Part shown: piece after piece, positions 1 through 64,000 of the stretch | Layout: each line of letters opens with the position of its first letter | Numbering within the stretch: the first letter of the stretch is position 1 | Origin: Sphingomonas sp. | Lineage (GTDB): Bacteria; Pseudomonadota; Alphaproteobacteria; Sphingomonadales; Sphingomonadaceae | Assembly: GCF_017304635.1 (NCBI RefSeq) | Contig: NZ_JAFKMA010000003.1 | Coordinates: forward strand, 67,001-131,000 | Length of the DNA stretch: 64,000 nt | Direction: 5' to 3' | The notes under the pieces: generated by a model | What the model was told of the DNA's origin: nothing | Database searches by the model: none | What the model saw: only the letters and a program-made list of their open reading frames with translations | Position numbers and translations under genes: made by a program

Positions 1-361
1 AGAGCACCGGCAGCCTGAGCCGCTTGCCCGCCCGCAACGCGGCGATGCCGTCGAGCACCGGCGAATGGGCGTGGATGACGTCGGGGCGGAATTCCCGCGC
101 CACCTCGGTCACGCGATCGGTGAGCACGGCGATCTCGCGCCATTCGTGGATCGGGCTCCGCGCCGGTGCGGGCAAAGGGGTGCGGTGGAAGGTGAGGCCG
201 TCCACGACCTCGCTCGTCGCGCCGCTCGCGCCCTGTCGCGCGCCAGTCACCGCCGCGACCTGCCACCCGTTCGCGATCTGCGCCTTCAGGATGGCGCGCG
301 TGCGGAAGGTGTAGCCGCTCTGCAGCGGCAATCCATGGTCGAGGACGTGGAGGATGCGCAT
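1..361 (-). CDS. Exosortase A-associated glycosyltransferase, partial (N-terminal part)
   Basis: Only the first 120 codons lie in the window; the gene runs off the left edge. Translated from the ATG at 361, the protein begins MRILHVLDHGLPLQSGYTFR and contains an AHSP motif near residue 93. This matches the N-terminal Rossmann half of GT-B family 4 glycosyltransferases, specifically the PEP-CTERM/exosortase A-associated group (TIGR04063-like, recognised from memory). It is divergent from the O-glycosylation ligase that starts at 589, which supports a role in making the glycan handled by the XrtA sorting system. The long plus-strand frames here are shadows of this gene. Confidence 0.75.
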   Translation of the reverse strand, partial: MRILHVLDHGLPLQSGYTFRTRAILKAQIANGWQVAAVTGARQGASGATSEVVDGLTFHRTPLPAPARSPIHEWREIAVLTDRVTEVAREFRPDVIHAHSPVLDGIAALRAGKRLRLPVL

Positions 362-463
362 CGCGCGGCATCATGCCCCGGCCTCCTTAACGTGACGATA
401 ACTCGCGGGGGTTAGGCGTTTTCCACCGTTCGTCCGGAACGGAGGATGGGACGGCCGGCACCG

Positions 464-592
464 ATGATCGACAATTTCGCGCTCGGCATCAGCCACGGCC
501 TCATGCTGCTGACGATCGTCCTGTTGCTGCGCCGCCGCGACTTGGACGACGAGACGCCCGAGCAGAAGACCAAGTCCTTCAAGCGCAAATGA
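464..592 (+). CDS. Small protein preceding the O-glycosylation ligase
   Basis: A 42-residue protein starting MIDNFALGISHGLM, with one hydrophobic stretch (about residues 5-20) followed by a highly charged tail ending KSFKRK. Its TGA overlaps the ATG of the ligase gene (ATGA at 589-592), so the two are probably translationally coupled. An in-frame ATG at 446 would add six residues (MGRPAP); the GGAGG at 441-445 touches that ATG, so neither start has an ideally spaced ribosome site. I infer a membrane-anchored accessory of the XrtA glycan cluster; no domain is recognised. Confidence 0.6.
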   Translation: MIDNFALGISHGLMLLTIVLLLRRRDLDDETPEQKTKSFKRK

Positions 593-1959
593 TCCACGAT
601 CTCGCCTTTGTCGGGTTCCTGGCCGCGATCATGGGGCTGGCGCTGCGGCGGCCATTCCTGTTCATCCTGGCGTACGTCTATATCGATATCGTCTCGCCGC
701 AGCGGCTGACCTACACGCTGCTCAATTCGGTGCCGATCTCGCTGATCGCAGTGGCGCTGGCGGTCGGGTCGTGGGCGCTGGTCGACGACAAGAGCGATGC
801 GCGGGTCGCGCCGCGCCAGCTGATGATCCTGCTGCTGCTCGGCTGGTGTGCGTCGACCACGTTCCGTGCCGATTTCCCGGCCGACGCGCTGGATAAGTGG
901 GACTGGGTGTGGAAGGCGCTGGCGTTCGCCGCGTTCCTGCCGCTGACGCTGCGCACGCGGCTCCGCATCGAAGCGTTGCTGACCTTCATGGTGCTGTCGG
1001 CCGCCTCGATCGTCATCGTCGGCGGGATCAAGACGCTGGCGGGCGGCGGCGGCTATGGCGAGCTCGACCTGATGGTCTCGAACAATTCGGGTCTGTACGA
1101 GGGCTCGACCATCTCGACCGTGGCCATCGCGATCATCCCGACGATCCTGTGGCTGTCGAAGCACGGCACGATCTTTCCGAACGACTGGAAGCGCAAGCTG
1201 TTCTGCTACGCGCTGATCTTCGCCTGCCTGCTGATCCCGATCGGCACCTCGACGCGGACCGGGCTGCTGTGCATCGGGCTGTGCGCGCTGCTGCTGCTGC
1301 GCGATTCGAAGCGGAAGTTCCTGTATCTCGCGATCATCGGTGCGATGGCGCTGACCGCGATCCCGTTCCTGCCCAAGTCGTTCACCGACCGCATGTCGAC
1401 GATCCAGTCGTACCAGCAGGACGAATCCGCCGCGACTCGAGTCGCCGTCTGGGCGTGGACGTGGGATTACGTGAAGCAGCACCCGATGGGCGGCGGGTTC
1501 GAAATGTATCGCCAGAACCACATCCGCTACGACATCGTGAAGGTGGACGGGACGAAGGACAATGCGAAGCTCGATTCGACGCTGACCACCGATCGCGCGC
1601 GCGCCTATCACTCCGCCTATTTCGAGATGCTGGGCGAGCAGGGCTGGCCCGGTTTCCTGCTGTGGCTCGGGATCGGGCTCGCCGGATTGTTCCGAATGGA
1701 AGTAATCCGCCGCCGCTATCGCAAGGCGGAAGGCGACGAGGCGTGGATCGCGCCGCTCGCGGGCGCGCTGCAATCGGCGCACATCCTCTACATGCTGGGC
1801 GCGTGCTTCATCGCGATCGCCTTCCAGCCGTTCATGCTGATGATGGTCGGCGCGCAGATCGGGCTCGACACCTATCTCAAGCGCAAGCGCGCCGAAGCCA
1901 GCTTCCGTCCGATGAAGCGGGTGCGGCCGATGACGACGCCGCAGCCGGCGCTGGCGTGA
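589..1959 (+). CDS. Putative O-glycosylation ligase, exosortase A system-associated
   Basis: A 456-residue polytopic membrane protein with many hydrophobic helices and a Wzy/WaaL-type O-antigen ligase region in its centre (around residues 180-350). The start, MIHDLAFVGFLAAIMGLALR, and the segment YIDIVSPQRLTY are typical of the exosortase A-associated O-glycosylation ligase family (TIGR03097-like). It is expected to transfer an oligosaccharide onto proteins or lipid in the periplasm. Its ATG overlaps the stop of the small upstream gene, and its TGA overlaps the GTG of the acyltransferase downstream, forming a tight operon. Confidence 0.85.
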   Translation: MIHDLAFVGFLAAIMGLALRRPFLFILAYVYIDIVSPQRLTYTLLNSVPISLIAVALAVGSWALVDDKSDARVAPRQLMILLLLGWCASTTFRADFPADALDKWDWVWKALAFAAFLPLTLRTRLRIEALLTFMVLSAASIVIVGGIKTLAGGGGYGELDLMVSNNSGLYEGSTISTVAIAIIPTILWLSKHGTIFPNDWKRKLFCYALIFACLLIPIGTSTRTGLLCIGLCALLLLRDSKRKFLYLAIIGAMALTAIPFLPKSFTDRMSTIQSYQQDESAATRVAVWAWTWDYVKQHPMGGGFEMYRQNHIRYDIVKVDGTKDNAKLDSTLTTDRARAYHSAYFEMLGEQGWPGFLLWLGIGLAGLFRMEVIRRRYRKAEGDEAWIAPLAGALQSAHILYMLGACFIAIAFQPFMLMMVGAQIGLDTYLKRKRAEASFRPMKRVRPMTTPQPALA

Positions 1960-3044
1960 ACGGAGCGCCGACCGAACTGCGCGCGCTCACCTCCGCGCGC
2001 GGCATCGCGGCGTGGCTGGTCGTGCTCTACCATATCCGCCTGACCGTCGCCGGCCTGCCGGAAGCATGGGTGCGGGTGTTCGCCAAGGGATATCTGGCGG
2101 TCGACTTCTTCTTCCTGCTGTCCGGTTTCGTGATCTGGCTCGCCTGGGGCGAGCGACTGCGTGAGAGCGGCTGGCGCGCGGTGCCGCGCTTCTGGCAGAA
2201 ACGCGTCGCGCGGATCTGGCCGCTGCATTTGGCGATGCTGGCCGGTGCGGTGGCGATCGCGCTGGTGCTGGCGGCGAGCGGGCGGCACGACTCGCTGCGC
2301 TTTCCGGTCGGCGAGCTGCCCCTGCACATCTTCCTGCTGCAGAATTGGGGGTTCACCGACCGGCTGAGCTGGAACGACCCCGCCTGGTCGATCAGCTGCG
2401 AGCTGTTCGCGTACCTCATGTTCCCGCTGCTGGTCCGCGCGATCGACTGGCGGACGGTGCCGAGCTGGCTGGTGGCGGCCGCGGCGGCGGCGTTCCTGAT
2501 CCTGCTCGGCGCGGCGATGACCGAGGCGCCGGGACTCGGCTACGACATCGCGCGGTTCGGGCTGGTGCGCTGCCTGTGCGAGTTCGCGGCGGGGACGGCG
2601 CTGTGCGCGCTCTGGCAGCGCTGGCGAGCGGCACCGGTGCGCCCGGCGATCGGCGCGTTCGCCGTTGCGGTTCTGTCGGTTGCGGGATGGCTAGGCGGCG
2701 TGCCAGAGCCGGTCGCTATCCCCCTCGCCTTTGCCGGCCTGCTGCTCGGCCTCGCGCTGACCAGCGACGCGCGCGGCAATCCGCTCGCCTGCGCGCCGCT
2801 GTATTATCTCGGGGAGATCAGCTACGCGACGTATCTGTCGCATTTCCTGCTGTTCTACGTCTTCAAGCTCGCGCTGGTCGAGGACGCTCGCGCCATCCCG
2901 CCGCTGCTGATCGCGCTCTATCTCGCGCTGGTGCTGGGTACGTCCGTCGCGCTCTATCACCTCGTCGAGCGGCCGGCGCAGCGCTGGGTCAACGCCCTGA
3001 AGCTGCCACGCCGGCCGTCGCCGGGGCGCTTACGCCTCGGCTAG
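1956..3044 (+). CDS. Acyltransferase family 3 membrane protein
   Basis: A 362-residue integral membrane O-acyltransferase of the OafA/YrhL family. The N-terminus has the family pattern ELRALTSARGIAAWLVVLYH with the conserved RxxAxxxVxxxH elements, followed by about ten membrane helices. It likely acetylates a surface polysaccharide. The GTG start at 1956 overlaps the ligase stop (GTGA), so the gene is coupled to the XrtA glycan operon. Its last 15 bases overlap convergently with the DJ-1/PfpI gene. Confidence 0.85.
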   Translation: MNGAPTELRALTSARGIAAWLVVLYHIRLTVAGLPEAWVRVFAKGYLAVDFFFLLSGFVIWLAWGERLRESGWRAVPRFWQKRVARIWPLHLAMLAGAVAIALVLAASGRHDSLRFPVGELPLHIFLLQNWGFTDRLSWNDPAWSISCELFAYLMFPLLVRAIDWRTVPSWLVAAAAAAFLILLGAAMTEAPGLGYDIARFGLVRCLCEFAAGTALCALWQRWRAAPVRPAIGAFAVAVLSVAGWLGGVPEPVAIPLAFAGLLLGLALTSDARGNPLACAPLYYLGEISYATYLSHFLLFYVFKLALVEDARAIPPLLIALYLALVLGTSVALYHLVERPAQRWVNALKLPRRPSPGRLRLG

Positions 3045-3581
3045 TTCCTCGGTCAGCGCTTCGATGATCGCGCGGTTGAACGCGGGGATGTCGTCGGGCT
3101 TGCGGCTGGTGATGAGGTTGCCGTCGACCACCACTTCCTCGTCCACCACCCGCGCACCGGCATTCTCCAGGTCGGTCCGCACCGACGGCCAGCTCGTCGC
3201 CTGACGCCCGTCGACCACGTCCGCCTCGACCAGCAGCCACGGGCCGTGACAGATCGCCGCGACGATCTTGTCGTCGTCCATGAACTCCTCGACGATCTGC
3301 ACCGCGCGGCCTTCCATCCGCATCGTGTCGGGGTTCTTGACCCCGCCCGGGATCACCAGTGCGTCGAACTCCTCGGTGTCGACGTCGCCCAGCGTCATGT
3401 CGGGGGTGATCGTGTCGGCCTTCTCGCCGGCTTTCTCCCCCTGGATCGGGTCGGTCTTGATCGAGGCCAGCGTCACCTTCGCGCCGGCATCGATCAGCGC
3501 CTGGCGCGGACCGAACAGCTCGTCATTCTCGAAGCCGTCGGTGGCGATCATCAGCACGCGGGCTTGGTTCAGGTCGGGCAT
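3030..3581 (-). CDS. Type 1 glutamine amidotransferase-like (DJ-1/PfpI family) protein
   Basis: 183 residues starting MPDLNQARVLMIATDGFEND. The central AAICHGPWLLVEA segment carries the nucleophile-elbow cysteine (CHGP) of the PfpI/YhbO group, and a glutamate in the DGFEND loop fits the DJ-1/PfpI active site. Members of this group are linked to protection of proteins from glycation or stress. The size is normal for the family. It is convergent with the acyltransferase and divergent from topoisomerase IB. A much longer open frame upstream in this phase is antisense to the topoisomerase gene and is not used. Confidence 0.9.
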   Translation of the reverse strand: MPDLNQARVLMIATDGFENDELFGPRQALIDAGAKVTLASIKTDPIQGEKAGEKADTITPDMTLGDVDTEEFDALVIPGGVKNPDTMRMEGRAVQIVEEFMDDDKIVAAICHGPWLLVEADVVDGRQATSWPSVRTDLENAGARVVDEEVVVDGNLITSRKPDDIPAFNRAIIEALTEELAEA

Positions 3582-3701
3582 CGTCAGTCTCCGTTGGGGG
3601 GAAGTCGTGCCGACAACCCGCCGCCTTCGGCCCCGTTCCGGAACGAAGCGATGACCCGCGCATTTCTTTTGCCCAAGCGAACGGAGCGTCACGCCCACGT
3701 C

Positions 3702-4703
3702 ATGACCAAGATTGTCTATTGCGACGACAGCCTGCCCGGCATCACGCGGAAGAAGGTGCGGCACGGCTGGGGCTATTGGGATACGGACGGCAAGCGCATT
3801 ACGGATCGCGAGGAGATCGACCGGCTGAACGCGGTCGGCCTGCCGCCCGCTTATACCGACGCGTGGTTCTGTCCCAAGGCGAACGGGCATATCCAGGCTA
3901 CGGCCAAGGACGCCAAGGGTCGCAAGCAATATCGCTACCACGCCGATTTCCGCGCGGACCGCGAGGCCGACAAGTACGGCCGCTGCTCGCTGTTCGGGTT
4001 GGCATTGCCCAAGCTGCGCGCGAAGGTTGAGGCCGACCTGAAGTCGCGCTCCCACAGCAAGCAACGCACCGTCGCCGCGATCGTCAAGCTGCTCGACATC
4101 GGCCATATCCGCGTCGGCAACGAAACCTATGCGCGGACCAACAAGAGCTTCGGCGCGACCACCCTGCGCAACCGCCACGCCAAGATCGACGGCTCCACGA
4201 TCAAGCTCAAATACCGCGCCAAATCGGGCAAGGAGCGTGAGCTGAGCGTCACCGACCGCAGCCTCGCGCGGTTCGTCAAGAAATGCCAGGACCTGCCCGG
4301 CCAGCAACTGTTCCAATATGTCGGCCAGGACGGCGAGCCGCACGGCGTGACCTCGTCCGACGTCAACGATTACATCCGCGAATCGACCGGCTGCGACTTC
4401 ACCGCCAAGCATTTCCGCACCTGGGGCGCGAGCGTGATCGCGTTCGAGACGCTGGCCACTGCCGACAAGGATATCGGCCTCAAGACGATGCTCGAACCGG
4501 TGACCGAAGCGCTCGGCAACACGCCGGCGATCGCACGCAAGTCCTACGTCCACCCCGCGTTGATCGACCTGACGAAGGACGGTCAGGAACGCTTCCGCCA
4601 GCGCCTCGACCTGCCCCGTGCGACGCGCTATCTCGATCGTTACGAGCGCGGACTGATCGCGTTCCTCAAATCCGGCGCGCGTCGGCGGCACGCCACCGCG
4701 TGA
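3702..4703 (+). CDS. DNA topoisomerase IB
   Basis: 333 residues matching the bacterial poxvirus-like type IB topoisomerases. Expected catalytic residues are visible: Arg137 (IRVGNE), a lysine in the KYRAKSGK segment near 170-177, Arg239 (FRTWGAS) and the nucleophile Tyr282 (RKSYVHP). It relaxes supercoils by forming a transient 3'-phosphotyrosine bond. An in-frame ATG at 3651 would add 17 residues; I chose 3702 because homologues begin close to the Y-CDDSLPGITR motif. It lies 25 bp upstream of the MscS channel gene on the same strand. Confidence 0.92.
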   Translation: MTKIVYCDDSLPGITRKKVRHGWGYWDTDGKRITDREEIDRLNAVGLPPAYTDAWFCPKANGHIQATAKDAKGRKQYRYHADFRADREADKYGRCSLFGLALPKLRAKVEADLKSRSHSKQRTVAAIVKLLDIGHIRVGNETYARTNKSFGATTLRNRHAKIDGSTIKLKYRAKSGKERELSVTDRSLARFVKKCQDLPGQQLFQYVGQDGEPHGVTSSDVNDYIRESTGCDFTAKHFRTWGASVIAFETLATADKDIGLKTMLEPVTEALGNTPAIARKSYVHPALIDLTKDGQERFRQRLDLPRATRYLDRYERGLIAFLKSGARRRHATA

Positions 4704-4728
4704 TCGCCGACCGGTCGAAGAGAGTGCC

Positions 4729-5946
4729 ATGACTAATACGACAGCGCCCAACCGACTGGTGGCGCATCACGACCTTATCCGCCAATTGAACGATCTGTAC
4801 GACGCGACTGCCGAATGGTTCGAGACGCACTGGCTTCAGATCCTGATCGCGCTCGGCGCGGGCGTCCTGATCTTCGTCGGGCTGCACGCGCTGAAGTCGT
4901 TCGGCAACCGGCTGTGCGGTCGCGATCCGCGCGGGACCGGCTGGTACACGATCTTCGGCCGCGCGATCACCAAGACCGGCAATTTCTTCATCATCATGAC
5001 CGCCGCGGCGACGGTTTCGGGGATCGGCGAGCCACCCCAGAAACTCGCGCAGATCATCCAGTTCCTGTTCACCATCGCGGCGGTTTTCCAGAGCGCGATC
5101 TGGGCACGCGAGATCATCCTCGGCGCGATCGAGCATCGCACGCAGGCCAGCGACTATCACGGCGAAGCGTTGGTCAACGCGATGGGGCTGATCCGCCTGT
5201 TCGTGACGTTCATCGTCTTCGCGATCGCTTTGGTGCTGGTGCTGGGGAACCTCGGCGTGAACGTGACCGGACTGGTCGCGGGCCTCGGCGTCGGCGGCAT
5301 CGCGATCGGTCTCGCCGCGCAGAGCATCTTCGCCGACCTGTTCGCGGCGATCGCGATCATCTTCGACCGCCCGTTCAAGAAGGGCGATGCGATCACCTTC
5401 GACAAATCGGCCGGCACCGTCGAATCGATCGGGATGCGCTCGACCCGCATCCGCGGCACGACCGGCGAGGCGCGGATCATTGGCAACAAGAAACTGCTCG
5501 ATCAGGAGATCATCAACAACACCCAGCGCGAAATGCGCCGCGTGATCTTCACGCTGGGCGTGGTGCAGACGACGCCGGTGTCGGTGATGGACCAGCTGCC
5601 CCACCTGCTGAAGGACATCGTCGAGGATCACCAGGGCACGTTCGTCCGCGCCGGCTTCGTCGGGTTCGGCGTGCAAAGCTATGATTTCGAGCTCCAGTTC
5701 GATTCGCCCAGCGCGGCGTTGCAGGACATGTTCGACCTGCGCCATTCGATCGGTCTCGCGATCATCCAGCGGCTCAACGACGACGGCATCGCGCTGGCCT
5801 ATCCGACCCAGACCGGGCTGACTGCGGAGGAAGCCGGCATGATCCGCCCGCGCCGTCCGCGCAAGCTGGCGGAATCGAACGAGACGATCGCCAAGCCCCC
5901 CTCCTCGGGCGACCGCTCCGCCGCCGACCAGGAGGGCGGGGCCTAA
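4729..5946 (+). CDS. Mechanosensitive ion channel family protein (MscS-like)
   Basis: 405 residues with four or five N-terminal membrane helices. The pore-lining helix follows the MscS pattern (GLGVGGIAIGLAAQ, about residues 185-198), leading to the beta domain with FDRPFKKGD and the IGNKKLLDQEIIN motif (about 251-263). It should act as a turgor-release channel in the inner membrane. The C-terminal 50 residues are polar and probably disordered. Its stop overlaps convergently with the DUF2167 gene by 4 bp. Confidence 0.9.
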   Translation: MTNTTAPNRLVAHHDLIRQLNDLYDATAEWFETHWLQILIALGAGVLIFVGLHALKSFGNRLCGRDPRGTGWYTIFGRAITKTGNFFIIMTAAATVSGIGEPPQKLAQIIQFLFTIAAVFQSAIWAREIILGAIEHRTQASDYHGEALVNAMGLIRLFVTFIVFAIALVLVLGNLGVNVTGLVAGLGVGGIAIGLAAQSIFADLFAAIAIIFDRPFKKGDAITFDKSAGTVESIGMRSTRIRGTTGEARIIGNKKLLDQEIINNTQREMRRVIFTLGVVQTTPVSVMDQLPHLLKDIVEDHQGTFVRAGFVGFGVQSYDFELQFDSPSAALQDMFDLRHSIGLAIIQRLNDDGIALAYPTQTGLTAEEAGMIRPRRPRKLAESNETIAKPPSSGDRSAADQEGGA

Positions 5947-6884
5947 CCCTCCAGCGTGTCGCGCTCGCGACGGCCGAACAGGCGGCCGATGACCTTGCGG
6001 GCGCTGGCGAACAGAGCGACGGCGCCGATCGCGATCCACTTGAAGAACGGGATCAGCAGCGCGAGCAACCCGACCTTCTTCGCGACCGCGATGCCGACGC
6101 CCAGCCCGACCAACCCGGCGAGACCGTAGCCCGCCGCCTTGTCCGTGCTCGAATTATATTCGGCATAGGTCGCGCCCGACGTGAACTGCGCGACCTTGCC
6201 GAAATCCTGCGCGGCGGTGCGCACTTCGGCGAGGTGCGGCATGTCCCACAGCATGTTCATGCTCAGCACGCCCTTCCGCCCGAGCAGGCGGACGTCGTAG
6301 TTGAGCGAATCCGCCGAATCGCCGTCGATCCGGAAATCGCGCGCCCAGATCAGCGAATGCGCCGCCTTGTCGTAGGACGGCGGTTGCGCCCAGCCGACGA
6401 CGTGCATCGCGGGATAGCCCTGCTTCTGCCGCTCCGCATTCACGTCGGGCTCGCTCGAGCGGATGTCGCTCAGCATCTTGTCGTAATCGGCGGTGTCGGC
6501 GTCGTCGTCGGTGACGTAGCCGCTGTCGTCCCAGGTGATGACAGCGCCCCAGCTATTGTCGAGGACGGTCTTGTCGGCCGGCATCACCAGCCCGAGTACG
6601 CCGTCCGCCGCGCTGGGCGGGTTGTTCCACAGGTCGACCAGCACCCGCCGCGCGTCGTCGGGGCCGATGAAATAATATTTGTTGCCGAGGTGCAGCACGG
6701 CGTTGGCGGCGGGGATCGCGACGTCGCCGGTCTGCTTGTGCAGATTCTTCGCGAACGCGACGCGGTCGGCGGCTGGCCCTGGCGTCGCCGTCGCGACCGG
6801 CGCGGGCGCATCGGCCCAGGCGACCGCAGCGGGCGCCGTCATTCCGGCGAGCACCAGCGTGCCCGCGATCACGAACCTTTTCAT
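5943..6884 (-). CDS. DUF2167 domain-containing membrane protein
   Basis: 313 residues: a signal peptide (about residues 1-25, MKRFVIAGTLVLAGMTAPAA), a long periplasmic domain and two C-terminal membrane helices with a glycine-rich hinge (LAGLVGLGVGIAVAKK), ending in an arginine-rich tail (RRERDTLEG). This is the layout of the DUF2167 family; its function is not known. It is transcribed away from the MaoC gene, leaving a 298-bp region (6885-7182) that contains no convincing gene and presumably carries both promoters. Confidence 0.8.
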   Translation of the reverse strand: MKRFVIAGTLVLAGMTAPAAVAWADAPAPVATATPGPAADRVAFAKNLHKQTGDVAIPAANAVLHLGNKYYFIGPDDARRVLVDLWNNPPSAADGVLGLVMPADKTVLDNSWGAVITWDDSGYVTDDDADTADYDKMLSDIRSSEPDVNAERQKQGYPAMHVVGWAQPPSYDKAAHSLIWARDFRIDGDSADSLNYDVRLLGRKGVLSMNMLWDMPHLAEVRTAAQDFGKVAQFTSGATYAEYNSSTDKAAGYGLAGLVGLGVGIAVAKKVGLLALLIPFFKWIAIGAVALFASARKVIGRLFGRRERDTLEG

Positions 6885-7182
6885 CGCTTCCCCCTCTGTC
6901 GGTCGAATCGGCCGATCGTCCCGAACAGGCCGCGAAACCGATCGCGCGTCAAGCGACGCGGCGCCATGCCGTTTTCCGAGTCGCGAGGTAATGTCGTGGC
7001 CACGGCGTTTTAGAAGTTCGGGTTCGGCGGTATCGGCCCAGCGCGCGCCTCGCCAACGAGAGCATTATGCTGCACCTGCGATGATTTTCCTGCATACGGT
7101 CAGCTCGGGCTTGCCTCACGCGCGCTGGCGAGGCACAGGCGAGCGGCGGCGTCCGCGCCGCACCCACAAGAAGGACAACGAC

Positions 7183-7644
7183 GTGGCCGAAACCATCACC
7201 ATCCAGGAACGCGCGACGCAGATCGGTAGCGAGAACGTGTCGGACTGGGTCGAGGTTAGCCAGGAGATGATCGACAAGTTCGCCGACGCGACCGGCGATC
7301 ACCAGTTCATCCACGTCAATCCGGCAATGGCGAAGATGACCCCGTTCGGCGGTACTATCGCGCACGGTTTCCTGACGCTGTCGCTGATGCCGCTATTGTC
7401 GTCGAAGGTCGCCGACGCGCCGCAGATCGAGGGCGTGAAGATGGGCGTCAATTACGGGGGCAACAAGACGCGCTTCCTGACCCCCGTCCCCTCGGGCAGC
7501 CGCGTGCGGGGCCGCTTCAAGCTGCTCGAACTGGTCGAGAAACGGCCGGGCCAGTGGCAGCAGACCAACGAGTTCACCGTCGAGATCGAAGGCAAGGACA
7601 AACCCGCCTTGATCGCCGAGTGGATCAGCCAGATTTTCGTTTAG
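7183..7644 (+). CDS. MaoC family dehydratase (enoyl-CoA hydratase-like)
   Basis: 153 residues, a single hot-dog fold. The hydratase-2 motif is clear: TGDHQFIHVN with Asp39 and His44, followed by FGGTIAHGFLTLSL. It should hydrate a 2-enoyl-CoA to (R)-3-hydroxyacyl-CoA, supplying beta-oxidation or PHA precursors, which fits the thiolase gene downstream. The GTG start at 7183 has an AAGGA ribosome site about 10 bases upstream; longer upstream frames have no support. Confidence 0.9.
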   Translation: MAETITIQERATQIGSENVSDWVEVSQEMIDKFADATGDHQFIHVNPAMAKMTPFGGTIAHGFLTLSLMPLLSSKVADAPQIEGVKMGVNYGGNKTRFLTPVPSGSRVRGRFKLLELVEKRPGQWQQTNEFTVEIEGKDKPALIAEWISQIFV

Positions 7645-7652
7645 TATTTGCC

Positions 7653-7734
7653 GTCGCCCCGGCGGAGGCCGGGGCCGCTGCGTCATGAAACGCAGCGCCT
7701 GCAACCAAGCGGCCCCGGCCTCCGCCGGGGCGAC
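7653..7734. repeat. Perfect 27-bp inverted repeat (REP doublet) between MaoC and thiolase genes
   Basis: Arms at 7653-7679 and 7708-7734 are exact reverse complements over 27 bp, each containing a smaller GC palindrome (GCCCCGGC-ggag-GCCGGGGC type). The 28-bp centre has its own small stem, CTGCGT/ACGCAG. This is one of several REP-doublet (REPIN-like) elements in the window. It ends 12 bp before the thiolase ATG, so it would form a strong hairpin in the transcript just upstream of that gene. Confidence 0.9.
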
Positions 7735-7746
7735 GAAAGGACTGAA

Positions 7747-8925
7747 ATGCGCTCCGCCGTCATCGTTTCCACCGCCCGCACCCCGATCGGCCGCGCCTAT
7801 CGCGGCGGATTCAACGCCACACCGTCGCCGACGCTTGCGAGCCATTCGATCAGGGCTGCGGTCGAGCGCGCCAAGATCGACCCGGCCGAGGTGCAGGACG
7901 TCGTGTTCGGCGCCGCGCTCCAGCAGGGCGTGCAGGCCGGCAACATCGCGCGCACCGCGTTGCTTCGCGCCGGCCTGCCCGTCACCGTCTCGGGCATGTC
8001 GGTCGACCGCCAGTGCGCTAGCGGCCTGATGGCGATCGCCACCGCCGCCAAGCAGATCATCGTCGACAACATGGACGTCGCGATCGGCGGCGGCGTCGAA
8101 TCGATCTCGATGGTGCAGACGCCGCAGATGCGCGTCGGTCGCGACGACGAGCTGCTGGCGATGCACAAGGACGTGTACATGCCGATGCTGCAGACCGCCG
8201 AGGTCGTGGCGAAGCGCTACAACATCAGCCGCGAGGCGATGGACGACTATGCGCTCCAGTCGCAGCAGCGCACGGCGGCGGCGCAGCAGGCCGGCTATTT
8301 CGACGCCGAGATCGTGCCGGTGAAAGCGACGATGGCGGTGACCAACAAGGAGACCAAGGAAGTCAGCCATCACGAGGTCGAGGTGACGAAGGACGAGGGC
8401 AATCGTCCGGAGACCACGGTCGAGGGCCTGCGCGGGTTGCAGCCGGTACTGGGACCGGACTTCACGATCACCGCGGGTAACGCGTCGCAGCTGTCGGACG
8501 GATCGTCGGCCAGCGTGCTGATGGAGGAATCGCTGGCGGCGAAGCGCGGCCTGACCCCGCTCGGTCGCTATGTCGGCATGGCGGTGGCGGGCACCGAGCC
8601 CGACGAGATGGGCATCGGCCCGGTCTTCGCGATCCCCAAGCTGCTCGAGCGCAACGGGCTCAAGATGGATGACATCGGCCTGTGGGAGTTGAACGAAGCG
8701 TTCGCGGTGCAGGTGCTGTACTGCCGCGACAAGCAGGGCATCCCCGACGAGCTGCTCAACGTCAACGGCGGGTCGATCTCGATCGGCCATCCCTACGGCA
8801 TGACCGGCGCCCGCTGCACCGGCCACGCGCTGATCGAAGGCAAGCGGCGCGGCGCGAAGTACGTCGTCGTCACGATGTGCGTCGGCGGCGGCATGGGCGC
8901 AGCGGGATTGTTCGAGGTGCTGTGA
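7747..8925 (+). CDS. Acetyl-CoA C-acyltransferase (thiolase)
   Basis: 392 residues, the usual thiolase length. The catalytic residues are present: the acylated Cys90 (DRQCASG), His348 ([13 protein letters not shown]) and the C-terminal Cys378 ([10 protein letters not shown]). It catalyses thiolytic cleavage in beta-oxidation, or the reverse condensation. Downstream of the MaoC hydratase, it suggests a small fatty-acyl-CoA/PHA metabolism group. The start is an ATG at 7747, immediately after the 27-bp inverted repeat. Confidence 0.92.
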
Positions 8926-9072
8926 GACAGCATGAGATTGAATTTTTACGCGTTCGATGTTATCTCGCTGCGTAGGCGACGTCATAGGCGCCTTTCTGTG
9001 AGCCCCGGTCGTGTCAGCGGCTGGGGCTCAATCATTCGGGGCCCGCGTGTCAGCGCGAGCCCCTCCTGCCAC

Positions 9073-9165
9073 CTATTCCTTTCGCGCCACTTCGATGATC
9101 TTCACGACTAAGGTCGCGAAGCCGAACATGACGCCCAGGATCAGGCACAGGTCGGCGATCGTCAT
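9073..9165 (-). CDS. Possible 30-residue single-pass membrane peptide
   Basis: The frame encodes MTIADLCLILGVMFGFATLV followed by a short charged end (IIEVARKE): one predicted transmembrane helix and a basic/acidic tail. A GAAAGG sequence lies about 8 bases before the ATG at 9165. The longer frame in this phase (from 9315) is an unlikely extension. It sits alone in the interval between the thiolase and oxidase genes. Function unknown; support is only the ribosome site and the protein-like composition. Confidence 0.4.
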   Translation of the reverse strand: MTIADLCLILGVMFGFATLVVKIIEVARKE

Positions 9166-9292
9166 AGGATTGCCTTTCTGTTTTGGCGGCGGGATTGCCG
9201 CCGGTGGCACACTGGCCGACCGTCGCCAAAGTGCAAGTCGCGCACGGAAACCAACGGCGGCCGGGACGTTTCTCCATCGAAGGAGACGCCCC

Positions 9293-9781
9293 ATGGCCGA
9301 CAATGCCGAGATCAAGCAGCATTTCTGGAAGAAGCTCGCCGACAGTCCGTTCGTGATGATCGGCGCGACCGATGGCGGTCATTCGGAGCCGTTGGCCGCG
9401 CAACTCGACGAGGATCAGGTCGATACGATCTTCTTCTTCGTCGGCAAGGACAACCGGCTGGCAGGAGGCGGCAAGACGATGGCGCAGTTCGTGTCGAAGG
9501 GGCACGATTTCTTCGCGTGCCTGGCCGGCACCGCGCGGGTCGACAACGACTTCGGCATGATCGACAAGCTCTGGAACAAGCAGGTCGAGGCCTGGTTTCC
9601 GGGCGGCAAGAGCGATCCCAACCTCGCGCTGCTGCGCTTCGACATCGACGATGCCGAGATGTGGGAGACCGACATGAGCCTGGCCGGCAAGGTCAAGATG
9701 CTGTTCGGCGGCAAGATCAAGGCCGGCGACGAGGGCAGCCATGCCAAGGTCGGCACGACGGCGGAATCGACGGCGGCATAG
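9293..9781 (+). CDS. Pyridoxamine 5'-phosphate oxidase family (general stress-type) protein
   Basis: 162 residues starting MADNAEIKQHFWKKLADSPF, with the split-barrel flavin-binding pattern of the Pyridox_ox_2/general stress protein 26 group: FVMIGATDGGHSEPLAAQ, TIFFFVGKDNRLA and WNKQVEAWFPGGKSDPNLAL. Such proteins bind FMN or related cofactors; the substrate is not evident. An AAGGAG ribosome site lies about 8 bases before the ATG at 9293. It precedes the DsbA-like gene on the same strand. Confidence 0.85.
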   Translation: MADNAEIKQHFWKKLADSPFVMIGATDGGHSEPLAAQLDEDQVDTIFFFVGKDNRLAGGGKTMAQFVSKGHDFFACLAGTARVDNDFGMIDKLWNKQVEAWFPGGKSDPNLALLRFDIDDAEMWETDMSLAGKVKMLFGGKIKAGDEGSHAKVGTTAESTAA

Positions 9782-9830
9782 GTACTTAGCGCGATTGCCA
9801 GCGCGGCACGCAACCGGCATGGGCGGCAGC

Positions 9831-10547
9831 ATGAAATTGCTTGCCGCCCTTGTCGTATCGATCGCGGTCGTCGCGCCGCTGACCGACGCTACCGCCACGC
9901 CTACGCGCCGCACCGCCGCGCGGCATCGGCCCGCCGCCGCCGTCGATTGGAACAGGCGCGTGTCGTGGACCGCCGATGGCGGTTTTCGCGTCGGCAATCC
10001 GGCGGCGAAGGTGAAGTTCGTCGAATACGGCTCGCTGACCTGCCCCTATTGCCAGCAATTCTACGCCGAAGCGGCGGTGCCGTTGCGCGCGCGGATCGCC
10101 GGCGGCACGGTCAGCTTCGAGTTCCGGCCCTTCACCGTGCACGATGCCGACCCGATCCTGCACGCGCTGCTGCTGTGCGCCGGGCCGGCCAATTTCTCGC
10201 GCTTCACGGACGATTTCTATGCCGATCAAGAGGACCTCGTCGCGCCGTTCGAGCAGTGGGTGACGGTCAATCCGGCGATCGACGCGGTCGCCGATGCCGC
10301 GACCCGGATCAAGCTCGCGCGCGAATGGGGCTTCACGGCATTCGCGGCGAAGCATGGCCTGTCGCCCGCGCGCGCCACCGCGTGCCTGACCGACCGCAAC
10401 GCCATCGCCGCGCAACAGGCGCGCGAGGAACGCGCCTATCGCGAGCACCACGTCGACGGTACGCCGATCTTCTTCCTCAACGACCAGCCGCTGGCGGCAG
10501 CGACCTGGGCCGAGGTCGATGCGGCGATTGCGGCGGCGTTGGGCTGA
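9831..10547 (+). CDS. DsbA family periplasmic thiol-disulfide protein
   Basis: 238 residues with an N-terminal signal peptide (MKLLAALVVSIAVVAPLTDA). A thioredoxin-fold domain follows with the active-site motif CPYC (GSLTCPYCQQFY) and the cis-proline loop (DGTPIFFLN) near the C-terminus. It probably forms or isomerises disulfides in the periplasm, similar to bacterial DsbA/DsbG-like thioredoxin_4 proteins. An in-frame ATG at 9819 would add four residues. It is convergent with phaZ across a repeat-containing 140-bp gap. Confidence 0.87.
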   Translation: MKLLAALVVSIAVVAPLTDATATPTRRTAARHRPAAAVDWNRRVSWTADGGFRVGNPAAKVKFVEYGSLTCPYCQQFYAEAAVPLRARIAGGTVSFEFRPFTVHDADPILHALLLCAGPANFSRFTDDFYADQEDLVAPFEQWVTVNPAIDAVADAATRIKLAREWGFTAFAAKHGLSPARATACLTDRNAIAAQQAREERAYREHHVDGTPIFFLNDQPLAAATWAEVDAAIAAALG

Positions 10548-10573
10548 GCCGCCGCCACCGCCTACCCTTCATT

Positions 10574-10655
10574 GCAAGCGTAACGAAGCAATCCAGCGTT
10601 CCGGGTGGCGCCGCTGGATTACTTCCCCCGGCTTTCGCCGGGGTCGCAATGACGG
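10574..10655. repeat. REP-like palindromes between convergent genes
   Basis: Two stems are visible: AATCCAGCG/CGCTGGATT separated by about 13 bases, then CCCCCGGC-tttc-GCCGGGG, followed by cgcaatgacgg. The second belongs to the same GCCGGGG palindrome family found in several other gaps of this window. Lying between the DsbA-like gene and phaZ, it may also serve as a bidirectional transcription terminator. Confidence 0.75.
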
Positions 10656-10687
10656 CTGACTCACAGGCAGGCCGGCTCCAACCCGCA

Positions 10688-11902
10688 TCAATCGTGCGCG
10701 GCGATCCATTTCTCGACGACCGGCGCGATCTGCTTGCGCCACTTGCTGCCGTTGAAGATGCCGTAATGCCCGGCATCGGCGACGAAATACGCCTTCTCCG
10801 CCTCGGGCAGGCTGGTCGCGATGGTCAGCGCCGCCTTGGTCTGGCCGAGCCCGGAAATGTCGTCGCGGCTGCCCTCGATCGCCAGCAGGGCGACATCGGT
10901 GATCGCGCCCGGATCGACCGTCCGCCCGCGATGCGTCATCTCGCCCTTGGGCAGCTTGTGGTGCTGGAACACGACGTCGATCGTCTGGAGGTAGAATTCG
11001 GCGGTCATGTCGCAGACCGAGCGATATTCGTCGTAGAAGTCCTTGGTCGCCTCGGCTTCCAGATCCTCGCCCTGGACTAGATGCTTGAACATCTCCCAAT
11101 GCGACATCAGGTGGTTGCCCAGGTTCATCGTCATGAACCCGGCGAGTTGCAGGAACCCCGGATAGACGCGCCGCCCAGCCCCCGGATAGGTCGCCGGCAC
11201 GGTCGCGATCACGTTCTGCTCGAACCAGGCGAACGGGCGCTCGGTCGCCAGCGTGTTGACCGCGGTCGGCGCCTCGCGCGTGTCGACCGGGCCACCCATC
11301 AGCGTCAGCGTCTTCGGCCGGCACGGATCCTTGTCCGCGCTCATCAGGCACGCGACGGCATAGGCCGGCACGGACGGCTGGCACACCGCGAGCATGTGCG
11401 CGCCGGGGCCGATCGCGTGGAGGAACTCGATCAGGTAATCGACATAATCGTCGAGGTCGAAGCGACCCTGCGACAACGGCACCTGCCGCGCGTCGCGCCA
11501 ATCGGTGATGTAGACGTCGGCGAACGGCAGCATCCGCTCGACCGTACCGCGCAACAGCGTGGCGTAATGCCCCGACATCGGCGCGACGATCAGCAGGCGA
11601 GGGCCACCTTCGACACCCTTGCGCACGAAGCGCTTGAGCTGGCCGAACGACTTCTTCAGCACGATTTCTTCGATCACCTCGACCGGACGGCCGTCGATCA
11701 TCGTCTGGTGGAGCCCGAAATGCGGCTTGCCGCGCGGCGCGGCGGCGTGCGCGAACACTTCGAGTGCTGAAGCCATCACCGGTCCGCCGCCGAAATAGGC
11801 GAACGGGTTGGCGGGATTGCCCAGCCATTCCGCTCCCACATTCGCCCAGGCGCTCGCGCCCGCCAGCATCGACCGTTGCATTTCGTAGGCGTCGTAAAGC
11901 AT
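10688..11902 (-). CDS. phaZ: Intracellular polyhydroxyalkanoate (PHB) depolymerase
   Basis: 404 residues from the ATG at 11902 (MLYDAYEMQRSMLAGASAWA). It has the intracellular PHB depolymerase pattern, including a lipase-box-like segment with cysteine as nucleophile: AVCQPSVP, Cys174, as in PhaZ1 of Ralstonia. A C-terminal histidine (DAGHYGIFNG) completes the triad. It degrades native PHB granules in the cytoplasm. A longer frame to 11992 adds 30 residues unlike the family. It is divergent from the ABC exporter gene. Confidence 0.9.
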   Translation of the reverse strand: MLYDAYEMQRSMLAGASAWANVGAEWLGNPANPFAYFGGGPVMASALEVFAHAAAPRGKPHFGLHQTMIDGRPVEVIEEIVLKKSFGQLKRFVRKGVEGGPRLLIVAPMSGHYATLLRGTVERMLPFADVYITDWRDARQVPLSQGRFDLDDYVDYLIEFLHAIGPGAHMLAVCQPSVPAYAVACLMSADKDPCRPKTLTLMGGPVDTREAPTAVNTLATERPFAWFEQNVIATVPATYPGAGRRVYPGFLQLAGFMTMNLGNHLMSHWEMFKHLVQGEDLEAEATKDFYDEYRSVCDMTAEFYLQTIDVVFQHHKLPKGEMTHRGRTVDPGAITDVALLAIEGSRDDISGLGQTKAALTIATSLPEAEKAYFVADAGHYGIFNGSKWRKQIAPVVEKWIAAHD

Positions 11903-12021
11903 GGGCCCCGCGGAAACCGTTTTCGTCGGCAACCGGTTTACGCGCATGGTGCACCGCACACAAGCGCAGAGCGATGTGTCGTTGCGGGGCACGCGATGCC
12001 GCTGCTAGAGGCGGTCGCATC

Positions 12022-13788
12022 ATGCCAGACGTCGCCGCCGAACCGCCGAAGCCGGGCCGCAAGCTCGGCAGTCTCAAGATGGTGTGGCGCGCCGCGGGCC
12101 GCTATCCCGGGCACCTCGCGATCGCGCTGGTCGCGCTGCTGACGACGACGGCGACGACGCTCAGCCTGACCTACGTCCTGCGCCTGGCGATCGACAACAA
12201 GAGCGGGGTCAGCCACAATCGCGCGTTCGACCTGCTGTTCGCGCTGGTCGTGGTGCTGGCGATTGCGACCGCGGTGCGCTTCTATTTCGTGTCATGGCTG
12301 GGCGAGCGCACCGTCGCCGACGTGCGCGTCGCGGTCCAGGCGAACCTGTTGCGGCTCGAGCCCGGCTGGTTCGAGGAAAACCGCCCGTCGGAGATCGCCT
12401 CGCGGCTGACCGCCGACACCGCGCAGATCGAGATGGCGGTGGGCACCACAGTGTCGGTCGCGCTGCGCAACCTGCTGACCGGGATCGGCGGGCTGGCGCT
12501 GCTATTCTATTACGATTCCTCGCTGGCCGGGATGCTGGTGGTCGGCATCCCGATCGTCGTGCTGCCGATCGTGCTGCTCGGGCGGCGCGTGCGCGGGCAT
12601 TCGCGGTCGAGCCAGGACCGTATCGCCGATATCGGCGCGATGGCGGTCGAGACATTGTCGGCGATGAAGATCGTCCAGGCCTTCTCGCAGGAACGACGCG
12701 AAACCGACCGCTTCGCCGTGGCGGTCGATCGCGGGTTCACCGCGGCCAAGCGGCGCATCCTCATCCGCGCGCTGATGACATCGATGGTGATCGCGTTGCT
12801 GTTCGGCGGGCTCGCCTTGCTGCTCCGGACGATGCTGGGCGCGGTATCGACGGGGACGATCTCGGCCGGCACGTTGCTGGCGTTCGTCACCACCAGCGTG
12901 CTGGTGGCCGGCGCCTTCGGGGCGTTGACCGAAGTCTATGGCGACCTGCTGCGCGCGGCGGGCGCGGCCGAGCGGCTGAGCGAGTTACTCGCGGTCGAAC
13001 CGGCGATCGCCGCGCCGGCGCATCCGGTGGCGCTGCCCGACCCGGCACAGGGCGCGATCCGGTTCAACCATGTCGAGTTCCGCTACCCGACGCGCCCCGA
13101 AGTGTCGGCGCTGCACGATTTCTCGCTCGCCGTGACGCCGGGCGAGACGGTCGCAGTGGTCGGTCCCTCCGGCGCCGGCAAGTCGACCCTGTTCCAGCTA
13201 ATCCAACGCTTCTACGACCCGCAGACGGGCAGTATCGCGATCGACGGCGTCCCCCTCCCCGCCGCCGACCCCGCCGCGATCCGCGGCCGCATCGCGATGG
13301 TGCCGCAGGAGACGGTGATCTTCGGCGCGTCGGCGCGCGACAATATCCGCTACGGCGAGTGGGACGCGGGCGACGCCGCGATCTGGGCGGCGGCGGAGGC
13401 GGCCAATGCGGCGGAATTCCTGCGCAAGTTGCCCGACGGGCTCGACACGTTCCTGGGCGAAGGCGGCGCGCGATTGTCGGGCGGGCAACGCCAGCGACTG
13501 GCGATCGCCCGCGCGCTGCTGCGCGACGCGCCGATCCTGCTGCTCGACGAGGCGACCAGCGCGCTCGACGCCGAGAGCGAACGGCTGGTCCAGCAAGCGC
13601 TCGAACGGTTGATGGAGGGGCGCACCACCCTCGTCATCGCTCACCGCCTGTCGACCGTCCGCGCCGCCAGCCGGATCATCGTGATGAACGACGGCCGCAT
13701 CGTCGAGGAAGGCAACCACGCGACGCTGTCGGCGCATGGCGGCCTGTATGCACGCCTCGCGTCGCTGCAGTTCAGCGAGGCGGCGTAA
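12022..13788 (+). CDS. ABC transporter, fused transmembrane and ATP-binding domains
   Basis: 588 residues, a type I half-exporter of the MsbA/LmrA-like group (TIGR02204-like). About six helices span residues 20-310, then a nucleotide-binding domain with Walker A (GPSGAGKST), signature LSGGQRQR, Walker B (ILLLDEATSALD) and H-loop (IAHRLST). It should work as a homodimer exporting a lipid or drug-like substrate, not identifiable here. The start is the ATG at 12022; upstream frame extensions overlap the phaZ promoter region. Confidence 0.92.
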   Translation: MPDVAAEPPKPGRKLGSLKMVWRAAGRYPGHLAIALVALLTTTATTLSLTYVLRLAIDNKSGVSHNRAFDLLFALVVVLAIATAVRFYFVSWLGERTVADVRVAVQANLLRLEPGWFEENRPSEIASRLTADTAQIEMAVGTTVSVALRNLLTGIGGLALLFYYDSSLAGMLVVGIPIVVLPIVLLGRRVRGHSRSSQDRIADIGAMAVETLSAMKIVQAFSQERRETDRFAVAVDRGFTAAKRRILIRALMTSMVIALLFGGLALLLRTMLGAVSTGTISAGTLLAFVTTSVLVAGAFGALTEVYGDLLRAAGAAERLSELLAVEPAIAAPAHPVALPDPAQGAIRFNHVEFRYPTRPEVSALHDFSLAVTPGETVAVVGPSGAGKSTLFQLIQRFYDPQTGSIAIDGVPLPAADPAAIRGRIAMVPQETVIFGASARDNIRYGEWDAGDAAIWAAAEAANAAEFLRKLPDGLDTFLGEGGARLSGGQRQRLAIARALLRDAPILLLDEATSALDAESERLVQQALERLMEGRTTLVIAHRLSTVRAASRIIVMNDGRIVEEGNHATLSAHGGLYARLASLQFSEAA

Positions 13789-13800
13789 GCCAAACCGTTA

Positions 13801-13887
13801 TGCCGGACTTGTTCCGGCATCCACCGTGCCGCACAAGAAGCGGCCGACGCATTCGCGAAACGGTGGACCCCGGCACAAGGCCGGGGT
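13801..13887. repeat. REP doublet, 'ccaccgtgccgc' family
   Basis: Outer hairpins TGCCGGA/TCCGGCA and CCCCGGC-acaa-GGCCGGGG flank inverted inner arms (ccaccgt ... acggtgg). The same arms recur in inverted order at 18228-18312. The copy sits in the gap between the ABC exporter and the reductase gene, ending about 15 bp before the latter's GTG start. Confidence 0.8.
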
Positions 13888-13901
13888 GACGGAGGGATGT
13901 T

Positions 13902-15062
13902 GTGGCCAGAGAATTCGACATCATCGTCTACGGCGCGACCGGATTCACCGGGCGACTGGTCGCCGAATATCTCGCGACGACCTATCCGACCGGCGTGACA
14001 TGGGGGATGGCCGGCCGCTCGGCCGAGAAGCTCGCCGAGGTGCGCGACCTGATCGGCGCGCCGGCCGACACGCCGCTCGTCACGGCCGACGCCGCCGATC
14101 CCGCCAGCCTGACCGCGATGTGCGAGCGCGCGACCGTCGTCATCTCTACGGTTGGCCCGTACCAGCTTTATGGCAGCGACCTCGTCGCCGCCTGCGCCGC
14201 GACCGGCACCGCCTATGTCGACCTGTGCGGCGAGCCAGCGTGGATGCGCCACATGATCGACGCGCATCACGACGCGGCACGCGCGAGCGGTGCCCGGATC
14301 GTGTTCAGCTGCGGGTTCGACTCGATCCCGTTCGACCTGGGCGTGCTGACGCTCCAGCAATGCGCGATCGCGAAGCACGGCAAGCCCGCACCGCGCGTCA
14401 AGGGGCGCGTCCGTGTGATGAAGGGCGGCTTTTCGGGGGGCACCGCGGCCAGCCTGAAGGCGACGCTCGCCGCCGCCGCCAAGGACCCGCGGATCGTCGC
14501 GCTGCTGACCAGCCCGTTCGCACTGACCCCGGGGTTCAAGGGACCGCACCAGCCGACCGGGCTGCTGCCCGAGTATGACCGCTCGATCCACGCCTGGGTC
14601 GCGCCGTTCGTCATGGCGCCGATCAACACCAAGAACGTCCACCGCACCAACTTCCTGCTGGGCGAGCGCTACGGCGCGGATTTCGTTTATGACGAGATGA
14701 TCGTGGCCGGGCTCGGCGACATGGGCAAGGCGGCGGCGGAGGCGATCGCCAAGTTCAATCCGCTGGCCAGCGACAAGGGGCCGAAACCCGGCGAAGGCCC
14801 CTCCAAGGAAGAGCGCGACAGCGGGCATTACGATATCCTGTTCGTCGGCGAATATCCCGATGGCGCGCGGGTCGAATGCGTCGTCACCGGCGACCGCGAC
14901 CCCGGCTACGGCTCGACCAGCAAGATGATCGCCGAAAGCGCGCTGTGCCTGGTGCAGGACGTGGCGGGTGACGGCGGCGTCTGGACGCCCGGCGCGCTGA
15001 TGGGCGATACACTGCGCGACCGGCTGGTGGCGAAGGCGGGATTGACGTTCCGGAGCGCGTGA
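13902..15062 (+). CDS. Saccharopine dehydrogenase family (trans-acting enoyl reductase-like) protein
   Basis: 386 residues with an N-terminal Rossmann fold (IIVYGATGFTGRLVAEYL, NAD(P) motif GATGFTG at about 10-16) and the Sacchrp_dh_NADP pattern STVGPYQLYG and DLCGEPAW. It most resembles proteins annotated as saccharopine dehydrogenase NADP-binding domain or trans-acting enoyl reductase. The real substrate is probably a lipid rather than saccharopine. GTG start with GGAGGGA upstream. Confidence 0.87.
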   Translation: MAREFDIIVYGATGFTGRLVAEYLATTYPTGVTWGMAGRSAEKLAEVRDLIGAPADTPLVTADAADPASLTAMCERATVVISTVGPYQLYGSDLVAACAATGTAYVDLCGEPAWMRHMIDAHHDAARASGARIVFSCGFDSIPFDLGVLTLQQCAIAKHGKPAPRVKGRVRVMKGGFSGGTAASLKATLAAAAKDPRIVALLTSPFALTPGFKGPHQPTGLLPEYDRSIHAWVAPFVMAPINTKNVHRTNFLLGERYGADFVYDEMIVAGLGDMGKAAAEAIAKFNPLASDKGPKPGEGPSKEERDSGHYDILFVGEYPDGARVECVVTGDRDPGYGSTSKMIAESALCLVQDVAGDGGVWTPGALMGDTLRDRLVAKAGLTFRSA

Positions 15063-15069
15063 ACATTTC

Positions 15070-15175
15070 CCCACCCCGGCGAACGCCGGGGCCCAGGTGG
15101 AGGAGGCACATGATGGGCGTTGCGCTCCGTTACTCTGGCTTTCCCAACTGGGCCCCGGCTTCCGCCGGGGTGGGG
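15070..15175. repeat. REP doublet with CCCAG/CTGGG inner arms
   Basis: Mirror layout: CCCCACCCCGGC-gaac-GCCGGGG-CCCAG at one end and CTGGG-CCCCGGC-ttcc-GCCGGGG-TGGGG at the other, about 100 bp in all. It lies directly downstream of the reductase gene and upstream of the convergent small-protein gene, so it may terminate both transcripts. It belongs to the same family as the copies at 50617-50687 and 54576-54640. Confidence 0.85.
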
Positions 15176-15211
15176 TGATCGGAAAATCGATCGATTGGGC
15201 TAGGACGCCCC

Positions 15212-15553
15212 TTAGCCCCGGTAGAACAACACCGCGACCACCACGATCATCATCGCCAGCCCGAACGCCCAGATCGTCGCGGTACGGCTGCGCCGGCGCT
15301 CGCGGGCGTGATAGGCGACGAGGTCGAGCCAGAGCCGCCCGTCGGGCACCGCACGGACGACGCCCGCCGCGCGCAGCTTGGCCAGCGCCGCGACGTCGGC
15401 AGGCGCCGGTGTGAACTCGATCGCATCCTCCGGCGCCAACGCATGTCGCGCCAGCATCGCGAGCGCGATCCGCCCCCGCACGCGCAACGCGGCGGCCGGG
15501 ATCGGCGGCGGCACCGGCGTCGGGCCGATCCCGGTCAGGCGGAGGTTGCTCAT
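15212..15553 (-). CDS. Small C-tail-anchored protein, paralogue of its upstream neighbour
   Basis: 113 residues starting MSNLRLTGIGPTPVPPPIPA. A helical soluble part contains AGVVRAVPDGRLWLDLVAYHA, then a basic stretch RERRRSR and one C-terminal membrane helix (about residues 93-111). The same order (helix, strand pair with WLD..AY, RRRR, membrane helix) is found in the adjacent gene at 15562-15873, so these look like a tandem duplication. It is third in a run behind rnr. No function is recognised; the soluble part resembles a small winged-helix. Confidence 0.65.
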   Translation of the reverse strand: MSNLRLTGIGPTPVPPPIPAAALRVRGRIALAMLARHALAPEDAIEFTPAPADVAALAKLRAAGVVRAVPDGRLWLDLVAYHARERRRSRTATIWAFGLAMMIVVVAVLFYRG

Positions 15554-15561
15554 CGCCCCCC

Positions 15562-15873
15562 TCAGCCCGCGAAGAACGCCAGCGCCGCGCCGACCGCGAC
15601 CGCCGCCCCGACCAGCACCCCCGCGCGTCGCCGCCGCGTCTTCGACCATTCGTCATAGGCCGGGATGTCGAGCCAATAGGTCCCCGCCTTGCCGACGTGC
15701 AGCACGCCGGCATCGATCAGCCGCTCCAGCAACCGCCGCTCGATCCCGCGATCGGGCGCGTAGCCGATCGCCTTGTCCGCCGACACCGCGTCGTTCGACA
15801 TGAAGTGCGAGATCAGCCGCCGGCGCGCTCGTGCCACCGCCCCCGCCGCACCCGCCGCCGCTGCTCCGCCCAT
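15562..15873 (-). CDS. Small C-tail-anchored protein downstream of rnr
   Basis: 103 residues. After an alanine-rich start (the true start may be an internal ATG giving MSNDAVSADKAIG), the protein has LLERLIDAGVLHVGKAGTYW, LDIPAYDEWSK, an RRRR cluster and a C-terminal membrane helix. It begins 12 bp after the rnr stop and ends 8 bp before its paralogue, so co-transcription with rnr is likely. Function unknown. The starting ATG at 15873 gives an unusual low-complexity leader, so the N-terminus is uncertain. Confidence 0.6.
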   Translation of the reverse strand: MGGAAAAGAAGAVARARRRLISHFMSNDAVSADKAIGYAPDRGIERRLLERLIDAGVLHVGKAGTYWLDIPAYDEWSKTRRRRAGVLVGAAVAVGAALAFFAG

Positions 15874-15885
15874 CGCGATCTCCCT

Positions 15886-18189
15886 TTATTTCCGCCGCTT
15901 ACCCTGGTGACGGATGTTGCCCGGTCGGCCGCGTCGTTTCAAGACGCGCGGCGGGCGAGCGCCCGACGCGGCGCCGCGTCCCTCCGGTAGTTCGAACCGC
16001 AGCGCGCCGGAGACCGGGTTGGACTCGGCCAGCCGCAGCGTCAGCGTCTGACCGATCGCATATTCGTCGCCCGACGCCTCGCCGACCAGCTTCTTCGCCG
16101 CCTCGTCGTAGCGGAAATATTCGCCCCCCAGATCGCGCACCGGCATCAGCCCGTCGCCGCCGATCCCGTCGACCGTCGCGAAGAATCCGAAATTGGTGAC
16201 CCCGGTGATCCGCACCTCGACCAGTTCGCCGACGCGTTCGGCCAGATACGCGGCGACGTAGCGGTCGATCGTGTCGCGCTCCGCCTCCATCGCGCGGCGC
16301 TCCAGCCGGCTGATCGCCTCGCCGATCCGCTCCATGTTCGCGGCCTCGTCGTCGGTCAGCCCGCCCGGGCCGAGCTTGTACGCCGCGACCAGCGCGCGGT
16401 GCACGATCAGGTCGGCATAGCGGCGGATCGGCGAGGTGAAGTGTGCGTAACTGCCGAGACTCAGCCCGAAATGGCCGTGATTGGCCGGCGCGTAATAGGC
16501 CTGCGTCTGGCTGCGCAGCACCTGCTCCATCACCTGCGGCCGGAAATCCGCGTCGCCGATGCGATCGAGGATGTGGTTGAACGTCGCCGGACGGATCACC
16601 TGGCCGAGCGCGAATTTGACGCCGTACGTCTCCAGATAATCCTTCAGCGCGACCAGTTTCTCGCGCGCGGGCGGTTCGTGGACGCGGTACATGACCGGGG
16701 CCTTCTTCGCCTCCAGCGCCTTCGCCGCGGCGACGTTGGCGGCGATCATATAGTCCTCGATCAGGCGGTGCGCATCGAGCCGTTCGCGCGGCGCGACCGA
16801 CAGGATGCGCCCCTTCTCGTCGAGCATCACGCGACGTTCGGGCAGATCGAGGTCGAGCGGCTCCCGCGCATCCCGCGCCTTCGCCAGCGCGCGCCAACAG
16901 GACCAGAGCGGGGTGAGGATCGTCTTGAGCCCCTCCCCTTTAGGGGAGGGGTTGGGGGTGGGGGATATCTCATCGAGCCGGACCGCCCGTGACTGCCCCA
17001 CCCCAACCCCTCCCCTGAAGGGGAGGGGCTTGCCATCCATCACCGCCTGCGCATCTTCGTAGGCGACGTTCGCCGCGATCCGCACCACCGCGCGGGAGAA
17101 GCGCCACGCCTTTAGCTGCCCGTCCTTGCCGACCGTCAGGTGACACGCCAGCGCCGCGCGGTCCTCGCCGGTCTTCAGGCTGCACACCTCGGCCGACAGG
17201 ATCTCGGGCAGCATCGGCACGACGCGATCGGGGAAATAGACCGAATTGCCGCGCCGTCGCGCCTCGCGGTCGAGCGCCGAGCCGGGACGGACGTAGAACG
17301 ACACGTCGGCGATCGCGACCACCGCGCGCCAGCCGCCGGGATTGGCGGGATCGTCGTCCGGCGCCGCCCACACCGCGTCGTCATGGTCGCGCGCATCGGC
17401 CGGGTCGATCGCGACGATCGGCAGGTGCGTCAAATCCTCGCGGTCGTCGCCGAGTGGTTGTTTCGCGACGCATTCCGCCTCGTCCTGCGTCTCGTCGGCG
17501 AACTGGTCGGGGATGCCGTGCTCGTGGATCGCGATCAGCGAGAAGGCGCGTGGCGCGAACGGATCGCCCAGCCGCTCGGTCACGCGCGCGGTGATGCGCG
17601 GCGGGCGGCCCGCTTTTTCCGCCAGCACCAGGTCGCCGGCTTGCGCCTCGCCCGGATCGGAGACCGGATATTGCCGCCGCTCGCGTTTCTCGACCCCCTC
17701 CAGCCACAGTCCGTTCGCCTCGCGGCGGAGCACGCCGAGCATCAACTCGTCGCCCTTCGCCAATTGCTTCATCGGGTGCGCGATCCAGCCGTTGCCGGCC
17801 TCTTCCGTGCGCGCGAGGATGCGGTCGCCGATGCCCAAAGCCGACCGCTTGCCGCGCTCCCGCACGCGCAGCCGCGGCATCGGCGCGGCGTCGGCGTCCC
17901 AGCGTTCGGGCACCGCCCAGACGTTGCCCCCGTCGTCGACGTCGGTCACGCGCAGCACCGTCACCTTGGGCAGGCCGCCCATCTTGTGGAACGCGCGGCC
18001 CGGCGCCGAATCGATCAGCCCCTCGTCCGCCATGTCCTTCAGCAGCGCCTTCAGCGCGATCTTCTCCTGCGCGGTCAGCCCGAACGCCTTCGCGATCTCG
18101 CGCTTGCCCGTCGGCTGGTCGGACGACGTGATGAAGTCGAGGATCTGCTGTCGAGTGGGAAGGCCGGGCTGTCGCTTGGGTCTGGGCAT
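15886..18189 (-). CDS. rnr: Ribonuclease R (RNB-domain exoribonuclease)
   Basis: 767 residues from the ATG at 18189 (MPRPKRQPGLPTRQ). Order: N-terminal winged helix (10-65), cold-shock domains (75-230), RNB catalytic domain with the acidic cluster IDPADARDHDDAVW (261-274), S1 domain (about 640-720) and a basic tail ending KRRK. It degrades structured RNA 3' to 5'. Odd: residues about 386-421 (starting GKPLPFRGGVGVGQ) are encoded by a GC-rich inverted-repeat element lying in frame inside the RNB domain, absent from ordinary RNase R. Divergent from glpD. Confidence 0.92.
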   Translation of the reverse strand: MPRPKRQPGLPTRQQILDFITSSDQPTGKREIAKAFGLTAQEKIALKALLKDMADEGLIDSAPGRAFHKMGGLPKVTVLRVTDVDDGGNVWAVPERWDADAAPMPRLRVRERGKRSALGIGDRILARTEEAGNGWIAHPMKQLAKGDELMLGVLRREANGLWLEGVEKRERRQYPVSDPGEAQAGDLVLAEKAGRPPRITARVTERLGDPFAPRAFSLIAIHEHGIPDQFADETQDEAECVAKQPLGDDREDLTHLPIVAIDPADARDHDDAVWAAPDDDPANPGGWRAVVAIADVSFYVRPGSALDREARRRGNSVYFPDRVVPMLPEILSAEVCSLKTGEDRAALACHLTVGKDGQLKAWRFSRAVVRIAANVAYEDAQAVMDGKPLPFRGGVGVGQSRAVRLDEISPTPNPSPKGEGLKTILTPLWSCWRALAKARDAREPLDLDLPERRVMLDEKGRILSVAPRERLDAHRLIEDYMIAANVAAAKALEAKKAPVMYRVHEPPAREKLVALKDYLETYGVKFALGQVIRPATFNHILDRIGDADFRPQVMEQVLRSQTQAYYAPANHGHFGLSLGSYAHFTSPIRRYADLIVHRALVAAYKLGPGGLTDDEAANMERIGEAISRLERRAMEAERDTIDRYVAAYLAERVGELVEVRITGVTNFGFFATVDGIGGDGLMPVRDLGGEYFRYDEAAKKLVGEASGDEYAIGQTLTLRLAESNPVSGALRFELPEGRGAASGARPPRVLKRRGRPGNIRHQGKRRK
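16928..17031. repeat. REP-doublet palindromic element inside the rnr coding sequence
   Basis: On the rnr coding strand the element reads GCCCCTCCCC-ttca-GGGGAGGGG, then TTGGGGTGGGG, a 30-base unique centre, then CCCCACCCCCAA, CCCCTCCCC-taaa-GGGGAGGGG-CT: two hairpins in mirror orientation. It encodes about 34 extra residues and keeps the rnr frame open on both sides. No comparable segment is expected at this position of the RNB domain. Confidence 0.9.
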
Positions 18190-18227
18190 CGGAGAAGAGA
18201 TAGGCTCCCGCAATCTCTTCGTCACCC

Positions 18228-18312
18228 CGGGCTTGTCCCGGGCCCCGCGGTGCCGCACATCAGGCGCAGCGGCGCTCGCGGCACGGTGGATGCCGGGACG
18301 AGCCCGGCATGA
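18228..18312. repeat. REP doublet in the rnr-glpD divergent region
   Basis: Hairpins CCCGGGC-ttg-TCCCGGG and GCCGGG-acga-GCCCGGC flank inverted inner arms (gcggtgccgc ... gcggcacggtgg). The inner arm is the reverse complement of part of the copy at 13801-13887. It fills most of the 134-bp gap between the divergent starts of rnr (18189) and glpD (18324), so it probably overlaps their promoters. Confidence 0.8.
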
Positions 18313-18323
18313 CGGAAGGATTG

Positions 18324-19799
18324 ATGGCGGAACCCTACGACCTCCTGATCGCCGGCGGCGGGATCAACGGGTGCGCGATCGCGCGCGAGGCGGCGCTGCT
18401 GGGGCTGCGCGTGCTGCTGGTCGAGCGCGACGATATCGCCAGCCACACCTCGTCGGCCTCGACCAAGCTGATCCATGGCGGCCTGCGCTACCTCGAATAT
18501 TACGATTTCCGACTGGTGGCGGAGGCGTTGCGCGAGCGCGAGCGGCTGCTCCGCGCGGCGCCCCACATCATTCGCCCGCTGCGCTTCGTCCTGCCGCAGG
18601 AAAATTCGCTGCGGCCGTGGTGGATGATCCGGCTGGGCCTCTACCTCTACGACTGGCTGGGCGGGAAGATCAGCCTGCCGCGCTCGCGCGGGCTGCGGCG
18701 GACCGACACGGCGTACACCGCGCCGTTGAAGGGCGGGAGCAGCGGGTTCGTCTATTCGGACGCGCAGGTCGACGATTCGCGGCTGACCCTGCTCAACGCG
18801 ATGGACGCGGCCGCGAACGGGGCCGACATCCGCACGTGCGTCGCGCTGGAGAGCGCGCAGCGGCGCGACGGGCTGTGGCACGCGACGCTGTCGGACGGCA
18901 GCGACGTGGCGGCGCGCGCGCTGGTCAACGCAGCGGGCCCGTGGGTGCATTTGCTGCTCGACCGTCTCGGTCTCGCGGGCCGCGCCAACGTGCGGCTGGT
19001 CAAGGGCAGCCATATCGTCGTGCCGAAGCTGTACGACGGCGACCACGCCTACATGCTGCAAATGCCCGACCGGCGGATCATCTTCGCGATCCCGTGGCAG
19101 GGCGCGACCGAAATCGGCACCACCGACATTCCGGTCGAACGGCCCGAGGACGCCGTCATCACCGACGACGAGATCCGCTATCTGTGCGACGGCGTGAACC
19201 AGCATTTCGTCCGGCAGGTCGCGCCCGGCGACGTCATCGGTAGCTGGTCGGGGGTGCGCCCGCTCTACGACGACGGCGCCAGCGAGGCGAAGGCGGTGAC
19301 GCGCGATTACGTGCTCGAACTGGACGGCGCCAAGGATTCTGGGGCGGCTCCCCTGCTCAGCGTGTTCGGCGGCAAGATCACCACCGGGCGGCATCTGGCG
19401 GAAGAAGCGCTGGCGAAGCTCGCGCCCGCACTCGGCATCACGGCGCGGCCGATCACCCGAGCGCGGGTCTTTCCCGGCGGGGCGATCGACGATTTCGACG
19501 CGTTCCTGGCCCGCGTGCGCGCGACGTGGCCGTTCCTGGGCGAGGCGCGATCGGCGCGGATGGCGCATGCCTATGGCTCGATGCTCGGCGAGATGCTGGC
19601 GGGCGTCGGCGACGAAGCGGCACTGGGCGCTAACCTGGGCGGCGGCATTACCGAGGTCGAGGCGCGCTGGATGATGACCCGCGAATGGGCGCGCACCGCC
19701 GACGACGCGCTCGACCGGCGGAGCAAGGTGGGGCTGGCGCTGACGCCCGACCAGCGCACCGCGTTCACGACGGCCTGGAACGGCTTAGCGTCTCCTTAA
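18324..19799 (+). CDS. glpD: Glycerol-3-phosphate dehydrogenase (FAD-dependent)
   Basis: 491 residues. The FAD-binding motif GGGINGCAIAREAALLG lies at about residues 12-28, followed by the conserved STKLIHGGLRYLEYYDF; the C-terminal DAO-C helical domain is present (residues about 390-490). It oxidises glycerol 3-phosphate to dihydroxyacetone phosphate at the inner membrane and passes electrons to quinone. An AGGA ribosome site lies 6-7 bases before the ATG at 18324; an in-frame ATG at 18309 is possible but worse placed. No glpK or glpF is nearby. Confidence 0.93.
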   Translation: MAEPYDLLIAGGGINGCAIAREAALLGLRVLLVERDDIASHTSSASTKLIHGGLRYLEYYDFRLVAEALRERERLLRAAPHIIRPLRFVLPQENSLRPWWMIRLGLYLYDWLGGKISLPRSRGLRRTDTAYTAPLKGGSSGFVYSDAQVDDSRLTLLNAMDAAANGADIRTCVALESAQRRDGLWHATLSDGSDVAARALVNAAGPWVHLLLDRLGLAGRANVRLVKGSHIVVPKLYDGDHAYMLQMPDRRIIFAIPWQGATEIGTTDIPVERPEDAVITDDEIRYLCDGVNQHFVRQVAPGDVIGSWSGVRPLYDDGASEAKAVTRDYVLELDGAKDSGAAPLLSVFGGKITTGRHLAEEALAKLAPALGITARPITRARVFPGGAIDDFDAFLARVRATWPFLGEARSARMAHAYGSMLGEMLAGVGDEAALGANLGGGITEVEARWMMTREWARTADDALDRRSKVGLALTPDQRTAFTTAWNGLASP

Positions 19800-19815
19800 C
19801 CGGCCGGCGCGCAGG

Positions 19816-20175
19816 ATGCCGCGCGGTAATCCGGGGCGGGACGTGGCAACCAGGTTTTCGCAATATCGCCAGGTCGAGCCGGCGTCGCTCGAACGGCGCG
19901 ACGAGCCGCGGCTGAAGCTGTCGGTGACGCGCGCCAGCGTGCGCCGCCACGGCAAGGCGCCGGTCGAAGCGTTGCTCCACGATCTGTCCGCCTATGGCTG
20001 TCGCATCGCCAGCGAGATCGCGGCGGAGGCCGGCGAGCGGCTGTGGCTGCGGTTCGACGGGCGGATGCCGATCGCCGCGACCGTGGTGTGGTGCGAGGGC
20101 GGCATGGTCGGGTGCCGCTTCGACGAGCCGATCGACCGCGCGATGATGCGCGCGCTGACGCTGCGGCTGGTCTAG
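19816..20175 (+). CDS. PilZ domain protein (putative c-di-GMP receptor)
   Basis: 119 residues, a stand-alone PilZ domain. The c-di-GMP-binding motifs are both present: RRDEPR (RxxxR) near residues 27-32 and DLSAYG (D/NxSxxG) near 56-61. It probably acts as an adaptor that alters an effector on binding c-di-GMP. The start is uncertain: ATG at 19816 or GTG at 19843. It follows glpD by 16 bp but has no evident link to glycerol metabolism, and is convergent with the thioesterase gene. Confidence 0.85.
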   Translation: MPRGNPGRDVATRFSQYRQVEPASLERRDEPRLKLSVTRASVRRHGKAPVEALLHDLSAYGCRIASEIAAEAGERLWLRFDGRMPIAATVVWCEGGMVGCRFDEPIDRAMMRALTLRLV

Positions 20176-20609
20176 CGTGCGCCGTCCAGCGCGATCACCG
20201 CGAGCGTGATCCGCGACAGGCAGACCAGTTTCCCGGCCTCGTCGACGATCCGGATCGTCCACACCTGAGTCGTACGCCCGATCGACTCAGCGGTCGCCGT
20301 GGCGGTGACGTAGCCTGACATGACCGGGCGGATGTGGTTGGCATTGATCTCCATGCCCACCGTCGCGTGGCGCGCCGGGTCGAGCGTCATCGCGCCGCCG
20401 ACCGACGCCACCGTCTCCGCCAGCGCGACCGACGCGCCGCCATGCAGCCGCCCGAACGGCTGGTGCGTGCGAGCACCGACCGGCATCCGCGCGGCGATCC
20501 AGTCGTCACCCACCTCGGTGAACTCGATCCCGATATGCCCCGCCATCGACGCCGCGCCGAGCTGCGTCAGCGCGGCGGGATCGGGCCGGATGCCGCCGAA
20601 CCAGATCAT
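20172..20609 (-). CDS. PaaI family thioesterase (hot-dog fold)
   Basis: 145 residues from the ATG at 20609. It has the PaaI/YdiI signature FGRLHGGASVALAETVAS, carrying the catalytic-region glycines and acid, and the typical NANHIRPV segment. It hydrolyses an acyl-CoA or aromatic thioester, not specified here. Its ATG overlaps the last base of the proS stop codon (TGATG), indicating translational coupling. Confidence 0.88.
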   Translation of the reverse strand: MIWFGGIRPDPAALTQLGAASMAGHIGIEFTEVGDDWIAARMPVGARTHQPFGRLHGGASVALAETVASVGGAMTLDPARHATVGMEINANHIRPVMSGYVTATATAESIGRTTQVWTIRIVDEAGKLVCLSRITLAVIALDGAR

Positions 20610-22144
20610 CAATAGGCCCGCGCGATCAACACGCGCTCGACCGCGGGTTCGCCGGTGAAGATGCACGCGCCGCCCGCCGGCGCCGCGTCGCGCGGAGTGT
20701 TGCGCAGCGTCAGCTTGAGCGCCTTGAGTTGCTCGACCACCTTCTCCAGCGCGGCACCGGTCGGCTTCGACCAGGGCGCCAGCACCCAGCCGGGCTTGTC
20801 GACGCCGTCCGCGAAGAACGCCTGCAACCCTGCCATGTCGCCGACGTCGGTCGCGATCGCGCCGTCGAGCCGCGCCTTTGCCTCCGCGAACAGGCCGTCC
20901 TGGATGCCGGCCAGCATCGCCGCCGCCGCGCCGACGAACTCCGCCTTCGCCACCACCGCGCTGTCGAGCTTGCCGTCCTCGCGGTACAGCCGGTCGCGGC
21001 GGATGACGCTGACGTTGCTGCCCGCCATGTCGCGCCCGCCGACCTCGATCACGATCGGCGCGCCCTTCTTCACCCAGCCCCAGCGCTTGGTCGCCGCCTT
21101 GGTCGCCTTCAGGTCGAGCAGCACGCGCACCGGCTCGCCGAGCGCACTCAGCCCCGCCAGTTCCTCACGCAACGCCGTGCAATAGTCGACCAGCGCCGCA
21201 TCCTCCGGCTGGTCGCGCAGCATCGGCACGATCACGACCTGCCACGGCGCGATCCGCGGCGGCACGCGCAAACCGTCATCGTCGCCGTGCACCATGATAA
21301 GCCCGCCGATCATCCGCGTCGACACGCCCCAGCTGGTCGTATTGGCATATTCGAGTTCGCCGTTCGCATTCTGGAACTTGATGTCCTGGGCATGCGCGAA
21401 GTTGGTGCCGAGGAAATGGCTGGTCCCGGCTTGGAGCGCCTTGCCGTCCTGCATCATCGCCTCGATCGACCAGGTCTCGACCGCGCCGGGGAAGCGCTCG
21501 TTCTCCGGCTTCTCGCCCGCCACTACCGGCAGCGCGACGCACTCCTCGGCGAAGCTGCGATAGACTTCCAGCATCTTCAGCGTCTCGTCGCGCGCCTCGG
21601 CCTCGCTGGCGTGCGCGGTATGCCCCTCCTGCCACAGGAACTCCGCCGTCCGCAGGAACATCCGCGTGCGCATCTCCCACCGCACCACGTTCGCCCATTG
21701 GTTGATAAGCACCGGCAGGTCGCGCCACGATTGCACCCAGCGCGCGAAGGCGGTGCCGATCACCGTCTCGCTGGTCGGCCGCACGACCAGCGGCTCCTCC
21801 AGCTTCGCGGCAGGATCGGGGATCAGCTTGCCCTTGCCGTCGGGGATAAGCCGATGGTGCGTGACCACCGCCATCTCCTTGGCGAAGCCCTCGACATGCT
21901 CCGCTTCCTTTTCGAAATAGGACAGCGGGATGAAAAGCGGGAAATAGCAATTCTCGTGGCCCGTCGCCTTGATCTTGTCGTCGAGCAGCCGCTGCATCCG
22001 TTCCCAGATGCCGTAGCCCCACGGCCGGATGACCATGCACCCGCGCACGCCCGATTCCTCGGCCATGTCGGCCTCGGCGATGACGGTCTGGTACCATTGC
22101 GCGAAATCGCCCGCGCGGGTGACGGGAAGGGCATGCTTTATCAT
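20609..22144 (-). CDS. proS: Prolyl-tRNA synthetase, archaeal/eukaryotic-like type
   Basis: 511 residues. Class II motifs are visible: VIRPWGYGIWERMQ (motif 1 region), MRTRMFLRTAEFLWQEGHTA (motif 2) and GTSHFLGTNFAHAQDIKF. The anticodon-binding domain starts with PRIAPWQVVIVP, and the C-terminus ends in VERVLIARAY. It charges tRNA-Pro. The lack of an editing insertion and the GTSHFLG/PRIAPWQ motifs place it in the archaeal/eukaryotic-type (ProS type 3) group rather than the short bacterial form usual in other alphaproteobacteria; this is from memory. Confidence 0.9.
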   Translation of the reverse strand: MIKHALPVTRAGDFAQWYQTVIAEADMAEESGVRGCMVIRPWGYGIWERMQRLLDDKIKATGHENCYFPLFIPLSYFEKEAEHVEGFAKEMAVVTHHRLIPDGKGKLIPDPAAKLEEPLVVRPTSETVIGTAFARWVQSWRDLPVLINQWANVVRWEMRTRMFLRTAEFLWQEGHTAHASEAEARDETLKMLEVYRSFAEECVALPVVAGEKPENERFPGAVETWSIEAMMQDGKALQAGTSHFLGTNFAHAQDIKFQNANGELEYANTTSWGVSTRMIGGLIMVHGDDDGLRVPPRIAPWQVVIVPMLRDQPEDAALVDYCTALREELAGLSALGEPVRVLLDLKATKAATKRWGWVKKGAPIVIEVGGRDMAGSNVSVIRRDRLYREDGKLDSAVVAKAEFVGAAAAMLAGIQDGLFAEAKARLDGAIATDVGDMAGLQAFFADGVDKPGWVLAPWSKPTGAALEKVVEQLKALKLTLRNTPRDAAPAGGACIFTGEPAVERVLIARAY

Positions 22145-22234
22145 GGCGCGGCGGATAGCCGCTAACGTCTCGCCCGTCACCCTCCGGCTTGCCCCGCCGG
22201 CGGGGTTGCGGCACGGCGAGCGCCGGGGACGATC

Positions 22235-23146
22235 ATGACGAACACCGTACAGGGCGACCGACTGTTGCTGGCGATCGGCGCGCGGCTGGTCGCGGCGCTG
22301 TCGCTCACGTCGATGAACGCGATCGTGAAGCTGGCCGAGGCGCGCGGCGCCGGGGTCGGCGAGCTGCTGTTCTTTCGCCAGGCGACCATCGTGCCGGTGC
22401 TCGCGACGTGTCTGGCGCTGGGGCCGGGGCTCGGGGTGCTTCGCACCGGGCGGATCGGCGCGCATGCGCTGCGCGCGGCGAGCGGGCTGACCGGCCTCGC
22501 CTTCCTGTTCTTCACCGTCTCGCTGTTGCCGCTGGCCGAGGCGACGACGCTGACCTTCACCGCGCCGCTGTTCGCGACCCTGCTCGGTGCGCTGGTGCTG
22601 GGCGAACCGACCGGCTGGCATCGCTGGAGCGCCGTCGCGCTCGGCTTTGCCGGCGTGACGATCGTGGTGCATCCCGGCGCCGGGCATTTCGCGCCGCTCG
22701 GGACCGCGCTGGGGCTGCTCTATGCGCTGATGACCGCGATCGTCTCGATCCAGCTGCGCCGGATCGGGCGGACCGAGCATCCGCTCGCCACCGTCTTCTG
22801 GTTCGGCGCGCTGTCGTTGCCGGTGTGCGCGATCGCGATGGCGCTGTCGTGGCGGCCGCACCCGGTCGAGGTCTGGGTGATGATGGTCGCGGTCGGTCTG
22901 ATCGGGGCGCTGACGCAGATCTGCCTGACCGCGTCGCTGCGGCTCGGCCCGGTCTCGGTGGTCGTGCCGATGGATTATTCGGGGCTGATCTGGGCGACCC
23001 TGTACGGTTTCGCGCTGTTCGGCGTGCTGCCCGACTGGACGACGTGGCTCGGCGCCCCGTTGATCGTGGCGAGCGGCATCTACATCGTGCTGCGCGAAAG
23101 CCGCCTGAAGCGCGTCAAGACCGAGAGCGCCGGCGCGGAGGTCTAG
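22235..23146 (+). CDS. DMT (EamA) family transporter
   Basis: 303 residues with ten hydrophobic helices arranged as two EamA repeats. Typical features are SLTSMNAIVKLAE in helix 1, FRQATIVP in helix 2 and PMDYSGLIWATLYGF near the C-terminus. It is probably an inner-membrane exporter of metabolites; the substrate is unknown. The ATG at 22235 has GGGGA upstream. It is divergent from proS with a 90-bp gap. Confidence 0.88.
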   Translation: MTNTVQGDRLLLAIGARLVAALSLTSMNAIVKLAEARGAGVGELLFFRQATIVPVLATCLALGPGLGVLRTGRIGAHALRAASGLTGLAFLFFTVSLLPLAEATTLTFTAPLFATLLGALVLGEPTGWHRWSAVALGFAGVTIVVHPGAGHFAPLGTALGLLYALMTAIVSIQLRRIGRTEHPLATVFWFGALSLPVCAIAMALSWRPHPVEVWVMMVAVGLIGALTQICLTASLRLGPVSVVVPMDYSGLIWATLYGFALFGVLPDWTTWLGAPLIVASGIYIVLRESRLKRVKTESAGAEV

Positions 23147-23156
23147 GACGCGCGAG

Positions 23157-23663
23157 CTACGCCCGCGCTTCCTCCAGCATCCGCTTCGCGCGCAGGTACA
23201 TCTCGACGCGCGTCATCGTGAACGTGCCGAGCGCCAGCGCCAGCGCGCCGTCGGTCACCAGCATCACGTCGAAGCCGAGCGAGCGCCCCTCATTCTGCGC
23301 GAACGACTTGACGAGGATGATCGCGAGCAGGAACAGGATCGCGAGCGGCGACCCCTTCTGGCTGAGCGCGTGGGTGTCGGGGTCGACATGGATCTGCATC
23401 ATCCGCCCGCGCTGCCACCCGATCGCCGCGCCGATCGCCAGCGCGACCGCGGCGACGATCCACCCTTGCGCCGATGGCGGCTGCGCGACGAAATTGGCGA
23501 CGACGATCGCCAGATAGATCGCCGGCACGATCCACATCTGGTTCAGCCGCAACGGCCGTACGCGCATCATCGACCGCGCGCGCAACGAGAAGACGATCCC
23601 GATCACCACGATCGGGATCAGATATTGCAGCAACCCCGTGGGCTGAACGACCTGACCGTGCAT
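23157..23663 (-). CDS. Four-helix membrane protein, possibly CcdC/DUF1453-like
   Basis: 168 residues with about five hydrophobic segments: LLQYLIPIVVIGIVFSL, IVPAIYLAIVVANFV, GWIVAAVALAIGAAIG, SPLAILFLLAIILVK and the last near residues 132-148. The motif AIGWQRGRMMQIHVDPD followed by a membrane segment resembles the CcdC (DUF1453) family, which I assign only tentatively. It lies 58 bp downstream of gcvPB on the same strand and could be read from that operon. Function unknown. Confidence 0.65.
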   Translation of the reverse strand: MHGQVVQPTGLLQYLIPIVVIGIVFSLRARSMMRVRPLRLNQMWIVPAIYLAIVVANFVAQPPSAQGWIVAAVALAIGAAIGWQRGRMMQIHVDPDTHALSQKGSPLAILFLLAIILVKSFAQNEGRSLGFDVMLVTDGALALALGTFTMTRVEMYLRAKRMLEEARA

Positions 23664-23721
23664 GCGCGACCCCCTGTTAGCGGGCCTGTGTTAGCAGGCT
23701 AGATCACTCCCACGCCAGCCC

Positions 23722-25296
23722 CTATTCGGCGGCCGCCGCCAGTTCCGGGTCCTTCCACACCAGCACGGGTTTCCGCGCCGCCAGCGTCTCGTCGAGGCGG
23801 CGGCGGGGCGCGAAATGCGGGGCGGAGCGCAGCCGCTCGTCGCCCGCCTTCGCGCGTTCCGCGACCGAGCGCAGCGCGCCGATGAACTCGTCCAGCGCCG
23901 CCTTCGATTCAGTCTCGGTCGGCTCGACCAGCATCGCACCGTGCACCACCAGCGGGAAATACATCGTCATCGGGTGGAAGCCCTCGTCGATCAGCCCCTT
24001 GGCGACGTCGATCGTCGAGAAACCGTCCGCCAGCCCTGCGTCGGAGAAGATCGCCTCGTGCATGCACGGGCCGCTGTTCGCGAACGGCGCGTCGAGCGTA
24101 TTCTCCAGGCTGCGCAGCACGTAGTTGGCGTTGAGCACCGCATCCTCGGCGACCTGGCGCAGGCCGTCGGCGCCGTGGCTGAGGATGTAGGTCAGCGCGC
24201 GGGTGAACATGCCCATCTGGCCGTGGAACGCGCACATCCGGCCGAAGCTGTCGGGATGGCGGTCGCCGACCGTCTCTTCCTCGACCAGGGTGATGTGCCC
24301 GTCCGCGTAACGCTCGGTGAACGGCAGCGGGCCATAGGGCGACAGCGCTTCCGACAGCACCACCGGCCCCGATCCCGGCCCGCCGCCGCCGTGCGGGGTC
24401 GAGAAGGTCTTGTGCAGGTTGATGTGCATCGCATCGACGCCCAGGTCGCCCGGGCGCACCCGCCCGACGATCGCGTTGAAGTTGGCGCCGTCGCAATAGA
24501 CGTAGCCGCCCGCCGCATGCACCGCGTCCGAGATCGCCTTCATGTCGCGCTCGAACAGGCCGCAGGTGTTGGGGTTGGTAATCATCACCCCCGCGACATC
24601 GGGGCCGAGTCGGGCCTTGAGCGCTGCCAGATCGACGCGGCCATCGGCGGTCGCGGGAATATCCTCGACGCTGTAGCCGGCGAAGGCGGCGGTGGCGGGG
24701 TTGGTGCCGTGCGCCGATTCGGGGACGAGGATGACCTTGCGGTGTCCCTCGCCCTTCGCCTCCAGCGCCGCTTTGATGCACAGGATGCCGCATAGTTCGC
24801 CATGCGCGCCGGCCTTGGGCGTCATCGCGACGCCGTGCATCCCGGTCAGCTCGATCAGCCACACCGCCAGCTCGTTGATGACGCCGAGCGCGCCCTGCAC
24901 GGTGTCCACCGGCTGGAGCGGATGGATGTCGGCGAACCCGGGCAGCCGCGCCATCTTCTCGTTCAGCCGCGGATTATGCTTCATCGTGCATGAGCCGAGC
25001 GGGAACAGGCCCAGGTCGATCGCATAGTTCTGGCGCGACAGGCGCGTGTAGTGGCGGACCGTCTCCGGCTCGCTCAAACCGGGCAAACCGATCCTGTTTT
25101 CGCGGGCCAGGCCCCCCAGACGCGACGAAACGGCGGGGGGTGCGCCAACTTCCACGCCGGTCGTGTCGGTCGAGCCGATCTCGAAGATCAGCGGTTCCTC
25201 CAGCATCAACGCGCGGTTGCCGGTATGCGTCTGCGTGGCACCTTCGCCAACTTCGGGCGCGGACGGGCGCCAGCCGCTCTGGTTGATGTTGCTCAT
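23722..25296 (-). CDS. gcvPB: Glycine dehydrogenase (decarboxylating) subunit 2
   Basis: 524 residues, the C-terminal half of the P-protein in its two-subunit form. The PLP-binding lysine lies in the conserved [19 protein letters not shown]. It decarboxylates glycine and passes the aminomethyl group to the lipoyl arm of GcvH. The ATG at 25296 overlaps the gcvPA stop (ATGA). It closes the glycine-cleavage operon that starts behind the riboswitch at 28625-28810. Confidence 0.95.
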
Positions 25297-26651
25297 GCCA
25301 GCGCCTCCTCGAGCGCGGCGGCAAGCGTCTCGACGTCCTCCGCCGTGGTGGTTTCGGTGACCGCGACGACCAGTCCGTTGGCGAGCGCGTCCGCCCCCGG
25401 ATACAGCCGCCCGAGCGACACGCCGGCCAAGATGCCCTTGTCCGCCAGCGCGCGGACGACGGGCCGCGCCTCCTTGGTCAGCTTCAGCGTGAACTCGTTG
25501 AAGAAGCCGTCATTGACCAGTTCGACTCCCGGCACCCGGCTCAGCCGCTCGGCCGCGGCGACCGCACCGGCATGATTCGCCGCCGCCAGCGCGCGCAACC
25601 CGGCCTCGCCCAGCAGCGTCATGTGGATCGAGAAGGCCAGCGCGCACAGCCCGCTGTTGGTGCAGATGTTCGACGTCGCCTTCTCGCGCCGGATATGCTG
25701 CTCGCGCGTCGACAGCGTCAGGACGAAGCCGCGTTTCCCTTCCGCATCCACCGTCTCGCCGCAGAAGCGGCCGGGCATCTGGCGGATATATTTCTCCTTG
25801 CAGCCCATCAGGCCGACATATGGCCCGCCGAACTGCAAGCCGACGCCGATCGACTGCCCCTCGCCGACGACGATGTCGGCATCCATCTCGCCCGGCGACT
25901 TGAGCGCGCCGAGCGCCACCGGTTCCGTCACCACCGCGATCAGCAGCGCCTTCCTCGCGTGACACGCATCGGCCAGCGAGCGCAGATCGGCGATGCGGCC
26001 GAGGATGTCGGGGTACTGCACCACGACGCACGACGTGTCGTCGTCGATGCTCGCAATCAGCTGGTCGATATCGGTGTCGGCGCTCAACGTCGGCAGCGAC
26101 GTCGCGAGGCTGTCGCCGGTATATTTTGCCATCGTCTTCGCGACCGAGACGTAGTGCGGGTGCAGGCCGCCGGACAGGATCGCCTTCGCTCGCCGCGTGA
26201 TACGCCGCGCCATGCCGATCGCTTCCCAGCACGCGGTCGAGCCGTCGTACATCGACGCATTGGCGACGTCGGTGCCGAGCAGCCGCGCGACCTGCGTCTG
26301 GAACTCGAACAGCATCTGCAGCGTGCCCTGCGCGATCTCGGGCTGATAGGGCGTGTAGGCGGTCAGGAACTCGCCGCGCTGGATCAGGTGATCGACCGAG
26401 GCCGGCACGTGATGCCGGTACGCGCCGCAGCCGAGGAAGAACGGCGCATCGCCCGCCACCAGGTTCTTGCGCGCGAGCGTCGTCATGTGCCGCTCGACCG
26501 CCAGTTCGCTGGCATGGAGCGGCAGGCCGCGGATCGGCCCGTCGAGCCGCGCCGCTTCGGGCACGTCGACGAACAGGTCGTCGATCGTCTTCGCCCCGAT
26601 GACGGCGAGCATCGCCTCGCGGTCGGGCTGAGTCAAAGGCAGGTAGCGCAT
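25293..26651 (-). CDS. gcvPA: Glycine dehydrogenase (decarboxylating) subunit 1
   Basis: 452 residues starting [20 protein letters not shown]. Diagnostic segments include [37 protein letters not shown] and [11 protein letters not shown]. It pairs with GcvPB to form the P-protein. It is separated from gcvH by one unrelated small gene (26667-27047). Normal length for the family. Confidence 0.95.
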
Positions 26652-26666
26652 GTCAGTTTTCCGAAT

Positions 26667-27047
26667 TTAGTATTGGCTGACGATGGTGGCGTCTTCGATT
26701 TCGGCGAACATGTCGGTGCACGCCTGACGAATGCATTCGTCATTCAAACGGCCTTGGACAATGAATCTCTTTGCACCTGGATCGCGCTTCAGCGCGTCGC
26801 GAAAAATACCGCTCCCACCGAACCAAAGGCATTTTGCTTGCGGAGTGTCGCCGGAGCAAAGCGCTTGGTTGCCCATGCCACCAGACACCAGCCTGCCTCT
26901 GAACCGAACGATTTTTCCATTCAGTTCGCTATGGTGCGCCAATATCGTTTCGATCGACAGTTCCTGAACTTCGGCCGCAACCGCGCCTGCCACAGTCGGT
27001 GTGGCTGCCATCATGGCGATAGCGATCGAGGCATGCCGCGAGACCAT
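26667..27047 (-). CDS. Secreted protein of unknown function inserted in the gcv operon
   Basis: 126 residues from the ATG at 27047. A signal peptide ([20 protein letters not shown]) precedes a compact domain containing ILAHHSELNGKIVRFRGRLV and a cysteine-rich part (ALCSGDTPQAKCLWF, ECIRQACTD), which suggests an OB-like fold with disulfides. The start overlaps the gcvH stop (TGATG); a GTG at 27050 is the alternative. Base composition is clearly lower in GC than its neighbours, a sign of recent arrival. No role in glycine cleavage is evident. Confidence 0.65.
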   Translation of the reverse strand: MVSRHASIAIAMMAATPTVAGAVAAEVQELSIETILAHHSELNGKIVRFRGRLVSGGMGNQALCSGDTPQAKCLWFGGSGIFRDALKRDPGAKRFIVQGRLNDECIRQACTDMFAEIEDATIVSQY

Positions 27048-27418
27048 CACAGCTTCGCGACGAACGCCTCATACTTGGTCTCGTCCATCAGGCTGTCGAG
27101 TTCGCTCGGATCGCTCAGCGTCAGCTTGAAGAACCAGCCTTCGCCGTCGGCGTCTTCGTTGACCAAGGCCGGATTGTCGGCGAGGTCGGCATTGCCCTCG
27201 ATCACCGTGCCGCTGACCGGCGAATAGACGTCGGACGCCGCCTTGACGCTCTCGACCACCGCGGCCTCGTCACCCTTGGCGACCTTCTTGCCCTCTTCGG
27301 GCACGTCGACGAACACGATGTCGCCCAGCTGGCTCTGCGCATAGTCGGTGATGCCGACCGTGCCGATGTCGCCGTCGACATCGACCCATTCGTGATCTTC
27401 GGTGAAGTAGCGCATCAC
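27047..27418 (-). CDS. gcvH: Glycine cleavage system H protein
   Basis: 123 residues, normal length. The lipoylated lysine lies in the conserved [17 protein letters not shown]. It shuttles the aminomethyl group between P, T and L proteins. It begins with [15 protein letters not shown]. The ATG overlaps the gcvT stop region (gcvT ends at 27415). Confidence 0.96.
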
Positions 27419-28563
27419 TTGGCTCCTCGGACATAGCGGTGGGGGACGAACGGCATCGCGGCGACGGTCGCTTCGTGGACCTTGCCGCGCTGGGTGAGCT
27501 GGATGCGGGTGCCGATCTCGGCCAGCGCGAGCGGGACGTAGGCCATTGCGATCGGCTGGCCCAGCGTCGGCGCGAACCCGCCGGAGGTGACCTTGCCGAC
27601 CTCGCTGCCCTCGGCATCGAGCACCGCTGCGCCTTCGCGGACCGGCTGGCGCCCCTCGACGATCAGGCCGACGCGCCTAGCGACCGGACCCTGTTCGCGC
27701 TCCATCAGGATACGCTCGGCGCCGGGGAAGTTCGCTTCCTCGCGCCGCCGCTTGCTGGCGACCGCGAAGCCGAGCGCCGCCATGATCGGCGTCGTCTCCG
27801 GGTCGAGGTCGTGGCCGTAGAGCGGCAAGTCCGCCTCCAGCCGCAGCGAGTCGCGCGCGCCCAGGCCGATCGGCTTCACCTCGGGCTCGGCGCAGAGCAG
27901 GTCGGCGATCGTTTCCGCCTGATCGGCCGGGATCGAAATCTCGAACCCGTCCTCGCCGGTATAGCCCGAGCGCGAGATATACGCATCGACCCCGGCGATC
28001 TCGAACCGCCCCCCCTTCATGAACACCAGCGCGTCGAGCGGCCATTCGCCGGTCGTGTGGCGCTTCAGCACGTCGAACGCCTTCGGCCCCTGCAACGCCA
28101 GCAGCGCGCGGTCGTCGAGGTGGTTGATCGTGACGGCGTCGGGCAGGTTCTCGCGAAGGTGCGCGAGGTCGTCATATTTCACCGCGCCGTTGACGACCAT
28201 GTAGATCCCGCCTGGCCAGCGCGTGAACATCAGGTCGTCGAGGATGCCGCCATTCTCCGCCAGCAGTAGCGAATATTTCTGCTGGCCGAGCTGGACGCCC
28301 TTCACATCGGCAGGGATCAGCGCTTCGAGCGCCTCGTCGAGCCCGTCGCCCGACAGCAACAGCTGGCCCATATGGCTGACGTCGAACAGCCCGGCCGATT
28401 CGCGCACCCAGAGGTGCTCGGCCATGATACCCTCATACTGGACCGGCATGTGATAGCCCGCGAACGGCACCATCCGGCCGCCGCGCGCGCGGTGCCAGGC
28501 ATCGAGCGGCAGCGTCTGCAGCTCCACTTCGACATATTCGTCGGCAAGGTCGGCGTTGCTCAA
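27415..28563 (-). CDS. gcvT: Aminomethyltransferase (glycine cleavage T protein)
   Basis: 382 residues from a TTG at 28563 with GGAG eight bases upstream. The protein continues [20 protein letters not shown] and then the family core [29 protein letters not shown] and [12 protein letters not shown]. It transfers the methylene group to tetrahydrofolate. No ATG fits the family N-terminus, so TTG is the best start; an internal GTG slightly downstream is the alternative. It is the first gene after the glycine riboswitch. Confidence 0.93.
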
Positions 28564-28624
28564 AGCCCGGTCTCCAGCACAGATGACGGCGCGACGCCGG
28601 CCGCCGCACGCGACACGATGTCCA

Positions 28625-28810
28625 CCGCCCCCTCTGTCACGGGACCTGAGAGCTTTCACCGCGCCTGCGACGGCCCGGCTTACCCCTTCGGTGGCCCGGT
28701 TGCCCGAGCGCTTTCCAGAGCGTCGCTATCGACCGGCGCGGTCCGTTTGCCTGAGAGATTCCGGGGCGGTTGCTCCTTCGGCGGCAGGTGGAACCTGCGC
28801 TCTCCCGCGC
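28625..28810 (-). promoter_or_regulatory. Tandem glycine riboswitch upstream of gcvT
   Basis: Reading the minus strand, two aptamer-like units follow each other. The first has GGGAGAGCGCAGG, then GCCGAAGGAGCAACCGCC and AATCTCTCAGGCAAA. The second has GGAAAGCGCTCGGGC, CCGAAGGGGTAAGCCGGGCC and GCTCTCAGGTCCC. These are the conserved cores of the two glycine aptamers. The second ends about 60 bases before the gcvT TTG. It should turn the operon on when glycine is high. Confidence 0.93.
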
Positions 28811-28860
28811 TGTCAGCGACTGGCTCGGGCTGTGGCCTGCGCCGACAAGCGAGTCAACGC

Positions 28861-29049
28861 CTACAAATCCAGATCACCGATCGGTGGCAATTTTTGCCCG
28901 CACCATGGGCAATAGGCGATTTCTATGACCGAGCCAGCGCCATCGTGAACGATCAGGCCAAATCCACCGCGGACCCGCTCAACCAACGCGTCAGGACAAT
29001 CCTCCCGTGAGGAATGCAGATCACAAGCCTGATCGAGGTCGTAGGCCAT
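28861..29049 (-). CDS. Small zinc-ribbon-like protein (DUF6980-like)
   Basis: 62 residues from the ATG at 29049. It contains CDLHSSREDCPDALVERV, GFGLIVHDGAGSVIEIAY and the metal-binding-looking CPWCGQKLP at the end. This pattern resembles the small DUF6980 family, recalled from memory. The base composition is lower in GC than the surroundings. It lies between a lipoprotein gene and the riboswitch-gcv operon; function unknown. Confidence 0.6.
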   Translation of the reverse strand: MAYDLDQACDLHSSREDCPDALVERVRGGFGLIVHDGAGSVIEIAYCPWCGQKLPPIGDLDL

Positions 29050-29126
29050 GCGCGCGCAACACACCCGCCCTACAGACGGTTCGCCACCCACACTTCCCAT
29101 CACCCGATCCGGAACGCCGGGCATGT

Positions 29127-29777
29127 TCAGCGCGTCGCGTTATACTTCAGCTGATCGTCGCTCAGCTGGAAGCCGACCAGCGCCTCGAAGCTCGCGCGCA
29201 GCACGGCGGCGCGGACGTCGGGGGCGCTCAGCGGGTCGACCGCGGCGCTCTGGCTGCCGGCCTTGCGGCGTTCGGTGATCCGGCGCTTGACCTCGTCCGA
29301 CAAGGTCGCCGCGGCGCGCGAGACCACGGCGGTCGCGGAGCCATTGGCGGAAGCGCGAGCCTGGCCGTCGTTGAAGTGAACAACGACCTGGCCGACGCGC
29401 TTGGCAACGACTGCGCTGCCGCCCTGCACCACGGTGATGAAATAGGGCAACGTCACGTCGCGCGGGCCGCTCGCGTTGCTGCGCCGCGCGAGCACGGTGA
29501 AGGTCACGTTGGTGACGACGTCGTCGCCCGAATCGCCGCAGGTCGAGCGCACGTCGGTCATCGCCCCCACCACGTCGATCGCGGTCGCGTCGCGGCTGGT
29601 CGCGGGGTCGAACAGGGTGACGTCGCCGGTCGCCGCCGGCACGCCGACCGTCGGGCACGCGGTCCGCACCGCGGTGACGCCGGCACCCGCTTCCGAAATG
29701 TCGAGGTCGCCCTTGCTGGCGCAACCGCCCAGAACCAGCGCGAGAGCGATCGGGGCGGCGAGGATGCGGGATGACAC
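29127..29777 (-). CDS. Lipoprotein of unknown function
   Basis: 216 residues. A lipoprotein signal with lipobox LGGC places the lipidated cysteine at residue 19 (MSSRILAAPIALALVLGGCA). The mature part is beta-rich with SNASGPRDVTLPYFITVVQG and a C-terminal helix rich in arginine (SDEVKRRITERRKAG). Homologous proteins are common in sphingomonads as hypothetical lipoproteins, to my recollection. It is divergent from ispH. Confidence 0.78.
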   Translation of the reverse strand: MSSRILAAPIALALVLGGCASKGDLDISEAGAGVTAVRTACPTVGVPAATGDVTLFDPATSRDATAIDVVGAMTDVRSTCGDSGDDVVTNVTFTVLARRSNASGPRDVTLPYFITVVQGGSAVVAKRVGQVVVHFNDGQARASANGSATAVVSRAAATLSDEVKRRITERRKAGSQSAAVDPLSAPDVRAAVLRASFEALVGFQLSDDQLKYNATR

Positions 29778-29868
29778 GGGCAGAATAACCTTTGCAACGC
29801 TGGATACAGCTGGCGCTTCATAGGAACCGCCTTTGCCTCACGCAAGCAATCGCGTAGAGCGCGCGGCG

Positions 29869-30825
29869 ATGACCGATCCCGTCAAACCCGTCCTCGAACT
29901 GCTGATCGCGGCGCCGCGCGGCTTCTGCGCCGGGGTCGATCGCGCCATCCGCATCGTCGAGCTCGCGATCGAGAAATACGGCGCGCCGGTCTATGTCCGG
30001 CACGAGATCGTCCACAACAAATACGTGGTCGAGACGCTGAAGGCGCAGGGCGCGATCTTCGTCGAGGAGCTCGACCAGGTGCCCGACGGCGTGCCGGTGG
30101 TGTTCAGCGCGCACGGCGTGCCCAAGGCGGTGCCGGCCAAGGCGGCGGAGCGCGGCCTGTCCTATCTCGACGCGACCTGTCCGCTGGTCAGCAAGGTCCA
30201 TCGCCAGGCCGAGCGGCTGGTCGCGGCGGGCAAGCATATCGTTTTCATCGGCCATGCCGGGCATCCCGAAGTGATCGGCACGTTCGGCCAGGTGCCCGAC
30301 GGATCGATGACGCTGATCGAAACGATCGCCGACGTCGCCGCCTTCGCGCCGGCCGATCCGGCGAACCTGTCGTTCCTGACCCAGACGACGCTGTCGGTGG
30401 ACGACACCGCCGAAGTGGTCGCGGCGCTCAAGGCCAAGTTCCCGGCGGTCCAGGCGCCGCGTGGCGAGGACATCTGCTACGCCACCTCCAACCGCCAGGC
30501 CGCGGTCAAGGTGATCGCGAGTTCGTGCGACGCGGTGCTGGTGATCGGCGCGCCCAACTCGTCCAACTCGGTCCGGCTGGTCGAGGTCGCCGAGCGCCAG
30601 GGCGTGCCGGCCAGGCTGATCCAGCGCGCGGCCGATCTCGACTGGGAATTCCTGCGCGGCGTCGGCACGCTGGGCATCACCGCGGGCGCGTCGGCGCCGG
30701 AAGAGCTGGTGCGCGAACTGGTCGCGCGGCTGAGCGAACGGTTCGCGGTGACCGAGCGCGAGGAAGAGACCACGCGCGAGAGCATCGCGTTCAAGCTGCC
30801 GCGCGGGCTGGAAGCGGCAGCCTGA
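29869..30825 (+). CDS. ispH: 4-hydroxy-3-methylbut-2-enyl diphosphate reductase
   Basis: 318 residues. The three iron-sulfur cysteines are Cys20 (PRGFCAGV), Cys104 (DATCPLV) and Cys203 ([10 protein letters not shown]), with the catalytic glutamate in [11 protein letters not shown] (Glu134). It makes IPP and DMAPP in the last step of the MEP pathway. I start at the ATG at 29869 ([12 protein letters not shown]) since homologues begin there; the frame extends 12 codons further upstream. It is followed by a REP copy and then thrB. Confidence 0.95.
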
Positions 30826-30833
30826 CAACCTTT

Positions 30834-30905
30834 CCGTTCGTGTCGAGCGAAGTCGAGACACGCATCCGGGCGCTGAGCCAACGGTCCTCGACTTCGCGCG
30901 AACCA
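30834..30905. repeat. REP-like repeat between ispH and thrB
   Basis: Contains the hairpin CGTGTCGAGCGAAGTCGAGACACG type (outer CGTGTC/GACACG, inner TCGA pairs) followed, after about 20 bases, by an inverted relative (tcctcgacttcgcgcgaa). This is a different sequence family from the GCCGGGG and CCCTCTCCC elements elsewhere in the window. Confidence 0.65.
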
Positions 30906-30919
30906 GACGGGGGTCGGAT

Positions 30920-31879
30920 TTGGCGGTTTACACGCATGTTTCGGCCGAGGCGCTGGCGACGTTCCTGGCGCGCTACGACGTCGGCGAACTGGTCTCGGCC
31001 AAGGGCATCGCCGAGGGTGTCGAGAATTCCAATTACCTGGTCGACACGACGCAGGGGCGGTTCATCCTGACGCTCTACGAAAAGCGCGTGGCGGCGGACG
31101 ACCTGCCCTATTTCATGGCGCTACTCGACCATCTCGACGCGAAGGGCCTGCCGGTGCCGCCGGCGATCAAGGACCGGAACGGGGTGGAGATCCAGGAGCT
31201 GGAGGGGCGCCCGGCATGCCTCATCAAGTTCCTGTCGGGCGTCTCGCTGTCGCATCCGACCGTGGCGCAGGCGCGGGCCGCCGGAGATGCGCTGGGCGAG
31301 ATGCACCGCGCGGTCGTCGACTTCGCACCGACGCGCGATAATTCGATGGGCTTCAAGACTTGGCAACCGTTGCTCGATCGCTGCGGCCGCGACCTGGACC
31401 AGATCGCGCCCGGTCTTTACGACGATCTCGCGTTCGCGACCGAGGACGTGGTCTCGTTCTGGTTCGATCAAGACTATGAGAAGACCGCGATTCACGCCGA
31501 CCTTTTCCCCGACAACGTGCTGATGCTCGGAGACAGGGTGACCGGCCTGATCGACTTCTATTTCGCCTGCACCGATGCGCGCGTCTACGACGTGGCGGTC
31601 ATGCACAGCGCATGGTCGTTTGATCCAAGCGGCTCGCACTACGACCCGTCCATCGGCGATGCGCTAGTGGCCGGATACGAGCGCCACTTTCCGCTTTCTC
31701 CGTTCGAGCGCGCCGAGTTTCAGAAGTTCGCCAGCGGCGCGTGCATCCGTTTCGCCCTGTCGCGCGCCTGGGATTGGCTGAACACCCCTGCCGACGCGCT
31801 CGTCACACGCAAGGACCCGCTGGCGTACATGCGCCGCCTGAAACATTACGACCCCGCGCTCGTAAAGCGCGTCGCATGA
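30920..31879 (+). CDS. thrB: Homoserine kinase (APH-fold type)
   Basis: 319 residues, the ThrB type II form with an aminoglycoside-phosphotransferase fold (TIGR00938-like). Features: N-terminal [20 protein letters not shown], a SNYLV(D)T strand, and the catalytic loop [12 protein letters not shown] with DFYFACTD for magnesium binding. It phosphorylates homoserine for threonine synthesis. The start is a TTG at 30920. The stop overlaps the rnhA ATG. Confidence 0.93.
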
Positions 31880-32325
31880 CCGAACTCCAGCATGTCGAGA
31901 TTGCGACCGACGGCGCGTGCAAGGGCAATCCCGGGCCGGGCGGCTGGGGCGTGGTGATCCGCGCCGGCGCGCGCGAGAAGGAATTATCCGGCGGCGAGGC
32001 GCTGACCACCAACAACCGGATGGAACTGACTGCGGCGATCGAGGGGCTGAACGCGCTGACCCGCCCCTGCCGCGTGACGCTGTCGACCGACAGCCGCTAT
32101 GTCATGGACGGACTGACCAAGTGGATTCACGGCTGGCGCCGCAACGGCTGGCGGACGGCCGACAAGAAGCCGGTCAAGAATGCCGAATTGTGGCAGGCGC
32201 TGATCGAGGCGAGCGCGCGCCATCGGATCGACTGGGTGTGGGTCAAGGGCCATGCCGGCCACCCCGACAACGAACGCGCCGACCGCCTGGCGAGCGATGC
32301 GGCGGATGCGGCGCGGGGGCGGTAA
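31876..32325 (+). CDS. rnhA: Ribonuclease HI
   Basis: 149 residues, normal size. The acidic active-site residues are in [18 protein letters not shown] (Asp12), [13 protein letters not shown] (Glu), [11 protein letters not shown] (Asp) and the C-terminal [11 protein letters not shown] (Asp). It cuts RNA in RNA-DNA hybrids. Its ATG overlaps the thrB stop (ATGA), so the two are coupled. Confidence 0.95.
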
Positions 32326-32351
32326 GGGGCCTCACCCGGCCACCAACTTCA

Positions 32352-32456
32352 CACGCCTCCCCGGCGAAAGCCGGGGTCGAGGTGGAGCGGCTTCAGTAAC
32401 GAGGCGCTGACCATCATCAGCGTCCCCCCACCGGGCCCGGCTTTCGCCGGGGAGGC
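32352..32456. repeat. REP doublet between convergent rnhA and oxidoreductase genes
   Basis: Mirror layout: CCTCCCCGGC-gaaa-GCCGGGG at the left and CCCGGC-tttc-GCCGGGGAGG at the right, with a roughly 60-base centre containing a tcagtaac...catcatcag partial inverted pair. It occupies nearly all of the 149-bp gap between two convergent genes and may act as a bidirectional terminator. Confidence 0.8.
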
Positions 32457-32474
32457 GGCTCGGGGCAGAGCGGC

Positions 32475-33557
32475 TCATCGAAACCGCGCCGGCGTGTAGC
32501 GCTCGCGATCGATCCCGGCGACCGCCGCGTCCGGCGCCGTCCCCAGCAGCAGCGACGCGGCGACCTGCGAGGCGGCCGGCGCGGTCTGGATGCCGAACCC
32601 GCCCTGCCCCGCGCACCAGAAGAATCCCGGCACTTCATCGTCGAACCCATAGACCGGCAAGCGGTCGGGCGCGAAGCTGCGCAGGCCCGCCCAGCTCCGC
32701 TCGACGCGCTCGATCCGCCAGTCGACGGTATGCTCCAGCCGGTCGATCGCGATCGCGATGTCGAGCTCCTCGGGCTGGACGTCGCCGGGATCGCTCGGGA
32801 TCTCGTCGTGCGGGCTCAGCCACAGCCGCCCACCCGCTTCCGGCTTGAAGTAGAAATCGCCACCGATATGCGCGACGTGCGGCGCGTCGTCGGGCACCGG
32901 CGGATCGACACGCAACTGCACCAGGGTCCGCCGGAACGGGCTGATCCCGATCGGCCGCACCCCGGCCAGCGTCGCGACCTGATCGGCCCAGGCGCCCGCG
33001 GCATCGACCAGCACCTTCGCCTCGTACACGCCCGCCCGCGTCTCCAGCCGCCACGTATCGCCGGTGCGCGTCGCCCCGGTCAGCGCGGCATCGAGCACCA
33101 GTTCCGCCCCCGCTTTCTTCGCCCGCGACAATGCCGCCGCATGCAGCCCGGCGACGTCGATATAAGCGCAGCTCGGCTCCCACACCGCCAGGTTCCAGTC
33201 GTCGCGCAGGCCTGCGATCCGCTCGCGCGGATCGACCAGCGACAGGTCGACGCCGGTCCCGGCGAACTGCGCCAGCATCCCCTCGATCTTGCCGCGCTCG
33301 TCCTCGCGGCCGATGTGGAGCGAGCCGAGCGGTTGTAGGAAGCCGCCCGCGTCGAACGCGCCGCGCGACGCGGCGGTCAGCGGCTGGACGCCGGGCCCGC
33401 CGTAGGTCTCCTCCCAGAACGCCGCCGACCGACCGGTCGCGTGGTAGCCGGCAACCTCCTCCGCCTCCAGGATCAGCACGCGGGCGTGCGGCGCGACCTC
33501 GGCGGCCAGTGCCGCGCCGGCGATCCCGGCCCCGACGATCGCGATATCCCAACTCAT
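32475..33557 (-). CDS. FAD-dependent oxidoreductase (DAO family)
   Basis: 360 residues. The N-terminal FAD motif is AIVGAGIAGAALAAE (about 6-20), followed by EAEEVAGYHATGRSAAFWEE; the C-terminal GQGGFGIQTAPA matches the DAO fold. It probably oxidises a D-amino acid or related amine. The ATG at 33557 overlaps the stop of the upstream alpha/beta hydrolase (33554), so the two form an operon. Confidence 0.88.
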   Translation of the reverse strand: MSWDIAIVGAGIAGAALAAEVAPHARVLILEAEEVAGYHATGRSAAFWEETYGGPGVQPLTAASRGAFDAGGFLQPLGSLHIGREDERGKIEGMLAQFAGTGVDLSLVDPRERIAGLRDDWNLAVWEPSCAYIDVAGLHAAALSRAKKAGAELVLDAALTGATRTGDTWRLETRAGVYEAKVLVDAAGAWADQVATLAGVRPIGISPFRRTLVQLRVDPPVPDDAPHVAHIGGDFYFKPEAGGRLWLSPHDEIPSDPGDVQPEELDIAIAIDRLEHTVDWRIERVERSWAGLRSFAPDRLPVYGFDDEVPGFFWCAGQGGFGIQTAPAASQVAASLLLGTAPDAAVAGIDRERYTPARFR

Positions 33558-34501
33558 GCCGTCACCTTTTCGTCCAGGAATGCGTCGATCACCGCCAGTG
33601 CGCGGTCGCGCACCGGGTCGGCTTCGCGCAGGATTTCGTGCGCCGATTCGTCGCCGAAGCGGACGATGCGGCAATTGGGCATCGCCTCGCCCACCGCCAC
33701 CGCTGCGTCGGCGCGCACCAATTTGTCGGCGTCGGCGACCAGCATCAGCACCGGCGTCGCGATCCCGCCGAGCCGCCCACCGTCGCGCAGAGCCCGTGTC
33801 GATTCGAACGCGCGCACCACCCAGCGCCAGCTCGGCGGGCCGAGCCGCAGCTCGGGCTTGTGCTCCCACCACCACGGTTCGTCGGCATAGCGGTCGGGAT
33901 CATGGGTCAGCAGATCCTGGCGCGTGACGGTGGTGCCGGGGCGCTCGTTCCCTTTCCACGCGCGCCGCCGCGGGTCGCCCAGCCGAATCACCAGTTTCGC
34001 GAGAGCCTCGCCGAAGCGCGGACCGACCGGCGCGTGCAATCCCATCATCGGCGCGACCAGCACGGCGGCGGCGGGCGTCGCGATCCCCTCGGCCAGCACG
34101 CGCCCGACCAGATGCCCACCCATCGAATGGCCCATCAGGACGTGCGGACCGGGCGCACTCGCCGTCCATTCCCGCCAGAATCCCGCAAAGTCGCGCAAAT
34201 ACGACTCGAACGTGTCGATATCGCCCACATTCGGGTCAGGCGCTATCCGGCCCGACCCGCCCTGGCCGCGCCAGTCGAACGACGTGATCGCCCAGCCCCG
34301 CGCGTGCCAATGGCCGAACGTCTCGAGATATTTTTCGAGGATGTCGCCGCGCCCGCCCTGGAACAGGATCGATCCGCGCAAGGCGCCGCCGCTCGGCTGC
34401 GGCCAGTCGAATCGGCGCAGGCGCCAGCCATCGGGTGCCGTCCATTCGGAAAGGGCGCTGCCGTTCGGGTAGCTGCGGCGGACATGGTCGGGGGAAGCCA
34501 T
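33554..34501 (-). CDS. Alpha/beta hydrolase (lysophospholipase-like)
   Basis: 315 residues. The nucleophile elbow GHSMGG (in PHVLMGHSMGGHL) provides the serine; SFDWRGQGGSG is the typical oxyanion strand turn of monoacylglycerol lipase/lysophospholipase-type hydrolases (PldB-like). The acid probably lies in LVADADKLV and the histidine near ESAHEIL. It is cotranscribed with the FAD oxidoreductase. Confidence 0.88.
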   Translation of the reverse strand: MASPDHVRRSYPNGSALSEWTAPDGWRLRRFDWPQPSGGALRGSILFQGGRGDILEKYLETFGHWHARGWAITSFDWRGQGGSGRIAPDPNVGDIDTFESYLRDFAGFWREWTASAPGPHVLMGHSMGGHLVGRVLAEGIATPAAAVLVAPMMGLHAPVGPRFGEALAKLVIRLGDPRRRAWKGNERPGTTVTRQDLLTHDPDRYADEPWWWEHKPELRLGPPSWRWVVRAFESTRALRDGGRLGGIATPVLMLVADADKLVRADAAVAVGEAMPNCRIVRFGDESAHEILREADPVRDRALAVIDAFLDEKVTA

Positions 34502-34550
34502 GCGGCGTGGTTACTTTTTGGAAAGCCGATCCGTCTAGGTGTCATGTCCG

Positions 34551-35021
34551 ATGGGCTGGGGATTCGTGTCATTCGCGCTGTTCGGCGTCCTGCTCCTGCT
34601 GCTGCTGGCGGCGGGGATCGAGGATGCGCGGCGGCGTGAGATCGCCAACTGGAAGAATGCGGCGATCGCGCTCCTCGCGCCACTGTGGTGGGTCGCGCAC
34701 GGTTACGGCTGGGGCGACGCCGGATGGCAAATGCTGCTCGCGATCGTCGTCTTCGCGCTGTTCGTCGGCGCGTTCCACTTCGGCTGGATGGGCGGTGGCG
34801 ACGTCAAGATGATCGGGGCGCTGGCGCTGTGGTTGCCGGGCAACGCGCTGTTGTTCATGCTGGTGGTGATGTCGATCATCGGCGGCGCGCTGACGCTGCT
34901 GATGCTGGTCGACCACTGGCGGCGCAAGGCACCCGGCGTGGTCGAGACGCCGTACGGCGTCGCGATCGCCATGGCGGCGATCGTCGCACTGCATGAACCG
35001 ATATTTAACCAAATTACGTGA
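34551..35021 (+). CDS. cpaA: Prepilin peptidase, CpaA/TadV type
   Basis: 156 residues from the ATG at 34551 (a GTG at 34539 adds four residues). It has four to five membrane helices and the two catalytic aspartates of the A24 family in GIEDARRREIAN and GGGDVK(M). It processes type IVb Flp pilins. It is the first gene of the Tad locus, followed 50 bp later by cpaB. Confidence 0.9.
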   Translation: MGWGFVSFALFGVLLLLLLAAGIEDARRREIANWKNAAIALLAPLWWVAHGYGWGDAGWQMLLAIVVFALFVGAFHFGWMGGGDVKMIGALALWLPGNALLFMLVVMSIIGGALTLLMLVDHWRRKAPGVVETPYGVAIAMAAIVALHEPIFNQIT

Positions 35022-35071
35022 AGTTGCATCGGATCGACCGGCCATGTGGCCGGCAATGGGGCTGAATCGGG

Positions 35072-36088
35072 ATGGATAGTCGCAAGATGTTTTTGCTGGC
35101 GGGCGCGTTGATCGTCGCCGCCGTCACCGCGTTCATGGCGCGTACCCTGATCGCCGGATCGAGCGCACCACAGGCGACCGCGCAGGCGGCACCGCCGCCG
35201 GTCGTGTCCGGCGTCGAAGTGCTGGTCGCGACCAAGGCGTTGCCGGTCGGCACCATCCTGGACGCCACCAGCTTCAAGTATCAGCCCTGGCCGCAGCAGA
35301 TGGTCGAGGGCGCGTACTTCGTGAGGAAGGACGGGTTCGATCCCAAGTCGCTCCAGGGCACCGTCGTGCGCTCGGTCATCACCGCGGGTCAGCCGCTGAC
35401 CCAGGGCGCGCTGGTCAAGCCCGGCGATCGCGGTTTCCTGGCCGCGGCGCTGACGCCCGGCATGCGCGCGGTGACCTTTCCGGTGCGCAACGAGAATTCG
35501 GTCGGCGGCTTCGTGTTCCCGGGTGACCGCATCGACCTGATGCTGTCGCAGACGGTCGCCGGCGGCGGCGACGGCCCGCCGCTCAAGGTGTCCGAGACGA
35601 TCATGAAGAACCTGCGCGTGCTGGCGACCGACCAGCGCACGACGACCGACGTCGACGAGCAGGGCAAGACCATCGTCAAGAACATCTCCATGGTGACGAT
35701 CGAGGCCACGCCCTCGATCTCCGAGAAGATCGCGGTGGCCCGCACACTGGGTGACCTGTCGATCGTGCTGCGTCCGCTGGCCGACTCGGCGGGCGAGCTC
35801 GACCAGGCGATCGCCGACGGCAGCGTCAAGGTCGCCGAGGGCAAGAACGGCAAGACCGACACCGTCGCCAGCGCCGACACGCAGCCGAGTGCGGGCAAGA
35901 CCAGCTTTGCCACCGGTGCCGATGTGTCGCGCTTCCAGCGCCGCACGGTGCCCGGCAAGGCGGAAGGTTCGGGCGGCGGACAGACCGCCGGCACGCCGAC
36001 CGGTTATCCCGGCGCTTCGGCCGGACCGACGGTGCGGGTCGCCCGCGGTAACAATGTGACCGATGTCTCGGTCGGGGGGAAGAAGTGA
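35072..36088 (+). CDS. cpaB: Flp pilus assembly protein CpaB
   Basis: 338 residues with an N-terminal membrane anchor (MFLLAGALIVAAVTAFMARTL), a SAF domain (about residues 48-115, EVLVATKALPVGTILDA) and an RcpC-type periplasmic domain (VTFPVRNENSVGGFVFPGDRIDL). It belongs to the periplasmic part of the Tad apparatus. The last 60 residues are Gly/Ser/Thr-rich. Its TGA overlaps the cpaC ATG. Confidence 0.92.
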   Translation: MDSRKMFLLAGALIVAAVTAFMARTLIAGSSAPQATAQAAPPPVVSGVEVLVATKALPVGTILDATSFKYQPWPQQMVEGAYFVRKDGFDPKSLQGTVVRSVITAGQPLTQGALVKPGDRGFLAAALTPGMRAVTFPVRNENSVGGFVFPGDRIDLMLSQTVAGGGDGPPLKVSETIMKNLRVLATDQRTTTDVDEQGKTIVKNISMVTIEATPSISEKIAVARTLGDLSIVLRPLADSAGELDQAIADGSVKVAEGKNGKTDTVASADTQPSAGKTSFATGADVSRFQRRTVPGKAEGSGGGQTAGTPTGYPGASAGPTVRVARGNNVTDVSVGGKK

Positions 36089-37734
36089 TGCTGAACCGTC
36101 TCAACCGCGCGGGCTGGCCGATGGCCGCCGCGCTGGCGATCGCCGCCACCGGCACCGCCGTTCCGGCCGCTGCGCCCGCGCAGTCCGCCGCGGGCCGCGT
36201 CGTCGAAGTCGACACCAACCAGGGTCGCCTCATCACGCTGGCCCGTCCGATCAGCGACGTATTCGTCGCGAACGAAAGCATCGCCGACGTCCAGGTGCGC
36301 TCGCCGACCCAGATTTACGTGTTTGGCAAGGCGCCGGGCGAAACGACGATCTCGGCAACGACCAAGACCGGCCAGGTCGCCTTCGCCGCCACCGTCCGCG
36401 TCGGCAACAATTTCGGCTCGATCGATCAAATGCTGAAACTGGCGATGCCGGACGCGCAGTTGGCCAGCCACACGCTGAACGGCGTCGTGCTGCTGACCGG
36501 CACCGTCATGAGCCCGGCCGACGCGCAGGAAGCCGAAAGCCTGGTCCAAGCGTTCGTCGGCGACAAGACCAAGGTCATCAGCCGCATCCGCACAGCGACC
36601 CCGCTGCAAGTCAACCTGCAGGTGAAGTTCGCCGAAGTGTCGAAGACCTTCGCCAAGAATATCGGCAGCAACATCAGCACGATCGACGGTACCAGCGGCT
36701 TCAAGTTCGGCATCGCCAGCGGTCGCTCGCCCGCCACGACCTTTACGACCGATCCCGCGCTACCGCTCGGCGTCGGCGCGGGGGCTGTCCAAGGCTACAC
36801 GATCGACCCGACCTCGATCAAATATCTGGCGAATGGCGCGATCGACCCAACCTCGATCAAGCTCGTCCAGCAGCCCGGTACCGCCGTAACCCAAGGTGCG
36901 CAGAACACGACGCTCGGCGGCCTCGGCAAGCTGTTCGGCATCGACATCCTGGGCGCGCTCGATCTCGGTGAAACCAATGGTCAGGTCGTGACGCTGGCGC
37001 AGCCGAACCTCTCCGCGCTGTCGGGCGAGACCGCGACCTTCCTGGCGGGCGGCGAAATCCCGATCCCGATCAGCCAAGGCCTCGGCGCGATCGCCGTCGA
37101 GTACAAGCAATATGGCGTCAGCATCGCCTACACGCCGACCGTGCTGTCGGACGGCCGCATCTCGCTGCGCGTGCGCCCCGAAGTATCGCAGCTGTCGTCG
37201 GCCGGTGCGGTGACGATCGGCGGCACGCAAATACCCGCGCTGACCACGCGTCGCGCAGAGACCACGCTCGAGCTCGGGTCGGGCCAGTCGATGGTGATCG
37301 GCGGCCTGTTGCAGAACTCGACTCAGAACCAGATCGACAAGACGCCGGGCATCGGCGACGTGCCGGTCCTTGGCGCGCTGTTCCGCTCCAACGGGTGGAA
37401 GCGCAACGAGACCGAGCTGATGATCGTCATCACGCCGTATCTGGTGAGGCCGGTCAATGCGAACGAGATCGTCCTGCCGACCGACGGCTACCAGGCGCCG
37501 ACCGACCTCAACCGCATCTTCATGGGCAAGCTCGGCGGCGGCGTGACAGGCGGCGATCGGCCGAAGCCGGTCATGGCGCCGCCCAACGCTGCGCCGCCGA
37601 CCTTCGGCGCCCTCGCTCCGGTCGCGCCGAACAACGCGCCGGCGCAGGACGCGCGCCGTCCGGAGGAAAAAGCTGTGCTGCCCAAGAAATCGAAGCAGGA
37701 TGCCGGCGCCCCCGCGCCCGGCTTCAGCCTCTAA
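36088..37734 (+). CDS. cpaC: Tad secretin CpaC (RcpA)
   Basis: 548 residues. A signal peptide (about 1-33) is followed by the N-terminal pilus-assembly domain (DTNQGRLITLARPISDVFVA), a BON-like segment and the secretin core (GGEIPIPISQGLGAIAVEYK, VMVIGGLLQNS and PVLGALFRSNGWKRNETELM). It forms the outer-membrane channel for Flp pili. Odd: IDPTSIK occurs twice about 16 residues apart, around residues 236-258. The C-terminus is Pro/Ala-rich. Confidence 0.93.
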   Translation: MLNRLNRAGWPMAAALAIAATGTAVPAAAPAQSAAGRVVEVDTNQGRLITLARPISDVFVANESIADVQVRSPTQIYVFGKAPGETTISATTKTGQVAFAATVRVGNNFGSIDQMLKLAMPDAQLASHTLNGVVLLTGTVMSPADAQEAESLVQAFVGDKTKVISRIRTATPLQVNLQVKFAEVSKTFAKNIGSNISTIDGTSGFKFGIASGRSPATTFTTDPALPLGVGAGAVQGYTIDPTSIKYLANGAIDPTSIKLVQQPGTAVTQGAQNTTLGGLGKLFGIDILGALDLGETNGQVVTLAQPNLSALSGETATFLAGGEIPIPISQGLGAIAVEYKQYGVSIAYTPTVLSDGRISLRVRPEVSQLSSAGAVTIGGTQIPALTTRRAETTLELGSGQSMVIGGLLQNSTQNQIDKTPGIGDVPVLGALFRSNGWKRNETELMIVITPYLVRPVNANEIVLPTDGYQAPTDLNRIFMGKLGGGVTGGDRPKPVMAPPNAAPPTFGALAPVAPNNAPAQDARRPEEKAVLPKKSKQDAGAPAPGFSL

Positions 37735-37759
37735 CCCGACGCTCGCGAGGAATATCACC

Positions 37760-38392
37760 ATGCGTACGATCCTCATCGCCGCCCTTGCCGCTCCCGCGCT
37801 GACGCTGGGTGGCTGCGGCACGGTCAACCGCGGCGTCGACACGGTCTATCAGCCGGTCGTCTCCCGCAGCGACTATGTCTTCGACGTCCAGCTCACCCAG
37901 AACGGGTTGGCGCCCGGCGAGGCGCAGCGCGTCGCCGGCTGGCTCGCCTCGATGCGGTTGCATTATGGCGACCATGTCGCGCTCGACAATCCGAACCCGT
38001 ACGGCGGTGCCGCGACAACCCAGCTCGCCGCGATCGCGTCGCGCTACGGCATGATGCTCGACGCGCGCGCGCCGGTCACCAGTGCGCCGCTCGGCGCCGG
38101 AATGGCCCGCGTGGTCGTGACTCGCACCGTGGCGAGCGTGCCGGGCTGCCCCGACTTCAGCCGCAGCGGCTCGTCGGAGTTCGAGGGCAGCACGACGTCG
38201 AACTACGGGTGCGCCAGCCAGGCCAGCCTGGCCGCGATGGTCGCCGATCCGCTCGACTTCGTGCGCGGTCAGCCGGGCACGGCCGACTTCGATCCCAAGG
38301 CGTCAGGCCGCGCGATCGACGCCTATCGCAAGGCCGCGCCGACCGGTGCCGGCGGCACGACGATCAAGTCCGACTCGGCAGGGGGAAAATAA
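37760..38392 (+). CDS. cpaD: Tad pilus lipoprotein CpaD
   Basis: 210 residues with a lipoprotein signal (MRTILIAALAAPALTLGGCG; lipobox LGGC, Cys19). The mature part matches the CpaD/RcpB family with HYGDHVALDNP and GCPDFSR...NYGCASQASLAAMVADPLDF. It is a periplasmic/outer-membrane accessory of the secretin. It lies 25 bp after cpaC and 1 bp before the cpaE ATG. Confidence 0.9.
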   Translation: MRTILIAALAAPALTLGGCGTVNRGVDTVYQPVVSRSDYVFDVQLTQNGLAPGEAQRVAGWLASMRLHYGDHVALDNPNPYGGAATTQLAAIASRYGMMLDARAPVTSAPLGAGMARVVVTRTVASVPGCPDFSRSGSSEFEGSTTSNYGCASQASLAAMVADPLDFVRGQPGTADFDPKASGRAIDAYRKAAPTGAGGTTIKSDSAGGK

Positions 38393-38393
38393 G

Positions 38394-39680
38394 ATGAACG
38401 CACCGTGGAAGCCCGCCGGTGTCGCGCATCGCGAGCCCTTCGTCGCTTATGTCTGCGATGAGGCGACCGCCGAAGCGCTGCGCCCGATCGCCAGCGAGAT
38501 GGGCTGGTCGGCGGACAAGGTGAACAAGGGCGGCCTGCGCAACGCCGTGCAGTCGCTGTCGGTGTCAGCCAGCCCGCAAGTGCTGTTCGTCGATCTGTCG
38601 GAAAGCGGCGACCCGCTCAACGACATCAACGCGCTGGCCGAGGTCTGCGAGCCCGGCACCGTCGTCATCGCGGCGGGCCAGGTCAACGACGTCCGGCTGT
38701 ACCGCGACCTGACCGCGAGCGGCATCCAGGATTATCTGCTGAAGCCGCTCAACGCCGACATGCTGCGTGAGGCGTTCGGTAGCGCCCAGGCGATCCTCAA
38801 CGCTCCGAAATTGACCGAAGCATCGGCCGATCGCCCGCATTGCGCGACCGCGATCATCGGCACGCGTGGCGGCGCCGGCGCCTCGACGCTGGCGACCTCG
38901 CTCGCTTGGCTGATGAGCGAGAAGAACCAGCGCACGACGGCCTTGCTCGACCTCGACGTGCATTTCGGCACCGGCGCCCTCGCGCTCGATCTCGAGCCGG
39001 GTCGTGGCCTCACCGACGCGATCGAGAATCCGAGCCGCATCGACGGGCTGTTCATCGAACGCGCGATGGTCAAGGCAAGCGATCGCCTGGCAGTGCTGAG
39101 CGCCGAAGCGCCGATTCACTCGCCGATGCTGACCGACGGCTCCGCCTTCTATCAGTTGCAGGAGGAGATGCGCGCGGCGTTCGAATGCACCGTCGTCGAT
39201 CTGCCGCGCGGCATGTTGGTGGCGCACCCGCACCTCATCAGCGACATCCAGATCGCGGTCGTCGTCACCGAATTGACGCTGGCTGCGGCGCGCGACACGA
39301 TCCGCATCCTGTCCTGGCTGAAGTCCAACGCCCCGGCGACGCAGGTCGTCGTCGTCGCCAACCGCGTCCAGCCGGCCGCGCTGGAGATTTCGCGCAAGGA
39401 CTTCGAAGGTTCGATCGAGCGGAGGATCGACGTCGTGGTGCCGTTCGACCACAAGCTGGCGGCGCAGGCGGCCAAGCTCGGCAAGCCGCTTGCCGAGGCC
39501 GGCAAGGGATCGAAGACGGTCACGCCGCTCGCCGAACTGGCGAACCGCCTGATCGCGATCGGCGACAATACCGAACCCGACGAGGGCAAGGCGGCGGCCA
39601 AGGGCGGCAAGCAGTCGCTGATCGGCAAGTTCGCCGACCTCAAGTCGCTGATGCCCAAGAAGGCCGCGAAGTCGAAGTGA
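38394..39680 (+). CDS. cpaE: Tad pilus ATPase-like protein CpaE (TadZ)
   Basis: 428 residues: an N-terminal atypical receiver-like domain (about 15-135) and a ParA/MinD-like domain. The P-loop is GTRGGAGASTLA (156-167); both ParA lysines are replaced (Arg and Ala), as is common in CpaE/TadZ. LLDLDVHFGTGALALDLEP and a switch-II-like VVDLPRG follow. It should localise the Tad machine to a pole. The C-terminus is lysine-rich. Confidence 0.92.
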   Translation: MNAPWKPAGVAHREPFVAYVCDEATAEALRPIASEMGWSADKVNKGGLRNAVQSLSVSASPQVLFVDLSESGDPLNDINALAEVCEPGTVVIAAGQVNDVRLYRDLTASGIQDYLLKPLNADMLREAFGSAQAILNAPKLTEASADRPHCATAIIGTRGGAGASTLATSLAWLMSEKNQRTTALLDLDVHFGTGALALDLEPGRGLTDAIENPSRIDGLFIERAMVKASDRLAVLSAEAPIHSPMLTDGSAFYQLQEEMRAAFECTVVDLPRGMLVAHPHLISDIQIAVVVTELTLAAARDTIRILSWLKSNAPATQVVVVANRVQPAALEISRKDFEGSIERRIDVVVPFDHKLAAQAAKLGKPLAEAGKGSKTVTPLAELANRLIAIGDNTEPDEGKAAAKGGKQSLIGKFADLKSLMPKKAAKSK

Positions 39681-39724
39681 TGGGCCCACGCCCCGCTTGA
39701 GCGGCGGCGTGAGCGAGTTGGAGC

Positions 39725-40711
39725 ATGAATGCGATGCCGATGGTGCCGCTGATTACGATCGTCGCAGGGTTCGGCTTCATGCTGGTCCTGCTGGTCGTCG
39801 CCTTCGCCGGCCCGTCGGCGGAGAAGGCCCGGTCGCGCCGGCTGACCTCACTCAAGGAACGCCATTCCGGCGTCGCGAGCGAAGCCGCTTTGGCCGCGCA
39901 GATGCGACGCATCACCGGCAAGCGCGACAGCGGCATGGACACCGCGATGATGCGCTTCCTGCCGCGTCCCGCCGTGCTCAAGAAGCGGCTGGCGATGACC
40001 GGCAAGAGCTGGACCGTCGGCCAGTACGGCCTCGCTTCGCTCGGCCTGATCGTGGTGACGACCGGCCTGCTGTCGATCCGCGGCGCGCCGTTGATCGTAT
40101 CGCTGCTGATCGGCATCGTCGTCGGCGCGGGCTTCCCGCATTTCTGGGTCGGCCGCACGATCAAGCGCCGCGTCAACAAGTTCAACGCCAAGTTTCCCGA
40201 TGCGATCGAACTGCTCGTGCGCGGGCTGCGGTCGGGTTTGCCGATCTCGGAGACGATGGCCGTCGTCGGCGCCGAAGTCGCCGGTCCGGTCGGTGAGGAA
40301 TTCCGCGCGGTCAGCGACAAGATGAAGATCGGCCGGACGATGGATGCTGCGTTGCAGGATACGGCGGACCGGCTCGGCACACCCGAATTCCAGTTCTTCG
40401 TCATTTCGATCGCGATCCAGCGCGAGACCGGCGGCAATCTGGCCGAAACGCTGTCCAACCTGGCGACCGTGCTTCGCCAGCGCGGCCAGATGAAGCTGAA
40501 GATCAAGGCGATGTCGTCGGAATCGAAGGCTTCGGCCTATATCGTCGGCTCGCTGCCGTTCATCGTGTTCCTGCTGATTATGTGGATCAGCCCGGGCTAT
40601 ATGGGCAATTTCTTCGTCGATCAGCGACTGATGGTCGCCGGCATCGGCGGGATGATCTGGATGGGCCTCGGCGGCCTCATCATGGCCAAGATGGTCAATT
40701 TCGAGATCTGA
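39725..40711 (+). CDS. tadB: Tad inner-membrane platform protein TadB
   Basis: 328 residues with an N-terminal helix, a T2SSF domain (FPDAIELLVRGLRSGLPISE...IQRETGGNLAETLSNLA) and further membrane helices at the C-terminus. It forms the inner-membrane platform with TadC. It starts 44 bp after cpaE; in most Tad loci the cpaF ATPase gene would lie between them, and it is absent here. Its TGA overlaps the tadC ATG. Confidence 0.92.
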   Translation: MNAMPMVPLITIVAGFGFMLVLLVVAFAGPSAEKARSRRLTSLKERHSGVASEAALAAQMRRITGKRDSGMDTAMMRFLPRPAVLKKRLAMTGKSWTVGQYGLASLGLIVVTTGLLSIRGAPLIVSLLIGIVVGAGFPHFWVGRTIKRRVNKFNAKFPDAIELLVRGLRSGLPISETMAVVGAEVAGPVGEEFRAVSDKMKIGRTMDAALQDTADRLGTPEFQFFVISIAIQRETGGNLAETLSNLATVLRQRGQMKLKIKAMSSESKASAYIVGSLPFIVFLLIMWISPGYMGNFFVDQRLMVAGIGGMIWMGLGGLIMAKMVNFEI

Positions 40712-41709
40712 TGATGGAACCGCACAACCCTACTCTGCTCGGTGTCGACGTGATCTGGGTCGGCACGATCCTGGCCGGGATCGCCGCCTTCGCCGTCCTG
40801 CTCGCGGTGTATGCCGCGACCACCGTGCGCGATCCGATGGCGAAGCGCGTCAAGGCGCTGAACGATCGCCGCGAACAGTTGAAGGCCGGCATCACCGCCT
40901 CGACCAGCAAGCGCCGCGCGAAGCTCGTCCAGAAGAACGAGACCACCGACCGCATCCGCGCCTTCCTGTCGAGCATGAAGGTGCTGCAGGACAGCCAAAT
41001 CAAAGTCGCGCAGACCAAGCTGCTCCAGGCCGGCATCCGGCAGAAGGAATATGCCGTCGCGGTCATCTTCGGCCGGCTGGTCATGCCGATCGTGCTCGGC
41101 GGCCTGATGATCTACGTCGCCTATGCGACCGACATCCTCGACGGGCTGATGACGATGAACCCGGTCAAGCGCTACATCGCGGTCGCCGGCACGTTCATCC
41201 TCGCCTACAAATCACCCGACATCTATCTGAAGAACAAGATCCAGAAGCGCAGCCACGCGATCCGCAAGGGCCTGCCCGACGCGCTCGACCTGCTGGTGAT
41301 CTGCGCCGAGGCCGGCCTGACCGTCGACGTCGCGTTCCACCGCGTGTCGAAGGAATTGGGCAAGGCCTATCCCGAGCTCGGCGACGAATTCGCGCTGACC
41401 GCGATCGAGCTCGGCTTCCTGACCGACCGTCGCCAGGCGTTCGAGAACCTCGCCAGTCGCGTCGATCTCGACGCGGTGAAGGGCGTCGTCACGACGATGA
41501 TCCAGACCGAGAAATACGGCACCCCGCTCGCCAGCGCGTTGCGCGTGCTGTCGGCCGAGTTCCGCAACGAACGCATGATGCGCGCCGAGGAAAAGGCCGC
41601 GCGCCTGCCCGCGATCATGACGGTGCCGCTGATCCTGTTCATCCTGCCGACCCTGTTCATCGTCATCCTCGGTCCGGCGTCGTGCAGCATCAAGGACGCG
41701 TTCAAGTAA
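40711..41709 (+). CDS. tadC: Tad inner-membrane platform protein TadC
   Basis: 332 residues. The T2SSF domain is evident (LPDALDLLVICAEAGLTVDV...TEKYGTPLASALRVLS) with membrane helices before and after it. It partners TadB. The start at 40711 overlaps the tadB TGA (TGATG). A hairpin with a 9-bp stem follows at 41728-41751. Confidence 0.93.
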   Translation: MMEPHNPTLLGVDVIWVGTILAGIAAFAVLLAVYAATTVRDPMAKRVKALNDRREQLKAGITASTSKRRAKLVQKNETTDRIRAFLSSMKVLQDSQIKVAQTKLLQAGIRQKEYAVAVIFGRLVMPIVLGGLMIYVAYATDILDGLMTMNPVKRYIAVAGTFILAYKSPDIYLKNKIQKRSHAIRKGLPDALDLLVICAEAGLTVDVAFHRVSKELGKAYPELGDEFALTAIELGFLTDRRQAFENLASRVDLDAVKGVVTTMIQTEKYGTPLASALRVLSAEFRNERMMRAEEKAARLPAIMTVPLILFILPTLFIVILGPASCSIKDAFK

Positions 41710-41727
41710 GCCTTGGCAAGTAGCGCT

Positions 41728-41751
41728 TGCGCCCGGCATCGCCCGGGCGCA
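41728..41751 (+). terminator. Possible terminator hairpin after tadC
   Basis: A 9-bp perfect stem TGCGCCCGG/CCGGGCGCA with a 6-base loop lies 19 bp after the tadC stop. No T-run follows, so it is only a candidate for ending the Tad operon; it could equally be a processing or stabilising hairpin. Confidence 0.4.
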
Positions 41752-41785
41752 GGTTCGCGAGGCCATTTGCCGAGGAGGCCCCGCG

Positions 41786-42052
41786 ATGCTGTTCACGACC
41801 GTCAACCAATACGCCGTGCTCGGGCTGTGCGTGCTGCTGGGGCTGGTGCTCGGGTTGATGCTCGCGCCGAAGGGGACGAAGTGGCGCCGCCGCTACGAGG
41901 CCGAACGCGACGCGCACGCGACCTATCGCACCGATACCGACACGCGGCTGCGCGAGCAGGATTCGCTCGGCACCAACCGCGACGCCTATGTCCGCGACCT
42001 GGAACGCGACAATGCCGCGCTGAAGGACGAGGTCGCGCGGCTGAAGTCCTAG
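41786..42052 (+). CDS. Small membrane-anchored coiled-coil protein
   Basis: 88 residues. A membrane helix (about 8-28, YAVLGLCVLLGLVLGLMLAP) is followed by a charged helix rich in Glu/Arg/Asp, ending in RDLERDNAALKDEVARLKS, which has coiled-coil heptads. It follows the Tad operon by about 75 bp on the same strand. An AGGAGG ribosome site precedes the ATG. Function unknown. Confidence 0.7.
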   Translation: MLFTTVNQYAVLGLCVLLGLVLGLMLAPKGTKWRRRYEAERDAHATYRTDTDTRLREQDSLGTNRDAYVRDLERDNAALKDEVARLKS

Positions 42053-42076
42053 ACCAACATTTGACCGGTCGGCGCC

Positions 42077-42601
42077 CTAGCTGAGCGGCTTGCAACTCGA
42101 TGTGCGGCGCGCGGCGTCGATCGCGCCGAACTGGTTGCGGTCGTCGACCAGGATGCGGATCAGGGCGACGCCGGTCGCCGCGTTGACGCGCACCGCCTGC
42201 ATCCCGTCGGGCACCGGTTGCCCGGCCAGCGCGATCGCGATGCGGATCGGCTGGCCGTTCGCATCGAGGTTGTTGCGGACATAGGCGACGTCGGTCTGCG
42301 CGTCGAACACCGACAGCGACCAATAGGGCGCGGGCACCGGCTCGGCATCGACCAGCACCGGACCGTTCGACACATCGAATGCGCACGACGAATAGGCCAA
42401 ATCGGGGCTCGGTCGCACGATCTGGCGGCGCTTGTCGTCGGCGAGCGGAGTCGCGAACAGCGTGTTGTACCCGCCCCCCGCCTTGGCCAGCCGCCCGGTC
42501 GCGAACCCCATCAGCACGCGCGGATACTGCATCAGCGCGACGTTATAGCCGACCAATGCGACGATCGCGCCGAGCAGCACCGGCAAGGCCCAGCGGCGCA
42601 T
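42077..42601 (-). CDS. DUF1254 domain-containing protein
   Basis: 174 residues with an N-terminal membrane anchor (MRRWALPVLLGAIVALVGYN). The segment GGYNTLFATPLADDKRRQIVRPSPDLAYSS matches the DUF1254 pattern. Its ATG overlaps the stop of the DUF1214 gene (TGATG). In many bacteria DUF1254 and DUF1214 occur in one protein; here they are two coupled genes. Function unknown. Confidence 0.8.
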   Translation of the reverse strand: MRRWALPVLLGAIVALVGYNVALMQYPRVLMGFATGRLAKAGGGYNTLFATPLADDKRRQIVRPSPDLAYSSCAFDVSNGPVLVDAEPVPAPYWSLSVFDAQTDVAYVRNNLDANGQPIRIAIALAGQPVPDGMQAVRVNAATGVALIRILVDDRNQFGAIDAARRTSSCKPLS

Positions 42602-43167
42602 CAGCACCCCTCCTTGACGATCGAGGGCAGTTGGTCGCGGGTCAGGTTCCCGACCCCGCCATCGTCGGGCAGGTATGTCCGCAGCGTCAGTTCGAAGCGA
42701 TCGATCCGCCCGGTCGGCAACCACAGACCGGCCTGTTGCGCCGGCGCGACCGCGATCGTCCACGCCGCCTGGTTGGGCACATGCGCGCTTTCGATCGAGA
42801 AGATATTGGCCTGGTTGGCGACGAGATAGCCGTCATGGTCGTACATCGTCAGGCTCCACCATTTGGCCGGGAGCGCCTTGCCCGAAACGCGATAGCGGCA
42901 GGTGCCGTCGAGCGGGTCGCCCGCGCTGTCGACCGCGGCATTGTAGTAGCGTGCCTCGTGCGCCGGCAGCGCGAGGATACCGCGCAACGCGACCACCGCT
43001 CGTGTCAACGCGCTGGCCCCCGCCGTCCCGAAATCGCGACCCGTCGTCCACGGCCCGATCGCGGCATTGCCGCCGAGCGCGCCCGACCGCACCCGCAGCA
43101 CCGCCGCGCCGACCCCGAGCGTCAGCCCGATCGCCGCACAGGCCACGTATCGAACCCAGGACCGCAT
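42601..43167 (-). CDS. DUF1214 domain-containing protein
   Basis: 188 residues with an N-terminal membrane helix (residues about 5-25). The DUF1214 pattern is seen in ALPAKWWSLTMYDHDGYLVA and the C-terminal LTLRTYLPDDGG. It is coupled to the DUF1254 gene downstream and lies 14 bp after the stop of the lipoprotein gene at 43182, forming a three-gene unit. Confidence 0.82.
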   Translation of the reverse strand: MRSWVRYVACAAIGLTLGVGAAVLRVRSGALGGNAAIGPWTTGRDFGTAGASALTRAVVALRGILALPAHEARYYNAAVDSAGDPLDGTCRYRVSGKALPAKWWSLTMYDHDGYLVANQANIFSIESAHVPNQAAWTIAVAPAQQAGLWLPTGRIDRFELTLRTYLPDDGGVGNLTRDQLPSIVKEGC

Positions 43168-43181
43168 CCGCCCTCTCCGAG

Positions 43182-44030
43182 TCATTCGGTGCAGCGCTGG
43201 TAGCGCTTGCCCTCGATCGTCATGCTGTCCTCGCCGATCCGCTCGACCGCCAGCGTCTGGCTGAACGGCTTGTCGCCGTCCGAATAGCGGCCGGTCACGG
43301 TGATCGTCCTGCCCTTCAGCTTCCAGCTGCCAATGCCGTGGCGGCCGTAAAAGCCGCCGCCGGGCGCGAACTTGACCGCGCGGCGCGCGTCGCAATCGCC
43401 CGCCGCCGTGCCCCAGCGACCGCTCAGCCAGCCGACGTTGACGCCGGTCGCCTTCTTCGAGGTCGGCGACGCGCTCGCGCTGGGCGACGGCCTGGGCATC
43501 GGGCTCGGTTTCGGACTTGGCGTCACGCTCGGCTTCGGGGTCGGTTTCGCGGCCGGCGACTTGCTCGCCGACGGCGCGGGCAGCGGGGTCGGCGTGACGC
43601 CCGGCGGCGGCGGTGCCTCGCCATAGCCGATAACGGTCGCCGATGGCGTCGTGCTGGGGGTCGGCGACGGCGTGAGCGTCGGGCCGGGTGTCGGCGTCGG
43701 TTCGGGCGGCAGGTTACGGTTGGGATCGGCGACGTCGTCGCGGAACATCCAGTTGTCGCCGAACTTCACGAAGCGCCCGGTTCGCGTGGTCGACCGATTG
43801 CAGGCGCCGCCGAACTGGCCGCACGTCTCCGCCTTGAAATCGCAGACATAGCCCGGCCGGTCCGGCGCCGGCTTGCACGCGATCCGCTCGGCCGACTTCA
43901 CCTTCATGCCGGCGCGAGATAGCGCATCGGCGATGTCGCGCTCCGATGGGCCATCGCCGCCGCCCGCAATGCCGCAGGCGGCCAGCGGCGCTGCAAGGGC
44001 GGTCAGCAGCAGAAGACGCGCGCGATCCAT
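43182..44030 (-). CDS. Lipoprotein with a Pro/Thr/Ser-rich linker
   Basis: 282 residues from the ATG at 44030. A lipoprotein signal with lipobox AACG (Cys19) leads to a small cysteine-containing domain (IACKPAPDRPGYVCDFKAET, CGQFGGACNRST). An extended linker (about residues 105-200) built of TPTP, SPTP, KPSP repeats follows, then a C-terminal beta domain (FYGRHGIGSWKLKGRTITV). The linker suggests it spans periplasm or cell wall. Function unknown. Confidence 0.78.
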   Translation of the reverse strand: MDRARLLLLTALAAPLAACGIAGGGDGPSERDIADALSRAGMKVKSAERIACKPAPDRPGYVCDFKAETCGQFGGACNRSTTRTGRFVKFGDNWMFRDDVADPNRNLPPEPTPTPGPTLTPSPTPSTTPSATVIGYGEAPPPPGVTPTPLPAPSASKSPAAKPTPKPSVTPSPKPSPMPRPSPSASASPTSKKATGVNVGWLSGRWGTAAGDCDARRAVKFAPGGGFYGRHGIGSWKLKGRTITVTGRYSDGDKPFSQTLAVERIGEDSMTIEGKRYQRCTE

Positions 44031-44061
44031 GCCGTTGAGTGCGGCGCGCCGACGGCTCAAG

Positions 44062-46731
44062 TCAAGCCTCCCGCTTGCTCAGCGCGGCCTGGGCCGCCGC
44101 CAGACGCGCGATCGGCACGCGGTACGGCGACGCCGACACATAGTTCAGCCCGACCTGTTCGCAGAACGCGATCGACGCGGGGTCGCCGCCATGCTCGCCG
44201 CAGATGCCCAGCTTGATGTCGGGGCGCGTGGCGCGGCCGCGATCGGCGGCGATCTCGATCAGTTCGCCGACGCCCTCGACGTCGAGGCTGACGAACGGGT
44301 CCTTGGCATAGATGCCCTGCTCGACATAGGCCGACAGGAAGCGCGCGGCGTCGTCGCGGCTGACGCCCAAAGCGGTCTGGGTCAGGTCGTTGGTGCCGAA
44401 CGAGAAGAACTCGCCGACCTCGGCAATCTCGGCGGCGCGCAAGGCGGCGCGGGGCAGCTCGATCATCGTGCCGACCAGATAGTCGATCCGCGTGCCGGTT
44501 TCCGCGAACACCGCTTCGGCCGCCTTGTCGACCACCGCCTTCATCAGTTCCAGCTCGCGCCGCGTCGCGACCAGCGGGATCATGATCTCGGGCACCGGCG
44601 CCTCGGGCATGCCGACCGCTGCCTCGAAGATCGCGCGCGCCTGCATCTCGTAGATTTCGGGATAGGTCACGCCCAGCCGGCACCCGCGATGACCGAGCAT
44701 CGGGTTGAATTCGTGCAGTTCGGCGGCGCGGCGCTTGAGCGTATCGACTGCGACCCCGGCGGCCGACGCGACTTCGGCGAACTCGGCCTCCTCGTGCGGC
44801 AGGAATTCGTGGAGCGGCGGATCGAGCAGGCGGATGGTGACGGGAAGCCCGGCCATCACCGCGAAAATCTCCGCGAAATCCTTGCGCTGTTCGGGGAGCA
44901 GCTTGTCGAGCGCCACGCGGCGCCCCTTCTCGTCCTCGGCCAGGATCATCTGGCGCACCGCGGTGATCCGCGCGGCGTCGAAGAACATGTGCTCGGTGCG
45001 GCACAGCCCGATGCCTTCGGCACCGAATTCGCGCGCGGTGCGGGCGTCGAGCGGAGTCTCGGCGTTGGCGCGCACCTTCAGCCGGCGGACGGCGTCGGCC
45101 CAGGCCATCAGCGTGCCGAAATCGCCGGCCAGTTCAGGCTGCACGGTCGGGACTTCGCCCGCCATCACTTCGCCGCTCGCGCCGTCGATGGTGATGACGT
45201 CGCCTTCGTTGAGCTCGCGCGTCTGCCCGCCGATCGCGACTCGCATCAACCGGGCCTTGGCGTCGATCGCCAGCGCGCCGGCGCCCGACACGCATGGCCG
45301 GCCCATGCCGCGCGCCACGACGGCGGCGTGGCTGGTCATGCCGCCGCGCGCGGTCAGGATGCCCTTCGCCGCATGCATGCCGTGAATGTCCTCGGGGCTG
45401 GTCTCGGTACGGACCAGGATCACGGCATCGCCCGCCGCGGCACGCTTTTCCGCGGTGTCGGCGTCGAACACGATCTTGCCACTCGCCGCCCCGGGCGACG
45501 CGGGTAGCCCGCGCGTCAGCACGTCGCGCGTCGCCTTCGGGTCGAGCGTCGGGTGGAGCAGCTGGTCGAGCGCCTGCGGCTCGACTCGCGCGATCGCTTC
45601 CTCGCGAGTGATGAGGCCCTGCTCCGCCATCTCCACCGCGATCTTCAGCGCGGCCTTGGCGGTGCGCTTGCCCGAGCGCGTCTGCAACATCCACAGTTTG
45701 CCGCGTTCGACGGTGAACTCGATGTCCTGCATGTCGCGGTAGTGCGTCTCCAGCGTATCGAACACGCCGGCGAGCTCGCCATAGACTTCGGGCAACGCCT
45801 CTTCCATCGACAGCGGCTTGGCGCCCGCCGCCTCGCGCGCGGCCTTGGTCAGATATTGCGGCGTGCGGATGCCGGCGACGACATCCTCACCCTGCGCGTT
45901 GATGAGGAACTCGCCGTAATAGGCATTGTCGCCCTTGGCCGGGTCACGCGTGAAGGCGACGCCCGTGGCCGACGTGTCGCCCATATTGCCGAACACCATC
46001 GCCTGGACGTTGACCGCGGTGCCCCACGACGCCGGGATGTCGTTGAGCCGACGATAGACCTTCGCCCGTTCCGACTGCCACGACCCGAAAACCGCGCCGA
46101 TCGCGCCCCACAACTGGTCGTGGACGTCCTGCGGGAACGGCTTGTCCCACTGCTCGACCACCAGCGCCTTGTACTGGTCGACCAGCGCGCGCCAGTCGGC
46201 GGCGGTCATGTCGGTGTCGAGGTAATAGCCCTTGTCTTCTTTGGCGATCTCCAGCGCTTCCTCGAACGCGCCGTGGTCGAGTTCGAGCACCACGTCCGAA
46301 TACATCTGGATGAAGCGGCGATAGCTGTCCCACGCGAACCGCTCGTCGCCCGATGCCTGCGCCAGCCCCTCGACCGTTTCGTCGTTGAGCCCCAGGTTGA
46401 GCACCGTGTCCATCATTCCCGGCATCGACGCCCGCGCGCCGGAGCGAACCGAGACGAGCAGCGGATCGGCCGGGTCGCCGAACCGCTTGCCGGTCACGCC
46501 TTCGATATGCGCGATGCCGTTCGCAACCTCGGCCGTCAGGCTGTCGGGGAACGCGCCGCCCTCGTCGTAATAGCGCGTGCACATCGCGGTCGAGATGGTG
46601 AAGCCCGGCGGCACCGGCAGGCCAATCGACGCCATCTCCGCCAGGTTCGCGCCCTTGCCGCCGAGGAGGTTCTTATCACCCTTCCCCCCATCCGAAACCC
46701 CGCCGCCGAAGCGATACACATATTGAGTCAT
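44062..46731 (-). CDS. ppdK: Pyruvate, phosphate dikinase
   Basis: 889 residues, normal length. Three domains are clear: N-terminal ATP-grasp (LLGGKGANLAEMASIGLPVP), central phosphohistidine domain with GGMTSHAAVVARGMGRPCV, and the C-terminal PEP/pyruvate TIM barrel (GIGLCRTEHMFF, GEHGGDPASI). It interconverts pyruvate and PEP using ATP and phosphate. No regulator gene sits beside it. It lies 71 bp downstream of glyS on the same strand. Confidence 0.95.
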   Translation of the reverse strand: MTQYVYRFGGGVSDGGKGDKNLLGGKGANLAEMASIGLPVPPGFTISTAMCTRYYDEGGAFPDSLTAEVANGIAHIEGVTGKRFGDPADPLLVSVRSGARASMPGMMDTVLNLGLNDETVEGLAQASGDERFAWDSYRRFIQMYSDVVLELDHGAFEEALEIAKEDKGYYLDTDMTAADWRALVDQYKALVVEQWDKPFPQDVHDQLWGAIGAVFGSWQSERAKVYRRLNDIPASWGTAVNVQAMVFGNMGDTSATGVAFTRDPAKGDNAYYGEFLINAQGEDVVAGIRTPQYLTKAAREAAGAKPLSMEEALPEVYGELAGVFDTLETHYRDMQDIEFTVERGKLWMLQTRSGKRTAKAALKIAVEMAEQGLITREEAIARVEPQALDQLLHPTLDPKATRDVLTRGLPASPGAASGKIVFDADTAEKRAAAGDAVILVRTETSPEDIHGMHAAKGILTARGGMTSHAAVVARGMGRPCVSGAGALAIDAKARLMRVAIGGQTRELNEGDVITIDGASGEVMAGEVPTVQPELAGDFGTLMAWADAVRRLKVRANAETPLDARTAREFGAEGIGLCRTEHMFFDAARITAVRQMILAEDEKGRRVALDKLLPEQRKDFAEIFAVMAGLPVTIRLLDPPLHEFLPHEEAEFAEVASAAGVAVDTLKRRAAELHEFNPMLGHRGCRLGVTYPEIYEMQARAIFEAAVGMPEAPVPEIMIPLVATRRELELMKAVVDKAAEAVFAETGTRIDYLVGTMIELPRAALRAAEIAEVGEFFSFGTNDLTQTALGVSRDDAARFLSAYVEQGIYAKDPFVSLDVEGVGELIEIAADRGRATRPDIKLGICGEHGGDPASIAFCEQVGLNYVSASPYRVPIARLAAAQAALSKREA

Positions 46732-46802
46732 CGTCGTCCTCTAGATGTTTGTTGTCGCCGGGGAGGCAGGGTCAAACTTGACAAACTTGACGGGGGTAGC
46801 GG

Positions 46803-47063
46803 CTATCCCTCGATCTTCGAGAAATCGGCCACTGCATGGACCGCGTCGCGCACACGCGCCAGCAGCGCCAGCCGCGCCGCGCGTTTGGCCGGATCCGGGT
46901 CGTTCACGGTCACGCTGTCAAAGAACGCATCGATCGGCGCACGGAGCGTCGCGAGCGCCGCCATCGCCGCCGCGAAATCCTCCGCCCGCACCGCATCGGC
47001 GGCGGCGGGCTCGGCGGCATCGAGCGCGGCGATCAGGGCAGCTTCGGCGATTTCGGGCGTGTA
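46803..47063 (-). pseudogene. glyS: Displaced 3' end of glyS (out of frame)
   Basis: Translated from 47063 this frame gives [20 protein letters not shown] and ends with [16 protein letters not shown]...VADFSKIEG, the normal C-terminus of GlyS (the DALR-type anticodon-binding end). It is in a different reading frame from the main glyS ORF because a 41-bp palindromic insert (47064-47104) is not a multiple of three. With one more base in the insert, the frames would join. No start codon is evident, so it needs frameshifting to be expressed, or is dead. Confidence 0.8.
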
Positions 47064-49141
47064 GGAAAGCCCCGAATCCCCTCTCCCAGTGGGAGAGGGG
47101 AATACCCCTCCTTCTTCAGGATATTCGCCGCGCGCTTGTACCCGGCGAGCAGGTTCGCCCCGTCCTCGGTCCCGACGAACGCCTGCAACGCCCGGACGCG
47201 TGCGAGCAGCCGGACGAGATCGTCCTCCCCCCCAAGCGCGAACACCGCGTCGATCAGGTCGTGACGGACCCCGGCCTCGCGTTGCTGGACCTTGAGGCGG
47301 TCGGCGAAGAAATCGAGCAGGTCCTCGACGACCACTCGACGCCTTTTAAGTAGTTCTGTTTCCGCTTTGATGTTTGCAGAGGCATCGCCCAGGACTTTGT
47401 CCGAGGCTTCCTTGCCCAAACGACCGTCATGTCGATATTCTTTAGCGAACTGAACTTTCTCTAGCGCCACATCCAGACCCGAGCCGAGTTCATGCACTCT
47501 GGCGAGCGCGGCTACGACTGCGGTTTTCAGAGAAAAGCGAAGGTCAGACTTCAAGACTGTAGACAAAATACCAAGCGCCGACCGCCGAAGCGCGAAGGGG
47601 TCTTTGGAACCACTGGGCTTGAAATCGGCCCAAAAAAAGCTGGCGATCGTATCCAGCTTGTCCGCCAGCGACACCGCCACGGTCACCGGCGCGGTGGGCA
47701 CGTCATCCCCCTGCCCGACCGGCTTGTAGTGATCGCGGATCGCTTCCGCGACCGCCGCGTCCTCGCCCTGCGCGGCGGCGTAATAGCCGCCCATCAGGCC
47801 CTGCAATTCGGGGAACTCGCCGACCATGCCGGTGACAAGGTCGGCCTTGGCCAGCCGAGCGGCGCGTTCGGCCTGGTCGGCCAATACCCCTCTCCCCTCG
47901 GGAGAGGGGCGAGGCGCGACAGCGCCGAGGGGTGAGGGCTGGGTCGAACCGCTGGCCGTTTCGACCCGGCCCTCACCCCGCGCGCCTGACGGCGCTTTCC
48001 CCTCTCCCAAGGGAAGAGGGGAAATGATCCCCGCCTCGACCAGCCAGCGCGCCAGCTTCGCGACACGATCGACCTTGTCGGCGACGGTGCCCAATTTCTC
48101 GTGGAACACGATCTTCGCGAGCTTCTCCGCCTGCTCCGCGAGCGGCACTTTCAGGTCGGTCTCGTAGAAGAAGCGCGCGTCGCTCAGCCGCGCGGCGAGC
48201 ACCTTGCGGTTGCCCTCGACGATCTTCATGCCCCCATCCGCCGCGTCGATATTGGCGACGCAGACGAACGCGTTGGCCAGTTTGCCCGACGCATCACGGC
48301 AGACGAAATACTTCTGGTTCACCCGCGCGGTGAGCTGGATCACCTCCGGCGGCACGTCGAGGAACGCCGCGTCGAAGCGGCCGAGCAGCGGCACCGGCCA
48401 TTCGGTCAGCCCGGCATTCTCCGCCACCAGCCCCTCGTCGGGGATCAGCGCGAGCCCCGCCGTCGCGGCCAGCGCCGTCGCGCGGTCGCGGACGATCGCG
48501 CGGCGCTCGTCCTGATCGACGATGACATGGCACGCGCGCAGTTTCTCGGCATAGTCCGCCGCCGATCCGATCGTGATCGCACCCGGATGATGGAAGCGGT
48601 GGCCGAGCGTTGCGGCGCCCGAGGTGACGCCGGCGATCTCGACCGGCACCACGTCTTCGCCCAGCAACGCGACGATGCCGTGGAGCGGCCGCACCCAGCG
48701 CAGGCTTTCCGTGCTGAGCGACGCCGCGCCCCAGCGCATCGACTTCGGCCAAGGGAAGCCGCGGACGATAGCCGGGATCGCCTCCGCCAGCACGTCGCGG
48801 GTCCCGCGGCCGGGCTTGTCGATCACGGCGTAGAGCACGCCGTCGCGCTCGACCAGCTGGTCGGCGGTCAGCCCGGTCTTGCGCAGGAACCCGTCGAGCG
48901 CCTGCGGCGGAGCCCCGACGCGCGGGCCCTTCACCTCGTCGCTGATGGCGGCGGTCTCGGCCGGCAGATCGCGCGCGATCAGCGCGAGCCGGCGCGGCGT
49001 CGCGAACGTCTCGATCGCGCCCGCCTTCAGCCCCGCCTTGTCGAGTTCGCCCGCGAACAACCGCGCGAGATCGTCCCGCGCCTTGTCCTGCATCCGCGCC
49101 GGGATTTCCTCGCACCGCAATTCGAGCAGGAAGTCGGTCAT
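47033..49141 (-). CDS. glyS: Glycyl-tRNA synthetase beta subunit with two palindrome insertions
   Basis: 702 residues as read. It starts [20 protein letters not shown] and has the family core [19 protein letters not shown] and [15 protein letters not shown]. Two oddities: residues about 373-419 (from [10 protein letters not shown] to PSPEGRG) are encoded by an in-frame palindromic element, and after residue about 677 a second insert shifts the frame, replacing the true C-terminus with about 25 aberrant residues. The stretch 47340-47640 is AT-rich relative to the gene. It pairs with glyQ, and is coupled to the DUF559 gene (ATGA). Confidence 0.9.
47064..47104. repeat. 41-bp palindromic insert near the 3' end of glyS
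   Basis: It contains a perfect 11-bp stem (CCCCTCTCCCA/TGGGAGAGGGG, 47078-47100) with a one-base centre. Removing the 41 bases would join the codons GAG GGG directly to TAC ACG, giving the expected GlyS C-terminus. Same terminal hairpin type as the larger element at 47887-48022. Confidence 0.85.
47887..48022. repeat. Composite REP doublet inside the glyS coding sequence
   Basis: Order on the plus strand: hairpin CCCCTCTCCC-ctc-GGGAGAGGGG; small hairpin GGCGC-gaca-GCGCC; arm GGGGTGAGGGC and GGGTCGAA; 11-base centre; mirrored TTCGACCC and GCCCTCACCCC; hairpin GCGCC/GGCGC; hairpin TCCCCTCTCCC-aa-GGGAAGAGGGGA. The whole is one large inverted repeat of about 136 bp. It leaves glyS in frame. Confidence 0.92.
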
Positions 49142-49602
49142 ACATCCTCCCCGTTCACGGGGAGGGGGACCATGCCGGAGGCATGGTGGAGGGGGCGGGC
49201 CGCGAACGCCACGATCGATTGCGCCGCTTCGTCGGCATCGCGGAGGACATCGGCGGCGGGAACGCGCAAAATCCGATAGCCCTGCCGCTCCAACCCGATC
49301 GTTCGCTCGACATCCCGCTGCGGCCGGTCGCCCATGTCATGCGCCGCCCCATCCACCTCGATCACCAATTTCGCGGCGGCGCAGTAGAAGTCGGCGCGAT
49401 AACGACCGATCGGATGTTGCTTGCGAAAGGCGATGCCCTGCGGCGAACCCTTGAGTCGCTGCCACAACAGCACCTCGGGCAAGCTCATGGCGCGGCGAGC
49501 CTTGCGGGCCTCATATACTTCGGGCCGGCGGAGCGAGGGCGAACCCCCTCCGGCGCTTCGCGCCACCTCCCCGTCCCGGGGAGGATTTTGGATAGCCGCC
49601 AT
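49138..49602 (-). CDS. DUF559 (Vsr-like PD-(D/E)XK) endonuclease between glyQ and glyS
   Basis: 154 residues. The DUF559 core has SLPEVLLWQRLKG, FRKQHPIGRYRADFYC and LVIEVDGAAHD with likely catalytic Asp71, Glu82 and Asp84, as in very-short-patch-repair-type nucleases. Both ends of the protein (NPPRDGEVARSAGGG; PLHHASGMVPLPVNGED) are encoded by the inverted halves of a palindromic element (49146-49195 and 49544-49584). ATG overlaps the glyQ stop (TGATG), stop overlaps the glyS ATG (ATGA). It has no role in glycine charging; it looks like a cargo or mobilising gene. Confidence 0.85.
   Translation of the reverse strand: MAAIQNPPRDGEVARSAGGGSPSLRRPEVYEARKARRAMSLPEVLLWQRLKGSPQGIAFRKQHPIGRYRADFYCAAAKLVIEVDGAAHDMGDRPQRDVERTIGLERQGYRILRVPAADVLRDADEAAQSIVAFAARPLHHASGMVPLPVNGEDV
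49146..49195. repeat. Right half of the palindromic element bracketing the DUF559 gene
   Basis: On the plus strand: terminal hairpin CCTCCCCG-ttca-CGGGGAGG (49146-49165), second hairpin CCATGCC/GGCATGG (49170-49186) and tract GGAGGGGG (49188-49195). It mirrors the left half at 49544-49584 about 350 bp away. It lies at the glyS start and encodes the DUF559 C-terminal tail. Confidence 0.88.
49544..49584. repeat. Left half of the palindromic element bracketing the DUF559 gene
   Basis: On the plus strand: tract CCCCCTCC (49544-49551), small hairpin GGCGC-ttc-GCGCC (49552-49564) and terminal hairpin CCTCCCCG-tcc-CGGGGAGG (49566-49584). It has the same order of parts as a half of the glyS element at 47887-48022. 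It encodes the N-terminal segment of the DUF559 protein. Confidence 0.88.
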
Positions 49603-50513
49603 CACGCCGCGCTCCAGCCGGGATAGCACGCCTGCCAGCCGGCCGCGTTCTTCTCCATCCACGCGGCGCATGCACCCTTCGCGAGGTCGCGGACGCGGCC
49701 GATATAGGCCTGGCGTTCGGCGACGGAGATCACGCCGCGCGCGTTCAGCAGGTTGAAGATGTGGCTCGCCTCGATCGCCTGTTCGTAGGCCGGGATCGGG
49801 AGGTTGTGCGCCAGGCAATTCTCGCACTCCGCCGCCGCCTTGCGGAACAGGTCGAACAGCGTCTCGGTGTCGGCGACCTCGAAGTTCCAGGTCGACATCT
49901 CGACTTCGTTCTCGTGGAACACGTCGCCATAGGTCACGCCCCTCTGACCTTTTGGGGCATCGTTGAACGCCAGGTCGTACACGCTGTCCTTGCTCTGGAT
50001 GTACAGCGCGAGGCGTTCGAGGCCGTAGGTCAATTCGCCTGCGACCGGCTTGCAGTCGAACCCGCCCATCTGCTGGAAATAGGTGAACTGCGTGACTTCC
50101 ATCCCGTCGCACCACACTTCCCAGCCGAGCCCCCAGGCGCCGAGCGTCGGGCTTTCCCAATCGTCCTCGACGAAGCGGATATCGTGGTTGGCGGTGTCGA
50201 TACCGATCGCCTGCAAGCTGCCGAGATACAGGTCCTGCAAATCGGGCGGGCTCGGCTTCAGGATGACCTGATACTGGTAGTAATGCTGGAGCCGGTTCGG
50301 GTTCTCGCCGTAGCGGCCGTCGGTCGGGCGGCGGCACGGCTGGACGAAGGCAGCGTTCCACGGCTCCGGCCCCAGCGCACGAAGCGTCGTAGCGGTATGG
50401 AACGTCCCCGCCCCCATCCGCATGTCATAGGGTTGCAGGATCAGGCAGCCGCGCGCGCTCCAATAGTCATGGAGCGTCAGGATCATGCGCTGGAAGGAAA
50501 GCGGCTGGGTCAT
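49602..50513 (-). CDS. glyQ: Glycyl-tRNA synthetase alpha subunit
   Basis: 303 residues from the ATG at 50513 ([20 protein letters not shown]). Family motifs include [39 protein letters not shown] and [20 protein letters not shown]. It forms the alpha2beta2 enzyme with GlyS. An upstream in-frame ATG at 50558 adds 15 residues not expected in the family. The stop overlaps the DUF559 start. Confidence 0.95.
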
Positions 50514-50616
50514 ATTGCGGTTGCGAACGCCTCTGGCGCAGGGGTGGCGAACGGTCAATGGCGCGGAAAGCGGTTACGGTATGCAGTGACCCCAAATGAC
50601 GCCCCTCAAGTCATGC

Positions 50617-50687
50617 GCCTCCCCGGCGAAGGCCGGGGTCCAGTATCGGGCGGCTCGCAACTGGACCCCGGCATTCGCCGGGGAGGC
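50617..50687. repeat. REP doublet upstream of the TraB/GumN genes
   Basis: Mirror layout GCCTCCCCGGC-gaag-GCCGGGG-TCCAGT ... ACTGGA-CCCCGGC-attc-GCCGGGGAGGC. The right part (gctcgcaactggacccc) closely matches the copy at 54576-54640 (gctcacaactggacccc). It lies in the divergent region between glyQ and the TraB/GumN gene. Confidence 0.88.
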
Positions 50688-50794
50688 AGTAAAAGTATGG
50701 CATGTTCGATCTGGTAGCACGACGCTCTTGGTGATCGCCGTGCGACTTCCTATTGATGCCTCGCGCGGCGTTTCGCGCGATTTCAGGGATCATC

Positions 50795-51700
50795 ATGCTC
50801 CGCAAACTGCTGTTGCTGCTCGGCCTGACCGCCACCCTCGGTGCCGCCGCCCAGACCCCGGCCACCGCGCCCGTCAAGCCGCCGGTCAAGATGGTCGATG
50901 CCGACCCGGCCTTGTGGGTGGTGAAGGACAAGGACACGACGATCTACCTGTTCGGGACGATCCACGTGCTGAAGCCGGGGCTGAGCTGGTTCGACGAGGC
51001 GGTGAAGGCGGCGTTCGACAAGAGCGACACGCTGGTACTCGAAATGGTCCAGCCGGACACCGCGACGATGCAGAAATACGTGATGGCGAAGGCGTTCGAT
51101 CCGACCGGCAAGCCGCTGCCCGATCGCCTGTCGCCGAAGACGCGGCCGGTCTATCTGAAGGCGCTAGCCGAGTACGGTCTACCCGCGCCGCTGTTCGACC
51201 ATGCGCGCCCGTGGTTCGTCGCGACCAACCTGTCGATCGTGCCGCTGCTGAAGCTCGGCTACGACCCGGCGCAAGGGCCGGAGACGGTGCTGACCAAGGC
51301 GGCGGCGGCGAGCCACAAGCCGGTCGAGGGGCTGGAGACCGCGGAGCAGCAGATCGGCTTCCTCGCCAACCTGCCCGAACCGATCCAGATGAAGTTCCTG
51401 GAGGGCACGATCAAGGACCTGCCCAAGACCGGCAAGACGATCGGTCAGATGGTCGACGCCTGGTCCCACGGCAATCCGGCCAAGCTCGGCGCGCTGCTCA
51501 ACGAAGGGATGGACACGCCCGAACTGGCGAAGACGCTGCTGTACGATCGCAACGCACGCTGGGCGACGTGGATCAAGGCGCGGATGGCGAAGCCGGGGAC
51601 GGTGTTCGTCGCGGTCGGCGCGGGGCATCTGGCCGGGCCGAAGAGCGTGATCGCCTTGCTGAAGGCACGCGGCCTCACGGCCAAGCGCATCGCTTATTGA
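50795..51700 (+). CDS. TraB/GumN family protein, first copy
   Basis: 301 residues with a signal peptide (MLRKLLLLLGLTATLGAAAQ). The family's paired motifs are present: TTIYLFGTIHVLKPG (about residues 47-61) with the GxxH element, and the C-terminal FVAVGAGHLAGPKSVI. Members are exported proteins thought to be haem-like or protease-related; function unclear. It is followed at 3 bp by a paralogue. Confidence 0.87.
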   Translation: MLRKLLLLLGLTATLGAAAQTPATAPVKPPVKMVDADPALWVVKDKDTTIYLFGTIHVLKPGLSWFDEAVKAAFDKSDTLVLEMVQPDTATMQKYVMAKAFDPTGKPLPDRLSPKTRPVYLKALAEYGLPAPLFDHARPWFVATNLSIVPLLKLGYDPAQGPETVLTKAAAASHKPVEGLETAEQQIGFLANLPEPIQMKFLEGTIKDLPKTGKTIGQMVDAWSHGNPAKLGALLNEGMDTPELAKTLLYDRNARWATWIKARMAKPGTVFVAVGAGHLAGPKSVIALLKARGLTAKRIAY

Positions 51701-51702
51701 GC

Positions 51703-52533
51703 GTGGCACGGTTGCGCCGCCTGATCGCGATGCTGGCGGGCGTGCTGGCGCTCGCCGCGTGCAGCGTGGCGGACGATTCGGCGCGGCCGCCGCTGTGGAA
51801 GGCGACGAAGGACGGCACGACCGTGTGGCTGCTCGGCGGCATGCACCTGTTGCCGCCCGGGACCGACTGGCGCGGCGGCGCGGTGGGTGCGGCGATCGCG
51901 TCGGCCGATACGCTGGTGCTGGAGAGCGACCCGGGCGACACTGCGGGTTTCGACGCGATCGCCAAGGACCCGTCGTTGCCGCCGCTCGCCAAGCGCATCG
52001 AGCCGACCCGCGCCGATACGCTCGACCAGGCGATCGCGCGGACCGGCCAGCCGGCGGGGGCGTTCGATGCCTACAAGGATTGGGCGGCGGCGGTGATGCT
52101 CGGCGTCGGCGATGCGCAGGATGCCGGCGCGACCGCGCAGGACGGGGTCGACGCGGTGCTGTGGCAGGCATTCGCCGGCAAGAAGCGCGTCGCGCTGGAG
52201 GGGCCGGGCGCGCAGGTCCGCGTGCTCGACCTGCTGCCCCCGCAACTCCAGCATCGCATGCTCGACGAAGCGCTCGACGGACCGCGTTACGAAGCCGTGC
52301 TCGGCGCGTGGCGCGACGGCGACGTGGCGGCGCTCGACAAGGCCGGGCCGTCGAAGGAACTCCGCCCGTTCCTGGTCACCGCCGCCAGCCACCGCTGGGC
52401 CGACCGAATCGCGCGCGCGGTGGGAGGAAACGAGACGCTGCTGGTCGCGGTCGGGGCAGGACATGTGGTGGGGAAGGATTCGCTGATCGACTTACTGAAA
52501 GCGAAAGGGTTCACGATCGAGCGCTTACAATAG
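51703..52533 (+). CDS. TraB/GumN family lipoprotein, second copy
   Basis: 276 residues from a GTG at 51703 (or ATG at 51730). A lipoprotein signal (LAGVLALAAC) precedes the same two motifs as its neighbour: VWLLGGMHLLPPG near the N-terminus and LLVAVGAGHVVGKDSLID near the C-terminus. Sequence between them has diverged strongly. The two-base gap suggests a tandem duplication kept as an operon. Confidence 0.85.
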   Translation: MARLRRLIAMLAGVLALAACSVADDSARPPLWKATKDGTTVWLLGGMHLLPPGTDWRGGAVGAAIASADTLVLESDPGDTAGFDAIAKDPSLPPLAKRIEPTRADTLDQAIARTGQPAGAFDAYKDWAAAVMLGVGDAQDAGATAQDGVDAVLWQAFAGKKRVALEGPGAQVRVLDLLPPQLQHRMLDEALDGPRYEAVLGAWRDGDVAALDKAGPSKELRPFLVTAASHRWADRIARAVGGNETLLVAVGAGHVVGKDSLIDLLKAKGFTIERLQ

Positions 52534-52540
52534 CAGCGAA

Positions 52541-52619
52541 GTGGGCAGCGGGTGGGACTTGAACCACACATGCTTCCGGATTGCCCGGTGCACTCTCCAG
52601 TTGTGCTACCACTGCCCAC
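52541..52619 (-). tRNA. tRNA-like sequence, non-canonical
   Basis: On the minus strand an 11-bp outer stem (GTGGGCAGTGG with CCGCTGCCCAC, one G-T pair) encloses TA, a D-arm-like GCAC-AACTGGAGA-GTGC, a CCGG/CCGG hairpin and a standard T-loop TTCAAGT with neighbouring GTGG/CCCAC. The anticodon-position hairpin has only a 5-base loop and the T-stem needs a bulge, so no anticodon can be assigned. It is tRNA-derived or an unusual tRNA rather than a normal one. Confidence 0.35.
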
Positions 52620-52760
52620 GCCGAGCTAACACAACTGGCCGATTGGTGACAGACACCTTGCCTCCCCCGCCCCCTTCCGCTACAGGCGCGCGCTTCCGCG
52701 GCGTGGTCATCCCTGGAGGCGTGGCGCGGAAATCACGAACCAGCATTTCGGAGCAAGACA

Positions 52761-53495
52761 ATGAGCGACCAGATTACGCTCGCCGCCGAGACGCGCGACC
52801 GCGGAGGCAAGGGAGCCTCGCGTGAGCTGCGTCGCCAAGGCCGCGTGCCCGCCGTCATCTATGGCATGAAGCAGGACCCGATCTCAATCCATCTGGAGGA
52901 GAAGGCGCTGGTCCGCGCGCTCGGTACCGGGCACTTCATGAACTCGGTGGTGATGATCGAGGGTGCCGGCGGCAAGCCGGTCCGCACCCTGCCGAAGGAC
53001 GTCGCGTTCGACGTCGTGACCGACCGGCCGCTCCACGTCGACTTCCTGCGCATCAGCGAGCATGCGACCGTCCACGTCCAGGTCCCCGTCGTCTTCACCG
53101 ACGAAGAGGAATCGAAGGGCATCAAGCTGGGCGGCGTGCTCAACATCGTGCGCCACGAGCTCGAACTGGTGGTCGACGCCGCCGACATCCCGAGCGAGAT
53201 CGCCATCTCGCTGAAGGGTCTCGACGTCGGCGATTCGATCCACATCTCGAACGTGAAGCTGCCCAAGGGCGCGACGTCGGCGATCGAGGATCGCGACTTC
53301 ACCATCGCGACCTTGGTCGCACCGTCGGCGATGCTGTCCGAGGCGCGCGAGCAGGCCGCCGAGGAAGCCGCGCTGGCCGAGGCCGCGTCGGCCGAGCATG
53401 CCGCCGAGGTGGAAGCCGCCGAAGCCGAAGCCGAAGCCGAAGCTACCGAGGGTGGCGAGGGCGAAGCGGCCGCCGAGGGCGACACCGCCGAATAA
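52761..53495 (+). CDS. rplY: 50S ribosomal protein L25/general stress protein Ctc
   Basis: 244 residues, the long (Ctc/TL5) form. The L25 domain begins [31 protein letters not shown]; the second beta domain includes [20 protein letters not shown]. The C-terminal 50 residues are an Ala/Glu run typical of alphaproteobacteria. It binds 5S rRNA. It is followed by a clear terminator at 53533-53563 and then pth after one small gene. Confidence 0.95.
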
Positions 53496-53532
53496 GCATC
53501 GCGATTGGCGCCGGGCGCCGATCGCTCCTAGA

Positions 53533-53563
53533 AACCTCCGCGAAGCGATTCGCGGAGGTTTTC
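53533..53563 (+). terminator. Intrinsic terminator of rplY
   Basis: Perfect 11-bp stem AACCTCCGCGA/TCGCGGAGGTT with a 6-base loop, followed by TTCTC, 38 bp after the rplY stop. It sits immediately before the ATG of the next gene (53566), which therefore needs its own promoter or read-through. Confidence 0.85.
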
Positions 53564-53565
53564 TC

Positions 53566-53958
53566 ATGGTCAGGACGATGGTGGCGGCGCTCGCCGTTAC
53601 GGCGATGGCGATTGCGCCGATGGGCGCGCGCCCGGCGCGGGCCGCATCGGTCGGCGGGGCGGACACCGATGCCGCGTGCTACCTGTTCTCGTCCTTCCAG
53701 GCGGTGCAGGCGGCCAAGGAACCAGACAAGCAGCGGGCGCTGATCGCGATTGTCGGCTTCTACGCCGCGCGCGTCACGACGACGCATCCCGGCGCCGCGA
53801 CGCTCAAGACCGCGCTCGACACCGCGCAGGCAACCCTGGTCGCGAAACGCGCCGACGCGGCGTTCACCAAGGAACTGATCGCAAGCTGCCTCGACGGGTT
53901 CAACCACGCCAACCAGCGGATCAACGCCATCACCTCCGCCGGCGTGAAGAAGCCGTAG
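53566..53958 (+). CDS. Small secreted protein of unknown function
   Basis: 130 residues with a signal peptide (MVRTMVAALAVTAMAIAPMG, cleavage after about residue 27, ARA-A). The mature part is helical, with two cysteines (AACYLFSS and IASCLDGF). The ATG lies within a few bases of the rplY terminator. No family recognised, although similar small secreted helical proteins next to pth are plausible in sphingomonads. Confidence 0.65.
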   Translation: MVRTMVAALAVTAMAIAPMGARPARAASVGGADTDAACYLFSSFQAVQAAKEPDKQRALIAIVGFYAARVTTTHPGAATLKTALDTAQATLVAKRADAAFTKELIASCLDGFNHANQRINAITSAGVKKP

Positions 53959-53976
53959 CGCTACCCGGACTCGACG

Positions 53977-54552
53977 ATGCAACTCTGGGTGGGGCTCGGC
54001 AATCCGGGCGCGCAATATGCGATGCACCGGCACAATGTCGGGTTCATGGCGGTCGACGCGATCGCCGAGGTGCACGGCTTCGGCGCGGTCAAGAAACAGT
54101 TCCAGGGCTGGACCCAGGAAGGACGCGTCGGTGCCGACAAGGTGATGCTGCTCAAGCCCGCGACCTTCATGAACGAGAGCGGGCGCGCGGTCGGCGAGGC
54201 GATGCGCTTCTACAAGCTGACGCCCGAGGACGTGACCGTCTTCTACGACGAACTCGACCTCGCGCCGTTCAAGCTGCGGGTGAAGCGCGGCGGCGGCGCG
54301 GCCGGCCATAACGGCATCCGCTCGACCATCCAGCATATCGGCGACGCGTTCCGCCGCGTGCGGATCGGGATCGGGCATCCGGGACACAAGGATCGCGTGA
54401 CGGGGTACGTGCTCGGCAATTACGCCAAGGCCGAGATCGACCCGCTGAGCGACCTGCTCGGCGCGGTGGCGGGGGAGGCCGGATGGCTGGCGCAAGGGGA
54501 CGACGTGCGGTTCATGAACGACGTGGCGCTGCGGTTGGGGAATGGGGCATGA
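53977..54552 (+). CDS. pth: Peptidyl-tRNA hydrolase
   Basis: 191 residues. Family motifs: LWVGLGNPGAQYAMHRHNVGF (with the catalytic histidine in RHNVGF), LLKPATFMNESG, VFYDELDLAPFKLRVKRGGGAAGHNGIRS. It recycles peptidyl-tRNA by cleaving the ester bond. Normal length. Followed by a REP copy. Confidence 0.95.
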   Translation: MQLWVGLGNPGAQYAMHRHNVGFMAVDAIAEVHGFGAVKKQFQGWTQEGRVGADKVMLLKPATFMNESGRAVGEAMRFYKLTPEDVTVFYDELDLAPFKLRVKRGGGAAGHNGIRSTIQHIGDAFRRVRIGIGHPGHKDRVTGYVLGNYAKAEIDPLSDLLGAVAGEAGWLAQGDDVRFMNDVALRLGNGA

Positions 54553-54575
54553 CTGTCGTCTCGAACATCCAGCCC

Positions 54576-54640
54576 AGCCCGGCGAAGGCCGGGATTCAGT
54601 ACGGGCCCGCTCACAACTGGACCCCGGCCTTCGCCGGGGA
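54576..54640. repeat. REP doublet between pth and the oxygenase gene
   Basis: Mirror hairpins GCCCGGC-gaag-GCCGGG and CCCCGGC-cttc-GCCGGGG with CAGT/ACTG inner arms. The central bases match the copy at 50617-50687 closely, showing recent spread of this family in the genome. Confidence 0.85.
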
Positions 54641-54664
54641 ACGGCTCACCCGGTATTTCCGCCT

Positions 54665-55243
54665 GTGACCACGCGCCACCTGTTCCCGACGCAATTCTAC
54701 GACGCCCCGCTCGGCGACGAGGCGATGGTCGCGGAACTGGCCGATGCTTGCCACGACCTGGCGCACGCGGACAAAGCGGGGCAGCGCTGGTCGCGCGACC
54801 ACGGCTATCGCGGCTACACGTCCTACGCATCGCTCGACGACCTGCCGCAGCGCGATCCGCGGTTCGCCGATCTGGTGAAGCTGCTCGACCGCCATGTCGC
54901 GGCCTTTGCGCGGGACTGCGCGTTCGATCTCGCCAAGCGGCTCAAGCTCGACAGCCTGTGGGTCAACGTTCTCAAGCCCGGCGGCACGCATTCGGGGCAT
55001 ATCCACCCGCACAGCGTCGTGTCCGGCACCGTCTATGTCGCGGTGCCGCCGGGATCGGGCGCGTTGCGACTGGAGGATCCGCGCCTGCCGCTGATGATGG
55101 CAGCGCCGGGGCGGCCGGATACCTTCGTCTATGTCGAGCCGGCGGCGGGCAGCGTGTTCCTGTGGGAAAGCTGGCTCCGCCACGAAGTGATGCCCAACGC
55201 GGCCAGGCAGGACCGCATCAGCATCAGTTTCAATTATCGGTGA
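54665..55243 (+). CDS. Putative 2OG-Fe(II) oxygenase (TIGR02466-like)
   Basis: 192 residues from a GTG at 54665. The iron-binding pattern appears as THSGHIHPHSVVSGTVYV (His-x-His) and a distal histidine in ESWLRHEVMPN, followed by RISISFNYR with the 2-oxoglutarate arginine. Such proteins hydroxylate unknown targets. It follows pth across a REP element. Confidence 0.87.
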   Translation: MTTRHLFPTQFYDAPLGDEAMVAELADACHDLAHADKAGQRWSRDHGYRGYTSYASLDDLPQRDPRFADLVKLLDRHVAAFARDCAFDLAKRLKLDSLWVNVLKPGGTHSGHIHPHSVVSGTVYVAVPPGSGALRLEDPRLPLMMAAPGRPDTFVYVEPAAGSVFLWESWLRHEVMPNAARQDRISISFNYR

Positions 55244-55289
55244 AGTGTGGCCGCGCTGACCCGATGCTGGGCCGGTGCCGCAACAACTA

Positions 55290-55886
55290 TTAAAACGCGT
55301 AGCGGACCGCGACGGTCGCGACGGGATTGAGCGTCGCCTTGTTCATCGCGCGATCCTGGTCGCGGAACTGGCCGCCGCGGCGCGGGCCGGGGTTGATGCC
55401 GTGCCCGAACAGCGTGCCGCCCTCGATCCCGGCGACCACACCCGGCGCGATCTCCGTGTCATAGCCGACCAGGGCGGCCGGCTGGCGACGGCGATAGATG
55501 CGCTGCTGCAACCCGATGCCGTTCTGGATCATGCGCGGATCGAACAGCAGGCCGTTGGTCGCCTGCTCCGAATCGCGCCAGAAGTTGGTCTTCGCGAAAT
55601 AGCGGTCGCCGACCGAAAAACGGAAACCGGTCTTGGTCGAGGGATAGATGTCGATCATGCCGCCGACGAAGCGCGGGCGGACCATGTCCTTGACCGGGGT
55701 GTAGCCGCCGCGCCGCACCAGCGTCGGCCCGAGCCGGGGACCGCGCGCATTGACCAGGCCGAAGCGCGCCGACGAGACGATCCGCGCCTTCGCGTCGCGA
55801 TCCTGCGCCGCCGCCGGCTGGACGAGTGCGAAAACGCCGGCTGCGAGTCCGGCGAGCGCCAAGATGGTGCGCGAAGCGATAGTCAC
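55290..55886 (-). CDS. Secreted protein, possibly outer-membrane beta-barrel
   Basis: 198 residues from a GTG at 55886. A signal peptide (TIASRTILALAGLAAGVFAL) is followed by a beta-rich region with alternating hydrophobics (GFRFSVGDRYFAKTNFWRDS, NPVATVAVRYAF at the C-terminus). The terminal F of VAVRYAF fits an outer-membrane insertion signal. Function unknown. It is convergent with the oxygenase gene and divergent from the lipoprotein gene at 56106. Confidence 0.7.
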   Translation of the reverse strand: MTIASRTILALAGLAAGVFALVQPAAAQDRDAKARIVSSARFGLVNARGPRLGPTLVRRGGYTPVKDMVRPRFVGGMIDIYPSTKTGFRFSVGDRYFAKTNFWRDSEQATNGLLFDPRMIQNGIGLQQRIYRRRQPAALVGYDTEIAPGVVAGIEGGTLFGHGINPGPRRGGQFRDQDRAMNKATLNPVATVAVRYAF

Positions 55887-56105
55887 TGTCGTCTTGCCCC
55901 TGTGCCGGCGCCCGTCGCATTGTCGCGTGCCGTTATCGGTAAGACGACGTGGCCGGTCCGGACCCGCACTCATGGTTGATAAAAAAGTAACGATTTCCGC
56001 GCCGCCCCATTTCAGGCCTACCGGCCGATGAACGGCGGCCCCAGCAGCGGTTCAGGAACGGCAGGCTAGGGATGCGGGTTTCCGGGGGAGCAGACCGGAG
56101 ACGTT

Positions 56106-57770
56106 ATGATGACGAAATCGATCCTACACCGCCTGTCGGGCGCCTATGCCGCGATCGCGCTGGCCGCGGCGCTGGGCGGGTGCGGCCAGCAGAAGGCGAG
56201 CGACCAGCAGATGACGGTCGCGTCGCTGCCGCAATTGCCGGCGACGTTGCCGTTGGCGGCGGGCCCCGCGACCAACTGGCCGACCGCGCCGCTCGCGACC
56301 GCCCTGCCGGCCGCGCACCGGTTGCGCACGGTCCGCGTCGCCGATCCGGGCGACTATTACGGCTATGCCGATGCCGCCTACGATTATCAGGATGCGCTCG
56401 GTAACGCGCCGCCCGATTATTCGTTCGACTATGGCGGCGTCGATCCCTGGGCGTGGGAGGGTTACGACCAGTCGGTCGTGTTCATGGAGCCGGTCGACGA
56501 CGGCTATCGCTATTATTACTATCGTCCCGGCGCCGACGAGCCCTATTTCGTCCGCGATCCGCATTACGGCTACGGCTATGACGGCGGCTCGCTGGCGGTC
56601 GTCTACGACGATTTCGGCGAGGTGATGCCGTACAGCGATTACGGCCCGCGGCTCGATTACGCGTCGCGTTATTTCATGCGCGGGCGCGACCTGTTCGCGG
56701 CCTCGCGCCGGGCGGAACGGCGCGCGGTGATCGCGGCCGACTGGGCGCAGCACGAAGCGACGATCGCGGACGCGCGCGCACGGTGGGCGAACGCCTTGGC
56801 GGGGCAGGCGCAATGGCGCGACTTCCACGCCCGCACCGAAGCGCGCGACGCCACCTACTGGCGCGAGGAGGACGTGCGCCGCCAGTCCGATGCGCGCCGC
56901 TTCGCCGATTGGCGCGCGCAGGATTTCCGCACGCCGCCGCCGCCGCGCGCGATTCCGCAGGCGTGGACGCGAGCGCCCTGGGCGAGCGACCAGGCGCGCT
57001 TCCTGCCAGCGCGAGCGGAACGAGCGCAGGTCGCCGGTGCGCAGCCGCCGCGCCGCGATGGTCCGGGTGGCCCGGGTGCACCCGGCGGGCCGGACGGCGG
57101 TCGCGTCGATCAACGCGGGCCGGACAATGCGCCTGCCCTTGCCGCCGCTGGCGCTCGCGGGATCGGCGAGCCGAACCGCGGCGGCCGTGAGGGTGCGCCG
57201 ATGGCGGTCGATCGCGGCCCGGCCGGTCGCGACGCCGGCCCGCCGCGCGACCGTGGCAATGCCAATCCCGGCCGCGAACGCGGTCCTGCCGCCGCCAATG
57301 CCCAGCCGCGTGCCGAAGCTCCGCAGGCGGGTCCACGTGGCAATCCACAAGTCGCTCGCGAGCGTGGCCCCGAACGCGGCGGCGCTCGCATCCAGTCGCC
57401 GGCACAGGCGGAGGGCCCACGCGTCCAACGCGGCAACGGCGATGCCGCCCGCGAGCGCGCCCAGCCCCAGCCGCAGATGCAGGCTCGCCCCGAGCAGCGC
57501 GGTGGCGATCGCGGCCAGCCCGCTCGCGCACCCGAAGCACAGCGCGCACCCCGCGCCGAAGCACCTCGCGCGCAGCCTCAACCCAGCGCACCGCGCCCGC
57601 AAGCGCAGGCACAACCGCAACGCGGCGGCGGCGGTGGGGGTCAGCCCGGCGGCGGTCGCCCCGGTGGCGGCGGTGGCGAACACCCGGGCGGTGGCGGCGG
57701 CCATCCCGGTGGTGGCGGACGTCCCGCCGGCGGTGACGGCGGCAAGCATGGCGGCGGGCGGCCCGGCTGA
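56106..57770 (+). CDS. Lipoprotein with tyrosine-rich and very long Pro/Arg/Gly-rich disordered regions
   Basis: 554 residues. Lipobox LGGC (Cys26) after MMTKSILHRLSGAYAAIALA. Residues about 90-200 are rich in Tyr/Asp (GDYYGYADAAYDY, YRYYYYRPGADEPYF, HYGYGYDGG). From about 285 on the protein is almost only Pro, Arg, Gly, Ala and Gln with RGPERGG-like repeats and a final GGGG/HPGG run. It is probably a surface or matrix component. The high-GC low-complexity DNA gives long antisense frames that are not genes. Confidence 0.72.
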   Translation: MMTKSILHRLSGAYAAIALAAALGGCGQQKASDQQMTVASLPQLPATLPLAAGPATNWPTAPLATALPAAHRLRTVRVADPGDYYGYADAAYDYQDALGNAPPDYSFDYGGVDPWAWEGYDQSVVFMEPVDDGYRYYYYRPGADEPYFVRDPHYGYGYDGGSLAVVYDDFGEVMPYSDYGPRLDYASRYFMRGRDLFAASRRAERRAVIAADWAQHEATIADARARWANALAGQAQWRDFHARTEARDATYWREEDVRRQSDARRFADWRAQDFRTPPPPRAIPQAWTRAPWASDQARFLPARAERAQVAGAQPPRRDGPGGPGAPGGPDGGRVDQRGPDNAPALAAAGARGIGEPNRGGREGAPMAVDRGPAGRDAGPPRDRGNANPGRERGPAAANAQPRAEAPQAGPRGNPQVARERGPERGGARIQSPAQAEGPRVQRGNGDAARERAQPQPQMQARPEQRGGDRGQPARAPEAQRAPRAEAPRAQPQPSAPRPQAQAQPQRGGGGGGQPGGGRPGGGGGEHPGGGGGHPGGGGRPAGGDGGKHGGGRPG

Positions 57771-57877
57771 CCGGCGCCCCCGCCGCCTCCCCTCGCCTTC
57801 GCCCGCTTGGGGTGGATTCCGCGGCGCGCGTACCCTAGAGGGCGCGCTTCCTTCCGGACATTCCTTAAGCGAGACCC

Positions 57878-58975
57878 ATGGGCTTCAAATGCGGCATCGT
57901 CGGGCTTCCCAATGTGGGCAAGTCGACGCTCTTCAACGCGCTGACCGAAACCGCGGCGGCGCAGGCGGCCAATTATCCGTTCTGCACGATCGAGCCGAAC
58001 GTCGGTAATGTCGGCGTGCCCGACGCGCGGTTGCAGAAGCTGGCCGCGATCGCTGGGTCGCAGAAGATCATCGAGACGCAGCTGGCGTTCGTCGATATCG
58101 CCGGCCTCGTCCGCGGCGCATCGAAGGGTGAGGGCCTGGGCAACCAATTCCTCGGCAACATCCGCGAAGTGGACGCGATCGTCCACGTGCTGCGCTGTTT
58201 CGAGAATGGCGACGTGACGCATGTCGAGGGCAAGGTCGACCCGATCGCCGATGCCGAGACGGTCGAGACCGAACTGATGCTCTCCGACCTCGAAAGCCTG
58301 GAGAAGCGCGTTCCCAACCTCGCCAAGAAGGCGGCGCAGGGCGACAAGGAAGCGAAGATCGCCGCCAGCGTGCTGGGCCAGGCGCTCGACATCCTGCGCG
58401 AGGGCAAACCCGCGCGCCTGACCGACCCGAAGGACGTCGAGGAAGCGCGCGTGCTGGCGCAGGCGCAGCTTATCACCGCCAAGCCCGTTCTCTACGTCTG
58501 CAACGTCGACGAAGGCGACGCCGCCAACGGCAACACGCATTCGGCGCGGGTGTTCGAGAAGGCGAAGGCGGAGGGGGCCGAGGCGGTCGTCGTCTCCGCC
58601 GCGATCGAGGCCGAGATCGCGACGATGCCGACCGAGGATCGCGGCGAGTTCCTGGCCGAGCTCGGCCTTGCCGAAACCGGCCTCGCGCGCGTCATCACCG
58701 CCGGATACCGGCTGCTCCACCTGCTCACCTTCTTCACCGTCGGTCCCAAGGAAGCGCGCGCCTGGACCGTCCATGCCGGGGCGACCGCGCCGCAAGCGGC
58801 GGGCGAGATCCACACCGATTTCGAAAAGGGCTTCATCCGCGCCGAAACGATCGCCTACGACGATTACGTCGCGCTGGGCGGCGAAGCGAAGGCGCGCGAG
58901 GCGGGGAAGCTGCGGGCCGAGGGCAAGGGATACGTCGTGCAGGATGGCGACGTGATGCACTTCCTGCATAGCTGA
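57878..58975 (+). CDS. ychF: Redox-regulated ATPase YchF (Obg-like)
   Basis: 365 residues. The P-loop GLPNVGKSTLFNAL (9-22), switch region FVDIAGLVRGASKGEGLGN and NxxE-type specificity loop (CNVDEGD) define YchF, which binds ATP rather than GTP. A coiled-coil insert and a C-terminal TGS-like domain (FTVGPKEARAWTVHAG...GYVVQDGDVMHF) complete it. Normal size. The gene is followed by a 285-bp AT-rich non-coding region. Confidence 0.95.
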   Translation: MGFKCGIVGLPNVGKSTLFNALTETAAAQAANYPFCTIEPNVGNVGVPDARLQKLAAIAGSQKIIETQLAFVDIAGLVRGASKGEGLGNQFLGNIREVDAIVHVLRCFENGDVTHVEGKVDPIADAETVETELMLSDLESLEKRVPNLAKKAAQGDKEAKIAASVLGQALDILREGKPARLTDPKDVEEARVLAQAQLITAKPVLYVCNVDEGDAANGNTHSARVFEKAKAEGAEAVVVSAAIEAEIATMPTEDRGEFLAELGLAETGLARVITAGYRLLHLLTFFTVGPKEARAWTVHAGATAPQAAGEIHTDFEKGFIRAETIAYDDYVALGGEAKAREAGKLRAEGKGYVVQDGDVMHFLHS

Positions 58976-59260
58976 AGCAGATCGCTTCCGCGGAAAAGTT
59001 GATCTGCATCAAGAAAACATGTTCTTCTTGACTGAGAGACGTAATGTTTTTGTAAGGAAAGCATCGCGTTCCGAATGAACAACACTGAGCAACCGGCAAC
59101 TTTTCGAACGTCGGGCAAATTGACGGCATTACTGACCCGAAACGATACAGGACGCCTGGACAGCGTTTAAATACGATTAACTTCGATTGACCCGCGAAAG
59201 TTACCCATTACGGGTATCGCAGGCGTCCCATCCGGCGATGCCGCAAGTGGGGAAATTATC
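58976..59260. other. AT-rich intergenic region with palindromes
   Basis: No gene supported. Near the ychF end is a stem GCAGATC/GATCTGC (58979-59013 area), then an imperfect palindrome centred on AACATGTT. Nearer the next gene is TACCC-ATTAC-GGGTA (59203-59217). The base composition is much lower in GC than the rest of the window. It presumably contains the ychF terminator and the PEPxxWA-CTERM gene promoter; I see no clear sigma54 box. Confidence 0.6.
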
Positions 59261-59794
59261 ATGTCATTGTTGAAGATCACCGCGCTCGGCGTGGCCGGGC
59301 TCGCGTCGCTGGCGTTGGCGCCGAGCAGCCAGGCAGCGGTCATCAACTACGCCTTCCAGAACGCCAGCTACGGCGGCAACGGCGACAGCGCGAACCTGTC
59401 GGGCACCTTTTCCTGGGACACGACCAGCAACAGCGTGACGGCGTCGAACATCAACCTGACCGGCGTCGACGCGGGGTCGAACGTGAGCTGCACCAACTGC
59501 TCGACGAACTTCTACAACCCCGAGCATTTCGCGATCAACCTCGGCCCGCAGGCGCTGTACCTGACCTTCGGCAGCTCGCTGTCGAACGGCGGCACGGTCA
59601 ACCTGTCGCTGCGCGCCCCGACTGAAGGCAACCAGCCCGAATATCAGGGTCGGTCGGCGTTCACGACGGTCAGCGGCGCGGCCGTCCAGGTCGCCGCCGT
59701 GCCGGAGCCTGCCACGTGGGGCATGATGATTATGGGCTTCGGCCTGATGGGCGCGGGCCTCCGCAGCCGCAAGACCAAGGTCGCCTTCGCCTGA
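59261..59794 (+). CDS. PEPxxWA-CTERM sorting-domain protein
   Basis: 177 residues. A signal peptide (MSLLKITALGVAGLASLALA) precedes a beta-rich body. The C-terminus is the classic exosortase signal: VPEPATWGMMIMGFGLMGAG followed by the basic LRSRKTK. The protein should be processed by an exosortase, which links it to the XrtA glycan genes at 1-3044. Two cysteines (SCTNCST) are present. Function of the mature protein unknown. Confidence 0.92.
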   Translation: MSLLKITALGVAGLASLALAPSSQAAVINYAFQNASYGGNGDSANLSGTFSWDTTSNSVTASNINLTGVDAGSNVSCTNCSTNFYNPEHFAINLGPQALYLTFGSSLSNGGTVNLSLRAPTEGNQPEYQGRSAFTTVSGAAVQVAAVPEPATWGMMIMGFGLMGAGLRSRKTKVAFA

Positions 59795-59816
59795 TCCGCG
59801 ATCACGTCTGATGGAA

Positions 59817-59850
59817 GGGGGCGTCGGCTGCGGCCGGCGCCCCTTTTCGT
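59817..59850 (+). terminator. Intrinsic terminator after the PEP-CTERM gene
   Basis: An 11-bp stem (GGGGCGTCGGC/GCCGGCGCCCC, one G-T pair) with TGCG loop and a following TTTT run, 24 bp after the stop. It lies between the convergent PEP-CTERM and MerR genes. Confidence 0.85.
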
Positions 59851-59870
59851 TTGCAACGGCGGAAGCGGTG

Positions 59871-60260
59871 CTATGCCCCCTCGAACGCTTTCAGGATCGG
59901 GCACGGCCCCGCCGTCCCGCTGCTGCACTCGCGGGTCAGCCGCACCAGCGCTTCCCGCGCCGTCTGCAACTCAGTGATACGCGCGTCGAGCGCGGCGATC
60001 TGGTGCCGCGCCAGGTCGCGGGCGCGGGCGCGATCCTCGCCGGCGTCCAGCGCCAGCAACTCCCCGATCTGGTCGAGCGTGAACCCGGCGGCCTGTGCCG
60101 AGCGGATGAAGCGCAGCCGCTTGACGTCGCCCTCGTCATACCGCCGCACCTTGGCAAAGGCGCCGTCGCGCGCCGGTTCGGCCAGCAGCCCGCGGCGCTG
60201 GTAATAGCGCACCGTCTCCACTCCGACCCCGCCCGCCGCGGCCAGGCCACCGATCGTCAT
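59871..60260 (-). CDS. MerR family transcriptional regulator
   Basis: 129 residues from the ATG at 60260. The winged-helix start MTIGGLAAAGGVGVETVRYY is typical, with YYQRRGLL and a dimerisation helix. The effector end has CSSGTAGPCPILKAF, a cysteine pair resembling the MerR mercury loop, but the cysteine expected in the helix (MerR Cys82) is replaced by GEDRAR. So it likely senses a metal or thiol, not necessarily mercury. Its promoter at 60282-60313 has MerR-type spacing. Divergent from the glutaredoxin-MauE gene. Confidence 0.88.
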   Translation of the reverse strand: MTIGGLAAAGGVGVETVRYYQRRGLLAEPARDGAFAKVRRYDEGDVKRLRFIRSAQAAGFTLDQIGELLALDAGEDRARARDLARHQIAALDARITELQTAREALVRLTRECSSGTAGPCPILKAFEGA

Positions 60261-60281
60261 CGCACGTTCGACTGACACAGG

Positions 60282-60313
60282 TTGACTCCGTACCATGGTA
60301 CAGCCGCTATAGC
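60282..60313 (+). promoter_or_regulatory. MerR-type promoter with operator dyad
   Basis: A -35 (TTGACT, 60282-60287) and -10 (TATAGC, 60308-60313) are separated by 20 bp, the long spacer characteristic of MerR-activated promoters. The spacer holds a perfect 12-bp dyad GTACCATGGTAC (60290-60301). It lies just upstream of the glutaredoxin-MauE gene and within the divergent region of the merR-like gene. Confidence 0.85.
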
Positions 60314-60319
60314 CCCGAC

Positions 60320-61060
60320 ATGGCGAACGATGCAAAGCGCGCAATGCTGTACCGCATGGTGATGCCCGATCATGTCTGCCCCTATGGCCTGAAGTCCAAA
60401 TGGCAGCTCGAGCGGCACGGCTACACGGTCGAGGATCACTGGCTGCGAACGCGGGCGGAGACCGACGCGTTCAAGGCCGCGCATGGAGTCGCGACCACCC
60501 CGCAGACGTTCATCGACGGGACGCGGATCGGCGGCAACGACGACCTGCGCGGTTTCTTCGGCGGGCATGTGCCGGCAAAGGACGCGACCAGCTACACGCC
60601 GGTGCTCGCGGTGTTCGGCATGGCGGCGGCGATGGCGCTGGCGGCGAGCTTCGCCGCCTATGGCACGCCGCTGACGGTGCGCGCTGGCAAGTGGTTCGTA
60701 GCGTTTTCGATGTGCCTGCTCGCGATGCTGAAGCTCCAGGATATCGACCGCTTTTCGACGATGTTCCTCAACTACGACCTGCTGGCGCGCCGCTGGGTGC
60801 CGTACGCCTATGTCTATCCGTTCGCCGAAGCGCTGGCCGGCGTGTTGATGGCGGCGGGCGCGGCGATGTGGCTGTCGGTGCCGCTCACGCTGGTGATCGG
60901 GACGATCGGGGCGGTGTCGGTGGCGAAGGCGGTCTATGTCGATCGCCGCGCGTTGAAATGTGCGTGCGTCGGGGGCGCGAGCAACGTGCCGCTCGGGTTC
61001 GTCTCGCTGACCGAGAATCTGATGATGATCGCGATGGCGGTGTGGATGGTGGCGAAGTGA
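60320..61060 (+). CDS. Glutaredoxin domain fused to a MauE/DoxX-like membrane domain
   Basis: 246 residues. An N-terminal glutaredoxin-like domain with CPYG (MPDHVCPYGLKSKWQLE) and TTPQTFIDGTRIGGNDDL is followed by four to five membrane helices of the MauE type with a KCACVGG cysteine pair at the end. It may relay electrons or reduce metal/thiols at the membrane. It is under the MerR-type promoter and is coupled to the Met-rich gene (GTGA overlap). Confidence 0.85.
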   Translation: MANDAKRAMLYRMVMPDHVCPYGLKSKWQLERHGYTVEDHWLRTRAETDAFKAAHGVATTPQTFIDGTRIGGNDDLRGFFGGHVPAKDATSYTPVLAVFGMAAAMALAASFAAYGTPLTVRAGKWFVAFSMCLLAMLKLQDIDRFSTMFLNYDLLARRWVPYAYVYPFAEALAGVLMAAGAAMWLSVPLTLVIGTIGAVSVAKAVYVDRRALKCACVGGASNVPLGFVSLTENLMMIAMAVWMVAK

Positions 61061-62640
61061 GGCGGCTGTTGTTGCTGGCGGCCGCGCTGCCGGCGATGGC
61101 GGGCGCGCAGTCGATGCCGGGAATGCCCGGGATGCAGATGCCGATGCCGGCCAAGCCGAAGGCGAAGCCTGCCCCCAAGCCGAAGCCGCTCGCGCGCCCT
61201 GTCGCGAAACCGGCACCGGTCAGTCACCCGCACCCTTCTGGCACTACACGCCCTCCTCTCTCTCCCGATGGAAGAGCGAAAGGAGCCGCTGAAGGCGGCG
61301 TGAAGGGTGAGGGTGAGGGTGAGCCGTCGGCCAGTTCATCCCGGACAGCCCCCCTGCCAGATAACGCCGCCCCCGCTCCGTCGATGCCGGGCATGACCAT
61401 GCCCGTCGGCGAGCCTGCCGCCACCCCGCCGCCGATGCCCGACATGGCGATGGACCAGCACGACATGGCGGCGATGCCGGGTATGACGATGGGCAGCACA
61501 GGCGGCGCGTTCGCGATCGGCTCCGGCACCGCGCGGCTGCCCGGCGCGGAGGGGATGATGCGCGGGCTCACCCTGACGCACGACGGCGGCTGGATGGTGA
61601 TGCTCCACGGCTATGCCTGGGCGAATTATACCGACCAGTCGGGTCCGCGCGGGGCCAGCGAGGCGTTCGTAACGTCGATGGGGATGGTCGAGGCGTCGCG
61701 CGGGCTCGGCGGCGGCGCCAGGCTGACGCTGCGCACGATGCTGAGCCTCGACCCGGCGATGGGCGCGCGCGGCTATCCCAGCCTGTTCGCGACCGGTGAG
61801 ACCGCCGACGGCATCACCTCGCTGATCGATCGCCAACACCCGCACGATCTGTTCATGGAGCTGTCGGCGCGGGTCGACGTACCGCTGGGCGGCGGCCTCA
61901 GCGGGTTCCTCTATGGCGGCCCGGTCGCCGAGCCGGCGCTCGGCCCGTCCGCCTTCATGCATCGCGCGTCGGCGCAATATCTGCCGCTCGCACCGATCAC
62001 GCACCATTGGTTCGACAGCACGCATATCAGTTACGGCGTCGCCACCGCCGGGCTGTACGGCGATCGCTGGCAGATCGAGGGGTCGGCGTTCCGTGGCCGC
62101 GAGCCCGACCAGCATCGCTGGGACATCGAGACGCCCGCGCTCGATTCGTGGAGCGTGCGCGCGACGTGGAACCCGTCGCCCAACTGGTCGGCGCAGGTCA
62201 GCCACGGCCGGCTGCACGAGCCCGAAGCGCTCGAACCCGGAATCGACGAGGCGCGCACCACCGCGAGCGTGCAATATGCCAGCGGCGGGTTCAGCGCGCT
62301 CGCCGGGTTCGCGGTCAAGAATCGCGTGCCGGGGCGCAGCCTGACCGCCTGGATCGGCGAGGCGAACTGGAATATCGGCCGCCACCACAGCCTGTTCGGC
62401 CGCGTCGAGAATGTCGCCAATGACGAACTGTTGCCCGACTCCGCCGACCCGCGTCACGACCGCCCCTATCGCGTGTCGCGGGCCGAACTCGGCTATGCGT
62501 ATCGCGTGCCCTTGGGACCGATCGAGGCCGCGATCGGCGGCAGCGGGTTCGTGACCGCGAAACCGGCCGCGCTCGACAGCGCCTATGGCCGACGCCCGGC
62601 GGGCTGGACGGGGTTTGTGAAGCTCAGCCTCGGCCGATAG
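61057..62640 (+). CDS. Met/His-rich outer-membrane beta-barrel-like protein, metal-associated
   Basis: 527 residues from a GTG at 61057. A signal peptide (RRLLLLAAALPAMAGAQ) is followed by a methionine-rich segment (SMPGMPGMQMPMP) and a second one (MPDMAMDQHDMAAMPGMTM), typical of copper-binding linkers. The rest (about 165-527) is beta-strand-rich, with QHPHDLFMELSARVDVPLG and a C-terminal strand ending FVKLSLGR. Residues about 50-95 (HPHPSGTTRPPLSPDG) derive from a palindromic half-element. Probably a copper tolerance or export protein; not a standard CopB. Confidence 0.75.
   Translation: MRRLLLLAAALPAMAGAQSMPGMPGMQMPMPAKPKAKPAPKPKPLARPVAKPAPVSHPHPSGTTRPPLSPDGRAKGAAEGGVKGEGEGEPSASSSRTAPLPDNAAPAPSMPGMTMPVGEPAATPPPMPDMAMDQHDMAAMPGMTMGSTGGAFAIGSGTARLPGAEGMMRGLTLTHDGGWMVMLHGYAWANYTDQSGPRGASEAFVTSMGMVEASRGLGGGARLTLRTMLSLDPAMGARGYPSLFATGETADGITSLIDRQHPHDLFMELSARVDVPLGGGLSGFLYGGPVAEPALGPSAFMHRASAQYLPLAPITHHWFDSTHISYGVATAGLYGDRWQIEGSAFRGREPDQHRWDIETPALDSWSVRATWNPSPNWSAQVSHGRLHEPEALEPGIDEARTTASVQYASGGFSALAGFAVKNRVPGRSLTAWIGEANWNIGRHHSLFGRVENVANDELLPDSADPRHDRPYRVSRAELGYAYRVPLGPIEAAIGGSGFVTAKPAALDSAYGRRPAGWTGFVKLSLGR
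61228..61325. repeat. Degenerate palindromic half-element inside the Met-rich protein gene
   Basis: Order: CACCC, a CTCTCCC-gatg-GGAAGAG hairpin, small hairpin GCCGC-tgaa-GGCGGC and a GGGTGAGGGTGAGGG tract. This matches one half of the element in glyS (terminal hairpin, small GC hairpin, G-tract) but is degenerate. It keeps the reading frame. Confidence 0.7.
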
Positions 62641-62696
62641 CTTGCGCGGGCGCATCCCGCTCGGCATGGCGGGCGGCAGACAATTGGGAGTCGACG

Positions 62697-63980
62697 ATGC
62701 GCCTGATCGCCCGAACCGTTGGTCTTGCCCTTGCCGCCATGGTCGGCGCCTGCGCCGCGATGCCGCCGGTCACGACCGCCGCGGGACCGGCGCCCGTCGG
62801 CGCGACCGAAACGCGCGCACCGGTCACCATCCTGGTCTCGATCGACGGCTTCCGCCCCGATTACCTGACGCGCGGGGTCACCCCGAACCTCAATGCGCTC
62901 GCCGCCTCCGGCATCAGCGCGGCGATGCGGCCGAGCTATCCGTCGAAGACCTTCCCCAACCACTGGACGCTCGTGACGGGCCTGCGCCCCGATCGCACCG
63001 GGATCGTCGCCAACCGCATGCTCGACGCCGCCCGCCCGGGCGAGGTGTTCACCATGGCGAGCGACGACCCGTTCTGGTGGAACGCCGCCGAGCCGATCTG
63101 GGTGACCGCGGAAAAGGCCGGCATCCGCACCGCGACCGCCTTCTGGCCCGGCTCCAACGTCGCCTGGGGCGGTAATCGGGCGAGCGAATGGCCCAACACG
63201 CTGACCGGTGGGACGCGGCCGGAGGACTGGACTCAGTTCAACATGGCGATCAGCGACCGCCAGCGCGTCGATATCGTGGTCGACTGGCTGCGCCGCCCGC
63301 CGGCGACCCGGCCCCGGTTCGTCACGCTCTATTTCGACGAGGTCGACACGGCGGGGCATATGTACGGCCCGTTCGATCCGCGCACGAACGACGCGGTCGC
63401 GCATGTCGATGCCGCGATCGGGCGGCTGCACGACGAGATCGCCCGGCTCGGCCAGCCGGTCAATTTTGTCATCGTCGCCGATCACGGCATGGCGGCGGTG
63501 TCGGCCGACCGCGTGGTGACGCTCGACGGCTTCAGCAACGTCGACGATTACGACGTGGTCGAGGACGGCGTGTACGCCTCGATCAACCCCAAGCCCGGCC
63601 ATGAAGCGGCGGCGGAAAAGGCGCTGCTCGGCCCGCATGGCCCGCACCTGACCTGTTACCGCAAGGCCGATGTGCCGGAACGGTTCCACTATGGCCGCAA
63701 CCCGCGCGTGCCGGCGATCCTGTGCATGCCCGACGACGGCTGGACGGTGGCGGCGCACCGGCCCAAGCGGGTCGAGGGCGGCGCGCACGGCTACGACAGT
63801 TTCGCCCCCGACATGCTGGCCCTGTTCATCGCGACGGGTCCGGCGATCCGCCCGCTCGGCAAGCTGGCGACGTTCGACAATGTCGACGTGGCGCCGTTGC
63901 TGCGCGACCTGCTCGGATTGCCGCCGGGCGCGAACCTCGACGGCGACGACGCGCCGTTTCGGGAGGCGCTGCGGCGATGA
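62697..63980 (+). CDS. Ectonucleotide pyrophosphatase/phosphodiesterase-like lipoprotein
   Basis: 427 residues. Lipobox VGAC (Cys19). The alkaline-phosphatase-superfamily fold is marked by ILVSIDGFRPDYL (metal-binding Asp), the nucleophile threonine in YPSKTFPNHWTLVTG, ADHGMAAV and the final HGYDSFAPDM. It likely cleaves nucleotide or phosphodiester substrates in the periplasm or outside. Its stop overlaps the next ATG. Confidence 0.9.
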   Translation: MRLIARTVGLALAAMVGACAAMPPVTTAAGPAPVGATETRAPVTILVSIDGFRPDYLTRGVTPNLNALAASGISAAMRPSYPSKTFPNHWTLVTGLRPDRTGIVANRMLDAARPGEVFTMASDDPFWWNAAEPIWVTAEKAGIRTATAFWPGSNVAWGGNRASEWPNTLTGGTRPEDWTQFNMAISDRQRVDIVVDWLRRPPATRPRFVTLYFDEVDTAGHMYGPFDPRTNDAVAHVDAAIGRLHDEIARLGQPVNFVIVADHGMAAVSADRVVTLDGFSNVDDYDVVEDGVYASINPKPGHEAAAEKALLGPHGPHLTCYRKADVPERFHYGRNPRVPAILCMPDDGWTVAAHRPKRVEGGAHGYDSFAPDMLALFIATGPAIRPLGKLATFDNVDVAPLLRDLLGLPPGANLDGDDAPFREALRR

Positions 63981-64000
63981 GCGACGGCCTGCTCTATTAC
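63977..64000 (+). CDS. Start of the next gene, truncated by the window edge
   Basis: The ATG at 63977 overlaps the stop of the phosphodiesterase gene (ATGA). Only eight codons are seen (MSDGLLYY). They are too few to identify the product; the overlap suggests a coupled gene in the same operon. Confidence 0.5.

Follow-up and report, generated by a model that had tools for sequence, protein, structure and literature searches.

Small stand-alone genes of the DUF559 family are associated with palindromic repeats that bracket them as mirrored arms, and these repeats are more numerous in genomes that hold the matching gene. Gene and mirrored arms probably form a mobile unit of ca. 0.45 kb, part of a system that resembles REPtrons but would have a Vsr-like nuclease as its enzyme. 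The window that we analyzed, a stretch of 64,000 nucleotides of a Sphingomonas sp. contig, contains one such gene. Its initial annotation had described two mirrored halves that bracket this gene and encode the ends of its protein, together with an element inside glyS that has the same order of parts but no gene, and both descriptions hold (Table 1). It had further suggested for DUF559 a role like that of RAYT transposases; bracketing and copy number support this role, and the part of DUF559 as its driver is what we infer from them.

Table 1. Features of the window around the DUF559 gene and its gene-less relatives.
Feature	Position	Strand	Basis
Two family-B/C-like hairpins, 59 nt apart, with GGGGTTGGGG tract; likely gene-less element	16931..17026	.	
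glyS, host gene bearing family-A element	47033..49141	-	
Single family-A hairpin, near glyS 3' end	47079..47099	.	
Gene-less element, family A (CCCTCTCCC / GGGTGAGGG), in frame inside glyS	47882..48026	.	
DUF559 gene, 154 aa, PD-(D/E)XK/Vsr-like nuclease, clade C	49138..49602	-	profile + fold matches
Low-coordinate arm, encodes DUF559 C-terminus	49146..49195	+	
Low arm, terminal hairpin CCTCCCCG-TTCA-CGGGGAGG	49146-49165		
Low arm, second hairpin ACCATGCC-GGA-GGCATGGT	49169-49187		
Low arm, inward G-rich tract GGAGGGGG	49188-49195		
High-coordinate arm (mirror), encodes DUF559 N-terminus	49544..49584	-	
High arm, G-rich tract, reads CCCCCTCC on +	49544-49551		
High arm, second hairpin GGCGC-TTC-GCGCC	49552-49564		
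High arm, terminal hairpin CCTCCCCG-TCC-CGGGGAGG	49566-49584		
glyQ, host gene upstream of DUF559	49602..50558	-	

The DUF559 gene is coupled within the glyQ-glyS operon, since 1 nt is shared between the glyQ stop and the DUF559 start codon (TGATG, 49604-49600) and the DUF559 stop in turn runs into the ATG of glyS (ATGA, 49141-49138). With glyQ on one side and glyS on the other it is free-standing and, judged from this position, lies in no intron or intein. The hairpin of its element is of the CCTCCCCG type that we call palindrome family C, and both arms fold better as single-stranded DNA than their shuffles do (z -2.9 to -4.1). Because the second hairpins differ, while the terminal hairpins do match, the gene reaches a bracket score of 13.5 and stays under our cut of 18 (controls: 95th percentile 13, 99th 14.5). 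The encoded protein matches PF04480 in Pfam (E=8.4e-25) and, below its cut-off, PF18741. Foldseek matches (3hrl, 3r3p, and 1cw0) bear out the Vsr-like/EDxHD PD-(D/E)XK fold, in line with the Vsr-like fold that the initial annotation gave for the family, and the five residues that are invariant in 42 sequences (E43, D71, E82, D84, H88) are all present. The EDxHD homing endonuclease I-Bth0305I (PDB 3r3p) is matched by profile (E=1.1e-5) and by structure (TM-score 0.74-0.75 by target length), but is described as a mobile intron protein, whereas the DUF559 gene stands free between palindromes. In the whole genome we found 5 PF04480 genes, all with palindromic ends when read by eye; also by eye, extra sequence interrupts the right palindromic end of locus L002.

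The search of related genomes proposed with the initial annotation found palindromes around most DUF559 genes. Among 61 genomes of the order, the flanks match as inverted repeats at 115 of 132 tested loci and at 1 of 2,804 shifted-position controls, with the cut of 18 fixed after a score ladder had been seen; the 17 failing loci include the window's own. A cut of 14 gives 123/132 loci and 55/2804 controls, a cut of 25 gives 96/132 and 1/2804. These loci derive from 151 PF04480 matches in 45 genomes, 134 of which were used and 132 tested, the other 2 lying at contig ends; left out were the contig-edge matches G045:C18 and G038:C156, five fragments or large-frame hits (L301-L304 are four of these stretches, inspected at a later stage), nine weak hits (E>1e-8), and a single match outside the listing. 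Chance or a GC-rich background is rejected as a source of the pattern by the single bracketed control position and by reversed-pattern controls near zero (0 in 59/61 genomes for the family-A count and 0 in all genomes for the other pattern counts). A pyrimidine hairpin with an adjacent G-rich third tract on its inward side is found on both sides of 84 of the 132 loci and on one side of 34, compared to 0 and 6 of 573 controls. The flanks are private to each gene, as just 9.5% of 444 pairs match when the left flank of one DUF559 gene is compared with the right flank of another in the same genome, and DUF559 is the sole gene seen within the bracketed unit.

Outside the order, bracketing was seen at 16 of 27 loci in the class (controls 0/106) and at 12 of 27 in the phylum (controls 2/108), drawn from the 29 and 27 best-scoring matches listed, 27 of the 29 class loci being scored. 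Named records from many phyla, the best 80 of 577 matches, yielded 53 bracketed loci out of 77 (controls 0/284), and their organism names may be wrong because many of these records are metagenome-assembled. Misses are thus more frequent than in the order (11/27, 15/27, and 24/77), and two loci are common to more than one of the sets. From 45 plasmid-collection records with a match we read five, of which four are bracketed (L306 with a score of 20.5, L307 with 25.5, L308 with 98, and L309 with 57); the plasmid-collection locus L305 of Neisseria gonorrhoeae scores 10.0 and is unbracketed. L308 adjoins an annotated IS4-like transposase. Where the DUF559 domain is part of a larger frame (L303, L304; 363 aa), the flanks inspected contain no palindromes, so the palindrome link is one of small stand-alone genes.

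The family of the palindromes goes with the clade of the protein, as a comparison of DUF559 phylogeny with flanking repeats reveals: the nearest protein neighbor in another genome has the same family in 107 of 109 cases (1,000 shuffles: mean 29.7, maximum 47), with classes and patterns that were defined after viewing the ends and refined once after misfits had been seen, and with 25 of the 134 loci dropped from this count for want of a single shared class. Genes that have changed place keep their ends—family is shared in 32/32 pairs of at least 65% identity with unmatched flanks and classified ends—and no related neighboring frame was found in the 17/17 relocated pairs checked for it. An empty site is seen where a 455-bp DUF559 element of G028 faces 0 bp in G012 between flanks that are 90% and 87% identical. 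The genes have nonetheless a mostly vertical look, with both flanks common to 10/10 pairs of at least 80% identity, and no two copies within one genome reach 70% identity. Compensatory changes keep the family-C stem paired (18 double-change cells vs 6.4 in shuffles) among 17 hairpins, which are the distinct 34-nt forms among the matches listed and have their outer pairs fixed by the search pattern.

Copy number of the palindromes is related to the presence of DUF559 genes, the second relationship that the initial annotation had staked its proposal on. At least 5 family-A palindromes occur in 27 of the 45 genomes of the class with a DUF559 match (E<=1e-15) but in 2 of the 148 without (193 genomes in total). 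Each of the families A-E is more numerous where the gene of its matching clade is present in 37 genus genomes (p 2e-3 to 3.9e-6), with the loci lacking a single shared class assigned by nearest neighbor. Phylogenetic correction (PGLS, 30 genomes) leaves p at 0.0097 to 1.3e-9, and at 0.03 to 1.1e-7 after subtracting two copies per gene. Tests of families against other clades give p<0.05 in 6/20 cases before correction and in 3/20 in PGLS (A-D 0.03, A-E 0.044, B-D 0.027). Exceptions are G018, where 137 sites of family E occur although no E gene was assigned, as well as eight genomes with at least 14 D sites yet no assigned D gene. RAYT/IS200 enzymes are rejected as the general driver, as 34/37 genus genomes, the window's own among the 34, gave no match to their HUH/Y1 transposase domain PF01797; palindrome-rich G010, G033, G042, and G048 hold both.

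How far do gene-less elements descend from such genes? The glyS element consists of two 70-nt arms, 77% complementary and 5 nt apart, is translated in frame, and folds far better than shuffles as single-stranded DNA (z -9.6 to -9.7). Its interpretation as an empty copy of the window's DUF559 gene is rejected, for it belongs to family A and the gene to family C; its cognate would therefore be an A-type DUF559 gene elsewhere in the genome (L001, L003). The idea of empty elements as non-autonomous copies is supported in that gene-less copies track the matching clade, but the glyS element is no derivative of the window gene. Sites of the strict family-C pattern are few in the window's own genome, 3 compared to 39 for family A. 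In other species the same glyS site is occupied by elements that we read as family A, B, C, or D, and in GlyS of G014 the element lies at the place of 23 other bases in G013. No clear target-site duplication was seen at the insertion sites compared.

In the mechanism that we propose, the DUF559 protein would recognize its cognate palindrome and G-rich tract, which may form a hairpin and possibly a triplex when single-stranded, and would cut at or near the palindrome. Host break repair or replication might then copy the element to new places, rarely in cis with its own gene and more often in trans, giving copies of that palindrome that lack the gene. PD-(D/E)XK nucleases are not known to rejoin strands by themselves, and joining would fall to host repair. 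The system would work as REP/RAYT pairs (REPtrons) do, with an unrelated enzyme.

Alternatively, another factor could move the palindromic elements, with DUF559 as cargo or a captured host gene. Mobilization by DUF559 is, after all, our inference, and the available excerpts of PMC12907096 propose a mismatch-repair role for Caulobacter VsrA, a DUF559-domain protein that shares the Vsr-like fold with Vsr, in a text where the string "palindrom" does not occur. We consider this unlikely given that the bracketed unit holds no other visible gene, that its ends follow DUF559 clades, and that matching gene-less copies go with the matching clade in PGLS; for a RAYT/IS200 enzyme in particular, most genomes of the genus gave no match, and those in which one does occur include the palindrome-poor G006 and G059, but also the four palindrome-rich genomes named above. 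It seems quite unlikely, too, that DUF559 processes hairpins or triplexes as a structure-specific nuclease or a repair enzyme and is kept by repeat-rich genomes, with end repeats that are autoregulatory or by-products of its action. The Vsr-like fold would suit such an enzyme, as would the SOS response for which VsrA is responsible in a Caulobacter methyltransferase mutant (excerpts of PMC12907096) and the genome instability tied to triplex motifs in E. coli (excerpts of PMC4666352). A matched inverted pair around the gene, end sequences that are specific to each copy, and the occurrence of gene plus ends in unrelated neighborhoods are not readily explained in this way. That the palindromes are transcription terminators with small genes happening to lie between them, as termination is presumed for such repeats in Enterobacter sp. 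638 (excerpts of PMC2869309), was already disfavored and is hardly credible considering that the same geometry slid over the flanks gives one bracketed place in 2,804, that the glyS element is translated in frame, and that the E. coli motif had neither promoter nor terminator activity in an earlier study cited in the available part of PMC4666352.

A mobile unit run by its DUF559 nuclease would resemble REPtrons (RAYT/TnpAREP with REPs/REPINs), for which the parts of PMC8266576 and PMC8049555 available to us describe a gene beside inverted palindromes, inverted gene-less doublets genome-wide, a mostly single-copy and vertically inherited gene, more copies where the gene is present, and co-evolution of gene and repeat. 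DUF559 loci likewise have inverted bracketing by one family and a gene presence that tracks copy number (with exceptions). Going by the same excerpts, REPtrons differ in their HUH enzyme, in place of which we find a Vsr-like PD-(D/E)XK nuclease (the Pfam matches of the window gene include no HUH/Y1 domain), and in their GTAG tag: neither GTAG nor CGTC is among the tags that we read by eye, which are the G-rich tracts GGGTGAGGG, GGAGGGGG, and GGGGTGGGG. Unlike REPtrons as described there, several DUF559 gene-palindrome families can share one genome. IS200/IS605 elements are similar in being tiny, with a single short nuclease gene and palindromic ends (PMC8266576), but have another enzyme fold, and single-strand transposition is their feature and not one observed for the DUF559 element. 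If our reading is correct, a PD-(D/E)XK nuclease without a recognized transposase would sustain a ~0.45 kb mobile system convergent with REP/RAYT, and DUF559, still of unknown function in Pfam, would gain a role.

The intrastrand triplex motifs (TM, earlier PIT), for which BoxC is another name, are a second point of comparison. According to excerpts of PMC4666352 they occur in >260 genomes, consist of a G/C-rich hairpin with a third tract after it, and form inverted pairs in which the second loop is not the same in both members (TTA/CCG), similar to TT/CC variants among our family-E sites; a triplex was reported in vitro and not seen in vivo for the E. coli motif. The same excerpts report that the search for mobility genes around these motifs in E. 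coli found none, while the repeats of our analysis do have a gene associated with them. As mirrored repeats track the enzyme family and gene-free copies tend to be more numerous in genomes with the enzyme, DUF559 is a candidate for the enzyme, so far missing, that spreads this common class of palindromes. Our literature search, with subscription journals and preprints outside its scope, found no published tie of DUF559 to palindromes. On balance we lean towards a RAYT-independent kind of REPtron across bacteria, in which stand-alone DUF559 nucleases, YcjD included, would spread GC-rich PIT/TM repeats, each clade its own.

With a repeat copy on either side and a presence that tracks repeat number, a clade-specific nuclease is a concrete candidate spreader that can be tested via ycjD, the DUF559 gene of E. 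coli K-12, near which such a triplex-like repeat is found. K-12 YcjD matches PF04480 at 1.4e-49, despite which the PF04480 family control of our genome searches gave no signal in E. coli. According to the accessible part of PMC12817139, ycjD distribution follows E. coli phylogroup. A spread sample of 60 rows, reduced to 59 by dropping a 155-kb record, was compared with a fabI-ycjD intergenic query: the median number of matching places is 15 in the 37 rows whose best place spans at least 87% of the query and 4 in the 22 where it spans 34-40% (p=5e-10). In this count ycjD presence is read from the flank instead of the gene, and the flank itself counts as a place. These sequence counts are suggestive only of ycjD flank and repeat copy number going together; two strains with a variant fabI-ycjD region have 5 and 10 places.

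The palindrome-bracketed DUF559 gene is a general arrangement, as the initial annotation had expected for relatives of the host. In the order set, PF04480 matches were present in 45 of 61 genomes (151 matches, of which 134 were used and 132 were testable), and when the 220 bp on the left was aligned locally with the reverse complement of the 220 bp on the right, scores of at least 18 were obtained at 115/132 loci but at only 1 of 2,804 control positions shifted by 1 to 3.6 kb within the same loci. Misses are commoner among class loci (16/27 bracketed; controls 0/106), phylum loci (12/27; controls 2/108) and named records (53/77; controls 0/284); bracketed named records include titles such as Chloroflexi, WOR-3, Marinimicrobia, Gastranaerophilales, Binatia, and Rickettsiales, mostly from metagenome assemblies. 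Pooled over all sets, with two loci belonging to two sets each, 196/263 loci are bracketed compared to 3/3,302 controls. The median length of a bracketed unit ranges from 425 to 466.5 bp depending on the palindrome family at its ends (A to E) and is 477 bp where these are unclassified.

In the genome studied here, all five PF04480 matches have palindromic ends when read by eye, with the right end interrupted at one of them (L002). The gene in the window lies within the glyQ-glyS operon and overlaps both neighbours: its start with the stop of glyQ, and its stop with the start of glyS. The mirrored arms previously described for it, each with a terminal hairpin, a second hairpin and a G-rich tract and together encoding both protein ends, were confirmed, and the ends of the element fold better as single-stranded DNA than shuffled sequences. 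Its bracket score of 13.5 nevertheless places it among the 17 misses of the order set because the second hairpins differ, while the terminal hairpins agree. The element in glyS within the window belongs to family A and is translated in frame.

Coordinates of DUF559 genes and repeat features
Feature	Sequence	Position	Strand	Description
DUF559 gene	Window	49138-49602	minus	154 aa, PF04480 E=8.4e-25
Further repeat type	Window	about 50616-50640		
ycjD (DUF559 gene)	E. coli K-12 (L312)	4408-4761		
Triplex-type sequence	E. coli K-12 (L312)	4205-4241		

Pyrimidine hairpins with a G-rich tract on their inward side flank 84/132 genes on both sides and another 34 on a single side (none and six, respectively, of 573 controls), and a G-quadruplex-type motif occupies both arms at 48/132 loci (controls 0/1,409). 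Among the 17 distinct family-C second hairpins of those listed, 97.5% of cells pair and changes on both sides affect 18 cells versus 6.4 in shuffles, showing that the stem is kept but its letters are not. G-tracts face outward on both sides at 7/132 order loci and 11/78 named loci, and L309 from Deinococcus shows the same layout. On the Deinococcus plasmids L309 and L306, the DUF559 genes lie between paa genes or near hpa genes, with G-tracts outward in reverse of the usual sphingomonad polarity.

DUF559 genes are associated with their palindromes, have co-evolved with them and have relocated together with them. Within a genome, the left flank of one DUF559 gene matches the right flank of another in only 9.5% of 444 pairs, so most copies own private ends. 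When the ends of the order set were sorted into families, 109/134 loci carried one family on both sides, and in 107/109 cases the family was shared with the most closely related protein of a different genome (1,000 shuffles: mean 29.7, maximum 47); the comparison of phylogeny and flanking repeats suggested earlier thus shows that the palindrome follows protein relationship. All 10 gene pairs of at least 80% identity share both flanks. Another 36 pairs of at least 65% identity have neither flank in common; where their ends were classified, they belong to the same family in 32/32 cases, and none of the 17 such pairs checked has a related neighbouring frame. These results indicate inheritance mostly in place with occasional relocation of gene and ends together.

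Copy number is likewise related to the presence of DUF559 genes, as had been anticipated. Across 37 genus genomes, each of the five palindromes is commoner in those holding the gene of its clade (one-sided p of 9e-4 for A, 4.5e-6 for B, 1.4e-5 for C, 2e-3 for D and 3.9e-6 for E), with 6/20 off-family comparisons also reaching 0.05. All five on-family relations persist after phylogenetic correction (PGLS on a GlyS tree, 30 genomes; p 0.0097 or lower), where 3/20 off-family comparisons have p<0.05, and they hold when two copies are subtracted for every gene (p at most 0.03). Among class genomes, at least five family-A palindromes occur in 27/45 with DUF559 versus 2/148 without. The genome studied here has only 3 strict family-C sites though the window gene belongs to clade C (A 39, B 8, D 14, E 0). 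Exceptions are G018, a genome with 137 family-E sites without an assigned E gene, and eight genomes in which at least 14 D sites occur but no D gene was assigned. At L301 (in G018) and L302 (in genome G004), DUF559 copies that are broken or frame-shifted still adjoin C-type and A-type palindromes, consistent with gene loss after spread.

Of 30 glyQ-glyS junctions compared, three hold a DUF559 element (G000, G028, G017), three a gene-less element of the same kind (G003, G018, G024), nine show plain overlap of the two genes, and the remaining fifteen contain either short gaps or repeats of other kinds. A presence/absence pair is formed by G028 and G012 (455 bp versus 0), whose flanks have identities of 90% and 87%; no clear duplication of the target was found at this junction. 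At about the same position within GlyS, one stretch holds elements reading as family A, B, C, or D by species. In several genomes (L140, L144, L146, L151, L154, L155, L157, and L160), the glyQ-glyS slot is filled by inverted repeats of other kinds (CGCGGAGACGCGGAG type and similar), and it looks like a hot spot for insertions in general. A further repeat type (CCGGCGAAGGCCGGGGTC; TCATCCCAGC...GCTGGGGTGAC) occurs inside GlyS (L142), at the glyQ-glyS junction (L156) and in the window.

We consider DUF559 to be probably the mobilising nuclease: it would cut, the element would be copied and the strands would be joined. An AlphaFold model of the window protein (42 sequences) has a mean pLDDT of 80, with core blocks at 90-97 except for residues 81-100, where some of the conserved residues lie, at 74-79. 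The best solved folds are 3hrl (Neisseria gonorrhoeae NGO0050), I-Bth0305I (3r3p), some Toxoplasma mitoribosomal proteins, PvuRts1I, and Vsr (1cw0, E=0.011), in agreement with the sequence profile (3hrl 2.4e-37, 3r3p 1.1e-5). E43, D71, E82, D84, and H88 are invariant in 42 sequences and also occur in the window protein. The system works like a REPtron in that inverted palindromes form the ends of its gene, gene-less inverted doublets are numerous, gene and repeat co-evolve and persistence is vertical, but is not a member since its enzyme is not of the HUH kind and the tags read at its ends lack the GTAG of REPtrons. That DUF559 is instead a passenger carried along by another mobiliser is unlikely; of the 37 genus genomes searched, 34 yielded no RAYT/IS200 proteins, palindrome-rich ones included, though four palindrome-rich order genomes have them. 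A caretaker role is similarly unlikely. Caulobacter VsrA, a DUF559 protein, is reported to be responsible for an SOS response in cells without a cytosine methyltransferase (PMC12907096).

In its layout, the hairpin with G-rich tract is similar to the intrastrand triplex motifs described from more than 260 bacteria, whose authors report having found no mobility genes around the E. coli copies (PMC4666352). Among the sites listed, members of family-E doublets often differ in their linker (CC versus TT before the G-tract), and the type A/type B pairs reported for E. coli triplex motifs resemble such doublets. E. coli K-12 has the DUF559 gene ycjD, found by near-identity search in 3,365/5,426 E. 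coli genomes; a PF04480 control search gave no match in E. coli despite the strong family match of K-12 YcjD, a protein placed in the PD-(D/E)XK superfamily by a 2005 analysis (PMC1189080). A triplex-type sequence, judged by layout, lies about 165 bp past the ycjD 3' end, which is spanned by a weaker hairpin, and the other side towards sapF carries a different palindrome with a 15-bp inverted repeat.
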